Below the pieces are notes generated by a model. It searched no databases, was not told the DNA's origin, and worked only from the letters and a program-made list of their open reading frames with translations. Positions 1 to 39,625 of a DNA stretch of 39,625 bases are shown piece after piece; position 1 is the first letter of the stretch; each line of letters opens with the position of its first letter. A program made the translations under genes and the position numbers. The stretch is from an uncultured Bacteroidia bacterium (GTDB taxonomy: Bacteria; Bacteroidota; Bacteroidia; Bacteroidales; UBA932), in NCBI GenBank assembly GCA_902801205.1, contig CADCHE010000017.1, forward strand, positions 1 to 39,625, written 5' to 3'.

Positions 1-59
1 CCCGCATCCAACAGGTGCATGGCTTGGACATACTTAGGGTAGTTCTCATTCTTTTTCAT
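1..59 (-). CDS. IS3-family transposase OrfA, N-terminal fragment
   Basis: Only the first 19 to 20 codons are present (MKKNENYPKYVQAMHLLDAG), starting with ATG at 59 and continuing past the window edge. The tyrosine-rich start followed by an amphipathic stretch would suit the beginning of the helix-turn-helix domain of an IS3 OrfA, but that domain itself is not visible. The identity is inferred from its position just inside an IS3-type terminal repeat. An unrelated short gene is possible. Confidence 0.45.
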   Translation of the reverse strand, partial: MKKNENYPKYVQAMHLLDA

Positions 60-93
60 CTACCTTGTCTTTGTGTCCAACTTTTGGGGTGCA
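1..93 (-). mobile_element. Partial IS3-family (IS150-like) insertion sequence, left part outside window
   Basis: Read on the minus strand, the segment starts at 93 with TGCACCCCAAAAGTTGGACAC (93 to 73). This matches the terminal inverted repeat style of IS3/IS150-group elements, which carry a CCCAAAAGTTGGACA core just inside a terminal TG. An open reading frame begins 13 bases further in and runs off the window edge, as expected for the first transposase gene. The element end sits about 37 bases upstream of the promoter box of the flavodoxin gene. The other end and any target duplication lie outside the window, so completeness cannot be judged. The assignment rests on the terminal repeat pattern and ORF position, not on transposase catalytic motifs. 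Confidence 0.6.
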
Positions 94-129
94 GATCATT
101 TATGAAAGCGTGCAAAGGGAAATGCTCCG

Positions 130-137
130 TAAATTTG
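130..137 (+). promoter_or_regulatory. Bacteroidota -7 promoter box (TAAATTTG) for the flavodoxin genes
   Basis: TAAATTTG fits the TAnnTTTG consensus of Bacteroidota housekeeping promoters. It lies about 40 bases before the chosen start at 179. No clear TTTG -33 box is seen 19-21 bases upstream. The IS end at 93 is close enough to have replaced native upstream sequence. Confidence 0.45.
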
Positions 138-178
138 CACAACACATAAAACGGTAAAGACTTATGCAGAATACGCGG

Positions 179-835
179 ATGAAAAAGCATTGGACGTCGT
201 TCATGGCCCTGGCGCTCCTTTCCCTCTTCGCCTTTGTTTCCTGCGGGAAATCGGATCCGGACAACACCGGAACGGAGAAACAGGAAGAAACGGAAGCCCC
301 CCAGGAACCGCAAGGCAATTCCGATCCGGAAAGGTGCCTGATTGTCTATTATAGCTACACCGGGCATTGCGAAGAGATTGTCGCGGCACTCTCCTCCCAC
401 CTGGAGGCGGACGTGCTCCGGATCCGGGAAGCCGACGAAAGCGCAGACTACAATGCCAACGGCTATAAGCTTGGCAGCGACATGATCAATGCCATCAACA
501 AGGCTCCGGACCAGGCTGCCAGTTATCCCGCCATCAAAAGCGTGGACAAGGAGGCCGGGGAGTACGACACCATCATCGTCGTAACGCCCCTCTGGCACAG
601 CCGAATGGCCGCCATCATGCAGACCTACCTGTTCCAGAACAGCAACAAACTCAAAGGGAAGAACATCGGCCTGGTGGTTTCCAGCGCCTCGTCGGGGATC
701 TCCGGCGTGGAGGCCGACGCCAAGCGACTTCTTCCTGACGGAAAATTCTACGCCTCCAGCCTCTGGATCAATCACCAGAACCACTCCAACCGCGCGCGTC
801 TCGTGAAGGAATGGCTGGAGAAAAACATAATCTGA
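179..835 (+). CDS. Flavodoxin-like lipoprotein
   Basis: The protein has 218 residues from this start. The first 22 residues form a lipoprotein signal (basic MKKH, hydrophobic core, FVSC lipobox with Cys22), followed by an acidic linker rich in Glu and Pro. The rest is a flavodoxin fold. The IVYYSYTGHCEEI loop is the FMN phosphate-binding loop, the VVTPLWHSRMAAIM strand-loop follows, and a late LVVSSASSGISG strand completes the pattern. It probably binds FMN and carries electrons at the periplasmic face of a membrane. An in-frame ATG at 164 would add five residues before the signal, so 179 is preferred because MKKHW is a normal signal start. The next gene, also a flavodoxin lipoprotein, follows after 5 bases. 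The electron partner is unknown. Confidence 0.82.
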   Translation: MKKHWTSFMALALLSLFAFVSCGKSDPDNTGTEKQEETEAPQEPQGNSDPERCLIVYYSYTGHCEEIVAALSSHLEADVLRIREADESADYNANGYKLGSDMINAINKAPDQAASYPAIKSVDKEAGEYDTIIVVTPLWHSRMAAIMQTYLFQNSNKLKGKNIGLVVSSASSGISGVEADAKRLLPDGKFYASSLWINHQNHSNRARLVKEWLEKNII

Positions 836-840
836 CAGTC

Positions 841-1425
841 ATGAATAAGATTCTCACCATGATCACGGCCATCGCCTTGATGGGCATGGCAATCACCGCC
901 TGCGGGCAGAACAAGAACAAGAAACACAACAAGGAAATGAAAACACTGGTAGCCTATTTTTCGGCCACCGGCACCACCCAGGCCGTGGCCGAGGACCTCG
1001 CCGAAGTGACCGGAGCGACCCTCTATGAAATCAAGCCGGAGGTCGCATACACGGCCGCAGACCTGGACTGGACAGACAAGACCTCCCGCAGCAGCGTGGA
1101 GATGCAGGACCGCGCTTTCCGCCCCGCCATCGTGAAGGACCTGAAGGATGCCGGCACCTATGATGTGATTTTTATCGGCTTCCCGGTCTGGTGGTACACG
1201 GCCCCCACCCTCATCAACACTTTCATCGAGACCTACGGATTCAAGGGCAAGACCGTCATCTTCTTCGCCACCTCCGGCGGCAGCAGCATCGACAAGGCCA
1301 ATGCCGAGTTCAAAGAACAGTACCCGGAGATCAAATGGAAAGCCGGCAAGACGCTGAACCGCGCGACGAAGGAGGAGATCAAGACTTGGGCGGAGGGTGT
1401 TTGTTTCCGGCAAAAGAATGATTAA
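841..1425 (+). CDS. Second flavodoxin-like lipoprotein
   Basis: The protein has 194 residues. A short lipoprotein signal ends at Cys21 (ITAC lipobox), then a Lys/Asn-rich spacer leads to the flavodoxin domain at about residue 34. The FMN loop YFSATGTTQAVAEDLAE is canonical. The PVWWYTAPTLINTF segment is the aromatic flavin-stacking region of the flavodoxin/NrdI-like family seen in many gut Bacteroidota, and FFATSGGSSIDKA completes the binding site. It differs clearly from the preceding flavodoxin, so the pair is not a recent duplication. The start at 841 is 5 bases after the upstream stop. An earlier in-frame start at 811 would put ten extra residues before the signal. Its 3' end overlaps a possible alternative start of the next gene, which suggests one transcript. 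Confidence 0.85.
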   Translation: MNKILTMITAIALMGMAITACGQNKNKKHNKEMKTLVAYFSATGTTQAVAEDLAEVTGATLYEIKPEVAYTAADLDWTDKTSRSSVEMQDRAFRPAIVKDLKDAGTYDVIFIGFPVWWYTAPTLINTFIETYGFKGKTVIFFATSGGSSIDKANAEFKEQYPEIKWKAGKTLNRATKEEIKTWAEGVCFRQKND

Positions 1426-1456
1426 ATTTGGTTCCGGAACCAAAACTGCTCTACGC

Positions 1457-1837
1457 ATGGAAACACGCAAGCACCTCGCCGCCGAAAAGAAACGCTGCAA
1501 CTCACATAACTGCGCCCAGTCGGTCGTCTGCACCTACTGTGACCTCGTGGGCCTTTCCGAGCAGACCGCCCTGGACATCGCCGGAGCCTACGGCACGGGC
1601 ATGGGCAACATGGAAGGCACCTGCGGAGCCCTTGTCGGTGCCGGGATGATCGTCGGCCTCGCCACGAAGGACCGCAACCTCTCCCGCTCCCGGATGAAGC
1701 AGATCATGACGAAGTTCCAGGAACGGAACGGCGCCACCCAATGCAAGCTTCTCAAGGGTGCCGGAACCGGAAAGCCGCTTCGAGACTGCCCGGACTGTGT
1801 CGCCGATGCTTCCGAGTTCCTCGAAGAATTCCTCTAG
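1457..1837 (+). CDS. C_GCAxxG_C_C family cysteine-rich protein
   Basis: The protein has 126 residues. It shows the family pattern: NCAQSVVCTYC near the N terminus, a glycine-rich GTGMGNMEGTCGALVGA stretch (the GCAxxG element in variant form), and a C-terminal pair in CKLLKGAG and DCPDC. At least seven cysteines suggest metal or cluster binding. Members are common in anaerobes, and their reaction is not established. The start at 1457 places the RKHLAAEKKRC helix first, as is usual for the family. An upstream ATG at 1418, overlapping the flavodoxin stop, is an alternative that would add 13 residues. It follows two flavodoxins, so a redox role is reasonable by context only. Confidence 0.78.
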   Translation: METRKHLAAEKKRCNSHNCAQSVVCTYCDLVGLSEQTALDIAGAYGTGMGNMEGTCGALVGAGMIVGLATKDRNLSRSRMKQIMTKFQERNGATQCKLLKGAGTGKPLRDCPDCVADASEFLEEFL

Positions 1838-1887
1838 ACCGGACACCGGCGCGATACAATGTTACTTTGACAACTCAACCTTCAGAT

Positions 1888-2187
1888 ATGGACAAACAGG
1901 CAAGGATTGACAGGATCTCCAGGATGGAGGACTGCTTCGACGATGTTACCCGCATGCTGGCCGAGTTGGATGGAACCATCGGCAAATGGGAGGACGCCAA
2001 GGGCCAGCTCGAAGTGCTCAAGGACTACATAGCCTCCGGAGACTGGAGGAAGGATTACGAGGCGGACGAAGCCGGGAAACTCCCCGCCGGCCTCAAGCGG
2101 GGCGTCCTCTCGCAGGACGGCCTGTACGACCTCCTCCAGGATGCCGATAAGATCCTCCGCCACGCACTGGAAGTGCTTGGCAAATAA
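1888..2187 (+). CDS. DUF4298 domain protein
   Basis: The protein has 99 residues and no signal peptide. It fits DUF4298: an N-terminal helix of the form RISRMEDCFDDVTRMLAEL, a helix GQLEVLKDYIASGDWRKDYEADE with the conserved acidic-aromatic WRKDYEADE, and a final helix GLYDLLQDADKILRHALEVL. It is predicted to be cytosolic, all-alpha and highly charged. The function of the family is unknown. The start at 1888 matches the MxxxxRIxRME family start, and the frame extends upstream only through sequence belonging to the previous gene. There are 50 bases between it and the upstream stop, with only a degraded promoter-like box, so it may share the transcript. Confidence 0.82.
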   Translation: MDKQARIDRISRMEDCFDDVTRMLAELDGTIGKWEDAKGQLEVLKDYIASGDWRKDYEADEAGKLPAGLKRGVLSQDGLYDLLQDADKILRHALEVLGK

Positions 2188-2244
2188 TCAATTACGATTT
2201 GACTGCTGCAGGCTGCAGCGTCCGGATCGTTTTCGCGACGTTGA

Positions 2245-2544
2245 TCATATGGTCCGCGATACGAGCCGGAGTCTGCAGAGGGTAAGCCATTGCCTTTCCA
2301 AACAGAAAACAGCAAGGGGATGCAGCAACTTGCCGGAAAGGCAGCTGGCATCCCCCTGAATAAAGGGCAAGAAAGATTCCAGGGGCTGACTTTGATCGCG
2401 CCGGACGGACCGGATCACCGCTTCTTCTTCGAAGTCTTCCACGTCTTCGCAGAAGACATCCTGGGGCTGGGCATCATTCTCAACAGGAAGGCTTTCCGGC
2501 AAGAATGTCAGAAACAACGCAAGAAATAACGTAAGCACCTTCAT
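2245..2544 (-). CDS. Possible small secreted protein
   Basis: This is a 99-residue frame that I do not recognise. Its first 20 or so residues (MKVLTLFLALFLTFLPESLP) look like a signal peptide, followed by an acidic segment CEDVEDFEEEAV and an unremarkable tail. It lies 70 bases downstream of the cyclophilin-like lipoprotein gene on the same strand, so it could be the last gene of that operon. Codon use is less GC-rich at third positions than in neighbours. No promoter box is evident just upstream. A short plus-strand frame (2290-2529) overlaps it but has no signal sequence. It could be a decayed gene whose signal survives. Confidence 0.35.
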   Translation of the reverse strand: MKVLTLFLALFLTFLPESLPVENDAQPQDVFCEDVEDFEEEAVIRSVRRDQSQPLESFLPFIQGDASCLSGKLLHPLAVFCLERQWLTLCRLRLVSRTI

Positions 2545-2614
2545 CGATCCGGATTACCGCAATAATTGTTCCGCCCGGAAGATGAAAGCCGTATTTTCCA
2601 TTTTGTCAATCACC

Positions 2615-3121
2615 TTACAAAGAAAGTGTCACACTGACATCGCCGCCACCCGCCTTCAGGAATCGCTTGAGAACGTCCAGCGAGGGGAACCTGATCTTTC
2701 CCAGCCGCGTGTAACTCCACGTATTGCTGCCATAGAACAGCACGATCTGGTTCCCGCTGTACAGGATGACATCACCCGCCTGCGTGGTCATTTGCGAATC
2801 GCTGGCGGGGAGCGAACGGCCGAGTGCCCCGACCTTTTCAAAACCGCCGTAATCCCGGGCTGTATAGGTAATGGGGGCTTTCCGCAGTGCATCCACCAGG
2901 GCACGGGTGGCGCCATTGTCTTCCAGGACGATCGGGAGTGTCGATCCGGAAACGGTTATTTGGATCTGGTCCGGCAGGGTCATGTCTTCTTCTTTTTCTT
3001 TTTGTACCGTCTGTTCCGCAGGAACCGGGGCGGGCTGCTGCTCCCCTTTTGTGCAGGAAAGCAGGGCCAGGAAGAGGATCCCCGCCCCAAGCCCTGCAGA
3101 CAGACCGAGAAGCGCCTTCAT
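2615..3121 (-). CDS. Cyclophilin-like fold lipoprotein
   Basis: The protein has 168 residues. A lipoprotein signal ends at Cys23 (LLSC), followed by a Pro/Glu/Lys linker. From about residue 50 the sequence follows the cyclophilin-like fold family (PF18050 type): IQITVSGSTLPIVLEDNGATRALVDAL, then TARDYGGFEKVGALGRSLPAS, GDVILYSGNQIVLFYG and YTRLGKIRF. These proteins share the cyclophilin barrel but lack proven prolyl isomerase residues, and their role is unknown. The ATG is one base from the stop of the upstream alpha/beta hydrolase gene, so the two are surely one operon. Homologues often sit near flavodoxins and hydrolases in gut Bacteroidota, as here. Confidence 0.82.
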   Translation of the reverse strand: MKALLGLSAGLGAGILFLALLSCTKGEQQPAPVPAEQTVQKEKEEDMTLPDQIQITVSGSTLPIVLEDNGATRALVDALRKAPITYTARDYGGFEKVGALGRSLPASDSQMTTQAGDVILYSGNQIVLFYGSNTWSYTRLGKIRFPSLDVLKRFLKAGGGDVSVTLSL

Positions 3122-3122
3122 A

Positions 3123-4196
3123 TTACTTCAGGTTCTCGTTGAAGAAGGCTTCGAGCTTGTCGTATGGAATCACACCGGCGACGTCGTCGTAGAGATCGAC
3201 GTGGGAAGCGCCGGGAATGATGAGGAGCTCTTTGTTCCCCTCACGGGCGCTCACTCCCTCGACATGCCTGCCGGTCATGCGCTCGAAGGCATACTCGCTG
3301 AAATAGCGGCTGTGGGCCCGCTCACCGTGGATGAGCAGCACGGGATGCTCGATCTCCTGCGCCCATGCCAGCAGGGGCTGGTTCAAGAAACTCTGGCAGC
3401 CGATGACGTTCCAGCCGTCGTTGGAGTTGCCACTGCGGGCATGATAGCCGCGCGGCGTCTTATAATAGGCATGATAGTCCTTGACGAACCAGGGAGCATC
3501 GTCCGGAAGCGGATCGATGACGCCGCCGGCCCGCTCGTACGTCCCTGCCGCGAAGTCCTTCGTCCGCTGGGCGGCCAGCGCCTTGCGTTTTTCCATCCGC
3601 TGGGCCGGCGTATCCTCACTGGCAAAATACCCCTCGACGTTCACCTTGCTCATGTCGTACATCGTCGAAGCCACTGTTGCCTTGATGCGGGGATCGAGCG
3701 CTGCCGCGTTGACGGCCATGCCGCCGAAACCGCAGATGCCGATGATGCCGATCCGCTCCGGATCCACCTGCGGGCAGGTGGAAAGGAAATCCACGGCCGC
3801 GAGGAAATCCTCGGTATTGATGTCCGGAGAGGCCATCCTGCGCGGTTCACCGCCGGATTCTCCGGTAAAAGAAGGGTCGAAAGCAATGGTTACGAATCCC
3901 CTTTCGGCCATGTGCTGGGCATAGAGGCCGCTGGACTGTTCCTTCACGGCGCCGAAGGGACCGCTCACCGCAATGGCGGGCATCCTGCCTGCTGCCTCTT
4001 TGGGAACATACATGTCGGCAGCGAGTTCGATGCCATAACGGTTGTGGAACGTGACCTTGCAGTGATTGACAAGTTCGGATTTCGGGAATGTCTTGTCCCA
4101 TTCCTGGGTAAGGGTAAGCGTGCTCATATCTTTTGTTTTTGTGTTGCAGCCGAAAAACATCAGGGATGCGACGGCGACGGGAATCAAATATCTCAT
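3123..4196 (-). CDS. Alpha/beta hydrolase lipoprotein with a cysteine at the nucleophile position
   Basis: The protein has 357 residues, with a lipoprotein signal ending at Cys17 (FFGC). The fold elements run in order: a strand around the oxyanion region (IAVSGPFGAVKEQSSG), FVTIAFDPSFTGESGG, the nucleophile elbow GIIGICGFGGMAVN, an alpha-helical cap in the middle, VLLIHGERAHSRYFSE, and the histidine motif GASHVDLYD near the C terminus. The elbow carries Cys (G-x-C-x-G-G) as in dienelactone hydrolases rather than Ser. Asp/Glu and His candidates are present, so the enzyme looks intact. The substrate is unknown; ester or lactone hydrolysis is the family expectation. It leads the operon with the cyclophilin-like lipoprotein. 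A TATCTTTG promoter box lies 15 bases before the ATG. Confidence 0.85.
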   Translation of the reverse strand: MRYLIPVAVASLMFFGCNTKTKDMSTLTLTQEWDKTFPKSELVNHCKVTFHNRYGIELAADMYVPKEAAGRMPAIAVSGPFGAVKEQSSGLYAQHMAERGFVTIAFDPSFTGESGGEPRRMASPDINTEDFLAAVDFLSTCPQVDPERIGIIGICGFGGMAVNAAALDPRIKATVASTMYDMSKVNVEGYFASEDTPAQRMEKRKALAAQRTKDFAAGTYERAGGVIDPLPDDAPWFVKDYHAYYKTPRGYHARSGNSNDGWNVIGCQSFLNQPLLAWAQEIEHPVLLIHGERAHSRYFSEYAFERMTGRHVEGVSAREGNKELLIIPGASHVDLYDDVAGVIPYDKLEAFFNENLK

Positions 4197-4210
4197 ACGC
4201 AGTGTTTTTG

Positions 4211-4218
4211 CAAAGATA
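4211..4218 (-). promoter_or_regulatory. -7 promoter box (TATCTTTG) for the hydrolase operon
   Basis: On the minus strand TATCTTTG lies 14 bases before the ATG at 4196. This gives a very short leader of about 5-10 bases. A TTTG occurs about 25 bases further upstream (4244-4247), longer than the usual 19-21 spacing. Confidence 0.6.
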
Positions 4219-4340
4219 CGTCTTTAGGAAGGTTCGCCAGCAACAAATATCCGCTGTATTTCTACCAATATCGCAGAATTATCGCATTTTTTGCCCATTT
4301 CTTTCCATAAATTCCCCAAAATGAGGAAGGTTTTTCATGA

Positions 4341-4408
4341 ATCCCCTATCGGCCGGGGGATGACGAAGACCCGCCTCCCGGAGCGGGGTCGCACACGCGC
4401 GAGCGCGT
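4341..4408 (-). terminator. Hairpin cluster after the GNAT gene, possible terminator
   Basis: Three inverted repeats follow the GNAT stop on the minus strand. They are a perfect palindrome ACGCGC-GA-GCGCGT (4395-4408), an imperfect stem GACCCGC/GCGGGGTC with one bulge (4368-4390), and ATCCCC/GGGGAT (4341-4361). None is followed by a clear T run, so intrinsic termination is uncertain. The rest of the 4197-4413 gap holds only the promoter box of the hydrolase operon. Confidence 0.35.
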
Positions 4409-4413
4409 CTTGA

Positions 4414-4989
4414 TTACGGTGCGATATCGTAGGTCATCCGCTGGAAATCCACACCGAACACGCGCCGGCGGTCCGCCTGCTTGAAGCCGATCGACGCATA
4501 GAGCCGGATCAGGTGGGGCATGCCACTGTCCGCCACCAGCGCGATTCTCCGGAACCCCAGGTGCTCCCCTTCCCGGATCCCGTCCTGCAGCAGCGCCCTG
4601 CCGATGCCGCGGTGCCGGCAGGACGGAAGGACGGCGAGAGAGTCCAGATAATACTCTCCGGGACCCGTTTCCATCTCGGATTCCGCGTCCATCCGGGCAA
4701 GTTCCGGCCATAGCTCGCAGAAAGTCCGGTGACGCAGCTCACGGTAGATTGCTCCGGGATAGGAAAGCAGGGAGCCGGCCAGGATGCCGTCCGCCTCCGC
4801 AACACGCGTATACCGGTAGGAATAGAGCAAGTCATCCCGCCGTTCACACACGACGAGACGTTCATAGATATCCGCCGCAGACGGGATCTCTGTCTCGAAG
4901 TCATAGAAATGCATTCCGGCCATGATGCATTTGGCCAGGAAAGGCGCATCTTCCGGGCGGGCGTCCCGTATTTCGAAACCGGCCTTCAC
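4414..4989 (-). CDS. GNAT family N-acetyltransferase
   Basis: The protein has 191 residues from a GTG start. The first segment FEIRDARPEDAPFLAKCIM is the typical GNAT beta1-alpha1 opening. Around residues 120-150 YYLDSLAVLPSCRHRGIGRALL contains the acetyl-CoA pyrophosphate loop (R-x-x-G-I-G-R-A pattern). The tail MPHLIRLYASIGFKQADRR is the conserved C-terminal motif with the Tyr general-acid position. The substrate is unknown. The reading frame is open upstream into the preceding gene, but that part is antisense-like or out-of-frame sequence. GTG at 4989 lies 14 bases after the stop of the upstream membrane protein gene and begins just before the first GNAT strand. The two genes are probably co-transcribed from the promoter near 5444. 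Confidence 0.82.
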   Translation of the reverse strand: MKAGFEIRDARPEDAPFLAKCIMAGMHFYDFETEIPSAADIYERLVVCERRDDLLYSYRYTRVAEADGILAGSLLSYPGAIYRELRHRTFCELWPELARMDAESEMETGPGEYYLDSLAVLPSCRHRGIGRALLQDGIREGEHLGFRRIALVADSGMPHLIRLYASIGFKQADRRRVFGVDFQRMTYDIAP

Positions 4990-5003
4990 CTGTCGTCTGG
5001 CTT

Positions 5004-5411
5004 TCAGGATTCCGCACCGGTCCAACGCGCGAAGAACTGTGCCGCCGCAGCGATGAGCGCCGGCCCCAATCCGCAGTAGAAGGAAGCGAAGAACGCCGTC
5101 GGAACCCCCGGAATGAACTTCAGGCTGATTCCGAGACACATCATGAAGATGACCAGGATCCACCCGCGCAACGGCAGGAAGGCCAGGATCCGGTCGGAAT
5201 ACTTCCGGACGATCCTGTTGAACATCCAGACGAAGCCGATGAGTACCAGAACGGAACCCACCGCAAGCCATACGATGCGTTTCGAAGGCCACAGTGCCAG
5301 GTACGACTGGATGCCGGTCACAAGGACTTTGATGCCCGGGGCGCCCCAGACAATGGCGTTGGCCAGCAGCAGATGCCGTTTGGCGACAGGCAGGATCTTG
5401 TCAATGTACAT
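5004..5411 (-). CDS. Small four-helix membrane protein, unknown function
   Basis: The protein has 135 residues, and I do not recognise a named family. Four hydrophobic segments are visible at about residues 14-35, 45-66, 78-98 and 103-126. The first loop is short and Lys/Arg residues lie in KRHLLL, PSKR and RKYSDR, suggesting an N-in topology. The sequence ends in a polar FARWTGAES. It is probably an inner-membrane protein. The ATG at 5411 is preceded by a TATCTTTG box at 5444-5451, and the GNAT gene follows after 14 bases. Nothing indicates transport or catalysis. Confidence 0.7.
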   Translation of the reverse strand: MYIDKILPVAKRHLLLANAIVWGAPGIKVLVTGIQSYLALWPSKRIVWLAVGSVLVLIGFVWMFNRIVRKYSDRILAFLPLRGWILVIFMMCLGISLKFIPGVPTAFFASFYCGLGPALIAAAAQFFARWTGAES

Positions 5412-5443
5412 ATCGATTCTTGAATGAAAGGATTGTAAATGTC

Positions 5444-5451
5444 CAAAGATA
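5444..5451 (-). promoter_or_regulatory. -7 promoter box (TATCTTTG) for the membrane protein-GNAT unit
   Basis: TATCTTTG on the minus strand lies 32 bases before the ATG at 5411. It sits back-to-back with plus-strand promoter boxes at 5475 and 5524, forming a divergent promoter region of under 100 bases. Confidence 0.6.
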
Positions 5452-5474
5452 AGTTATTTCTTGCAAACCCCCTT

Positions 5475-5531
5475 TATCTTTGCCGCAGAACCGTACGCGC
5501 TTTTCTTTCCGGCAAAGAATTCCTATCTTTG
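5475..5531 (+). promoter_or_regulatory. Two tandem -7 boxes (5475-5482 and 5524-5531) ahead of nnrD
   Basis: Two perfect TATCTTTG boxes lie 49 bases apart on the plus strand. The second is preceded by a TTTTCTTT stretch (5501-5508) at about the -33 distance. Transcripts would have leaders of about 120 and 70 bases before the ATG at 5606. These are longer than for most genes here. Confidence 0.55.
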
Positions 5532-5542
5532 ACGGGTTGCTG

Positions 5543-5576
5543 CGGGTGTGCCCGGACGGCATTGACGTCGCACCCG
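5543..5576 (+). other. Stem-loop in the 5' leader of nnrD
   Basis: CGGGTGTG (5543-5550) pairs with CGCACCCG (5569-5576) as an 8-bp stem with one G-U pair and an 18-base loop. It begins 12 bases after the second promoter box, so it would be near the 5' end of the mRNA. It could stabilise the transcript or control expression. It does not match any riboswitch class I can recognise. Confidence 0.35.
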
Positions 5577-5605
5577 GGTTTCCGGCAGCATCCCTTTGAA
5601 ACGCC

Positions 5606-6520
5606 ATGGACAAGGATCCCATTCAAATTGACAGCAGCCTTCTGCGGCCGGTCTTGCGTCCCCGTGAAGTCGACAGCCACAAAGGCGACTACGGGCACCT
5701 GCTCGTCGTCGCAGGCTGCCAGCGTATGCCCGGTGCAGCCGTCCTGGCGACAGGAGCGGCCCTCAAGTCCGGTTGCGGGCTCGTCACGCTCCATTCCACG
5801 GAACGCGCCCTGCAAGCCGTCATCAACCAGTACCCTTCGGCAATGCTCTCCGAAGACCCCGGGAAGACCTTCAGCATCCTGCCGGAAGACGGCATCGGCC
5901 GCTTCGACGCCCTGGCCGTCGGGCCGGGGCTGGACCGCAAACCCGTCACCCGGGAAGCGCTCGGCGCCCTCCTGCAGGAGGCCGGCAACCTCGCGATCCC
6001 GACGGTCCTGGACGCAGATGCACTGAACCTCCTTTCCGAGACGCAGGAGTGGCCGGACCTCGTTCCCAGGGGATCCGTTCTCACGCCGCATGCAGGAGAA
6101 CTCAGGAGACTCCTTTCGTGGGACAGCGAGGAAGCGCTTCACAAAACCGTTGCGGAAATCTGCAGACGGACGGAAAGTGTATTCGTGCTGAAAGGATACC
6201 GGACAGACATTTTCACGCCTGCCGGAGCCCATCTGGTTAACACGACGGGGAATCCCGGGATGGCCAAGGGCGGCAGCGGCGACGTGCTCACGGGATTGAT
6301 CGGCGGGTTGCTGGCGCGCGGCTATGCCCCGCAGGACGCTGCCGCCCTCGGGGTATGGATTCACGGCTATGCCGGGGATTTCCTGACCGCGACCACAACC
6401 GCAGAAGCCTATAACAGCCGGGACCTCATCGACGTCCTCTGGGCCGGCTTCGTCGCCCTGGAGAGGGACGATGACGGACTTTCTCCGCTGGCGCGGCAAT
6501 CCTGTAATGATTGTATTTAA
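5606..6520 (+). CDS. nnrD: ADP-dependent NAD(P)H-hydrate dehydratase
   Basis: The protein has 304 residues and corresponds to the C-terminal YjeF domain only. The enzyme dehydrates the S form of NAD(P)HX back to NAD(P)H using ADP, a metabolite-repair reaction in the cytosol. Visible motifs are HKGDYGHLLVVAGC near the N terminus, AVGPGLD, the DADALNLL strand, TPHAGELRRL, VLKGYRTDIFTP and the nucleotide site GNPGMAKGGSGDVLTG. The usual fused epimerase domain (YjeF_N) is absent, so this is a stand-alone dehydratase and the epimerase must be elsewhere. The end GLSPLARQSCNDCI is an atypical tail. The next gene starts 10 bases after the stop. Confidence 0.93.
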   Translation: MDKDPIQIDSSLLRPVLRPREVDSHKGDYGHLLVVAGCQRMPGAAVLATGAALKSGCGLVTLHSTERALQAVINQYPSAMLSEDPGKTFSILPEDGIGRFDALAVGPGLDRKPVTREALGALLQEAGNLAIPTVLDADALNLLSETQEWPDLVPRGSVLTPHAGELRRLLSWDSEEALHKTVAEICRRTESVFVLKGYRTDIFTPAGAHLVNTTGNPGMAKGGSGDVLTGLIGGLLARGYAPQDAAALGVWIHGYAGDFLTATTTAEAYNSRDLIDVLWAGFVALERDDDGLSPLARQSCNDCI

Positions 6521-6530
6521 CCCATTGATA

Positions 6531-7169
6531 ATGAAACAGAACAGAAGAATACTCGCGACCATCGTCCTCCTCGCGCTGGCGACCCTCCTGGCGGCGTCCT
6601 GCTGCAACCGGAAGAAAGCGGAGGACCAACGTCCCGCCGTCGTTCCGGAAGAAACGTCACTCCTCACGGCCATCGATGACTACTTCATCAAGGAAATCGC
6701 ATCCCACTATGAACCAGCGCCGTACAGCGTTCCCTTCCATAACTTCCTGGCGGTCGATGACACGGACCCGCAGGACATCCTCGTCTGGGGCGACTTCTGG
6801 CTCCTGAACTACAAACAGGCCGGTGACACGCTCAAGTGCGTCTCCGGCGGCAACTACTCCGGAAAACTGCACCTCCGGAAGCGGGACGACGGCGGTTTCG
6901 ATGTCGTCTCCTTCGAGCAGGTCGGTGACGGCAGCCAGTACCTCCCGACGGCCAAAGCCATTTTCGGGGACAAGTTCGATGCATTCCAGAAGGCCAACGC
7001 CGATGAGAAACAGCGGGAGGAGATCCGCAAATCCGTTCTTGCCGCCTATGTCTCCAAGAACGGGCTTCCGGTGAAATACTACCAGGACTTCGGCTGGCCT
7101 GCCGTCCGCCTCCCGGAAGGCACGGCGGAAAACCTGGCAGCGTCCCGGAATCAATCCATGTCCCAATAA
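6531..7169 (+). CDS. Lipoprotein of unknown function
   Basis: The protein has 212 residues. The lipoprotein signal ends at Cys24 or Cys25 (LAASCC). The mature part is mixed alpha/beta. It contains LTAIDDYFIKEIASHYEPAPYSVPFHNFLAVDD, a strand-rich ILVWGDFWLLNYKQAGDTLKCVSGGNYSGKLHLRK, and a helical charged tail with FDAFQKANADEKQREEIRKS. The pattern of a small beta sheet around GDFWLLNY with a cysteine resembles a SnoaL/NTF2-like fold, but I cannot confirm this. ATG at 6531 is chosen because MKQNRR starts a good signal; an upstream in-frame start at 6471 would overlap nnrD. It sits between nnrD and an acetyltransferase on the same strand. Confidence 0.72.
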   Translation: MKQNRRILATIVLLALATLLAASCCNRKKAEDQRPAVVPEETSLLTAIDDYFIKEIASHYEPAPYSVPFHNFLAVDDTDPQDILVWGDFWLLNYKQAGDTLKCVSGGNYSGKLHLRKRDDGGFDVVSFEQVGDGSQYLPTAKAIFGDKFDAFQKANADEKQREEIRKSVLAAYVSKNGLPVKYYQDFGWPAVRLPEGTAENLAASRNQSMSQ

Positions 7170-7183
7170 ACCGCCCTAGCCAG

Positions 7184-7750
7184 ATGACAGAACAGGAAAA
7201 ATGCAATGCAGGTCTTCCCTATCGGTTCGATGACCCCGGGATGATCGCCCGGAAGACCCGTGCCATCCGTGAATGCGAGCGGTTCAACAGCATCGACGGG
7301 ACCGACTATGCCGCACAGTACGAGCAATTGAAGCGAATGCTGGGATCGGTCGGAGAACGCGTCTGGATCGCGAAGACCTTCAACTGCGACTGCGGCAGGA
7401 ACATCCACATCGGCAGCGACTTCACCGGGAACCACAACCTCACCATCCTGGACATCCGCGAAGTCTATATCGGCGATCACGTGATGATCGGGCCGCACAC
7501 ACTCATCACGACGGTCAGCCATCCCCTCTCCGCCCGGGAGCGGAGGGAATACCACGCCTGGGCGAAACCGGTGCGGATCGGGGACGACGTATGGATCGGT
7601 GGCAATGTGACCATCCTGCCCGGGGTCACCATCGGCGAAGGAGCCGTGATCGGAGCCGGCGCCGTGGTGACAGAAGACATCCCGCCCCGCTCGCTGGCCG
7701 TCGGCGCCCCCGCCCGGGTGATCCGGCGCCTGGAAGAAGAGGCAGAGTGA
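7184..7750 (+). CDS. Maltose/galactoside O-acetyltransferase family protein
   Basis: The protein has 188 residues, the usual length for the LacA/Maa/NodL family. The N-terminal alpha-helical Mac domain is present (GLPYRFDDPGMIARKTRAIRECERFN). It is followed by left-handed beta-helix hexapeptides: GRNIHIGSDFTGNHNLTIL, VYIGDHVMIGPH, VRIGDDVWIGGNVTILPGV and TIGEGAVIGAGAVVTEDI. TTVSHPL holds the catalytic histidine, and the C-terminal GAPARVIRR is the family signature. It transfers acetyl from acetyl-CoA to sugar hydroxyls in the cytosol. The exact sugar is unknown. It starts 14 bases after the lipoprotein gene. Confidence 0.9.
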   Translation: MTEQEKCNAGLPYRFDDPGMIARKTRAIRECERFNSIDGTDYAAQYEQLKRMLGSVGERVWIAKTFNCDCGRNIHIGSDFTGNHNLTILDIREVYIGDHVMIGPHTLITTVSHPLSARERREYHAWAKPVRIGDDVWIGGNVTILPGVTIGEGAVIGAGAVVTEDIPPRSLAVGAPARVIRRLEEEAE

Positions 7751-7771
7751 ACACCCTTTCCCGGAAATATG

Positions 7772-7779
7772 TATCTTTG
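7772..7779 (+). promoter_or_regulatory. -7 promoter box (TATCTTTG) for the EamA gene
   Basis: TATCTTTG lies 23 bases before the ATG at 7803, in the 52-base gap after the acetyltransferase. It suggests a new transcription unit here, possibly reading through to 11317. Confidence 0.6.
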
Positions 7780-7802
7780 CACTCCCAAAAGAGGGATAGA
7801 AG

Positions 7803-8726
7803 ATGAATGCAGGGATCCATATAGACCGGCGGCTGCCCGGCATCCTGGCGGGCATCACCGCCGGCATTTCGTACGGGACCAATCCGCTCTTCGCGAAACC
7901 CCTGCTGGAAAGCGGCGTCCCGGTGCTGGTCATGCTCTTCTTCCGCTACGCCCTGTCGGCGGGGATCCTGGCCGCATGGATGCTGCTCAAAAAAGAATCC
8001 TTCCGCGCAAGTCGCCATGAAATCGGCCTTCTGGGCCTTCTCGGGGTGCTTTTCGCCGGAAGCAGCCTCTTCCTGTTCCTCTCCTACGCCTACATCCCCT
8101 CCGGACTCGCTACGACGCTGGTCTACCTCTATCCGGTATTCGTCGCGCTGATCATGGTCTTCCTCCGCTTCTATCCGAGCTGGCAGACCTGGATCTCCAT
8201 CGTGGCCACCTTCGGCGGCATCCTCCTCCTGTCCCGGCCGTCTGCGGGCGAGACGGTCCGCCTGCCCGGCATCTTCCTGGCCGTCCTCTCTGCGCTCAGC
8301 TACGCATGCTACCTCGTCGTCGTTAACCGGAGCAAACGCATCAAGCGCGTTTCCGAACACACGCTCACCTTGTACGCCCTCATGACAGGCACACTGCTGT
8401 TCGCCTGCCTCCGGGCAGTCCAGGGGGGCAGCATGCTGGAAGGCATCCAGACCGCCGTAGACTGGGGCAACCTGCTGGGCCTCGCCCTCATGCCGACGAT
8501 GATTTCCATGCTCACGCTGGCCGTTGCCACCCGCTACATCGGGCCGACCAAAACGTCCATCCTCGGCGTGTTCGAACCGCTGACCGCGATCCTGATCGGT
8601 ACCCTGTTTTTCGGCGAGCCGCTGACCGCACGGATGGCCGTCGGCATCGCCGTCTGCATCGCGGCTGTCGTTTTCATGATCCTGCGCCCACACGATGGAA
8701 TAACACCCCCCAAAAAAGTGGAATGA
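7803..8726 (+). CDS. EamA/DMT family transporter
   Basis: The protein has 307 residues with ten hydrophobic segments, arranged as two EamA repeats (about residues 10-145 and 155-300). The first repeat opens with GILAGITAGISYGTNPLFAKPLLESGV, a typical DMT helix 1. Each repeat ends in a helix followed by a basic loop, as in VATFGGILLLSRP and IAVCIAAVVFMILRPHD. The FEPLTAILIGTLFFGEPL segment is the conserved late motif of the drug/metabolite transporter family. It is an inner-membrane exporter of unknown substrate, often amino acids or metabolites in this family. The stop lies 4 bases before the next ATG, so it is probably co-transcribed with the amidohydrolase fragment. Confidence 0.9.
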   Translation: MNAGIHIDRRLPGILAGITAGISYGTNPLFAKPLLESGVPVLVMLFFRYALSAGILAAWMLLKKESFRASRHEIGLLGLLGVLFAGSSLFLFLSYAYIPSGLATTLVYLYPVFVALIMVFLRFYPSWQTWISIVATFGGILLLSRPSAGETVRLPGIFLAVLSALSYACYLVVVNRSKRIKRVSEHTLTLYALMTGTLLFACLRAVQGGSMLEGIQTAVDWGNLLGLALMPTMISMLTLAVATRYIGPTKTSILGVFEPLTAILIGTLFFGEPLTARMAVGIAVCIAAVVFMILRPHDGITPPKKVE

Positions 8727-8730
8727 CGAC

Positions 8731-9288
8731 ATGAGGAAACGACTGACCGTATTTCTGATGATGATCCTTGCAGCACAGGCGGTGAAGGCGCAGGTCGACA
8801 TGCACTGCCACATGATTCCGGCCTCATACCTGGAGGCCGTGAAAACACACGGGATGGAGATGGACGAAGGATTCCCCATCCCCTCCTGGGACGCGGCCGC
8901 GCACCTGGCGTTCATGGACGAGGCCGGTATCCGCACCTCCGTCCTGACGATGCCGGCCCCGCAGCCGTATTTCGGCGACGCGGCGGAATCGGCCGCCGTC
9001 TGCCGGACGTTCAACGAAGAGGCCGCAGCCCTGAAAGCCCTTTACCCGGGCCGCTTCCGCTTCTGCGCCGCCCTGCCCCTCCCGGACGTGGGGAAAGCCC
9101 TGGAAGAGGCCCGCTACGCCTTGGAAGTCCTGGGCGCCGACGGGGTCAAAATGGCGACCAACAGTTACGGACAATACCTCGGCGACGAAGCACTCGACCC
9201 GCTGATGGCGTACCTGAACGAGCGGAAAGCCGTCATCATCACCCATCCGCTGGTGATGGCCACACTGAGTAAAACCGCGATACGATGA
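8731..9288 (+). CDS. Secreted amidohydrolase (ACMSD-like), truncated at the C terminus
   Basis: The protein has 185 residues; the amidohydrolase-2 family is usually about 300 or more. A signal peptide (MRKRLTVFLMMILAAQAVKA) leads into VDMHCHMIPASYL, which holds the HxH metal site. The family continues normally through AAHLAFMDEAGIRTSVLTMP, FCAALPLPDVGKALEEA and LGADGVKMATNSYGQYLGD, up to AVIITHP. There the family match stops, and the frame ends after an unrelated LVMATLSKTAIR. The second half, with the later metal-binding His and the catalytic Asp, is missing. The TGA overlaps the ATG of the next gene by four bases (ATGA). This is probably a remnant after an internal deletion, and is unlikely to be active. 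Confidence 0.78.
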   Translation: MRKRLTVFLMMILAAQAVKAQVDMHCHMIPASYLEAVKTHGMEMDEGFPIPSWDAAAHLAFMDEAGIRTSVLTMPAPQPYFGDAAESAAVCRTFNEEAAALKALYPGRFRFCAALPLPDVGKALEEARYALEVLGADGVKMATNSYGQYLGDEALDPLMAYLNERKAVIITHPLVMATLSKTAIR

Positions 9289-10388
9289 AAAGGATTTGCT
9301 ATTTTGCCGCATTATTGCTAACTTGTTCGACCATGAACGCACAACAAATGGATCAAACACTGACTCCCCGCAGGCAGGGGCTGGCCGTCATCGCCGCCCT
9401 GGAAGCCAAGGGAGACCAGGCCGGCCTGGAAACGGCGCTGGCCGAAGCTATCGACGGCGGGCTCGCCGTCAATGAAGCCAAAGAAGCGCTGTCCCAGCTC
9501 TACGCCTATACCGGATTTCCCCGCTCACTGAACGCATTGGGGACGTTGAAGAAGGTGCTCGAGGCCCGTCAGGCTGCCGGAATCAAAGACCTTCCCGGGA
9601 AAGAAGCCGACCCGCTGCCGGCGGACTACGATGCCCTGAAACAGGGAACCGCGGTCCAGACCCGGCTCTCCGGCCAGCCCTTCGACTACCGGTTCGTTCC
9701 GGCGACCGACTACTACCTCAAGGCCCACCTGTTCGGGGACATCTTCGCCCGCAACAACCTTAGCTTTGCAGACCGGGAGATCGTCACGGTGAGCGCCATT
9801 TCGGCCCTGCCCGGCTGCGAACCGCAGCTGACGGCCCACGTCGCAGGCGCCCGGAACATGGGCGTGACCGACGGCGAACTGCGCGCGCTGCCCGCCCTGC
9901 TGGAAGCAAAGGTCGGCGCGGCTGAGGCCGAACGGCTGCGCGGCGCCCTGTCCGCCGTCCTGGGAGACCCCCATACGGCCGTGCAGACGGTCGACTTTTC
10001 CGTCTGGCCCCAAGGCGAGCCGAACACGGCATATGCGCAGTATTTCACCGGAAACAGCTACCTGGCGCCCATGGAGGGCGGCTGTGCCAATGTCACTTTC
10101 GAGCCCGGCTGCCGGAACTTCTGGCACATCCACCACAAGCAGGTGCAGGTACTCATCTGCGTCGCCGGCCGCGGCTGGTACCAGGAATGGGGCAAGCCCG
10201 CCGTCCCGATGACGCCCGGGACGGTCATCGCCATTCCGGCGGAGACGAAGCACTGGCACGGTGCCGCCCGCGACAGCTGGTTCCAGCACCTGACCTACCA
10301 CACGTCCGTCCAGGAAGGCGCTTCCAACGAATGGCTGGAGGCCGTCTCGGACAGTCAATACGAAAGCGTACACCAACAGAACCCGTAA
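9285..10388 (+). CDS. Secreted carboxymuconolactone decarboxylase-cupin fusion protein
   Basis: The protein has 367 residues. A signal peptide ends near residue 19 (MKRICYFAALLLTCSTMNAQ). Two CMD/AhpD-type helical repeats follow. The first is at about 35-95 (LAEAIDGGLAVNEAKEALSQ, lacking the Cys pair). The second is at about 125-210, with LSFADREIVTVSAISALPGC and QLTAHVAGARNMGVT, which retains one Cys and the His. A cupin domain covers about 245-345: FEPGCRNFWHIHH, VLICVAGRGWYQEWG, GTVIAIPAETKHWHG, giving a metal site from HIHH, Gln and His. The reaction is not known. Such fusions occur in gut Bacteroidota near flavodoxins and hydrolases. The start overlaps the previous stop, so translation is probably coupled. 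Confidence 0.85.
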   Translation: MKRICYFAALLLTCSTMNAQQMDQTLTPRRQGLAVIAALEAKGDQAGLETALAEAIDGGLAVNEAKEALSQLYAYTGFPRSLNALGTLKKVLEARQAAGIKDLPGKEADPLPADYDALKQGTAVQTRLSGQPFDYRFVPATDYYLKAHLFGDIFARNNLSFADREIVTVSAISALPGCEPQLTAHVAGARNMGVTDGELRALPALLEAKVGAAEAERLRGALSAVLGDPHTAVQTVDFSVWPQGEPNTAYAQYFTGNSYLAPMEGGCANVTFEPGCRNFWHIHHKQVQVLICVAGRGWYQEWGKPAVPMTPGTVIAIPAETKHWHGAARDSWFQHLTYHTSVQEGASNEWLEAVSDSQYESVHQQNP

Positions 10389-10404
10389 AGATACGTAAAC
10401 ACCC

Positions 10405-10818
10405 ATGCTGAAAAAGCTGCTGACCGCGCTTCTCGTCCTGTGCCCCCTGTTCTTCGGAACCGGGGCGCAGGCGCAGCGCATCACCGATTCCTCGTACCGG
10501 ACCATCGGTCACATCAAGAGCGACGGCACCATCCAGGACGGATCCTACCGGATTGTCGGCCACATCAAAAGCGACGGTACCGTACAGGACGCTTCCTACC
10601 GCATCGTCGGCCATATCAAGAGCGACGGCACGGTCCAGGACGGCTCCTACCGCATCATCGGCCATATCAAGCGCGACGGGACGGTCCAGGACAGCTCGTA
10701 CCGCATCATCGGACACATCAAAGACGACGGCACGGTCCAGGACAGTTCCTATCGTATCATCGGCCATGCGGACGACATCCCGAAGGAATGGGCCGCCTGG
10801 TATTTTTTCTTCTTCTGA
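10405..10818 (+). CDS. 5-fold beta-flower repeat protein
   Basis: The protein has 137 residues. A signal peptide of about 24 residues ends at GAQAQ. Residues 28-112 are five exact 17-residue repeats of the form D-x-S-Y-R-x-I-G-H-I-K-x-D-G-T-V-Q, and a sixth partial copy spans 113-122. The end EWAAWYFFFF is the aromatic tail seen in Bacteroidota proteins annotated as 5-fold beta-flower. Each repeat probably forms a short beta hairpin arranged radially. It is predicted to be exported to the periplasm or surface. No function is known. The gene lies 16 bases after the CMD-cupin gene and 4 bases before the exonuclease gene. A second repeat protein with a different period is encoded at 12005-12490. 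Confidence 0.85.
   Translation: MLKKLLTALLVLCPLFFGTGAQAQRITDSSYRTIGHIKSDGTIQDGSYRIVGHIKSDGTVQDASYRIVGHIKSDGTVQDGSYRIIGHIKRDGTVQDSSYRIIGHIKDDGTVQDSSYRIIGHADDIPKEWAAWYFFFF
10486..10770 (+). repeat. Coding tandem repeat, 51-bp unit
   Basis: Five full 51-base units and one partial unit encode the 17-residue repeats of the beta-flower protein. Units are similar but not identical at the DNA level (GGCCACATCAAAAGCGACGG is a typical core). Differences are mostly at third codon positions, which points to selection on the protein sequence and not to recent slippage. Confidence 0.85.
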
Positions 10819-10822
10819 CAAG

Positions 10823-11317
10823 ATGAAGGATTTCGCGGCGATTGACTTCGAAACGGCGAACGAATGCCCCTCCAGCGTCTGCAGCGTCGGAGTGGTCGTC
10901 GTCCGGGACGGCGAAGTCGCTGATTCCTTCTACAGCTTGATCCATCCGGAACCGGAGTATTACCAGTGGTTCTGCCGCCAGGTACACGGGCTGGGGCCGG
11001 AGGACACGGAGGACGCTCCGGTCTTTCCCCGCGTGTGGGAGAAGATTGCGCCGCGGATCGAAGGGCTCCCCCTTGTGGCGCACAACAGCCGCTTCGACGA
11101 AGGTTGCCTCAAAGCCGTCTTCCAGGTGTACCGGATGGACTATCCCGACTACAAGTTCTACGACACCCTGGCCGCTTCACGCCGCCATTTCAGGAAAACG
11201 CTTCCCAACCACCAGCTGCAGACCGTCGCCGCCGCCTGCGGATACGACCTCACCCGGCACCACCATGCCCTGGCCGACGCGGAAGCCTGCGCCCGCATCG
11301 CCCTGCAGTTGCTATGA
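10823..11317 (+). CDS. 3'-5' exonuclease, DnaQ/DEDDh family
   Basis: The protein has 164 residues, a single exonuclease domain. ExoI is FAAIDFETANECPSSVCSVG with the catalytic Asp and Glu. ExoII is GLPLVAHNSRFDEGCLKAVF with the second Asp. ExoIII is HHHALADAEACARIALQLL with the His and last Asp, so the DEDDh set is complete. The RQVHGLGPEDTEDAP segment is typical of stand-alone DNA polymerase III epsilon-like nucleases. It hydrolyses DNA or RNA 3' ends in the cytosol; the precise role (proofreading, repair or RNA trimming) is unclear. ATG at 10823 is 4 bases after the beta-flower stop. A strong bidirectional terminator follows at 11325. Confidence 0.9.
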   Translation: MKDFAAIDFETANECPSSVCSVGVVVVRDGEVADSFYSLIHPEPEYYQWFCRQVHGLGPEDTEDAPVFPRVWEKIAPRIEGLPLVAHNSRFDEGCLKAVFQVYRMDYPDYKFYDTLAASRRHFRKTLPNHQLQTVAAACGYDLTRHHHALADAEACARIALQLL

Positions 11318-11324
11318 AACAAAA

Positions 11325-11349
11325 AAAGTGCAGCCTGAAGCTGCACTTT
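11325..11349. terminator. Bidirectional intrinsic terminator
   Basis: A perfect 10-bp inverted repeat, AAAGTGCAGC and GCTGCACTTT with a 5-base loop, lies between the convergent exonuclease (+) and Hsp20 (-) genes. A run of A precedes it on the plus strand, which gives a T tail for minus-strand transcripts. Plus-strand transcripts end in CTTTCC. Confidence 0.85.
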
Positions 11350-11373
11350 CCATCCCCCCCACGGGGTTCTGTT

Positions 11374-11811
11374 TTACTGAATCTCTATCTGGCGGACCGC
11401 CTTCTGGACTTCCTCAGGCGCGATCTTCGGAATACGTACATTCAGCACGCCGTTCTCGACCTTCGCCTCGATCTTGTCCGCTTCGGCATCGTCGGGCAGC
11501 GAAAGCATCTGCTGGAATTTCTCATAGGAGAACTCCCGGCGCAGGTAGCGTCCGTTATGCTTCTTCTCATTCTTCTCATGGTTCTCGGCCTTCTTTTCCA
11601 TGTTGATGACCAGGTTGCCGCCTTCGTCCACATGGACCTGGAAGTCATCCTTGGTGAGCCCGGGGGCAGCCAGTTCGACTTCGTATTCCTTTTCGTTTTC
11701 GATGACATTGATGGCCGGGGCCGTATAATTTGTTCTTTCCATCCAGTTGTTGTCGAAGAGATCATTGAAGATGTCAGGCAACCAGCTTTGCGTTCTTCTA
11801 ACAGGTAACAT
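11374..11811 (-). CDS. Hsp20/alpha-crystallin small heat shock protein
   Basis: The protein has 145 residues. The start MLPVRRTQSWLPDIFNDLFD is the standard N terminus of Bacteroidota Hsp20 proteins and decides the start at 11811; upstream codons are not family-like. The alpha-crystallin domain spans about residues 37-135: PAINVIENEKEYEVELAAPG, KDDFQVHVDEGGNLVI, RREFSYEKFQQMLSLP and the classic NGVLNVRIPK motif. It is an ATP-independent holdase that binds unfolding proteins in the cytosol as an oligomer. It sits alone between the bidirectional terminator and a secreted repeat protein. There is a 193-base gap upstream in which no clear TAnnTTTG box is seen. Confidence 0.94.
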   Translation of the reverse strand: MLPVRRTQSWLPDIFNDLFDNNWMERTNYTAPAINVIENEKEYEVELAAPGLTKDDFQVHVDEGGNLVINMEKKAENHEKNEKKHNGRYLRREFSYEKFQQMLSLPDDAEADKIEAKVENGVLNVRIPKIAPEEVQKAVRQIEIQ

Positions 11812-11932
11812 AACAAAAACAATTTTAATCTTCACCGGCATCCGGTCCTTACGTGGCCTTCCGTCCGGGTTCCTCAGCGGAACATCTCAGGAAAAGGCAA
11901 ACGGCAGGCCAAGACCGGGAAACCGGAAAGAT

Positions 11933-11951
11933 TGACACGCACGGCGTGACA
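11933..11951. promoter_or_regulatory. Near-palindrome upstream of Hsp20
   Basis: TGACACGC-ACG-GCGTGACA is an inverted repeat with one mismatch, in the 193-base gap between the Hsp20 start and the end of the next minus-strand gene. It could be an operator for Hsp20 or a hairpin after the repeat-protein gene. No T run follows. It does not match the CIRCE sequence. Confidence 0.3.
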
Positions 11952-12004
11952 GAAAGTCTTTTTCCGGTGCCAAAATGGCCGCTTGGGAAGACACGCAGGA
12001 GGCG

Positions 12005-12490
12005 TCAGCGGACGGAGAGGAAGGCGTACCACACCGCGACCAACTCCTCGAGCGTCAGGTAGCCGTCAATGGTGAACAACACATCGCGCTGGAAGGCCGA
12101 TGTCCCTTCATAGACCCGTCCGTCGCGGATTGTCGCAACGGCATCCCGCGTGAACGAAGACGTGCCCTTGTAGATCCTGCTGTCACGCACGGTATAGAGG
12201 ATATCGCTGGTGAAGGAGGAGGTTCCCTCATAGACCTTCCGGTCCCGGACGGTGCAGACGACGTCGCTCCGGAAGGGAGATGTCCCTTTGCGGACCTGAT
12301 CCGCCCGGACGGTAAAGAGGATGTCGCTGGTAAAGGAAGACGTCCCCTTGTAGACCTTGCCGTCCCGGACGGTGCAGAGGACGTCGGTCATGAAGCGGCT
12401 CGTCCCCCTGTAGACACGCACACCGTCCCCACCCGCCTTCAGGACGAAGGGCAGCGACAGCAGAAGCAGGACGGAAAGGAACGCTTTCAT
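12005..12490 (-). CDS. Secreted protein with six 20-residue repeats
   Basis: The protein has 161 residues. A signal peptide covers about residues 1-19 (MKAFLSVLLLLSLPFVLKA). Six repeats of exactly 20 residues start at positions 26, 46, 66, 86, 106 and 126, with the form V-Y-x-G-T-S-x-F-x-x-D-I-L-x-T-V-R-D-G-K. Each is likely a pair of short beta strands. The C-terminal LEELVAVWYAFL is aromatic, like the EWAAWYFFFF end of the beta-flower protein 1.2 kb away. I do not recognise a named family; it may be a six-fold relative of the beta-flower fold. The start at 12490 is chosen for its signal peptide. The promoter box ends only 5 bases before it, so the mRNA may be leaderless. It is a single-gene unit on the minus strand. 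Confidence 0.75.
   Translation of the reverse strand: MKAFLSVLLLLSLPFVLKAGGDGVRVYRGTSRFMTDVLCTVRDGKVYKGTSSFTSDILFTVRADQVRKGTSPFRSDVVCTVRDRKVYEGTSSFTSDILYTVRDSRIYKGTSSFTRDAVATIRDGRVYEGTSAFQRDVLFTIDGYLTLEELVAVWYAFLSVR
12068..12415 (-). repeat. Coding tandem repeat, 60-bp unit
   Basis: Six 60-base units encode the 20-residue repeats. Shared DNA cores such as GGTACCTCC-type codons vary at synonymous sites, so the repeats are old and kept by selection on the protein. The period differs from the 51-bp repeat at 10486-10770, and the two repeat sequences are not alignable at the DNA level. Confidence 0.8.
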
Positions 12491-12495
12491 ACTGC

Positions 12496-12527
12496 CAAAG
12501 GTATGAAATTCCGTCCGATATAGCAAA
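12496..12527 (-). promoter_or_regulatory. Complete -33/-7 promoter for the 20-residue repeat protein
   Basis: On the minus strand TTTG (12524-12527), 20 bases, then TACCTTTG (12496-12503) match the Bacteroidota consensus in sequence and spacing. The start codon at 12490 is 5 bases from the box, so transcription should begin at or next to the ATG. Confidence 0.6.
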
Positions 12528-12572
12528 ACCGGGGGCAAAGGAAAAAGATTAGGAATAAACAAATGAATCACT

Positions 12573-12580
12573 TATCTTTG
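12573..12580 (+). promoter_or_regulatory. -7 promoter box (TATCTTTG) for the DUF5723 operon
   Basis: TATCTTTG lies 28 bases before the ATG at 12609 and is divergent from the minus-strand promoter at 12496-12527. No good -33 TTTG is seen. Confidence 0.6.
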
Positions 12581-12608
12581 CATTCATTACTCCAACAAAA
12601 TCAATACG

Positions 12609-13238
12609 ATGAAAAAACGATTCATCGCCAGTACCTGGCTCTCTCTACTGCTCCTTTCCGTCTCTCTGCCATCCTGTGTAGACAAGGAATATGATTTCTC
12701 GAAGATTGACCATAAGATCCACCAGCAGAAATCCATCGTCCGGTTCAAAGATCCAATTCCATTCCCCACACCCATATTCTATGCATACGGAACGACGGAC
12801 CATAAAGGGAACGGGGACTTCACGCTGACGCTCCAGGAGACGCCGGACGGTTTCTTGCTGGGGAATCTCGAACTTCCGATGAGTAACGAATCCAGGGCGT
12901 ATGCCTCGAAAGCAGACATGAGCGCTACCATCATCTCTGACATTCCCTACGAATTGGAAGCGACGATATCCGCGGTTGAATACGAGCCCCCCCAGGAGGA
13001 CGTCGTATTCCCCTTCCGCCCTCTCGCCGGTGTGACCGTGACGCCTGACCACATCCGGATCATTCCCGGAAAGGAGATCCCTGTTTCCGTGTCTTTCACT
13101 TCCGGCAGCGCCTTCCATTGTGAAACCATCGCCCTGAAACTGAAGACCGACATCCAGACCCTCGACCTGAACGAGAATCAGGAAATTTCATTCAAAGACT
13201 TGAAAATCAGCTTCCCGGAAGGGGTGGACATCCTATAG
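12609..13238 (+). CDS. Lipoprotein of unknown function (CVDKEYDF type)
   Basis: The protein has 209 residues. The lipoprotein signal ends at Cys23, and the mature protein starts CVDKEYDFSKID. I know this opening from Bacteroidota lipoproteins that often precede outer-membrane barrel genes, many of which are longer than this one. The rest is strand-rich, for example GDFTLTLQETPDGFLLGNLELP and the IPVSVSFTSGSAFHCETIALKLKTD region. It suggests a beta-sandwich, but no domain is certain. It precedes the DUF5723 barrel gene by 10 bases, so the two likely work together at the outer membrane. Confidence 0.75.
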   Translation: MKKRFIASTWLSLLLLSVSLPSCVDKEYDFSKIDHKIHQQKSIVRFKDPIPFPTPIFYAYGTTDHKGNGDFTLTLQETPDGFLLGNLELPMSNESRAYASKADMSATIISDIPYELEATISAVEYEPPQEDVVFPFRPLAGVTVTPDHIRIIPGKEIPVSVSFTSGSAFHCETIALKLKTDIQTLDLNENQEISFKDLKISFPEGVDIL

Positions 13239-13248
13239 GAAAGAGACT

Positions 13249-14583
13249 ATGAAACGAATTATCGCTGCCCTTTTGCTTCTCACGGGCATCCATGCCTTCG
13301 CACAGGATTTCTCCACGGGGTATTTCCTGAAAGGCTACACATACGCATACCGGCTGAACCCTGCCCTCCGTCCGGCACGCGGCTTCATCAGCCTGCCGGC
13401 TATCAGCAACATCAATGTGAACGTCGGCGGAAATGTCGGAGCCGACTCCTTCTTCTTCCCCGTAAGTGGCGGAAAAGTCGGGACATTCCGGCACCCGGAA
13501 GTCTCCGCAACGGACTTTCTCTCCGGCTTGCCTGAGCGTAGCATCCTGGCGCCCAACATCAACACGAACATCTTCGGGCTCGGCTTCAAGGCCGGACAAG
13601 CCTTCCATACCTTCGATATCGACGTGCGGAGCCTGAACGGGATCTCCGCCTCCAAGGGGCTCTTGCAGTACATAAAGGAAGGAGCGGCCGGCGGTATCAC
13701 CATTCCGGAGATCACCGTTGACGACCAGACCTTTGCGGAAATCGCCTACGGCGTAAGTTTTCCGGTCGGCGAAAGGTTCGTACTCGGTGGCCGCCTGAAA
13801 GCGCTTGTCGGCGGCGCGATGCTGCAGGCGCGCGTGACCGATGTCACGATTACTGAAAACGGTGACTATGAGACATTCCGTGCGAAAGGGGAAGCCAGGG
13901 TCGCCCTCAACGAGCTCGAAATCGGCACCCAGACCTCGCCTTCCGGCGGAGCGACCGATGTGATTGACTGGGAGAAAACCGACCTCCACAAGTTCAAAGG
14001 CATCTCCGGCCTGGGAGCGGCGGCCGACATCGGCATGACGTTCCGCCTGACCGAGGGCATCCGGCTTTCAGCGTCCCTCTCAGACTTGGGCGGGATCCGC
14101 TGGGAGACGCCCGTCGCCGCAAAAACCAGCACCACGGATTCCTGGGAGCGGGAAATCTCTGATTCCTTCGACTTCGAGAGCATGCTCAATAAATTCGAGT
14201 TCCGCAAAAGCGGAGAAACTGCGACTTTCCGAATGCTGCCCATGACACTGCGCCTCGGCGCCGAGTACGCACTGAACGAGAAGATCGGATTCGGCGCGCT
14301 GGCAACGCAGCGGACGGGCTTGTTCCCGCTGACGGAACTGCGCGGCTCGGTCAACACGTTCCTCGGCAACTTCTTCGGCCTTTCGGCCAGCGCCGCCGTG
14401 AGCAATTTCGGCCTGTCATGGGGCGCCGCCATGAACATCGATGCCCACGCCTTCGACCTGTTCCTCGGATTCGATTCGATCCCCACACGCTTCTCGACGC
14501 AGTACATACCGCTCGGCCACGCCAACATCGCGGCGACCCTGGGGCTTTCCATCACCTTCGGGAAACGCGTCGCCGTCCGGTAG
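13249..14583 (+). CDS. DUF5723 family outer-membrane protein
   Basis: The protein has 444 residues with a signal peptide of about 18 residues (MKRIIAALLLLTGIHAFA). The mature start QDFSTGYFLKGYTYAYRLNPALRPARGFISLPAIS is the DUF5723 signature. This family is predicted to form PorV/FadL-like beta barrels. Amphipathic strands continue to the end (NIFGLGFKAG, FGALATQRTGL, FDLFLGFDSIPTRF), and the last strand AATLGLSITFGKRVAVR is basic. Export and insertion into the outer membrane are expected; cargo or ligand is unknown. It is co-transcribed with the preceding lipoprotein. The rhomboid gene follows after 56 bases. Confidence 0.88.
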   Translation: MKRIIAALLLLTGIHAFAQDFSTGYFLKGYTYAYRLNPALRPARGFISLPAISNINVNVGGNVGADSFFFPVSGGKVGTFRHPEVSATDFLSGLPERSILAPNINTNIFGLGFKAGQAFHTFDIDVRSLNGISASKGLLQYIKEGAAGGITIPEITVDDQTFAEIAYGVSFPVGERFVLGGRLKALVGGAMLQARVTDVTITENGDYETFRAKGEARVALNELEIGTQTSPSGGATDVIDWEKTDLHKFKGISGLGAAADIGMTFRLTEGIRLSASLSDLGGIRWETPVAAKTSTTDSWEREISDSFDFESMLNKFEFRKSGETATFRMLPMTLRLGAEYALNEKIGFGALATQRTGLFPLTELRGSVNTFLGNFFGLSASAAVSNFGLSWGAAMNIDAHAFDLFLGFDSIPTRFSTQYIPLGHANIAATLGLSITFGKRVAVR

Positions 14584-14639
14584 AAAACAGTCACCGGTAG
14601 GTCACGAAAGACAAAGGAATGCTTGACAACGGATAGGAC

Positions 14640-15251
14640 ATGGTCACGCTCATCATCATTCTTGCGACGGTCGCCGTCAGCCTGCTCTGCTTTACCGGGT
14701 CACTGGACATCTCCCGCCTGATGTTCAACGCCTATGCCGTCTGGCACCGGAAGGAAGGATACCGGCTGCTGACCAGCGGACTCGTGCACGGCGGCTGGGG
14801 GCACCTGTTCTTCAACATGCTCACCCTCTATTTCTTCGGGCGGGTGGTCGAGCAGTACTTCTCCCTGGCCTTCGGCGACACGCTGGGAATCATTCTCTAT
14901 GTCGTGTTGTATGTGAGCGCCATCGCGGTTTCGTCGCTCTGGGACCTCTTCAAGCACCGCGACGACTGGAACTACAACGCCCTCGGTGCGTCCGGTGCCG
15001 TCTCCGCCGTGCTATTCGCCTCGATCCTCTTTGAACCGAAGATGGGCATCTACATCTACCTGATCCCCATTCCGGTGCCCGGTTTCGTCTTCGCCCCGCT
15101 GTACCTGCTCTACTGCTGGTACATGGCGCGACGCAACCTTGACAACATCGGCCACACCGCCCACTTCTGGGGCGCGGTCTACGGACTGGTCTTCCCCCTC
15201 GTGTTCCAGCCGGGGATCATCGGTCACTTCCTCGCCCAGATGGGGCTCTGA
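14640..15251 (+). CDS. Rhomboid family intramembrane serine protease
   Basis: The protein has 203 residues with about six transmembrane helices. The HGGWGHLFFNMLTLYFFG loop-helix contains the conserved H-x-x-x-N. The catalytic serine is in NALGASGAVSAVLFAS (GASGA), and the catalytic histidine in IGHTAHFWGAVYGL. The catalytic pair is therefore complete. It cleaves transmembrane segments of membrane proteins; the substrate is unknown. ATG at 14640 starts directly with the first helix. It is the last plus-strand gene before a convergent unit: its stop is 6 bases from the stop of the AlkD-like gene, leaving no room for a terminator. Confidence 0.92.
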   Translation: MVTLIIILATVAVSLLCFTGSLDISRLMFNAYAVWHRKEGYRLLTSGLVHGGWGHLFFNMLTLYFFGRVVEQYFSLAFGDTLGIILYVVLYVSAIAVSSLWDLFKHRDDWNYNALGASGAVSAVLFASILFEPKMGIYIYLIPIPVPGFVFAPLYLLYCWYMARRNLDNIGHTAHFWGAVYGLVFPLVFQPGIIGHFLAQMGL

Positions 15252-15257
15252 CAGGGA

Positions 15258-15962
15258 TTATTTCTGAAGATACCGGCGGCGCTCCTCCTGGGAGAATTTC
15301 TCGATGGCATACCGGAGCATCGTCCGGGGCATTTCGCCGGCACGGGGCTCCAGGTAGGCTTCCAGGGCCGCGCGGTCGCGTTTCCCGGCCTCGCGGAGCA
15401 GCCACCCGACCGCCTTGTGGATCAAGTCGTGCGGATGGTGCAGGAGGATGTCGGCGATGGCAAACGTATCGGCCACTTCCCCATGCCGGATGAACGTCAT
15501 CGTGCTGACGATGCCGATCCGCTGCTCCCAGAGGGTCTTCCCGTCACGCGCCAGGGCGTAGAGCAGCGAGCGGTCCTTGTCCAGCAGCCACTCCCCCAGC
15601 AGCGGATAGCAGGAGAGGTCCACCAGGTCCCAGTTGTTGATCCCGGCGGTGTGCGACAGGTAGAAATCGACGCACCGCTGCCGGAGCGCCGGGTCCTTTT
15701 TCGCGTGCGCAAAGATCTCGACCAATGTCAGCAACGCGGCCAGACGCACCTCATGGTACGGGCTGGCCATGCATTCCTCCAACTCGGGAAAACCGGTCCC
15801 GCGCCACAGGCGTTTCACAACGGCACGGGTCTGCGGGACCTTGATTCCCAGGAACTTGTCACCCTCGCCATACTGCCCCGGCCCCGTCTTGAAGAAGCGG
15901 GAGAGCCCGGGCACCTGCTCCGGGTCGGAGAGCCGGAGCATTTCTTCCAGCAGGGCGTTCAT
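15258..15962 (-). CDS. DNA alkylation repair protein, AlkD-like
   Basis: The protein has 234 residues, a HEAT-repeat-like all-helical DNA glycosylase. The features are GQYGEGDKFLGIKVPQTRAVVKRL near the start, EVRLAALLTLVEIF, INNWDLVDLSCYPLLGEWLL with the functional Trp-Asp, and IHKAVGWLLREAGKRD. The family removes bulky or cationic alkylated bases without base flipping. The cysteine- and tyrosine-rich segments fit the usual Bacteroidota version. It starts 7 bases after the LolA-like gene and is the last gene of a minus-strand unit. Its link with the upstream glycan-type genes is probably only positional. Confidence 0.92.
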   Translation of the reverse strand: MNALLEEMLRLSDPEQVPGLSRFFKTGPGQYGEGDKFLGIKVPQTRAVVKRLWRGTGFPELEECMASPYHEVRLAALLTLVEIFAHAKKDPALRQRCVDFYLSHTAGINNWDLVDLSCYPLLGEWLLDKDRSLLYALARDGKTLWEQRIGIVSTMTFIRHGEVADTFAIADILLHHPHDLIHKAVGWLLREAGKRDRAALEAYLEPRAGEMPRTMLRYAIEKFSQEERRRYLQK

Positions 15963-15969
15963 CGGGTGC

Positions 15970-16602
15970 TTACCGCTTGTCGACGACCTTCGCCGTGGGG
16001 TACGCTTCCGGATGGAAGGTGACGCTCTCCTCGGTGACGCCGGGAACCACGTTCTCGATGCTGACCATGATCATCGACTTCTTCGAGCGGATGTAGAGCG
16101 GCAGGAAAGTCGCCTTGTCGACGGCCAGGTTCATGGTCCCCGGAGCGTCCTTATCCTTGTTGGAACGGGTCTTCTTGCAGAGGATATACCACGCCTCGGG
16201 CGTCTCTTCCTGGAGCTTGAATCTGTAACCGTCACGGAGCCTGTCGAAGGCCTTCATGTCAGACTCCTCCGCTTCCGAGGATGACAGGGCACGGTTCTCG
16301 ACCGTCACCGTGTTGTCCTTCGAATCAAAGGTCCACTTCGTCGTCTCATCGTACCAGATGACCACGTCCTTTTCTTCATTGGACATGGATGTCTTCATCT
16401 TCTTGCCGAGGATCTGTTCGTGTGTACGGATCGTCCCCACGATGGGCATTTTCATGACGAAATCCATGGAGAAACCTTCAGCGTTGCAGCGATCCAGCTG
16501 GGCGCTCATCTTCTGGACGATTTCTTCCGGCGTCTGGGCGGAGACGACGGCGCCGGACAGGAGCAAAGCGGCGATCGCCGCAAGGAAAAACTTGATTTTC
16601 AT
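15970..16602 (-). CDS. LolA-like outer-membrane lipoprotein carrier family protein
   Basis: The protein has 210 residues, with a signal peptide ending at about VVSAQ (residues 1-23). The mature part fits the LolA/LolB fold: TPEEIVQKMSAQLDRCNAEGFSMDF, then strands MKTSMSNEEKDVVIWYDETTKWTFDSKDNTVTV, and a C-terminal half with MNLAVDKATFLPLYIRSKKS and ENVVPGVTEESVTFHPEAYP. In Bacteroidota such proteins are distant from proteobacterial LolA and may carry lipoproteins or other lipids across the periplasm. Three ATTG units lie in the 27-base gap upstream. It is preceded by the beta-helix gene and followed after 7 bases by alkD. Confidence 0.8.
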   Translation of the reverse strand: MKIKFFLAAIAALLLSGAVVSAQTPEEIVQKMSAQLDRCNAEGFSMDFVMKMPIVGTIRTHEQILGKKMKTSMSNEEKDVVIWYDETTKWTFDSKDNTVTVENRALSSSEAEESDMKAFDRLRDGYRFKLQEETPEAWYILCKKTRSNKDKDAPGTMNLAVDKATFLPLYIRSKKSMIMVSIENVVPGVTEESVTFHPEAYPTAKVVDKR

Positions 16603-16629
16603 ATACTGATTGATTGATTGGATGCAAGA

Positions 16630-18018
16630 TTACCGGAAGCCGAAGCGCTTGGCCATCCGGCGGACCGCCCGGCGGCCGTGACCGAGCACCAGCGGCGTCT
16701 CCACCGTCTGGCTCTCGATCTCGCGGACATCGTCGTTGTGGGTGAAGTCCAGGTGGTCGGGGTACTTGAAAACCAGGTCGGCGGTGGGCCGGCCGTGGTA
16801 GCGGATCAGCTGGTTGCGCGGGATGATCCAGGTGTTGTCCTCCATCGTGATGGACGGATACCAGGCGTTGAAGAGGCGGATGCAGCAGTTCTCCGTCCGC
16901 TCGAACCGGTTCCCGCGGATGACGAACCCGTCGGTCTGCGCCGTCGTGTCGTACAGCATGAGGTGCGCGGCGTTCGGATTCCAGCGCTGCACGTGGCCCC
17001 AGCCCTTGCCGGCGTCGCGGCAGACGTTGTTCTCGAAGCGGATGTTCTCGGTGCGCGCGCCGTCGCCCTGCTGCCAGTATTCGAAGGAATACTCGCAGTT
17101 CCAGACTTCGTTCCCGCGCCAGGTGATGTTCTTCTGCAGCTTGTCCGCCTCGCTGGACTGGTGCGTCAGGCCGGCGTCCCAGCACTCCCAGACGCGGCAG
17201 TTCTCCACGAGGACGTCTTCCGCCGCGCTCCAGAACTCGATGCCGTTGCCGAAACGCACGCCGCGGCCCGCCTCATCGTAATACAAGGTGCCGCCGCCGA
17301 TCCATGAGACGTCGCAGCACCGGATGACGATGCGCTGCACGCCGGCGCCGCCGATCCCGTGCGCCGCCCCGTAGCGGAGCCAGAGCCCTTCGTAGACGAC
17401 GTCGTGGGCGAACGCCTCGGCGATGACGTGCACGTTTTCAGCCAGTTCGACCGAAGAGAAACGCTGCCCGGGATTCCCGGGGCTCATCAGGTAGACGGCC
17501 CCTTCCTCGCGGACCCAGCAGAAATGAAGGTCCTTCGAGAGCAGGTCCGGCCGGTCGACCTTCCAGGCGCAGCCCGCCTCCCCGTGATCGAGGATGATGT
17601 TGCCCAGCTCCTTGGAAGATGGCTGCACGCAGCGCCACAGCCCGGGACGCACCTGCGTCCAGCGGGCCGGGTCGCCGGCATCGTACGATGGCTCGAGGAC
17701 CGGCTTCTCCCCTGCTCCGAACGACCCGTAATACACGGGCGCGCCGGGCCGGCCGGATTTCGGTTCCAGATGGCCGCGGAAGATGTCGCCGCAGCGGAAC
17801 AGCACGCGGTCTCCCCCGGCGAGTTCGGCACGGTTCACCCGGTCGAGGGTCTTCCAGGCCCGCTCGGGAGAAAGGCCGTTGGCGAGGTCGTCACCGTCAG
17901 ACTGCACGTAGAACGTCCTTCCCTGCGCCCCTGCGGGCGCCGCGAAAAGGACCAGGGCAAGGAGAAAGCCCATGAACAGGCGGAGCGGCTCCGCCTCAAG
18001 AATCCTGCGGACCGTCAT
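16630..18018 (-). CDS. Secreted right-handed parallel beta-helix protein
   Basis: The protein has 462 residues. A signal peptide with a long basic lead (MTVRRILEAEPLRLF, then a hydrophobic core to PAGAQG) precedes TFYVQSDGDDLANGLSPERAWKTLDRVN, a classic opening of beta-helix polysaccharide enzymes. Helical coils are seen as repeated strands with Asn ladders: VQRIVIRCCDVSWIGGG, AEDVLVENCRVWECWDAG, TENIRFENNVCRDAGKGW and DGFVIRGNRFERTENCC. It may be a lyase or hydrolase on a plant or host glycan; the catalytic residues cannot be assigned. ATG 18018 lies 4 bases after the upstream stop. A GTG at 18036, overlapping the upstream gene, is a possible alternative. Confidence 0.8.
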   Translation of the reverse strand: MTVRRILEAEPLRLFMGFLLALVLFAAPAGAQGRTFYVQSDGDDLANGLSPERAWKTLDRVNRAELAGGDRVLFRCGDIFRGHLEPKSGRPGAPVYYGSFGAGEKPVLEPSYDAGDPARWTQVRPGLWRCVQPSSKELGNIILDHGEAGCAWKVDRPDLLSKDLHFCWVREEGAVYLMSPGNPGQRFSSVELAENVHVIAEAFAHDVVYEGLWLRYGAAHGIGGAGVQRIVIRCCDVSWIGGGTLYYDEAGRGVRFGNGIEFWSAAEDVLVENCRVWECWDAGLTHQSSEADKLQKNITWRGNEVWNCEYSFEYWQQGDGARTENIRFENNVCRDAGKGWGHVQRWNPNAAHLMLYDTTAQTDGFVIRGNRFERTENCCIRLFNAWYPSITMEDNTWIIPRNQLIRYHGRPTADLVFKYPDHLDFTHNDDVREIESQTVETPLVLGHGRRAVRRMAKRFGFR

Positions 18019-18022
18019 GCCG

Positions 18023-19759
18023 TTACTCGATTTCACCCATCATGCGGGCGAAGCGCTCCAGAACGTTGACCGAAGCCAGCGCGCAGTTGATCCAGTGGGT
18101 GCGCTGCGAATAGGGCACCTCCGGATTGAAGAACCACTTGGTGGGAAGGACGCCCGTCAGCGGGCACTGCGACTTGACGGCTGCATCCAGGAGGGCCTTG
18201 CCCTTGGCGAGGGCGAGTTTGTCACCGGTCGCGCTGTAGAGCGACAGGTAGGAATTCGCCATCTCGACGACACTGGCGTCGATCGGGGTCTGGTAGTTGT
18301 ACTGTTCGAAGACGCAGGGGGTGAGCATCATCTTGTAGCCCTCCGGCCCCACGGGGGTGTCCCAGTAGGTGAACTGGTCCTCGCTGAAGCGGATCATCTC
18401 GCGGCACTGCTCGATCTCCTCCTTCGTAGGCTTCTTGGAATCAAGCAGATAGACAGAGAAATCGTTGGCCTGGCCATGTGTCAGGTCCTGGTATTTCACC
18501 CAGTGCTCCGTCGGCTGGTCCTCGAACTGCCCATTGAAGTTGAAGGTCTCCAGCACATTCTTCTTGATCCATTCCTCGCCGCGGATGCGGGCGTCCTCGT
18601 AGTCCTGCAGCCCGTATTCTTCGCGCAAGCGCGTGAAAAGATGAAGCAGGGCCGTGGGGATACTCCGGGCGGGCGTCACGGAGATGCCCGTGTCGAACTC
18701 CACCTTCACCGGCCAGGAGCCGTCCTCGGCCTGCAGGCGCTTGTAGGTGTCGGCGATATGGATGGCGAAATCGTAGTAACGCTTCTCGCCGGTTGCATTG
18801 TAAAGGTCCAGCAGGGCATAGGTGGCAGAAACCGCCTCCATGAACATCGTCTTGCCTTTGTTGATCTGGTGGACATAGTACTCACCTTTGGTCTTGTCCA
18901 GCGGATCGAGGTAGTACGTCGCCGGGAAGTACTCCAGCGGAGCGCCGGCCGGCTGGGCGCTGCCCATCATGCACTCCGCGGCGTTGCGGGCGATGGTGAG
19001 GGCCTCTTCGCGCAGCGCAGGCACCTGGGAGGCCAGGAAGCACTCCATCCGCACCGTGGCGCCGTAGATCTTGCAGGCGTAGCCGTTCAGCTCGTATGAA
19101 AGGTCGGGGCCGTTGTTCTCGAGCCAGTGGTGGATGGCCGGCATCTTGTGGAAGTAGACAGCCGTCCGCACAGCGGCCTCATGATAGCCGCGCGGGGCCT
19201 CGGTATACGGGCCGTGGAAAGGGAAATCGCGGTAGAACGTCCTCCGGCCGGCCTCACCGACGACTTTCCCGGACTTGTCCAGGCCTTCGACCACCAGTTC
19301 CGTCCTGCCCACGGGGACCTTGCTCCAGACAGGGCTGAGGGCGCTCTGCGGCGAATCGGCCTTGAACGTCCACTCTTTATAGGGGCCAGGGCCCGGAGCG
19401 GCGTCCTTTGCGGAGTAATTGCGTGATTCAACGCCGTTTCCGATGAATTCCATGCTCTCGGTCATGTTGTCATGCTCGGCCTGGCGGATGGTGAAGAGAT
19501 ACTTCACGGCGCCGGGCACTTCCTTGAAGTCAAAGGCCGGAGCATAGATGAAACGGTAGGAGAATCCGTTCCAGAAAGGCACCTCGTCTCCCCTGCCGGG
19601 ATGAACGGGCTGGTTATACTCCTTCAACGCCTTGGCGTTCAAAGACTTATAATTCAGTTTTACACCTTTTGCGGAGCGGTCTTTCGCATCAAGCCCCGTG
19701 GAAAGGACGAGGGATGCTCCCAGGACAAGCGCGATTACGCCGGGAAATCTGTGCATCAT
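18023..19759 (-). CDS. Secreted (alpha/alpha)6-barrel glycan-active-like protein
   Basis: The protein has 578 residues. A signal peptide covers about 1-25 (ALVLGASLVLSTGLDA). Residues about 50-180 look like a beta-sandwich (FWNGFSYRFIYAPAFDFKEV, ELVVEGLDKSGKVVGE). The rest is helical with six-hairpin features: AVYFHKMPAIHHWLENNGPD, ATYALLDLYNATGEKRYYDFAIHIADTY, the turn RLQAEDGSWPVKVEFDTG, IRGEEWIKKNVLETFNF and ANSYLSLYSATGDKLALAKG. These are typical of glycoside hydrolase and lyase barrels, but I cannot assign a family number. It heads the minus-strand unit with the beta-helix protein, so both may act on the same polysaccharide. No SusC/SusD pair is adjacent. Confidence 0.72.
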   Translation of the reverse strand: MMHRFPGVIALVLGASLVLSTGLDAKDRSAKGVKLNYKSLNAKALKEYNQPVHPGRGDEVPFWNGFSYRFIYAPAFDFKEVPGAVKYLFTIRQAEHDNMTESMEFIGNGVESRNYSAKDAAPGPGPYKEWTFKADSPQSALSPVWSKVPVGRTELVVEGLDKSGKVVGEAGRRTFYRDFPFHGPYTEAPRGYHEAAVRTAVYFHKMPAIHHWLENNGPDLSYELNGYACKIYGATVRMECFLASQVPALREEALTIARNAAECMMGSAQPAGAPLEYFPATYYLDPLDKTKGEYYVHQINKGKTMFMEAVSATYALLDLYNATGEKRYYDFAIHIADTYKRLQAEDGSWPVKVEFDTGISVTPARSIPTALLHLFTRLREEYGLQDYEDARIRGEEWIKKNVLETFNFNGQFEDQPTEHWVKYQDLTHGQANDFSVYLLDSKKPTKEEIEQCREMIRFSEDQFTYWDTPVGPEGYKMMLTPCVFEQYNYQTPIDASVVEMANSYLSLYSATGDKLALAKGKALLDAAVKSQCPLTGVLPTKWFFNPEVPYSQRTHWINCALASVNVLERFARMMGEIE

Positions 19760-19871
19760 GACAGTCGTTTTTATATCAACAATTTGTAACTAGAATTCTT
19801 TTCCGAGTCGGAAAGATAATGAAAAAAACGCAATCCGGCAACATGAGACGCCGTTCCAGACGCTTTTTTAT

Positions 19872-19879
19872 TATCTTTG
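19872..19879 (+). promoter_or_regulatory. -7 promoter box (TATCTTTG) for the double-GNAT gene
   Basis: TATCTTTG lies 18 bases before the ATG at 19898. The divergent minus-strand gene starts at 19759, and only a weaker TATCTTTC (19813-19820) is seen on its side of the gap. Confidence 0.6.
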
Positions 19880-19897
19880 CGGAAAGACCCATGGCCT

Positions 19898-21055
19898 ATG
19901 ATAATCAGACACGAAACCCCCGAAGACTACCGCGCAGCCGAGCAGCTGACCCGCGAGGCTTTCTGGAACGTATACCGCCCCGGATGCACGGAACATTACG
20001 TGCTGCACCGCTACCGCGAGAACCCCGATTTCATCCCCGAACTCGATTTCGTCCTGGAAGAGAACGGCCGCCTGATCGGCCACGTGATGTTCTCCAAGGC
20101 CGAACTGGTGCTGGACGACGGCACCCGGAAGCCCTCCTGGACGTTCGGTCCCATCGGCATCCATCCGGCGTTCAAGCGAAAGGGATATGGGCTCAAGCTG
20201 CTGAACTTCGCGCTGGACAAGGCCCGCGAAATGGGGGTGGGATTCCTTTGTATGGAAGGGGACATCGCGTTTTACAAGCACGCCGGGTTCCGGCTGGCCA
20301 GCGAATTCAACATCCGATATCACGGCATGCCGCCCGGCGAAGAAGTCCCCTTCTTCCTGGCACAGGAACTCATTCCGGGCTGGCTGCAGGCCAACGGGAT
20401 CGAGGAAGCGACCTACTGCCCGCCGGAAGGGTATTTCGTGGCGGATGCGGATCCGGACGCCTTCGAGCGGTTCGAGGCTTCCTTCCCGCCGAAGGAAAAG
20501 CTGCGTCTTCCGGGGCAGCTGACCTACGACGGCGTGATGGAGACGGGCCGGATCGTCCTGCGTCCCTGGCGCGACAACGACGCCCCCGTCCTCTTCAAGT
20601 GGGCTTCGGATCCCGACATCGGCTCCCGTGCCGGCTGGCCGCCGCACCGGTCGGTCGAGGAGAGCCTGGAGGTTATCCGGACGGTCTTCCGCGACGCGAC
20701 GTATACCTGGGCGGTCGAACTGAAGGAGACGGGAGAAGCCATCGGCGCCATGGGGTACGGCCCTTCGTGCGACTGCGACCTGCCGGCGCGCGAAGGCGAA
20801 CCGATCGTCGGCTACTGGATCGCCAAGCCCTACTGGAACCGGGGCCTCTGCACGGAGGCGCTCGGGCTGTTGCTGGAGCACATCCGTGTCACGACCGGCG
20901 TGAAGTCGCTCATCGGCGGCCATTTCGTGGACAATCCCGCCAGCGGCCGCGTGATGGAGAAGTGCGGCTTCGTCCCCACCGGCGAGACCGTCGTCGACGA
21001 GGCGATGTACTTGGGCAAAGACCACCCGATCCGCGTCCTCCGGAAGGAAATGTAG
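19898..21055 (+). CDS. Fusion of two GNAT acetyltransferase domains
   Basis: The protein has 385 residues from this start. The N-terminal domain (about 1-170) is YhbS-like: IIRHETPEDYRAAEQLTREAFW, WTFGPIGIHPAFKRKGYGLKLL with the acetyl-CoA loop, and DIAFYKHAGFRLASEF. The C-terminal domain (about 210-385) is RimJ/RimL-like: TGRIVLRPWRDNDAPVLFKWASDPDI, VGYWIAKPYWNRGLCTEAL as the CoA loop, and NPASGRVMEKCGFVPTGET. Both halves keep their CoA signatures, so both may be active. The fusion is unusual but the frame is clean, with no stop or shift. ATG 19898 is preferred over an upstream start at 19877 because it begins the first strand and follows the promoter box. Confidence 0.88.
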   Translation: MIIRHETPEDYRAAEQLTREAFWNVYRPGCTEHYVLHRYRENPDFIPELDFVLEENGRLIGHVMFSKAELVLDDGTRKPSWTFGPIGIHPAFKRKGYGLKLLNFALDKAREMGVGFLCMEGDIAFYKHAGFRLASEFNIRYHGMPPGEEVPFFLAQELIPGWLQANGIEEATYCPPEGYFVADADPDAFERFEASFPPKEKLRLPGQLTYDGVMETGRIVLRPWRDNDAPVLFKWASDPDIGSRAGWPPHRSVEESLEVIRTVFRDATYTWAVELKETGEAIGAMGYGPSCDCDLPAREGEPIVGYWIAKPYWNRGLCTEALGLLLEHIRVTTGVKSLIGGHFVDNPASGRVMEKCGFVPTGETVVDEAMYLGKDHPIRVLRKEM

Positions 21056-21106
21056 GGAGAAAACTGCAAAAAGTAGGGTGAAAACGTGGGAAATGTAGGG
21101 AGAAAA
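21052..21106 (+). repeat. Three phased GTAGGG direct repeats upstream of fic
   Basis: GTAGGGAGAAAA occurs at 21052-21063, GTAGGGTGAAAA at 21073-21084 and GTAGGGAGAAAA again at 21095-21106. Spacing is 21 and 22 bases, about two turns of the helix, so all would face the same side of the DNA. The first copy includes the stop codon of the GNAT gene. The last ends 4 bases before the fic -7 box. The arrangement looks like an operator array. Confidence 0.7.
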
Positions 21107-21109
21107 TAG

Positions 21110-21117
21110 TACTTTTG
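21110..21117 (+). promoter_or_regulatory. -7 promoter box (TACTTTTG) for fic
   Basis: TACTTTTG matches TAnnTTTG, 20 bases before the ATG at 21138. The position where a -33 box would lie is inside the GTAGGG repeats, so binding there would be expected to affect transcription. Confidence 0.6.
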
Positions 21118-21137
21118 CAGGAAAAAGCAGGAGGGCC

Positions 21138-22145
21138 ATGGCAAAGAACGATCACCTGATTGCCCTGACGGAGCGCTATAGGGAACTTGGAATCGACGCG
21201 CAGATAGACTACGAGAAGTTCTATCTGTATTCGATCATCACGCACTCCACGGCCATTGAAGGATCGACCGTGACGGAGATCGAGAACCAGCTGCTCTTCG
21301 ACGAGGGGATCACCGCAAAAGGCAGGACCCTTGTCGAGCAGATGATGAATCTCGATCTCAAGCAAGCCTACGAGGAAAGCATCCGCCTGGCCAGGCAGCA
21401 CGCGCCGATCACCGTCGACGTCCTGAAGAGTCTCTCCCGGCTGGTCATGCAGCACACCGGTACGACATACAAAACCGCGCTGGGCGAGTTCTCCTCCGCC
21501 AACGGAGACCTCAGACTGGTCAACGTCAGCGCCGGCGTCGGAGGGAAATCCTACCTGAGCTATCAGAAGGTTCCCACTCGTTTAAAGGAATTCTGCGATT
21601 GGATCAATGAGATGCGCTCCCGCGCCCTGTCCGCTGCTGAACGGTATGAACTCAGTTTCGAAGCGCACTACCGCCTGGTGACGATCCACCCGTGGGTGGA
21701 CGGGAACGGACGCATGGCACGGCTGATCATGAACCACATCCAGTTCGAATACGGACTGATTCCGGCCAAGATCCTCAAGGAGGACAAGGCCAGCTACATC
21801 AACGCGCTCATCGCGACCCGCGAGCAAGAGGATCTGAGCATTTTTAAGGACTTCATGGCCGGAGAGATGGCCAAGACGCTGTCGGACGACATCGCCGCCT
21901 TCCTAGCATCGACGGAAGCGTTCGTGAAGGAAAAGACATCCCCAAGGGGAAAGGGCACCAAACGCAGGGAGATGATCCTGGACCTTCTCAGGGAGCATCC
22001 GGAGTTTTCTGCAAGCAAGCTGGCGGCGGCTGTCGGAATCACGGCGAAAGGCGTCGAGCGACATCTGGCCCATCTGAAGGCTGCCGGCATCATCCGGCGG
22101 GAAGGCCCGGCCAAAGGAGGAAAGTGGGTCGTGGTTTCGGGATGA
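21138..22145 (+). CDS. Fic family protein with C-terminal winged helix
   Basis: The protein has 335 residues. The Fic core carries the active-site loop HPWVDGNGRMARLIMNH (HPFxxGNGRxxR form), with Pro and both Arg present. An N-terminal inhibitory motif STAIEGS fits the S/T-x-x-x-E-G/N pattern of class II Fic proteins and would block ATP gamma-phosphate binding until relieved. Residues about 275-335 form a winged helix: RREMILDLLREHPEFSASKLAAAVGITAKGVERHLAHLKAAGIIRREG. The family AMP-ylates or otherwise modifies proteins, and this layout is common in bacterial chromosomes. The winged helix and the repeats at its own promoter suggest autoregulation. The target is unknown. Confidence 0.93.
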   Translation: MAKNDHLIALTERYRELGIDAQIDYEKFYLYSIITHSTAIEGSTVTEIENQLLFDEGITAKGRTLVEQMMNLDLKQAYEESIRLARQHAPITVDVLKSLSRLVMQHTGTTYKTALGEFSSANGDLRLVNVSAGVGGKSYLSYQKVPTRLKEFCDWINEMRSRALSAAERYELSFEAHYRLVTIHPWVDGNGRMARLIMNHIQFEYGLIPAKILKEDKASYINALIATREQEDLSIFKDFMAGEMAKTLSDDIAAFLASTEAFVKEKTSPRGKGTKRREMILDLLREHPEFSASKLAAAVGITAKGVERHLAHLKAAGIIRREGPAKGGKWVVVSG

Positions 22146-22158
22146 GGGGAAGGGAGGG

Positions 22159-22311
22159 ATTCTGCAATTCATTAGGCGCATGAACCAGCCTTGCAGGGCC
22201 GTACAAGCGGGGTAGGTGTTACCAATGAGGTGATTTCTGGGCCATTGGTAACAGGGATGTGGCTCTGAGACGCCTGGAATGCGGGTAGGTGTCCTCACTG
22301 AATTGCAGAAT
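22159..22311. repeat. Nested inverted-repeat element (153 bp)
   Basis: ATTCTGCAATTCA (22159-22171) is repeated exactly inverted as TGAATTGCAGAAT (22299-22311). Inside it, TGTTACCAATG (22217-22227) and CATTGGTAACA (22243-22253) form a second perfect 11-bp inverted repeat with a 15-base loop. A direct repeat GGGTAGGTGT lies at 22209 and 22282. No gene is seen inside. The element begins 13 bases after the fic stop. It could be a MITE-like mobile repeat, a recombination site or a structured RNA. Confidence 0.6.
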
Positions 22312-22340
22312 GGTGCAGCGGGGCGCGGCGGCAGGCAAGC

Positions 22341-22720
22341 GGCGCGGCCGGCGGCCATCCCTCACTCACCAGGGATTCCGCGGCGCGGCCAAAGGCCGCT
22401 TGCGCTATCCCTTCTCGCTCGCCGCGGGGCGAACAACATCACTCTCCGGGGATTCCGCTCCCTACGGTCGCGCTATCCCTCCTCGCTCGCCGCGGGGCCC
22501 TTGCAAAAGGAGAAAGGGTGGAAAAAGACGCGCGGCCGGAGGCCGCTGGCGTTTTTTGCCGGCCGACCGCAGGGACATTCCTCACTCACCAAGGGATTCC
22601 GCTCCCTACGGTCGCGCTATCCCTTCTCGCTCGCCGCGGGGCCCTGGCAAAAGGTGGAAGAGCGGAAATCGGCTCTGCGCGGCCGGCGGCCGCTTGCGCT
22701 TTTTCGCCGTCCGGCCCTTA
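22341..22720. repeat. Composite GC-rich intergenic repeat array
   Basis: Two motifs recur. Motif A (GGGATTCCGCTCCCTACGG, continuing through CGCGCTATCCCTTCTCGCTC and CGCCGCGGGG) occurs near 22372, 22449 and 22593, the first copy diverged. Motif B (GCGCGGCCGGCGGCC or close variants) occurs near 22342, 22530 and 22677. CTCACTCACC precedes two of the A copies. Motif A starts with GGGAT and ends with ATCCC within 31 bases, so it can form a hairpin. Long open frames here are products of the repeats, not genes. I see nothing else in 22146-22750. Confidence 0.6.
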
Positions 22721-22750
22721 CGAAAGCGAGCTTTCGACGGGCCGGCCATC

Positions 22751-22780
22751 AAAAAAGCGCCGCAGCTTTCGCTGCGGCGC
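22751..22780 (-). terminator. Intrinsic terminator after tRNA-Ser
   Basis: On the minus strand a perfect 10-bp stem GCGCCGCAGC/GCTGCGGCGC with a GAAA tetraloop is followed by six T residues. It lies 23 bases past the tRNA 3' end. The stem and tail are as strong as any in the window. Confidence 0.88.
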
Positions 22781-22802
22781 CATTTCCTTTTTCTTCCTTT
22801 TG

Positions 22803-22889
22803 CGGTGAGTGAGGGATTCGAACCCCCGATACGCTCACACGTACACCTGTTTTCGAGGCAGGCTCCTTCAACCACTCGGACAACTCACC
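22803..22889 (-). tRNA. tRNA-Ser (anticodon CGA)
   Basis: The gene has 87 bases. The acceptor stem is GGTGAGT (5' end at 22889) paired with ACTCACC, and the discriminator base is G at 22803. The D arm is TCCGAGTGGTTGAAGGA. The anticodon loop is CTCGAAA, giving anticodon CGA for Ser UCG codons. A long variable arm (TGTACGTGTGAGCGTATC) and the T arm GGGGGTTCGAATCCC are typical of tRNA-Ser. CCA is not encoded. The anticodon stem has a C-A mismatch at its loop end (31-39). It follows the MscS gene on the same strand after 115 bases and has its own promoter-like box. Confidence 0.95.
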
Positions 22890-22904
22890 AGTCGTATCCG
22901 GGTG

Positions 22905-22912
22905 CAAAAATA
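22905..22912 (-). promoter_or_regulatory. -7 box (TATTTTTG) for tRNA-Ser
   Basis: TATTTTTG on the minus strand lies 15 bases before the mature tRNA 5' end. A second TTTG is 12 bases further upstream, which is too close for a standard -33 box. Confidence 0.5.
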
Positions 22913-22926
22913 CAAAAATTCCGACA

Positions 22927-22981
22927 AAAAAGAAAAAAAGTAAAAGATGCGCCCGGGATGGGCGGGAATCTCCCCGGGGAG
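22927..22981 (-). terminator. Probable terminator of the MscS operon
   Basis: After the MscS stop on the minus strand come a palindrome CTCCCCGGGGAG (22970-22981), then a short stem GCCC-ATCCC-GGGC (22951-22963), then a T-rich stretch with a run of seven T. The stems are weak, so some transcripts may read into the tRNA. The 22890-23004 gap holds only this and the tRNA promoter. Confidence 0.4.
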
Positions 22982-23004
22982 GGAGAACCCTTCCATGCCG
23001 GGGA

Positions 23005-25683
23005 TTATTCCGGCCGGGTGGTGCCGGGCGCTTCTTTGATGTAGACGTCCTGCTGGGGGAACGGGATCTGGATACCGTTCTTGTTCAGGGCGTTGTAGAT
23101 GATCTCGTTGGCGGAGGATATGTAGTTGTAGCGCTCTTCAACGAGGACGTACTGCTTCACGAGGAGATCGACGCTGCTTTCGCCGAAGCCGTTGAGGGTC
23201 ACTTTGACGCCGTACTTCTCGTCAACGATGCGGCGGCCGAACTTGTCGCGGCGGCCCAGGGGGCGCAGGGCGGAAAGGAGGACTTTGCGCACCTGGTCGA
23301 TGTCGGTGCCGTAGGCAACGCCGACGGGGATGGCGATGTACTCGTAGGAGTGGTTGCGGGTGAGGTTCTTGAAGTTCTTGGCGAAGAGGGCGCTGTTCGG
23401 GAAGACGATCTGGCTGCCGTCGATGGCGACGATCTGCGTGCTCTGGTAGTTGATGTTGTCCACCACGCCGCGGATGCCGTCACATTCGATGTAGTCACCG
23501 GTGCGGAGACGGCCGGACATGAGCTGGACGCCATAGAAGAAGTTGTTCAGGATGTCTTTCATCGCGAAGCCGAGGCCGGCGGCGAGGCCGGCGGTGACGA
23601 CGGAAAGGGAGGAGGTAGGAATCTTCAGGAGGAGGATCGTGGCGATGACGTAGGAACCCCAGACGAGGATGCCGATCAGGTTGTTGGCGAGGGTGAGGTT
23701 GACGTCGGCACGTCGCACGAGGCCCGTCTCGCTCTTGGCCATCTCACCGTGCAGCTTGAAGATGCGGTAGAAGGCCTTGGCGGCGTAGGCGATGTAGCGG
23801 AAGATGAAGAACAGGGCAACACCGGTCAGGATCTTGGAGAGGGACAGCTGGATCAGCTTGTAGTTCAGGAAGGGGTGGTAGAACACGGTCTTGCAGACTT
23901 CGGTCAGGTCGAAAACCTTGGCGGCCATGAAGAAACAGAAGGGAATCGACAGGATCGAGACGAGCGGAAGGACGACCATCTCGACAAAGTCGTACAGCCA
24001 GGTCACTTCAATGGTGGAGCCGCGGTCGACGGTGGTGAGATTCTGGTTCTTGATGCGGTAGGCGCGGGCACGTTTATTGATAGCGCTGCGCCAGTATTTC
24101 TTCAGAAGGAAGTCGATGGCGAGGATCAGCTGGATCGCGGTGAACTGGAAGATCCACCAGATGTAGAACTGCAGGCCGAGGAGCACATAGCCCGCAATGG
24201 CCATGACGAGGGCGATGGCGGTAACGACCAGCGAGATCTGCGAGAAGGTGCGGTCGACCTTCGGAACGGAATACCCGTTGCGGCGGATGGCACGGACCTG
24301 CCAGCAGCAGAAGAGCAGGAGCAGCGGGGGGAAGACCAGGGTGATCAGGCTGTTCGGGATGAAAATGATGCGAAAGGCGATCACCAGCATGCCCAGCAGC
24401 ATGACGGGAGTATACAGGCGCATGCCGCCGGAGAACTGGTCGCCGCCGTAGCGGACGAGCATCGACAGGAGGATGGCCAGGAGCAGCAGTGCATACTCGA
24501 GTACCAGGGTGGAGGCCATCGTGAAGAAGTGGGCGGAGGCGAACAGGGGCCGGAGCAAAAGCAGGGCGAGGACGAAGATCAGCACGGCCGCGAACATCAG
24601 CAGGGTGAACTTGCGCTTCCGGAAACCTTCGGTGCGGAAGTACTTCACTTTGCGGAGCGCCAGCCGGATGATCAGGTTGCTCAGAAGGATGGCAACGGCC
24701 AGGTAGAAGAGGATGATGAAGGAGAAGCCGATGACGATCGGGCCGCTCCATTCGCTCTTCGTCTCGGAGAACAGCGAGGAGCCATACTTGTCGACAGCGT
24801 CGCGCCAGGCGCGGGTGCTGTACCACTTCCAGCGGCTCAGGATGCGGAAGAAACTCCCCTGCCCGTCCACGAAGATCTTCTTCTGTACCAGGGCATAGCG
24901 TTCCTGGGCGTAGTCGTAGGCTTCCTTCAGGCGGCGGTCGGCCGACTCATAGTGCTGGTTGTCCTGCACCAGGTGGTCGCGCGCTTCCGTGAAGGAGGCG
25001 AGCAACCGGTCGGCGTAGAAGAGGCAGGAGTCGCGGTCTTCCAGGGCCTTGTCGGCCAGGTAGAAGTCCTCGCGTGCCACCGTGTCTTCCTGTGACACAT
25101 TCTTGCGGATGAAGCCGAAAATGCCGTTGGAAACCGGTGCAGCTGGGATGATGTGTCCCTTCAGGGCGAGCGCCAGGGAATCGAGCATGCCGGGGCCGAG
25201 GCTGTCGGGAATCTCCACCAGCTCCGGCGGCAGAAGCTTCAGGGCAGCGACCAGGCGGCCGTAGCGATCGATCTCCACGTCAAGATGCTGGATGATGTTG
25301 TCGTACGGGGCGCGGCTCTCCGTAAAATGGCGGTACTGGTCCGTCACCTGCTGCAGGGCATACGTCAGGTCGAAGGTGAAGTCCTGCTTCTGCGAATACA
25401 GCATCAGCGAGAGTTCATTGCAGCTGTCGATCAGCCGGAGCAGTTCCGCGTGCTGGCGGTATTCCTGCTGCCGGTAATAGGCGCTTGTCTTCTCCTGCTG
25501 CCCGTAGGCTTTCGCCAGTTCGAAGCGAAGCACGTGCAGGGTGCGCGCCAGATCTCGTTCATTGAATACGGCGCGGGAGGTGAATGCGGGCGCCAGCAGG
25601 CCGAGAAGGGCCAGCATCCAGGGCAGGATCCTGCGTCTGAAGAAGGGAATAGGCATCATCGTTGTCGTCGGTTGAATCGTCAT
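23005..25683 (-). CDS. Large mechanosensitive channel, MscS family
   Basis: The protein has 892 residues, far longer than E. coli MscS (286) and nearer the MscK/MscM layout. A signal or first helix (RRILPWMLALLGLLAPAF) precedes a periplasmic helical domain of about 280 residues rich in Gln, Arg and Tyr. About ten hydrophobic segments follow from about residue 310. The pore-lining TM3 is SLSVVTAGLAAGLGFAMKDI, then NNFFYGVQLMSGRLRTGDYIECDGIRGVV as the MscS beta domain, FPNSALFAKNFKNLTRN, and a C-terminal alpha/beta cap. It opens under membrane tension to release solutes. Its ATG overlaps the stop of the GH3 gene (ATGA), so translation is coupled. Confidence 0.93.
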   Translation of the reverse strand: MTIQPTTTMMPIPFFRRRILPWMLALLGLLAPAFTSRAVFNERDLARTLHVLRFELAKAYGQQEKTSAYYRQQEYRQHAELLRLIDSCNELSLMLYSQKQDFTFDLTYALQQVTDQYRHFTESRAPYDNIIQHLDVEIDRYGRLVAALKLLPPELVEIPDSLGPGMLDSLALALKGHIIPAAPVSNGIFGFIRKNVSQEDTVAREDFYLADKALEDRDSCLFYADRLLASFTEARDHLVQDNQHYESADRRLKEAYDYAQERYALVQKKIFVDGQGSFFRILSRWKWYSTRAWRDAVDKYGSSLFSETKSEWSGPIVIGFSFIILFYLAVAILLSNLIIRLALRKVKYFRTEGFRKRKFTLLMFAAVLIFVLALLLLRPLFASAHFFTMASTLVLEYALLLLAILLSMLVRYGGDQFSGGMRLYTPVMLLGMLVIAFRIIFIPNSLITLVFPPLLLLFCCWQVRAIRRNGYSVPKVDRTFSQISLVVTAIALVMAIAGYVLLGLQFYIWWIFQFTAIQLILAIDFLLKKYWRSAINKRARAYRIKNQNLTTVDRGSTIEVTWLYDFVEMVVLPLVSILSIPFCFFMAAKVFDLTEVCKTVFYHPFLNYKLIQLSLSKILTGVALFFIFRYIAYAAKAFYRIFKLHGEMAKSETGLVRRADVNLTLANNLIGILVWGSYVIATILLLKIPTSSLSVVTAGLAAGLGFAMKDILNNFFYGVQLMSGRLRTGDYIECDGIRGVVDNINYQSTQIVAIDGSQIVFPNSALFAKNFKNLTRNHSYEYIAIPVGVAYGTDIDQVRKVLLSALRPLGRRDKFGRRIVDEKYGVKVTLNGFGESSVDLLVKQYVLVEERYNYISSANEIIYNALNKNGIQIPFPQQDVYIKEAPGTTRPE

Positions 25684-28004
25684 TTAAACAAGGACTCGCA
25701 AGTCCCGGAGCAGGTTGCCAGCAGGGAAAGGCCGCCGCAGGAGAAGCGGAAGTCCCCTTCCTCGAGCCGCCACTGTCCGTCCGCGCCGACGAAGGCGAGG
25801 TCGGTGGCGGGAAGGGTGAACCGAACGGTCGTCTGCTCGCCGGGGGCGAGGGCAACCTTGTCGAAGGCGCGCAGGCGCTTCACATCGGGAACGAGCGAAG
25901 CGACCAGGTCGCTGGAATAGAGCAGGACGGCCTCTTTGCCGAAGTGCCGGCCGGCGTTGCGGACCGTCACCTCGAAGGACAGCGTGTCTGCGGGGGCGAA
26001 GGCGCCGCCGTTCAAGCAGCGGAAATCGGAATAGGCGAACTCCGTGTAACTCAGGCCGAAACCGAAGGGCCACTGGACATCCATCACGGCGTCGTAGTTG
26101 TACTCCCCTGCCATCATCTCGCGGTGTTCGGACACCTTGTAGTCATAGGTGTGGAGCGAGGCGCTCCGGCGGGGATAGGTGAACGGCAGGCGGCCGCTGA
26201 AGTTTTCTTCACCGCTCAGCAGCGAAGCGAGGGCGTCGCCGCCGTAGTTGCCGGGCAGGAAGATGTCGACAACGGCGCGGCAGAGGGGCTCCACGTCGGA
26301 AACGAGGCGGGGCCGTCCCTCGTTCAAGATGAGGACGACGGGCTTGCCCGTGGCGGCGAGCGCCTTGACCAGGGCGCGCTGCCCGTCGGAAAGGGCGAGG
26401 TCGTCCAGGTTGCCGTTCGTCTCGCAATAGGCGTTCTCGCCGACACAGCAGACGACCACGTCGCAGCGGGCGGCCGCAGCGACGGCCCGGGAAATACCGG
26501 CGGCGTCTTCCTCCCACCATTTGCCGTCTTCCTTGTACGTGACGCCACGCTCCAGGCGGACATTCTCCGCGCCGAAGGTCTGTGCCAGGGCTTCGTAGAT
26601 GGTGTTGCAGTCACCGGCGTACAGGTCCCCGCTCCCCTGCCAGGTGTACGTCCAGCCGCCGTTCAGGGCCCGCATGGAATGTGCGTTCGGTCCGGTGACG
26701 AGGATGCGCGTGCCGTAGTCGAGCGGCAGCAGGTTGCGCTCGTTCTTCAGCAGGACGGCAGATTCGACGGCCGCCGCAAGGGAGGCCTGCTGGAATTCCA
26801 TCCCGCCGAAGCGGTCATAGCCGGAGACATCCCAGGTCGGCGTGTCGAAGAGCCCGAGGCGGAACTTCAGGCGCAGGATGCGTCGTACGGCGTCGTCGAC
26901 CCGGGCGGCGGGGATACGTCCCGCGCGTACCAGCGCAGCGATGCGCTCCGCCACGGCCGGATCGTAAGGTTCCATGACCAGGTCCACGCCGGCGTTGATG
27001 CCCATGCAAAGGGCCTCGTCTTCGTCGGCGGCCACGTGGTCACGCTGCCAGAGGTTGTCGAGGTCGGCCCAGTCGGTGACGATGAGGCCGTCCCAGGAGA
27101 GTTCCTCCTTGGTCCACTGCGTGAGCCAGGTCCGCGACGCGTGGACGGGCATGCCGTTCACCGCTCCGGAATTCGCCATCAGGGAGACGGCGCCGGAGCA
27201 CAAGCTGGCCCGGAAAGGCTGGAAATACTTTTCACGCAGCTCCGGCTCGGGGACCCGGGCGGGTGTCCGGTCCTTCCCGGACGTCGGCACGCCGTAAGCC
27301 AGATAGTGCTTGACGCAGGCGCCGACATGGAGCGCGTCGATATGGTCGGGGTCGTCCCCCTGCAGCCCGCGGACGGCGGAAACAGCCATCTCGGACGACA
27401 GGAAGGCATCTTCTCCCCAGCTTTCCCACATGCGCGGCCAGCGGGGGTCGCGACCCAGGTCCATCGTCGGGGCGAAGATCCAGGGGACCATCGCAGCGCG
27501 GGTCTCATAGGCGGTGGCCTCCCCCATCTTGCGGGCGAACTGCCGGTCAAAGGTTGCGGCCACGGCGATCTCCTGCGGGAAGAGGGTGGCATCGGAGATA
27601 TAGCTGGCCCCGTGGATCATGTCCAGGCCATACAGAATGGGAATGCCAATCTCTTCCAGGGCGATTCCCTGGAGGATGCGGACATTCTCCGCCGTCAAGT
27701 CGCGCGTTCGGGCGGTGTCCGCGAAGGTGTTCAGCACCGACCCGATCCTGTACTGCCCGAAGATGCGCCGGACAGCGGCGGTGTCAAGCTGCGGGGAATG
27801 CGGCAAGGTGAACGCGGACATCGTAATCTGGACCATCTGGCCGGCTTTTTCTTCCAGGGACATGCGTGCGAGGACGCTGTCCACACGGGCCTCCAGGGGG
27901 CTGCGGCCGGCGGATGCCCCGGCGCCCCTGCGGCATCCGGCGGGCACGATGCACAGCAACAGGAGGGCCGGCAGCCACAGGAATATGCTTTTTCTATTCT
28001 TCAT
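25680..28004 (-). CDS. bglX: Glycoside hydrolase family 3 beta-glucosidase-like lipoprotein
   Basis: The protein has 774 residues, the usual length for BglX-type enzymes. A lipoprotein signal ends at Cys24 (VPAGC). The GH3 TIM-barrel domain (about 35-390) contains LEEKAGQMVQITM, FAPTMDLGRDPRWPRMWESWGEDAF, the HYLAYG strand and the nucleophile motif GLIVTDWADLDNLW. The C-terminal alpha/beta domain (about 420-640) has RILVTGPNAHSMRALNGGWTYTW and VVCCVGENAYCETNGNLDDLAL. A fibronectin-III-like domain ends the protein (FGFGLSYTEFAYSD on). It hydrolyses terminal beta-glucose or xylose from oligosaccharides, probably in the periplasm. The symbol is by similarity of layout. It overlaps the M23 gene by 11 bases and the MscS gene by 4. 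Confidence 0.92.
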   Translation of the reverse strand: MKNRKSIFLWLPALLLLCIVPAGCRRGAGASAGRSPLEARVDSVLARMSLEEKAGQMVQITMSAFTLPHSPQLDTAAVRRIFGQYRIGSVLNTFADTARTRDLTAENVRILQGIALEEIGIPILYGLDMIHGASYISDATLFPQEIAVAATFDRQFARKMGEATAYETRAAMVPWIFAPTMDLGRDPRWPRMWESWGEDAFLSSEMAVSAVRGLQGDDPDHIDALHVGACVKHYLAYGVPTSGKDRTPARVPEPELREKYFQPFRASLCSGAVSLMANSGAVNGMPVHASRTWLTQWTKEELSWDGLIVTDWADLDNLWQRDHVAADEDEALCMGINAGVDLVMEPYDPAVAERIAALVRAGRIPAARVDDAVRRILRLKFRLGLFDTPTWDVSGYDRFGGMEFQQASLAAAVESAVLLKNERNLLPLDYGTRILVTGPNAHSMRALNGGWTYTWQGSGDLYAGDCNTIYEALAQTFGAENVRLERGVTYKEDGKWWEEDAAGISRAVAAAARCDVVVCCVGENAYCETNGNLDDLALSDGQRALVKALAATGKPVVLILNEGRPRLVSDVEPLCRAVVDIFLPGNYGGDALASLLSGEENFSGRLPFTYPRRSASLHTYDYKVSEHREMMAGEYNYDAVMDVQWPFGFGLSYTEFAYSDFRCLNGGAFAPADTLSFEVTVRNAGRHFGKEAVLLYSSDLVASLVPDVKRLRAFDKVALAPGEQTTVRFTLPATDLAFVGADGQWRLEEGDFRFSCGGLSLLATCSGTCESLFK

Positions 28005-29256
28005 GCGGAATATCTGTATGCGTTGAATCCAAGGGAGAAGGGGTGGTTTCCAGCAGGGAATCGAGGTGGTGCCGGTAGCGGCGGGCCACCGAATCCAGGG
28101 CCGGAAGATAAACTTTCGCGAGCGGCTCGGAAGGAGGCGAGACCAGGGTCAGCGGATTGACCGGCGTCCCGTTCTTCCAGACGCGGAAATCGAGGTGCGG
28201 GCCGGTCGACACACCGGTCGAACCGACATAGCCGATCACCTGTCCCTGGGCGACGTGTACGCCGGCCCGGATGCCTTTCGCAAAGCGCGACAGATGGAGA
28301 TAGGCCGAAGTATACACCCCGTTGTGCTTGATCTTGACGGTATTGCCGCCCCCGCCGGCCCACCCGGCACTGAGCACCGTCCCGTTTCCGATCGCACGGA
28401 CGGGCGTCCCCGTCGGAGCGGCGTAATCGACGGCCGTATGCGGCTTCACCTTGCCGCTGACGGGATGCCGCCGGTGGTAAGAGAAACCGGAGCTGATGCG
28501 GGTGAACTGGAGCGGTGCCTTGAGGAAGGCCTTCTTCAGGCTGGCTCCGTCCGGGGCCCAGTAGCGGCCCGAGCCGTCGCCCGGATCGAAAAAGACGGCG
28601 GGAAGCTCCTTCCCGTCACGGATGAACTCGGCGTACCAGAGCGAATCCACGGCGACGACCTCGTCCTCACAGACACACTGGCTGTACAGGGCACGGAAAC
28701 GGTCACCCTCCTGCAGGCCGAAGAAATCGACGGACCATTCGTAGACATCCTCCAGGGAAACGATCAGCAGGGGGGAAACGTCGACCCGGCGCAAGTCGTT
28801 CCAGAGGGAGGAAGTAATCGGAATATCCACTGCCTTGACCTGCCGTTCCACGGGCCGTTCGTAACGCCAGACGGACAGCGAGTCGGTGCACCGGAAGATG
28901 ATCCGGGCGATCCGGTCCTGTTCGTAGACGAGATAGCGGAGCGAATCACCTTCATAGTAAGCGTCGTAATGGTTTCCGGCTCGGAGCTTGCGGACATCGA
29001 ACACCGTGTCGCAGGCCTGCACGAGTGAGGCCGAGACGGATTGGCCGGCGCCGAGGCGGACGAGCAGCGCCGCCAGGGTCTCCCCCGTACCGACCGTTCC
29101 GCCCGTGGCGGAGAGGGAATCCGGGCAGAATCCCATCGGCCAGGAAACGGGTTCAGGTGTTTCCCCGACCGGCACCGTACGGCGGCAGCCGGACAGAAGA
29201 AGGGCCACGATCATCCCCGCGCCCAGGATGAAAAGACTTTTTCGAAAAACGTCCAT
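27994..29256 (-). CDS. M23 family metallopeptidase (peptidoglycan hydrolase) lipoprotein
   Basis: The protein has 420 residues from ATG 29256. A lipoprotein signal ends at Cys24 (LLLSGC). A long N-terminal region (about 25-260) has OapA/LysM-like spacing without clear motifs. The M23 domain (about 270-380) starts RISSGFSYHRRHPVSGKVKPHTAVDYAAPTGTPV, with the H-x-x-x-D zinc ligands. It continues with VKIKHNGVYTSAYLHLSRF and GSTGVSTGPHLDFRVW. The last motif is HLD, not HLH, so the usual third ligand His is Asp; this variant is common in Bacteroidota. It cuts peptide cross-bridges of the cell wall. It leads the unit with GH3 and MscS. Its promoter box lies 7 bases before the ATG. Confidence 0.9.
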   Translation of the reverse strand: MDVFRKSLFILGAGMIVALLLSGCRRTVPVGETPEPVSWPMGFCPDSLSATGGTVGTGETLAALLVRLGAGQSVSASLVQACDTVFDVRKLRAGNHYDAYYEGDSLRYLVYEQDRIARIIFRCTDSLSVWRYERPVERQVKAVDIPITSSLWNDLRRVDVSPLLIVSLEDVYEWSVDFFGLQEGDRFRALYSQCVCEDEVVAVDSLWYAEFIRDGKELPAVFFDPGDGSGRYWAPDGASLKKAFLKAPLQFTRISSGFSYHRRHPVSGKVKPHTAVDYAAPTGTPVRAIGNGTVLSAGWAGGGGNTVKIKHNGVYTSAYLHLSRFAKGIRAGVHVAQGQVIGYVGSTGVSTGPHLDFRVWKNGTPVNPLTLVSPPSEPLAKVYLPALDSVARRYRHHLDSLLETTPSPLDSTHTDIPHEE

Positions 29257-29262
29257 ATCATA

Positions 29263-29270
29263 CAAAAATA
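29263..29270 (-). promoter_or_regulatory. -7 box (TATTTTTG) for the M23-GH3-MscS unit
   Basis: TATTTTTG on the minus strand ends 6 bases before the ATG at 29256, so the leader would be absent or only a few bases long. No TTTG is seen at the -33 distance, so the call is weaker than the others. Confidence 0.4.
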
Positions 29271-29289
29271 GTAAAAAAGGGCCTTTTCT

Positions 29290-29320
29290 TTTGTATTACG
29301 ACGGAAAAAAGTCATCTTTG
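29290..29320 (+). promoter_or_regulatory. -33/-7 promoter for the TonB receptor gene
   Basis: TTTG (29290-29293), 19 bases, then CATCTTTG (29313-29320), which departs from TAnnTTTG by one base, lie 21 bases before the ATG at 29342. They are divergent from the M23 box. Confidence 0.55.
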
Positions 29321-29341
29321 CAAAGATTAAGACGAAGAATT

Positions 29342-31726
29342 ATGGAAAATTTCAAACGTTCCATCCTGATGATTCCGCTCCTTCTCCTGGGCTGCATCGC
29401 CGCGCTCGCGCAGAGCCGGCCGGCCCGGTGCACCGTCAGCGGTCACATCACGGATGCCGCTACCGGGGAGACCCTGATCGGAGCGGGCATCGGTGCGGGC
29501 GCCGTCGGGGCCGTCACGAATACCTACGGCTTCTACACCTTGACACTCCCCACCGGGAAAACCACGCTGCACTATTCTTATGTAGGCTATGCCGACTTCG
29601 ACCTGGAAATCGACCTGGTCCGGGACACGACGCTGGACATCGCCTTGAAGACCGACCTGCGCATCGAGGAAGCCGTCGTCTCCGCCCGGCGCGAATCGGG
29701 CATCGCGGCGACGAAGATGAGCGCCGTGGAGATTCCGATGGCCGCCATCCGGAACACACCGGTGCTCCTGGGCGAAGCGGACGTCCTGAAAACCATCCAA
29801 CTGATGCCGGGCGTCCAGGGCGGCAACGAAGGCTTCTCGGGCATCTATGTCCGCGGCGGCGGGCCGGACGAAAACCTCCTGCTGCTCGACGGCATCTCCC
29901 TGTACAACGCAGAACACATGCTGGGCCTGTTTTCGATCTTCCAGCCGGAAGCCGTCAAGAAGGTGACCCTCTTCAAGGGATCCTTCCCCGCCCGGTACGG
30001 CGGCCGGACGTCCAGCATCATCGATGTGCGCACGAACGACGGCAACATGCAGGAGACGCACGGTTCGGTCGGCGTGGGCGTCATCAGCGACAAGTTCCAC
30101 CTCGAGGGCCCCATCCGGAAGGGCACGACCGCCTACAGCGTGAGCGTCCGCGGAATGCACACCTTCCTCTTCGACCGGCTGATCGCCTCGCTGGGCAGCC
30201 CCGCGAATTATTATTTCTACGACGCTTCGGCGAAGGTCACCCACCGGCTGAGCGAGCGCGACAAGCTCTTCTTCAACGTCTACAACGGCCGCGACATCCT
30301 CTACGTCGATGACTCCTCCGATTCGGAATACAACTCCTACGACGACAAGACGCGCATCCGCTGGGGGAACACCCTGTCCGCCCTCCGCTGGAACCATGTC
30401 TTCAACGGCAAGCTGTTCTCCAACTCGACGCTGGCCTGGACGCGCTACAAGATGCTGATGGGATACACCGCCGAGGACAGCAACCGGTACAGCGGGACGG
30501 AAACCATCAACCGGTACGACTTCAACTACAATTCCGGTCTCCGGGACCTGACGGCGAAGATCGACTTCGACTATACGCCGGCACCGGAGCATGCCGTCCG
30601 TTTCGGTGCGGAATACATCCACCACACGTACGTCCCGGAGACGTTCTCCAGTTTCGAACAGGAAACGAAGAACGGCAGTGTCGTCGTCGACACCACGTAC
30701 CGCACGGACAACAGCAAACGGTCCGGGCATGAGTTCTCGATGTACGTCGAGGACGATTTCACCCTCGGACCCCGGCTGACCCTCAATCCGGGCGTCCACC
30801 TGTCGGTCTTCGTGACCAGCGGGAAAACCTACTTCGCTCCGGAGCCGCGGATGTCCGCCAAATACGACCTCGGGCGGGGATTCGCCGTCAAGGCGGCCTG
30901 GTCGCGGATGTCGCAGTACGTGCACCTGCTCTCTTCGTCCAGGATCACGCTGCCGCTCGACCTGTGGGTGCCGATCACCGAAAAGATCCGGCCGGTGCGT
31001 TCCGACCAGCTCTCCGTCGGTGTCTACTACAATGGGCTGCGGGGCTGGGAATTCTCGCTGGAAGCCTATGACAAGCGGATGGACAACATCCTCGAATACA
31101 AGGACGGCGTTTCCTTCATCGGCAACAGCCAGTCGTGGGAGGAGAATGTCGTCATGGGAGAAGGGCGCGCCCGCGGCGTGGAACTCTTCATCCAGAAGAC
31201 CATGGGGAAGACGACGGGCTGGCTGGGATATACCCTCGCCAAGAGCGAACGGCGCTTCCCGGACGGATCGATCAACAGCGGGGAATGGTTCCCCTACCGG
31301 TACGACCGGCGCCACAACATCTCGCTGGTGGTCAACCAGCAGATCGGCAAACGGCTTGACCTCGGTGCCACCTGGACCTTCGCGACGGGCGGCGCGACGA
31401 CACTCCCCGAGCGCCAGGTCGCCTTCCAGAATCCGGACGGGGCGTTCATCCAGGTCGACTACTGCCCGTACAGGAACAATTACCGGCTGCCGCCCAGCCA
31501 CCTCCTGAACGTGTCGCTGAACTACCATGTCCGGAAACGGCGCGGGGAAAGCATCTGGAACTTCGGTGTTTACAATGCTTACAACCGCATGAACCCGAAT
31601 TTCGTGTTCCAGAACGAAACGTGGAACTTCACCGAAGACTCGAGCATCCGCATCAAGGGCGAGAAACTCAAATCGATCACCATCCTTCCCATCATTCCGT
31701 CCATCGGCTACACTTATCAGTTCTGA
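29342..31726 (+). CDS. TonB-dependent receptor with CarboxypepD_reg-like domain
   Basis: The protein has 794 residues. A signal peptide covers about 1-24 (LLLLGCIAALAQ). The carboxypeptidase-regulatory-like domain follows (CTVSGHITDAATGETLIGAG through YTLTLPTGKTTLHYSYVGYADFDLEI). The plug domain (about 115-225) contains KTIQLMPGVQGGNEGFSGIYVRGGGPDENLLLLDG and FPARYGGRTSSIIDV. The rest is a 22-strand barrel ending in SIGYTYQF, with the terminal Phe expected for outer-membrane assembly. It imports a substrate using TonB energy; the ligand is unknown. The length is shorter than SusC (about 1000), and there is no SusD. The DUF4249 lipoprotein follows after 2 bases, a standard pair. Confidence 0.94.
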   Translation: MENFKRSILMIPLLLLGCIAALAQSRPARCTVSGHITDAATGETLIGAGIGAGAVGAVTNTYGFYTLTLPTGKTTLHYSYVGYADFDLEIDLVRDTTLDIALKTDLRIEEAVVSARRESGIAATKMSAVEIPMAAIRNTPVLLGEADVLKTIQLMPGVQGGNEGFSGIYVRGGGPDENLLLLDGISLYNAEHMLGLFSIFQPEAVKKVTLFKGSFPARYGGRTSSIIDVRTNDGNMQETHGSVGVGVISDKFHLEGPIRKGTTAYSVSVRGMHTFLFDRLIASLGSPANYYFYDASAKVTHRLSERDKLFFNVYNGRDILYVDDSSDSEYNSYDDKTRIRWGNTLSALRWNHVFNGKLFSNSTLAWTRYKMLMGYTAEDSNRYSGTETINRYDFNYNSGLRDLTAKIDFDYTPAPEHAVRFGAEYIHHTYVPETFSSFEQETKNGSVVVDTTYRTDNSKRSGHEFSMYVEDDFTLGPRLTLNPGVHLSVFVTSGKTYFAPEPRMSAKYDLGRGFAVKAAWSRMSQYVHLLSSSRITLPLDLWVPITEKIRPVRSDQLSVGVYYNGLRGWEFSLEAYDKRMDNILEYKDGVSFIGNSQSWEENVVMGEGRARGVELFIQKTMGKTTGWLGYTLAKSERRFPDGSINSGEWFPYRYDRRHNISLVVNQQIGKRLDLGATWTFATGGATTLPERQVAFQNPDGAFIQVDYCPYRNNYRLPPSHLLNVSLNYHVRKRRGESIWNFGVYNAYNRMNPNFVFQNETWNFTEDSSIRIKGEKLKSITILPIIPSIGYTYQF

Positions 31727-31728
31727 CC

Positions 31729-32850
31729 ATGAAAACGCTCCACAAACATATCTTCCCTGTCTTCCTGACCCTTCTTTTCCTGGTCTCCTGCGAAAAGGAG
31801 ATCTCCTTCCACCGGAACGACATCCCGGACCAACTGCAGATGAACGGACTCCTCACCGTGGGCGACACGGTCCACTATGTCCACCTGGCCGTCAGCCGCG
31901 CGATGCTCGTCGAGAAAATCACCGACGGAAGCGTCCGCTGCCTGGTCAACGGCCGGCAGGTCGCGGAAGGCACTGCCATCACGTACGAAGCCGCTTCCGA
32001 CGAACGGGAAGAAGACATGATCATCTACAACCCCTCGGGCACACCGGCGAAGCGCATGCGGCAGACGTCCTTCGCCTTCCGGGCGGATTTCGCACCCGGC
32101 GACGTCGTCCGCATCGAGGCCGAAGCCAACGGCGGCCGGTACAAGGCCTGGTCCGAAGTAACGGTTCCGGATGCGCCAGAAATCGCCCTGAAAGACACGT
32201 CCAGCACGTTCGAAAGAGGGTATTACCTGAAGCAGAACATGAAACTGCGCCTGCGCGGGAAAGACAGCGCGGGAGAAAGGAACCTGTACCGGATCGACAG
32301 GGTCCGGCGCAACGTCACCACCACGTTCCATTCCCGCGATGCCCAATGGGACAGTACCGACCCCGATAATGTGACCTGGATAGAGCACACGCGCGTGGAG
32401 AAGCATTCCGATAAAATGTGGATCGACCTCGGCACCGACCCGATCCTGACGGAAGGGATGACGGTCGACGAACTGGACCTCCTGGGGACTTCCACCAACA
32501 CGTACTGCGTGTATTCCGACCATCTGTTCGACGGAAACGACTACGACATCTCTTTCTCGGTCGAATGGTACAACGCACCCCCTTCCGCCGGCCTGTTCGA
32601 AAAATGGCGGATGGAAAGCGAGCTGGCTGTCCGGGTCATGGGCATCACGGCCGCGGAATACGCGTACCTGAAGGCGCTCGACCTGTACCAGAACCTGGGG
32701 GACGATACGGTTTTCGCCGAGCCGGCGTCCTTCCCGGACAACGTGGAGGGCGGGCTCGGTTTCATCGGCATCGCCAATCCGGTTACGATCACGATTCCCC
32801 TTCCCCCCGTCGAGCACGAGGAAAGCGGGGATGAAGGCATTTATTATTGA
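31729..32850 (+). CDS. DUF4249 family lipoprotein
   Basis: The protein has 373 residues with a lipoprotein signal ending at Cys21 (FLVSC), then CEKEISFHRNDIPDQLQMNGLL, the DUF4249 opening. Two beta domains follow, including VHLAVSRAMLVEKITDGSVRCLVNGRQ and FAFRADFAPGDVVRIEAEA. Helical segments near the end (EKWRMESELAVRVMGITAAEYAYLKALDLY) and PDNVEGGLGFIGIANP are family features. Such lipoproteins accompany TonB receptors of this size and probably bind the same ligand on the cell surface. It starts 2 bases after the receptor stop. ATG 31729 is required for the signal peptide. Confidence 0.92.
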   Translation: MKTLHKHIFPVFLTLLFLVSCEKEISFHRNDIPDQLQMNGLLTVGDTVHYVHLAVSRAMLVEKITDGSVRCLVNGRQVAEGTAITYEAASDEREEDMIIYNPSGTPAKRMRQTSFAFRADFAPGDVVRIEAEANGGRYKAWSEVTVPDAPEIALKDTSSTFERGYYLKQNMKLRLRGKDSAGERNLYRIDRVRRNVTTTFHSRDAQWDSTDPDNVTWIEHTRVEKHSDKMWIDLGTDPILTEGMTVDELDLLGTSTNTYCVYSDHLFDGNDYDISFSVEWYNAPPSAGLFEKWRMESELAVRVMGITAAEYAYLKALDLYQNLGDDTVFAEPASFPDNVEGGLGFIGIANPVTITIPLPPVEHEESGDEGIYY

Positions 32851-32864
32851 AATCCACCCCTGCC

Positions 32865-33392
32865 ATGAAATTTGAAGATCTTGTCTGCATCCGCCGCAGC
32901 CACCGCCGCTTTACGGAAGAACCCGTGAGCGAGAACGACCTGCGGTCCATCCTCCGCGCCGCCCTGATGGCCCCGACCGGCCACGGCGCGCGTAACTGGC
33001 AATTCATCACGGTCCGCGATGCGGACACGCTGGCGTTCCTTTCCACGGTCCGTCCGGCCGGATCCGCCTTCCTGAAAGGCGCGGCGGCCGTCGTCGCCGT
33101 GCTGGGCGAACCGCAAGCACAGTCTACCTGGATCGAAGACGGAGCCATCGCCGCCGTCACGATGCAATACCAGGCGCAGGAACGGGGCCTGGGCTCCTGC
33201 TGGTGCCAGATCCGCGGCCGGGAAGGAACCGCCGAGGGGAAAACGGCGGAAGATCTGGTCCGTGAACGGCTGGGGATTCCGGCGCAGTTTGCCGTCCTCT
33301 GCCTGGTCGGTTTCGGGCATCCTGCCGACGAACGCAAGCCGCAGGACGAGGCGGCCCTGAAGTGGGACCACGTACACCAGGAGGGATTCTGA
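32865..33392 (+). CDS. Nitroreductase family protein
   Basis: The protein has 175 residues, a single nitroreductase domain. RRSHRRFTEEPVSENDLRSILRAALMAPTGHGARNWQFI is the conserved FMN-binding N-terminal segment, with the Arg-Ser-x-Arg and the Ala-Pro-x-Gly-x-x-Asn-Trp pattern. The middle AIAAVTMQYQAQERGLGSCWCQIRG is the dimer helix, and GIPAQFAVLCLVGFGHPADE is the last strand. It uses NAD(P)H to reduce nitro groups, quinones or similar compounds in the cytosol. ATG 32865 is chosen over an upstream TTG at 32847 that overlaps the previous gene. TrmO follows after 1 base. Confidence 0.92.
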   Translation: MKFEDLVCIRRSHRRFTEEPVSENDLRSILRAALMAPTGHGARNWQFITVRDADTLAFLSTVRPAGSAFLKGAAAVVAVLGEPQAQSTWIEDGAIAAVTMQYQAQERGLGSCWCQIRGREGTAEGKTAEDLVRERLGIPAQFAVLCLVGFGHPADERKPQDEAALKWDHVHQEGF

Positions 33393-33393
33393 C

Positions 33394-34092
33394 ATGGAAA
33401 TCAAGCCCATCGCCCGTTTCTGCGCTCCTTTCCCGGAGAAGTTCGGCATCCCGCGCCAGGCGGGTGTGGTTCCGTCGCTGGAAGGGCGCATCGAACTGCT
33501 GCCGCCGTATGACGACGTGCAGGCGCTCCGCGGGTTGGAGGGGTTCGACTACCTCTGGCTGATCTGGGGCTTTTCCGCCAATCCGCCTGCCCCCGGGAGC
33601 GATCCGTTCCGAGCGACGGTCCGGCCGCCGCGGCTGGGCGGGAACGAGCGGATCGGTGTCTTCTCCTCGCGCTCCCCTTTCCGTCCCAACGGGCTCGGCC
33701 TCTCGGCCGTCCGTATCAAGCAGGTCGGTCCCGGCCCCGTCATCATCGTGGAAGGTGCCGACCTCATGGACGGCACGCCCGTCTACGACATCAAGCCGTA
33801 TGTGGAATACGCCGACAGCCATCCGGGCGTCCGCTCGGGTTTCGTAGACGCGGCGAGGTGGGAACCGCTGGAGGTGGTCATTCCGGATGCGGTCCGGGAA
33901 GCAGGCCTTCGGGACGGCATGCAGGAGCAACTGCTGGACACCCTGCGGGAAGTGCTAGCACAGGACCCGCGTCCCGCATTCCAGGACGATCCTTCCCGGT
34001 CATACGGCCTTTCGTTCGACGGCTTCCAGATCCGGTTCGCCGTCGAAGGGAAACAGTTGACTGTCAAGGAAATCAGGAGAGAAAACCAGTAA
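33394..34092 (+). CDS. trmO: tRNA (N6-threonylcarbamoyladenosine(37)-N6)-methyltransferase TrmO
   Basis: The protein has 232 residues, the normal length for TrmO (YaeB/TsaA). The features run in order: IARFCAPFPEKFGIPRQAG, LRGLEGFDYLWLIWGF, RPPRLGGNERIGVFSSRSPFRPNGLGLSAVRI (the SAM and tRNA binding core), VEGADLMDGTPVYDIKPYVEYADS, and a C-terminal domain of about 70 residues ending FAVEGKQLTVKEI. It methylates t6A37 to m6t6A37 in tRNAs that read ACY codons, using SAM, in the cytosol. It starts 1 base after the nitroreductase stop. Its own stop is 3 bases from the stop of the convergent sulfatase gene. Confidence 0.93.
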   Translation: MEIKPIARFCAPFPEKFGIPRQAGVVPSLEGRIELLPPYDDVQALRGLEGFDYLWLIWGFSANPPAPGSDPFRATVRPPRLGGNERIGVFSSRSPFRPNGLGLSAVRIKQVGPGPVIIVEGADLMDGTPVYDIKPYVEYADSHPGVRSGFVDAARWEPLEVVIPDAVREAGLRDGMQEQLLDTLREVLAQDPRPAFQDDPSRSYGLSFDGFQIRFAVEGKQLTVKEIRRENQ

Positions 34093-34095
34093 AGG

Positions 34096-35562
34096 CTACC
34101 GTTTCTTCTGCCCGATCAACTGCCGGTAGGCGGCGCTCGGCGCACCGGCGGCGGCATCTTTCCGGGCGACCAGGTCTTCATAGAGGTCCTTGCGCAGCCG
34201 GGTCAGCACCTCCTTGTAGGCCGGGTCGTGGACCAGGTTGTTCAGCTCATACGGATCTTCCTGCAGGTCATACAGTTCGTCGACGTCGGTCGGTGTCCAG
34301 ACGTATTTGTACCGCTCGTCGCGGATCATGCGCTGGACGAAAAGGCCGAACTGCTGGCCGTTGTAGTTGCTGAACGCATAGCGGCGCCAGTCGTCCACTT
34401 CCTCTCCGCGGAGCAGGGGCAGCAGGGAACGGCCGCTGGTGGGGAAATCCAGGGCGAACAGGTCGTCCATCGTCGCGGCAATGTCGAGGAAATGCACCAG
34501 GAAGCGGTCGCAGACCGTTCCCGCCTGGACGTGGTCCTTCCACTTGATGATCAGCGGAACATGGACTTCCTCTTCGTACATGACATAGTGCTTGTCCAAC
34601 ATGCGGTGGCTGCCGGCCGCGTCGCCGTGGTCGGCCGTAAAGATGATGATGGTGTTGTCCAGCGCACCGATCTCCTCCAGCTGGCGGAACAGGGCGCCGA
34701 GCGCATCGTCGACCTGCGCGATGACGGCGTAATACGACCGCAGGTAGTTCTCCCATTTCGCCCAGTCGTAGTCTTCGAGCCCCCAGTTGAGGACCTGCTG
34801 GTACTGGATATAAGGCTTGCCTTCAAGATCGTCGCAGAAATTTCCCCACGGCGGGATGGTCACATCCTTGTACCGGTCATAGAACGGCTTCAGCGGCATG
34901 CAGGGCAGGTGCGGTTCCGAGTAATCGAGCCGCACGTGCCAGGGCTTTCCTTCGCCTTCGTACTGCCGGATCAGTTCGACGGCCCGCTCCTTGAACCAGT
35001 AGACGCTGTTGTCGTCGCGGTCCATCTTCACGTAACCTCCCATCATCATGTTGTCCTCCTGATGATAGTACGCTTTCGGGCCCTTCCCGACGTGTTCCTG
35101 CGCCCACCGGTGATACGCTGCGTCGCCGTAATAGTCGCTGAATCCGAACTCCAGCGGCGTCTTGACGGGATGGACGTGCCATTTCCCGACATAGCCCAGC
35201 CGGTAGCCCCGGTCGGACAGCCGGCGGGTCCAGGTGTCACCTTCGAAGAGCTTCACGGGCAGGGTGATGTCGTAATTCCACAGGCCTTCATGGCCGGGCT
35301 GCTCCGGCCAGGCGCCGGAAAGCAGGCACTGCCGCGCCGGACAGCTGGTCGGGATGGAAGTGTACGCGCGGGTGAACTGCATCCCTTCGGCGGCGAGGGC
35401 ATCGATGTTCGGCGTGCGGGCGAACGGGCTTCCGGTATAGCCCAGGCAGTCGTACCGCAGCTGGTCGCAGACGATCATCAGCACATTGGGCTTGTCTTTC
35501 TGCTGCGCGGCGCAGGCGACGCCGGAAACCGCCAGCAGGGAGGGAACCAATAATTTCTTCAT
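34096..35562 (-). CDS. Secreted serine-type sulfatase
   Basis: The protein has 488 residues. A signal peptide covers about 1-18 (LLVPSLLAVSGVACA). The alkaline-phosphatase fold starts PNVLMIVCDQLRYDCLGY, with metal-binding Asp residues. The key motif is SIPTSCPARQCLLSG: a Ser at the position oxidised to formylglycine (S-x-P-A-R). FTADHGDAAGSHRMLDKHYVMYEEEVHVPLIIKW holds the later metal and substrate residues. It removes sulfate from a sulfated glycan or related compound; the S1 subfamily cannot be told. The next gene upstream encodes an anaerobic maturase that can modify Ser-type sulfatases. Export before or after modification is implied by the signal peptide. Confidence 0.93.
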   Translation of the reverse strand: MKKLLVPSLLAVSGVACAAQQKDKPNVLMIVCDQLRYDCLGYTGSPFARTPNIDALAAEGMQFTRAYTSIPTSCPARQCLLSGAWPEQPGHEGLWNYDITLPVKLFEGDTWTRRLSDRGYRLGYVGKWHVHPVKTPLEFGFSDYYGDAAYHRWAQEHVGKGPKAYYHQEDNMMMGGYVKMDRDDNSVYWFKERAVELIRQYEGEGKPWHVRLDYSEPHLPCMPLKPFYDRYKDVTIPPWGNFCDDLEGKPYIQYQQVLNWGLEDYDWAKWENYLRSYYAVIAQVDDALGALFRQLEEIGALDNTIIIFTADHGDAAGSHRMLDKHYVMYEEEVHVPLIIKWKDHVQAGTVCDRFLVHFLDIAATMDDLFALDFPTSGRSLLPLLRGEEVDDWRRYAFSNYNGQQFGLFVQRMIRDERYKYVWTPTDVDELYDLQEDPYELNNLVHDPAYKEVLTRLRKDLYEDLVARKDAAAGAPSAAYRQLIGQKKR

Positions 35563-35583
35563 TTCCTATGATGCTTTTACGGA

Positions 35584-36831
35584 TTATCGGTTGCGGGACG
35601 GTGCGGGCAGGAAGCCCGCCCGGATGGCTTTCATGACATTGGCCGGGGGCCGGTGCGCGAGGAACTCCGCTTTCATGAATTCCATGTAGGGCGCCACATG
35701 CTCGAAGAAGCGGAGATAGCCCTTGCACAGGTAGTTGAGCCCCGGTTCGCCGTCTTCCGTCGTCAGGAAACGGTTCTTGGGGCATTCCCCGTTGCAGGCG
35801 AAGAGGAAGGGGCAGCGGCGGCACTGCGCGGGCAGCGCATCGTGCTTCCGGCGCCCGAAGGCGAGCTGCTTCTCGCTGTACATCATCTCCAGGAGGGGCT
35901 GCCGGTCCAGGTTGCCGAGCTTGAACTCCGGAAAGACGAAGTGGTCGCAGGAGTAGACATCGCCGTTGAATTCCATCACGCCGGCATGGCCGCAGCTGCG
36001 CGCCATCGTGCATACGCCCGGTTCCATGCCCATCCAGTTCGCCAGGACGGAATCGAACAACTGGATGTAGTACTTCCCGACGTCTTCGACGACCCACTGG
36101 TCGAAGAGCCGGCACAGGAAGTCGCCCCACTGTTCCGCGGACACGGAAGTCTCCGTCACGGAAGCGGCCTCATCGTCCGGAGAGGCGAGGTGGCGCCCGT
36201 CGGCATGCGGGTACTCCCGCTCGACGATCGGAGTGAACTGGATGTAGCGGCAGCGGATGGTCTTGAAGAAGCGGTAGAACTCTACCGGAGCCCCGGCGTT
36301 GAAGCGGTTGACGACCGCCATCGCGTTCCATGCGACATCGTGCCGGCCAAGCAGCTGGATGCCATGGAGGACACGTCGGAAGGAAGGATTCCCCTGCGGG
36401 TCGCGCCGGAACTGGTCGTGGAACCGCTGGGGGCCGTCGATGGAAACGCCGACCAGCCATCCGTTTTCCTTGAAAAACCGGCACCAGTCGTCGTCAAGCA
36501 GGGTTCCGTTCGTCTGGATGGCGTTCACGATGCGCCGCCCGCCGGCGTACTTCTGCTGAAGCTGCACCGCACGCCGGTAGAAATCCAGCGGACGGAGGAG
36601 GGTCTCCCCTCCGTGCCAGTTGAACAGGACTTCCGGGACGGACTGCGCGTTGATGTACTGCTCGATGAAACGCTCCAGCAGGCCGTCGCTCATGAAGTGG
36701 CTCCCCTCTCCCTTGTACAGGTGCTTCTTCTCCAGATAATAGCAGTAGTCACACGCCAGGTTGCAGCGCGATCCGGCGGGTTTCGTCATGATATACAGCG
36801 GCGTAGAGAAAGGATAAAGCGTTCGTTCCAT
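35584..36831 (-). CDS. Anaerobic sulfatase-maturating enzyme, radical SAM/SPASM
   Basis: The protein has 415 residues. The radical SAM cluster motif is CNLACDYCYYLEKKHLY (CxxxCxYC). Further family elements are FNWHGGETLLRPLDFYRRAV, NAIQTNGTLLDDDWCRFF and GVSIDGPQRFHDQFR. The SPASM region carries the auxiliary-cluster cysteines: CTMARSCGHAGVMEFNGDVYSCDH, then CRRCPFLFACNGECPKNRF and CKGY. It converts the sulfatase active Ser or Cys to formylglycine using SAM without oxygen. ATG 36831 gives MERTLYPFSTPLYIMTKPAG, the usual family start; an earlier in-frame start adds 25 unlikely residues. The sulfatase gene follows after 21 bases. Confidence 0.94.
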   Translation of the reverse strand: MERTLYPFSTPLYIMTKPAGSRCNLACDYCYYLEKKHLYKGEGSHFMSDGLLERFIEQYINAQSVPEVLFNWHGGETLLRPLDFYRRAVQLQQKYAGGRRIVNAIQTNGTLLDDDWCRFFKENGWLVGVSIDGPQRFHDQFRRDPQGNPSFRRVLHGIQLLGRHDVAWNAMAVVNRFNAGAPVEFYRFFKTIRCRYIQFTPIVEREYPHADGRHLASPDDEAASVTETSVSAEQWGDFLCRLFDQWVVEDVGKYYIQLFDSVLANWMGMEPGVCTMARSCGHAGVMEFNGDVYSCDHFVFPEFKLGNLDRQPLLEMMYSEKQLAFGRRKHDALPAQCRRCPFLFACNGECPKNRFLTTEDGEPGLNYLCKGYLRFFEHVAPYMEFMKAEFLAHRPPANVMKAIRAGFLPAPSRNR

Positions 36832-36854
36832 GACGGATGCAGGTAGGATGAAGA

Positions 36855-36886
36855 CAAAGATAAAGCGCAAATGGCATTTTTCCAAA
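36855..36886 (-). promoter_or_regulatory. -33/-7 promoter for the sulfatase-maturase unit
   Basis: On the minus strand TTTG (36883-36886), 20 bases, then TATCTTTG (36855-36862) match the Bacteroidota consensus exactly. The box is 23 bases before the ATG at 36831. Confidence 0.8.
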
Positions 36887-36893
36887 AATGTAC

Positions 36894-36901
36894 TATCTTT
36901 G
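36894..36901 (+). promoter_or_regulatory. -7 promoter box (TATCTTTG) for the NfnAB-type genes
   Basis: TATCTTTG lies 35 bases before the ATG at 36937. It is divergent from the maturase promoter, and the two core promoters share fewer than 50 bases. Confidence 0.7.
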
Positions 36902-36936
36902 TGCAATTTATAGAAGACAGAACTTTATTTCCTGCC

Positions 36937-37779
36937 ATGTTCAAGATCCTTTCCAAAGAAATGCTCACCCCGGGCATCTGCAAGATGGACATCGTGGCGC
37001 CCCGCATTGCCGCTTCGGCGCGGCCGGGACAGTTCCTGATCGTCCGCCCCAACGAAAAGGGAGAGCGCATTCCGCTGACCATCAGCGATTATGATGTCAA
37101 AAAAGGAACCGTTACCATTGTCACGCAACGGATCGGCGCTTCGTCCGCCGCCATCGTCCACCAGGAGGAAGGCGCATTCTTCAACGACGTCGTCGGCCCG
37201 CTCGGCAATCCTTCCGCCTTTGTGGACAAGACGCCCGAAGAGCTGGCGGAGGCCCGCTACATCTTCATCGCGGGCGGCGTAGGGACGGCCCCGGTCTATC
37301 CCCAAGCCAAATGGCTGCATGAGCGCGGGGTTGCGGTGGACGTGATCATCGGCGCGAAGACGAAGGATCTGCTGATCTACAAGCAGGAGCTCGCCTCGGT
37401 CTGCGACAACCTCTACCTCTGCACCGACGACGGTTCGGAAGGATTCCACGGCCTGGTGACCGCCATGCTGGAGAAACTGGTCGCCGAAGGGCACACCTAC
37501 ACGCAGGCGGTGGCCATCGGCCCCATGATCATGATGAAATTCTGCACCCTCACTTGCAAGAAACTCGGCATCCCCGAGGACGTCAGCCTGAACATGCTGA
37601 TGGTCGACGGAACGGGCATGTGCGGAGCCTGCCGCGTCACGGTGGGCGGCAAGACGAAATTCGCCTGTGTCGACGGTCCGGAATTCGACGGCTACGAGGT
37701 CGACTTTGACGAAGCGATGCGCCGCCTGGGCCAGTACCGCACCGAAGAAGCGCAGGAAAGGGAGAAATACGGAATCTAA
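36937..37779 (+). CDS. NfnA-type FAD/[2Fe-2S] subunit (sulfide/dihydroorotate dehydrogenase-like)
   Basis: The protein has 280 residues. The start MFKILSKEMLTPGICKMDIVAP is normal for the family. The FAD domain includes ARPGQFLIVRPNEKGERIPLTISDYD. The NAD(P) domain has YIFIAGGVGTAPVYPQAKWL. The C-terminal [2Fe-2S] site uses DGTGMCGACRVTVGGKTKFAC and the following DGPEFDG. With the next gene it forms the NfnAB pair, which couples NADH and reduced ferredoxin to NADP reduction by flavin bifurcation in anaerobes. Sulfide or polysulfide reduction has also been described for related pairs. It is cytosolic or membrane-peripheral. The next gene starts 13 bases after the stop. Confidence 0.9.
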   Translation: MFKILSKEMLTPGICKMDIVAPRIAASARPGQFLIVRPNEKGERIPLTISDYDVKKGTVTIVTQRIGASSAAIVHQEEGAFFNDVVGPLGNPSAFVDKTPEELAEARYIFIAGGVGTAPVYPQAKWLHERGVAVDVIIGAKTKDLLIYKQELASVCDNLYLCTDDGSEGFHGLVTAMLEKLVAEGHTYTQAVAIGPMIMMKFCTLTCKKLGIPEDVSLNMLMVDGTGMCGACRVTVGGKTKFACVDGPEFDGYEVDFDEAMRRLGQYRTEEAQEREKYGI

Positions 37780-37792
37780 AGCGAGAAGAGCC

Positions 37793-39178
37793 ATGGCAAA
37801 CAGAATACCGAGAGTACCGGTGCGGGAACAGGATCCGCAGGTACGTGCACATAACTTCGAAGAAGTCTGCTACGGATACAACAAGGAGGAAGCGATGCTG
37901 GAGGCCAGCCGCTGCCTGCATTGCAAGAATCCGCGCTGCGTGGGCGCCTGCCCCGTGGGAATCGACATCCCGGGCTTCATCGCCCGCGTGGTCGAAGGCG
38001 ACATCGCCGGCGCTGCGGCGGTCATCGCGAAGGATTCTTCACTGCCGGCCGTCTGCGGGCGCGTCTGTCCGCAGGAGAGCCAGTGCGAAGGCAGCTGCGT
38101 CCTGGGCGTGAAGGGCGAGAGCGTCGCCATCGGCAAGCTCGAGCGCTTCGTGGCCGACCACAATGCCGCTCCCGCCGTCGTGCCCGAGAAGAAGGAGGGC
38201 GCAAAGAAAGTGGCCGTCATCGGTTCCGGCCCCGCCGGACTGGCCTGCGCGAGCGACCTGGCGAAGCTGGGGTATGATGTCACCATTTTCGAGGCCCTGC
38301 ACAAGGCGGGCGGCGTGCTGGAATACGGCATCCCCGAGTTCCGCCTTCCGAAAGAGAAAGTCTTGAAGAAAGAAGTGGACGAGGTCAGGGCCCTGGGCGT
38401 CAAGATCGAGACCGACGTCATCGTGGGCCGTACCGTCACCATCGATTCCCTGATGGACGACGAGGGGTTTGAAGCCGTCTTCGTCGGCACCGGTGCCGGA
38501 CTCCCCCGCTTCATGGGCATCCCCGGCGAGAACCTCTGCGGTGTATTCTCCGCCAACGAGTTCCTTACGCGCAACAACCTCATGAAGGCGTTCCGCGACG
38601 ACTACATGACCCCGATCCACGCCGGCAAGTCCGCCTGCGTCGTGGGCGGCGGCAATGTGGCGATGGACGCGGCCCGGACGGCTCTCCGCCTGGGCGCGGA
38701 CACGACGATCGTCTACCGGCGCACCGAAGTGGAACTGCCCGCCCGCAAAGAGGAGGTCCACCACGCCAAGGAGGAAGGGATCCAGTTCCAGATGCTGACC
38801 AACCCCGTGGAGATCCTCGGGGACGAGAAGGGCTGGGTGCGGGCCATCCGCTGCATCCGCATGGAACTGGGCGAACCGGACGAGAGCGGACGCCGCTCCC
38901 CCGTCCCGGTCCCCGGATCGGAATTCGAGATTCCGACCGAGACCGTCATCATGGCACTGGGCACGTCGCCGAACCCGCTGATCGTCCGTACGACCGCCGG
39001 CCTTGAAGCGACCCGCCGCGGCGGCCTGGTGGCCGACGAGAACGGACAGACGACCCGCCCGGGGATCTTCGCCGGCGGTGATGCCGTCACCGGCGCAGCC
39101 ACGGTCATCCTCGCGATGGGTGCCGGCCGGAAGGCCGCCGCCGCCATCGATGCCTATCTGAAAGGGAAAGAACAGTAG
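37793..39178 (+). CDS. gltA: NfnB-type flavoprotein, annotated as NADPH-dependent glutamate synthase GltA
   Basis: The protein has 461 residues. The N-terminal domain carries cysteines for [4Fe-4S] clusters (ASRCLHCKNPRCVGACPVG; CGRVCPQESQCEGSCVLG). Two nucleotide-binding folds follow: VAVIGSGPAGLACASDLAKLG for FAD and ACVVGGGNVAMDAARTALRLG for NADPH. FEALHKAGGVLEYGIPEFRLPK and the final GIFAGGDAVTGAATVILAMGAGRKAA are standard for the GltD-like family. No large glutamate synthase subunit is adjacent, and its partner is the NfnA-type subunit just upstream. The NfnB role is therefore favoured over true glutamate synthase. ATG 37793 is chosen because MANRIPRVPVREQDP is the conserved start. Confidence 0.92.
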   Translation: MANRIPRVPVREQDPQVRAHNFEEVCYGYNKEEAMLEASRCLHCKNPRCVGACPVGIDIPGFIARVVEGDIAGAAAVIAKDSSLPAVCGRVCPQESQCEGSCVLGVKGESVAIGKLERFVADHNAAPAVVPEKKEGAKKVAVIGSGPAGLACASDLAKLGYDVTIFEALHKAGGVLEYGIPEFRLPKEKVLKKEVDEVRALGVKIETDVIVGRTVTIDSLMDDEGFEAVFVGTGAGLPRFMGIPGENLCGVFSANEFLTRNNLMKAFRDDYMTPIHAGKSACVVGGGNVAMDAARTALRLGADTTIVYRRTEVELPARKEEVHHAKEEGIQFQMLTNPVEILGDEKGWVRAIRCIRMELGEPDESGRRSPVPVPGSEFEIPTETVIMALGTSPNPLIVRTTAGLEATRRGGLVADENGQTTRPGIFAGGDAVTGAATVILAMGAGRKAAAAIDAYLKGKEQ

Positions 39179-39181
39179 CCC

Positions 39182-39502
39182 ATGAACCTGAACGGTATCA
39201 TCGTCGGCACCGCCGTTTTCCTGATCATCGGCATCTGCCATCCGATCGTCATCAAGATGGAATACAACTGGGGGAAGAAGTGCTGGTGGGTCCTGCTGGC
39301 CGTCGGCCTTCTTTTCGCCGTTGCTTCCCTCTGCTTCCAGGACACGACCATCAGCACCATCCTCGGAGCGGCCGCATTCTCCTGTTTCTGGGGCATCCAC
39401 GAAATGTTCGCCCAGGAACGCCGCGTGCTCCGCGGCTGGTTCCCTGAAAACCCGAAGCGGCACGCCTACTACGAAGCGCGCCGCAAGGAAATGGGGATGT
39501 AA
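39182..39502 (+). CDS. DUF4491 family membrane protein
   Basis: The protein has 106 residues. It opens MNLNGIIVGTAVFLIIGICHPIVIKMEYNWGKKCWW, the DUF4491 signature, with the HPIVIK motif and aromatic-basic turn. Three hydrophobic segments are at about 4-23, 36-54 and 58-72. The tail HEMFAQERRVLRGWFPENPKRH is conserved and cytosolic-looking. The function of the family is unknown. It starts 3 bases after the NfnB-type gene, so it is the last gene of that operon. A strong terminator follows at 39530. Confidence 0.9.
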   Translation: MNLNGIIVGTAVFLIIGICHPIVIKMEYNWGKKCWWVLLAVGLLFAVASLCFQDTTISTILGAAAFSCFWGIHEMFAQERRVLRGWFPENPKRHAYYEARRKEMGM

Positions 39503-39529
39503 AAGCGAACGACTGATATAACAGGGAAA

Positions 39530-39570
39530 GAAGGCGACTAATAAGTGATTATTGGTCGTCTTCTTTTTTT
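39530..39570 (+). terminator. Intrinsic terminator after the Nfn-DUF4491 operon
   Basis: GAAGGCGACTAATAA (39530-39544), loop GTGA, then TTATTGGTCGTCTTC (39549-39563) form a 15-bp stem with two G-U pairs, followed by seven T. Confidence 0.88.
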
Positions 39571-39606
39571 ATTAAAAAAGTGAGCCGGGCGGGTTGTCCT
39601 GGCAAA

Positions 39607-39625
39607 CCCGTGGCCGCCCGTGGCC
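39607..39625. repeat. Short direct repeat at the right edge
   Basis: CCCGTGGCC occurs twice (39607-39615 and 39617-39625) with one base between, and the second copy ends at the window edge. A CGGGTT/AACCCG inverted repeat lies just before. It may be the start of a longer array outside the window. Confidence 0.3.

What the first reader, a model, noticed from the sequence alone, without database searches (positions are those of the whole stretch)
10405..12490. Two different secreted short-repeat beta proteins in one neighbourhood, possibly five-fold and six-fold variants of one architecture
The plus-strand gene at 10405 has five exact 17-residue repeats plus a partial sixth. The minus-strand gene at 12005 has six exact 20-residue repeats of a different sequence. 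Both have signal peptides, no linker between repeats, a D-x-x-x-x-T-V-like strand in each unit, and an acidic then aromatic end (EWAAWYFFFF and LEELVAVWYAFL). The first matches proteins named 5-fold beta-flower. The second I cannot assign. The shared layout suggests a family of radially closed repeat proteins in which repeat number and length vary. That is inference; only the periods, signals and tails are seen directly.
Basis: partly seen in the sequence, partly recalled or inferred. Interest (0 to 1): 0.72.

Follow-up and report, generated by a model that had tools for sequence, protein, structure and literature searches.

The report
Two known flower-shaped secreted repeat proteins
The two genes encode small secreted proteins of already named families whose repeats are thought to close into a five- or six-petalled flower; being close together here means little, but comparing relatives shows that the same positions in all repeats of one protein tend to change together, which hints at what the petals are for.

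Summary
The plus-strand protein matches Pfam PF21785, '5-fold beta-flower protein' (E 8.9e-33). The minus-strand protein it could not assign matches PF21786, '6-fold beta flower protein' (E 1.7e-37, whole model). Both were described in 2023 (Durairaj et al., PMC10584680; passages read). An AlphaFold2 model of the 6-fold protein (63 sequences, pLDDT 90.7) has six beta hairpins and a C-terminal helix; its best solved relative is 1zxu, E 6e-4, TM 0.42. The 5-fold model failed (pLDDT 49). Closeness of the genes is not conserved: 0 of 80 relatives of the 6-fold gene carry a 5-fold gene in the fetched flank; five other genomes with both hold them on different contigs. Beyond the question: in both families certain positions (in the 6-fold model, the long loops) change together in all repeats, while some hydrophobic positions stay unit-specific. 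One relative with seven repeats carries what looks like the trace of unequal crossing-over. Most likely: rigid exported flowers whose like petals form one symmetric contact surface. Ligand unknown. Ordinary as a find; the petal pattern is worth following.

The parts
10405..10818 (+). Gene of an exported 137-aa 5-fold beta-flower protein (Pfam PF21785 Bflower_2)
   Evidence: ORF; Pfam 112.9 bits against cut-off 38
10405..10473 (+). Hydrophobic N-terminal signal sequence, residues 1-23 (boundary A23/Q24 by eye)
   Evidence: sequence; no signal predictor run
10507..10761 (+). Five full 17-residue units (register beginning at G35), with part units before and after
   Evidence: the phase is a choice
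10786..10815 (+). C-terminal acidic/aromatic tail EWAAWYFFFF (residues 128-137); helix only in a low-confidence model
   Evidence: sequence
12005..12490 (-). Gene of an exported 161-aa 6-fold beta flower protein (Pfam PF21786 Bflower_3)
   Evidence: ORF; Pfam 128.6 bits against cut-off 34
12428..12490 (-). Hydrophobic N-terminal signal sequence, about residues 1-21
   Evidence: sequence; low-confidence N-terminal helix in the model
12056..12415 (-). Six 20-residue units (residues 26-145), each strand, long loop (petal), strand
12011..12052 (-). C-terminal hydrophobic helix, residues 147-160
   Evidence: AlphaFold2 model, mean pLDDT 96 for residues 151-160
12496..12527 (-). Match to the Bacteroidota-type promoter pattern TTTG-N20-TAnnTTTG ending 5 nt before the ATG of the 6-fold gene (pattern recalled)
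   Evidence: 3 matches in the window, 0.08 expected; not enriched upstream of relatives (2 of 79)

Best explanation
Both genes encode small exported proteins of the beta-flower families, one with five and one with six beta hairpins set radially around a short C-terminal hydrophobic helix. [Shown: family membership of both; hairpins and helix in a confident model of the 6-fold protein. Inferred: closed ring and helix at the axis, from the published description of the families and from a unit-specific strand position. Inferred for the 5-fold protein: the whole fold.] The barrel interior is fixed unit by unit, because each hairpin meets a different side of an unsymmetric helix. The long loops (petals) on one rim are kept alike in the units of a protein and switch together between lineages. 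[The statistics are shown; that the concerted positions of the 6-fold protein are its loops is read from the secondary structure of one model, and is assumed for the 5-fold protein.] The most likely working is that the ring of like petals is a rotationally symmetric contact surface that binds a repeated ligand (glycan, lipid headgroup or envelope polymer) in the periplasm or on the cell surface. [Inferred; no ligand or partner was found.] Recombination between units supplies at least part of the changes. The two genes work independently; their closeness here is accidental.
For: Pfam (63 of 63 members of A3 match PF21786). Model of the 6-fold protein: pLDDT 90.7, pTM 0.82, twelve strands in six hairpins (24-142) and helix 147-160. 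Best solved structure 1zxu, E 6.1e-4, probability 1.00, TM 0.42, the one hit of 168 below 1e-3; the 2023 paper shows 1zxu for the Tubby/scramblase resemblance. Repeat number: 78 of 80 relatives have six units (77 by script, L151 added by eye). 6-fold loop positions 4, 6, 7, 8, 9 are more alike within a protein than in any of 1000 shuffles (46 non-redundant proteins; position 7: 0.978, shuffle maximum 0.877); position 13 is unit-specific, by unit C, C, Y, M/F, A, F. 5-fold family: positions 1, 3, 4, 7 and 9-15 above all shuffles, hydrophobic positions 2, 8, 16 not (23 non-redundant of 42 usable of 70 loci). Whole-set switches: Tyr/Phe at position 7 at least 3 changes, Ser/Gly/Ala at position 9 at least 4, on a tree built without the loop columns. 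Trace of unequal crossing-over in L160.
Against: No ligand, partner or conserved neighbour was found. Concerted loops could come from recombination alone. Model coordinates were not at hand, so ring closure, helix position and the facing of side chains were not measured. The 5-fold model failed, and the 5-fold sequence also resembles solved cell-wall-binding repeat proteins (4cnl E 1.1e-8; 2wwc E 1.3e-4 with profile A2), so an open repeat arrangement is not excluded for it. TM 0.42 to 1zxu is weak. The semiconserved [DNEQ]xxG motif named in the 2023 paper is absent from both window proteins (0 matches; 83 of 210 5-fold and 32 of 474 6-fold units hold it, window included). The tree is poorly resolved (35 of 62 inner branches open). 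The shuffles ignore kinship.
Confidence: 0.5

Rival explanations
1. Same proteins and fold, but the petals are alike only because recombination between units homogenises the DNA; the loops have no shared binding function and the protein is a structural or unknown envelope part.
For: Codon identity at equal residues is above expectation from other positions of the same gene (6-fold 0.436 against 0.379 over all positions, loops 0.424 against 0.354, strands 0.450 against 0.400; 5-fold position 9 0.73 against 0.22). Congeners L068 and L072 differ by a short block changed in every unit, with GGA AAA in all six of L072. L160 carries a chimeric extra unit.
Against: In L149 and L154 the all-Gly state is carried by differing codons and beside both Ser codon families, so residue identity outlasts DNA identity. 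5-fold positions 1, 3, 10 and 13 are concerted with little or no codon excess. Position 13 of the 6-fold units in the same arrays stays unit-specific.
Confidence: 0.3
2. Works like Tubby C-terminal domains or scramblases: the hydrophobic C-terminal helix and aromatic residues engage a membrane, and the flower binds or moves phospholipid.
For: 1zxu as the only solved relative below 1e-3; resemblance, clan CL0395 and membrane association of lipoprotein forms proposed in Durairaj et al. 2023; very aromatic tails.
Against: Fold resemblance only (TM 0.42); 0 of 78 checked 6-fold relatives show a lipobox-like motif in the N-terminal part examined (four rows were cut at a late Met), though L049 of another sample looks like a lipoprotein by eye; unit-specific position 13 fits a helix packed inside better than one free for a membrane (inference).
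Confidence: 0.12
3. The two genes form a functional pair or a flower cassette.
For: About 1.2 kb apart in a 2.47 Mb genome. In the order sample 6 of 295 genomes have both over cut-off, 1.6 expected, hypergeometric p 0.002.
Against: Three of those six genomes are one genus and a fourth is the window's own; in the five others the genes lie on different contigs. Family sample: both only in the window's own genome (1 of 149, 0.5 expected). Phylum sample: 1 of 395 over cut-off (0.3 expected); G523 adds a second at E below 0.001 but under both cut-offs. 0 of 80 relatives have a 5-fold gene in the fetched flank. Opposite strands, two unrelated genes between.
Confidence: 0.03

Closest known systems
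5-fold beta-flower protein, Pfam PF21785 (Bflower_2)
   Same: Match over the curated cut-off along nearly the whole model (1-111 of 112), 17-residue period, hydrophobic N-terminus, aromatic tail shared with relatives
   Different: Nothing essential found; the [DNEQ]xxG motif is absent in this copy
6-fold beta flower protein, Pfam PF21786 (Bflower_3)
   Same: Whole-model match over the curated cut-off; six hairpins and C-terminal helix
   Different: Phe in place of Tyr in all six petals, as in 3 of 46 non-redundant proteins counting the window; Cys at position 13 in units 1 and 3, where most have it in units 1 (43 of 46) and 2 (34 of 46)
Tubby C-terminal domain and related plant protein 1zxu (clan CL0395)
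   Same: Twelve-stranded barrel around a hydrophobic helix, according to the 2023 paper; Foldseek hit E 6e-4
   Different: No sequence match in solved structures; according to the paper a circular permutation, and strands and loops are shorter in beta-flowers
Beta-propellers with amplified or concertedly evolving blades (PMC6805158; Podospora hnwd genes, PMC2873952; abstracts read)
   Same: Ring of repeats whose units are amplified or recombine; in hnwd the repeats control recognition specificity
   Different: Other fold, other lineage; no recognition role is known to me for beta-flowers

Membership tests
PF21785 5-fold beta-flower | Profile match over the curated cut-off | tested here: met
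   112.9 bits, cut-off 38, profile 1-111 of 112
PF21785 5-fold beta-flower | Ten strands in five hairpins closing into a barrel | tested here: inconclusive
   single-sequence AlphaFold2 model pLDDT 49.1, pTM 0.29
PF21785 5-fold beta-flower | C-terminal hydrophobic helix (many members) | tested here: inconclusive
   aromatic tail present; helix 127-136 only in the low-confidence model
PF21786 6-fold beta flower | Profile match over the curated cut-off | tested here: met
   128.6 bits, cut-off 34, profile 1-125 of 125
PF21786 6-fold beta flower | Twelve strands in six hairpins | tested here: met
   model with pLDDT 90.7, pTM 0.82
PF21786 6-fold beta flower | Closed barrel enclosing the C-terminal helix | tested here: inconclusive
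   helix 147-160 predicted; coordinates not at hand, closure and enclosure not measured
beta-flower clan (both families) | Semiconserved [DNEQ]xxG motif at the hairpin tip | tested here: not met
   0 matches in either window protein; 83 of 210 and 32 of 474 units in the sets examined. The authors call it semiconserved, so not disqualifying
Tubby C-terminal domain superfamily | Fold similarity to a solved member | tested here: inconclusive
   1zxu E 6.1e-4, probability 1.00 but TM 0.42
Tubby C-terminal domain superfamily | Phosphoinositide binding or scrambling | not testable with these tools
   needs an assay

The most novel reading that the evidence does not exclude
Beta-flowers evolve by two rules in one chain: the petals are spread among units by unequal recombination and switch as a whole set (all Tyr or all Phe, all Ser or all Gly), while positions facing the helix stay unit-specific. 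The petals would then be a tunable ring surface with five-, six- and possibly seven-fold versions (L160) that recognises a symmetric or repeated ligand.
Probability: 0.35. Interest if true: 0.6.

Novelty: new member of a known kind. Interest (0 to 1): 0.36.

Why it matters
As genes they are ordinary members of two described families of unknown function. The comparison of relatives gives a handle on that function: loop positions that change as a set, beside a strand position that stays unit-specific, point to the petal rim as the working face and say which substitutions to test. The L158/L160 pair shows, in near-identical DNA, how a symmetric repeat protein may gain a unit.

Tried and rejected
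Functional pairing of the two genes: tested by genome surveys and flanks, rejected. Guilt by association: around 80 6-fold loci the largest neighbour clusters held 9, 8, 8, 7 and 7 loci, mostly recurring groups of similar loci by eye. Around 52 of the 5-fold loci (1.5 kb flanks, shorter at contig ends) the second largest cluster (30 loci) was antisense or out-of-frame shadows of the flower gene (members read); the clusters of 12, 10 and 10 looked the same from the one member shown of each; the rest of the 16 listed held at most 4 loci. Phage origin: no relative in viral contigs, nothing below E 0.001 among viral structures. Homology of the 5-fold protein to cell-wall-binding repeats (4cnl, 38.4 bits): the curated beta-flower model scores much better (112.9 bits), so I did not file it there, but it stays as a caution. 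Promoter as a conserved feature of 6-fold genes: 2 of 79 relatives, reverse-strand control 4 of 79, random windows 4 of 790: rejected. The first register script for the 5-fold units put some proteins one unit late; one search replaces it. Rows dropped: 28 of 70 5-fold loci for lack of a clean 5 x 17 register; 2 of 81 6-fold proteins; redundant rows.

Full report
What is there. The window (contig C17 of a 2.47 Mb genome in 22 contigs) holds a 137-aa gene at 10405-10818 (+) and a 161-aa gene at 12005-12490 (-). Repeat periods are 51 and 60 nt. The units are similar, not identical: mean residue identity 85% between the five full 17-residue units and 60% between the six 20-residue units over 16 positions. 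Each has a hydrophobic N-terminus and an acidic-aromatic tail. A search of the own genome with each protein found one match, itself.

What they are. Pfam names both: PF21785 '5-fold beta-flower protein', E 8.9e-33, and PF21786 '6-fold beta flower protein', E 1.7e-37, each over its curated cut-off; NCBIfam has no match near a cut-off. In the library searched, four papers name the beta-flower fold; I read passages of each. A snail venom transcriptome paper reports 'Beta flower 3' domain hits in short uncharacterised transcripts (PMC11359391, passages); 'Alpha-Beta flower' in the CATH paper is an architecture of another class; a sixth listed paper concerns sugar beet (listing only).

Structure. 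With 63 sequences (the window protein and 62 of the 80 loci) AlphaFold2 gave pLDDT 90.7 and pTM 0.82 for the 6-fold protein: strands in six hairpins from 24 to 142 and a helix 147-160. Foldseek against solved structures gave one hit of 168 below 1e-3, 1zxu (E 6.1e-4, probability 1.00, TM 0.42); viral models gave none. The 5-fold protein was folded without an alignment, because none of its relatives came from the sources allowed for that tool, and failed (pLDDT 49.1). Profiles of the two families align only at the signal-peptide region, so common ancestry rests on the published fold argument.

Neighbourhood. Family sample, 149 genomes: PF21786 in 3, PF21785 in 26, both only in the window's own. 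Order sample, 295 genomes, over cut-off: 22 and 21, both in 6 against 1.6 expected (hypergeometric p 0.002), but three of the six are one genus and the five besides the window's have the two on different contigs. Phylum sample, 395: 7 and 15 over cut-off, both in 1; one more genome (G523) has sub-cut-off matches to both. Of 116 relatives of the 6-fold gene in genome contigs 80 were kept, and 0 of 80 hold a 5-fold gene within the fetched flank (up to 5 kb a side, less at contig ends) by a profile that finds the window's own; its one other hit was the 6-fold protein of L149 itself (17.9 bits). Between the two genes lie an exonuclease and an Hsp20 gene; of 31 genomes in the genus sample 16 besides the window's have a match to both, never on one contig (the exonuclease match is weak or partial in four, G831, G838, G850, G855). 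So the closeness is local to this genome or assembly.

Two rules of change. In 46 non-redundant 6-fold proteins (of 79 with a clean register, of 81) loop positions 4, 6, 7, 8 and 9 of the unit are more alike within a protein than in any of 1000 shuffles across proteins: 0.565 (shuffle maximum 0.435), 0.470 (0.358), 0.978 (0.877), 0.699 (0.523), 0.874 (0.699). Positions 2 and 14 exceed their maxima slightly (0.586 against 0.577; 0.446 against 0.436), and position 10 equals its maximum to three decimals. Position 13, in the second strand, is unit-specific: identity within a protein 0.12, between proteins at the same unit 0.59, with Cys, Cys, Tyr, Met/Phe, Ala, Phe by unit. In the 5-fold family (23 non-redundant of 42 usable of 70 loci) positions 1, 3, 4, 7 and 9-15 exceed all shuffles, while hydrophobic positions 2, 8 and 16 are more alike between proteins at the same unit than within a protein; which of these are loops is not shown, for want of a model. 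On a tree built without the loop columns the Tyr/Phe state of position 7 (at least five of six units agreeing; Phe in 3 of 65 proteins, Tyr in 62) needs at least 3 changes and the Ser/Gly/Ala state of position 9 at least 4, though 35 of 62 inner branches are open. The shuffles ignore kinship; position 13 and the hydrophobic positions of the same proteins serve as internal control. The 80 loci were fetched by short peptide patterns, which favours common loop sequences in at least one unit.

How petals change together. Codon evidence is mixed. Equal residues at equal positions share codons more than expected from the same gene (6-fold 0.436 against 0.379), strongly at some 5-fold positions (9: 0.73 against 0.22) and little or not at others (1, 3, 10, 13). 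In congeners L068 and L072 a short stretch differs in every unit, T-I-G-H against M-I-G-K (S and C in place of T and M in the first unit), with GGA AAA in all six units of L072. In L149 and L154 the all-Gly state is carried by different codons and beside both Ser codon families. The clearest trace is L160: seven units, the extra one reading as unit 4 of its near relative L158 (upstream identity 0.95) in its first part and, but for its last base, as unit 3 in its second, joined within a stretch that both units share, as unequal crossing-over would leave it. It may also be an assembly chimera. 78 of 80 relatives have six units (77 by script, L151 by eye); L160 has seven and L162 a broken frame.

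Reading. Members of known families, confidence 0.95. Six-hairpin fold with C-terminal helix for the 6-fold protein, 0.85 including closure, which I did not measure. Petal ring as a symmetric contact surface, about 0.4. I searched for print on concerted change in beta-flowers once (10 of 29,530 papers listed, titles and starts of abstracts seen, none on beta-flowers); that is thin, so I say of the pattern only that I have not met it in print.

Noticed in passing
L160 (DFGI01000096.1), 5037-5549, against L158: Seven-unit relative of the 6-fold protein; the extra unit is a chimera of two neighbouring units. The three base differences from L158 in the six shared units all change a residue, and one more residue differs in the signal peptide.
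   Followed up: partly
L043, L045, L054 (one genus, g99): 6-fold-type genes with six, five and two units in congeners, counted by eye, so unit number varies.
   Followed up: no
L143, L151, L152, L161: 6-fold proteins whose open frame begins directly before the first unit, without a hydrophobic N-terminus; perhaps cytoplasmic versions.
   Followed up: partly
L033, 1486-2499 (-): A 338-aa protein with a 5-fold beta-flower at its C-terminal end behind an unassigned N-terminal region.
   Followed up: no
L049, 1369-2145 (+): Lipoprotein-like 259-aa protein with, by eye, two different short-repeat arrays in a row.
   Followed up: no
12496-12527 (-): Promoter-pattern match ending 5 nt before the ATG of the 6-fold gene, which would leave almost no leader.
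   Followed up: partly
8731-9288 (+): Amidohydrolase ORF that matches only the first half of PF04909 (1-144 of 289), perhaps truncated.
   Followed up: no
21046-21106: A third tandem repeat, period 22, 2.9 copies.
   Followed up: no
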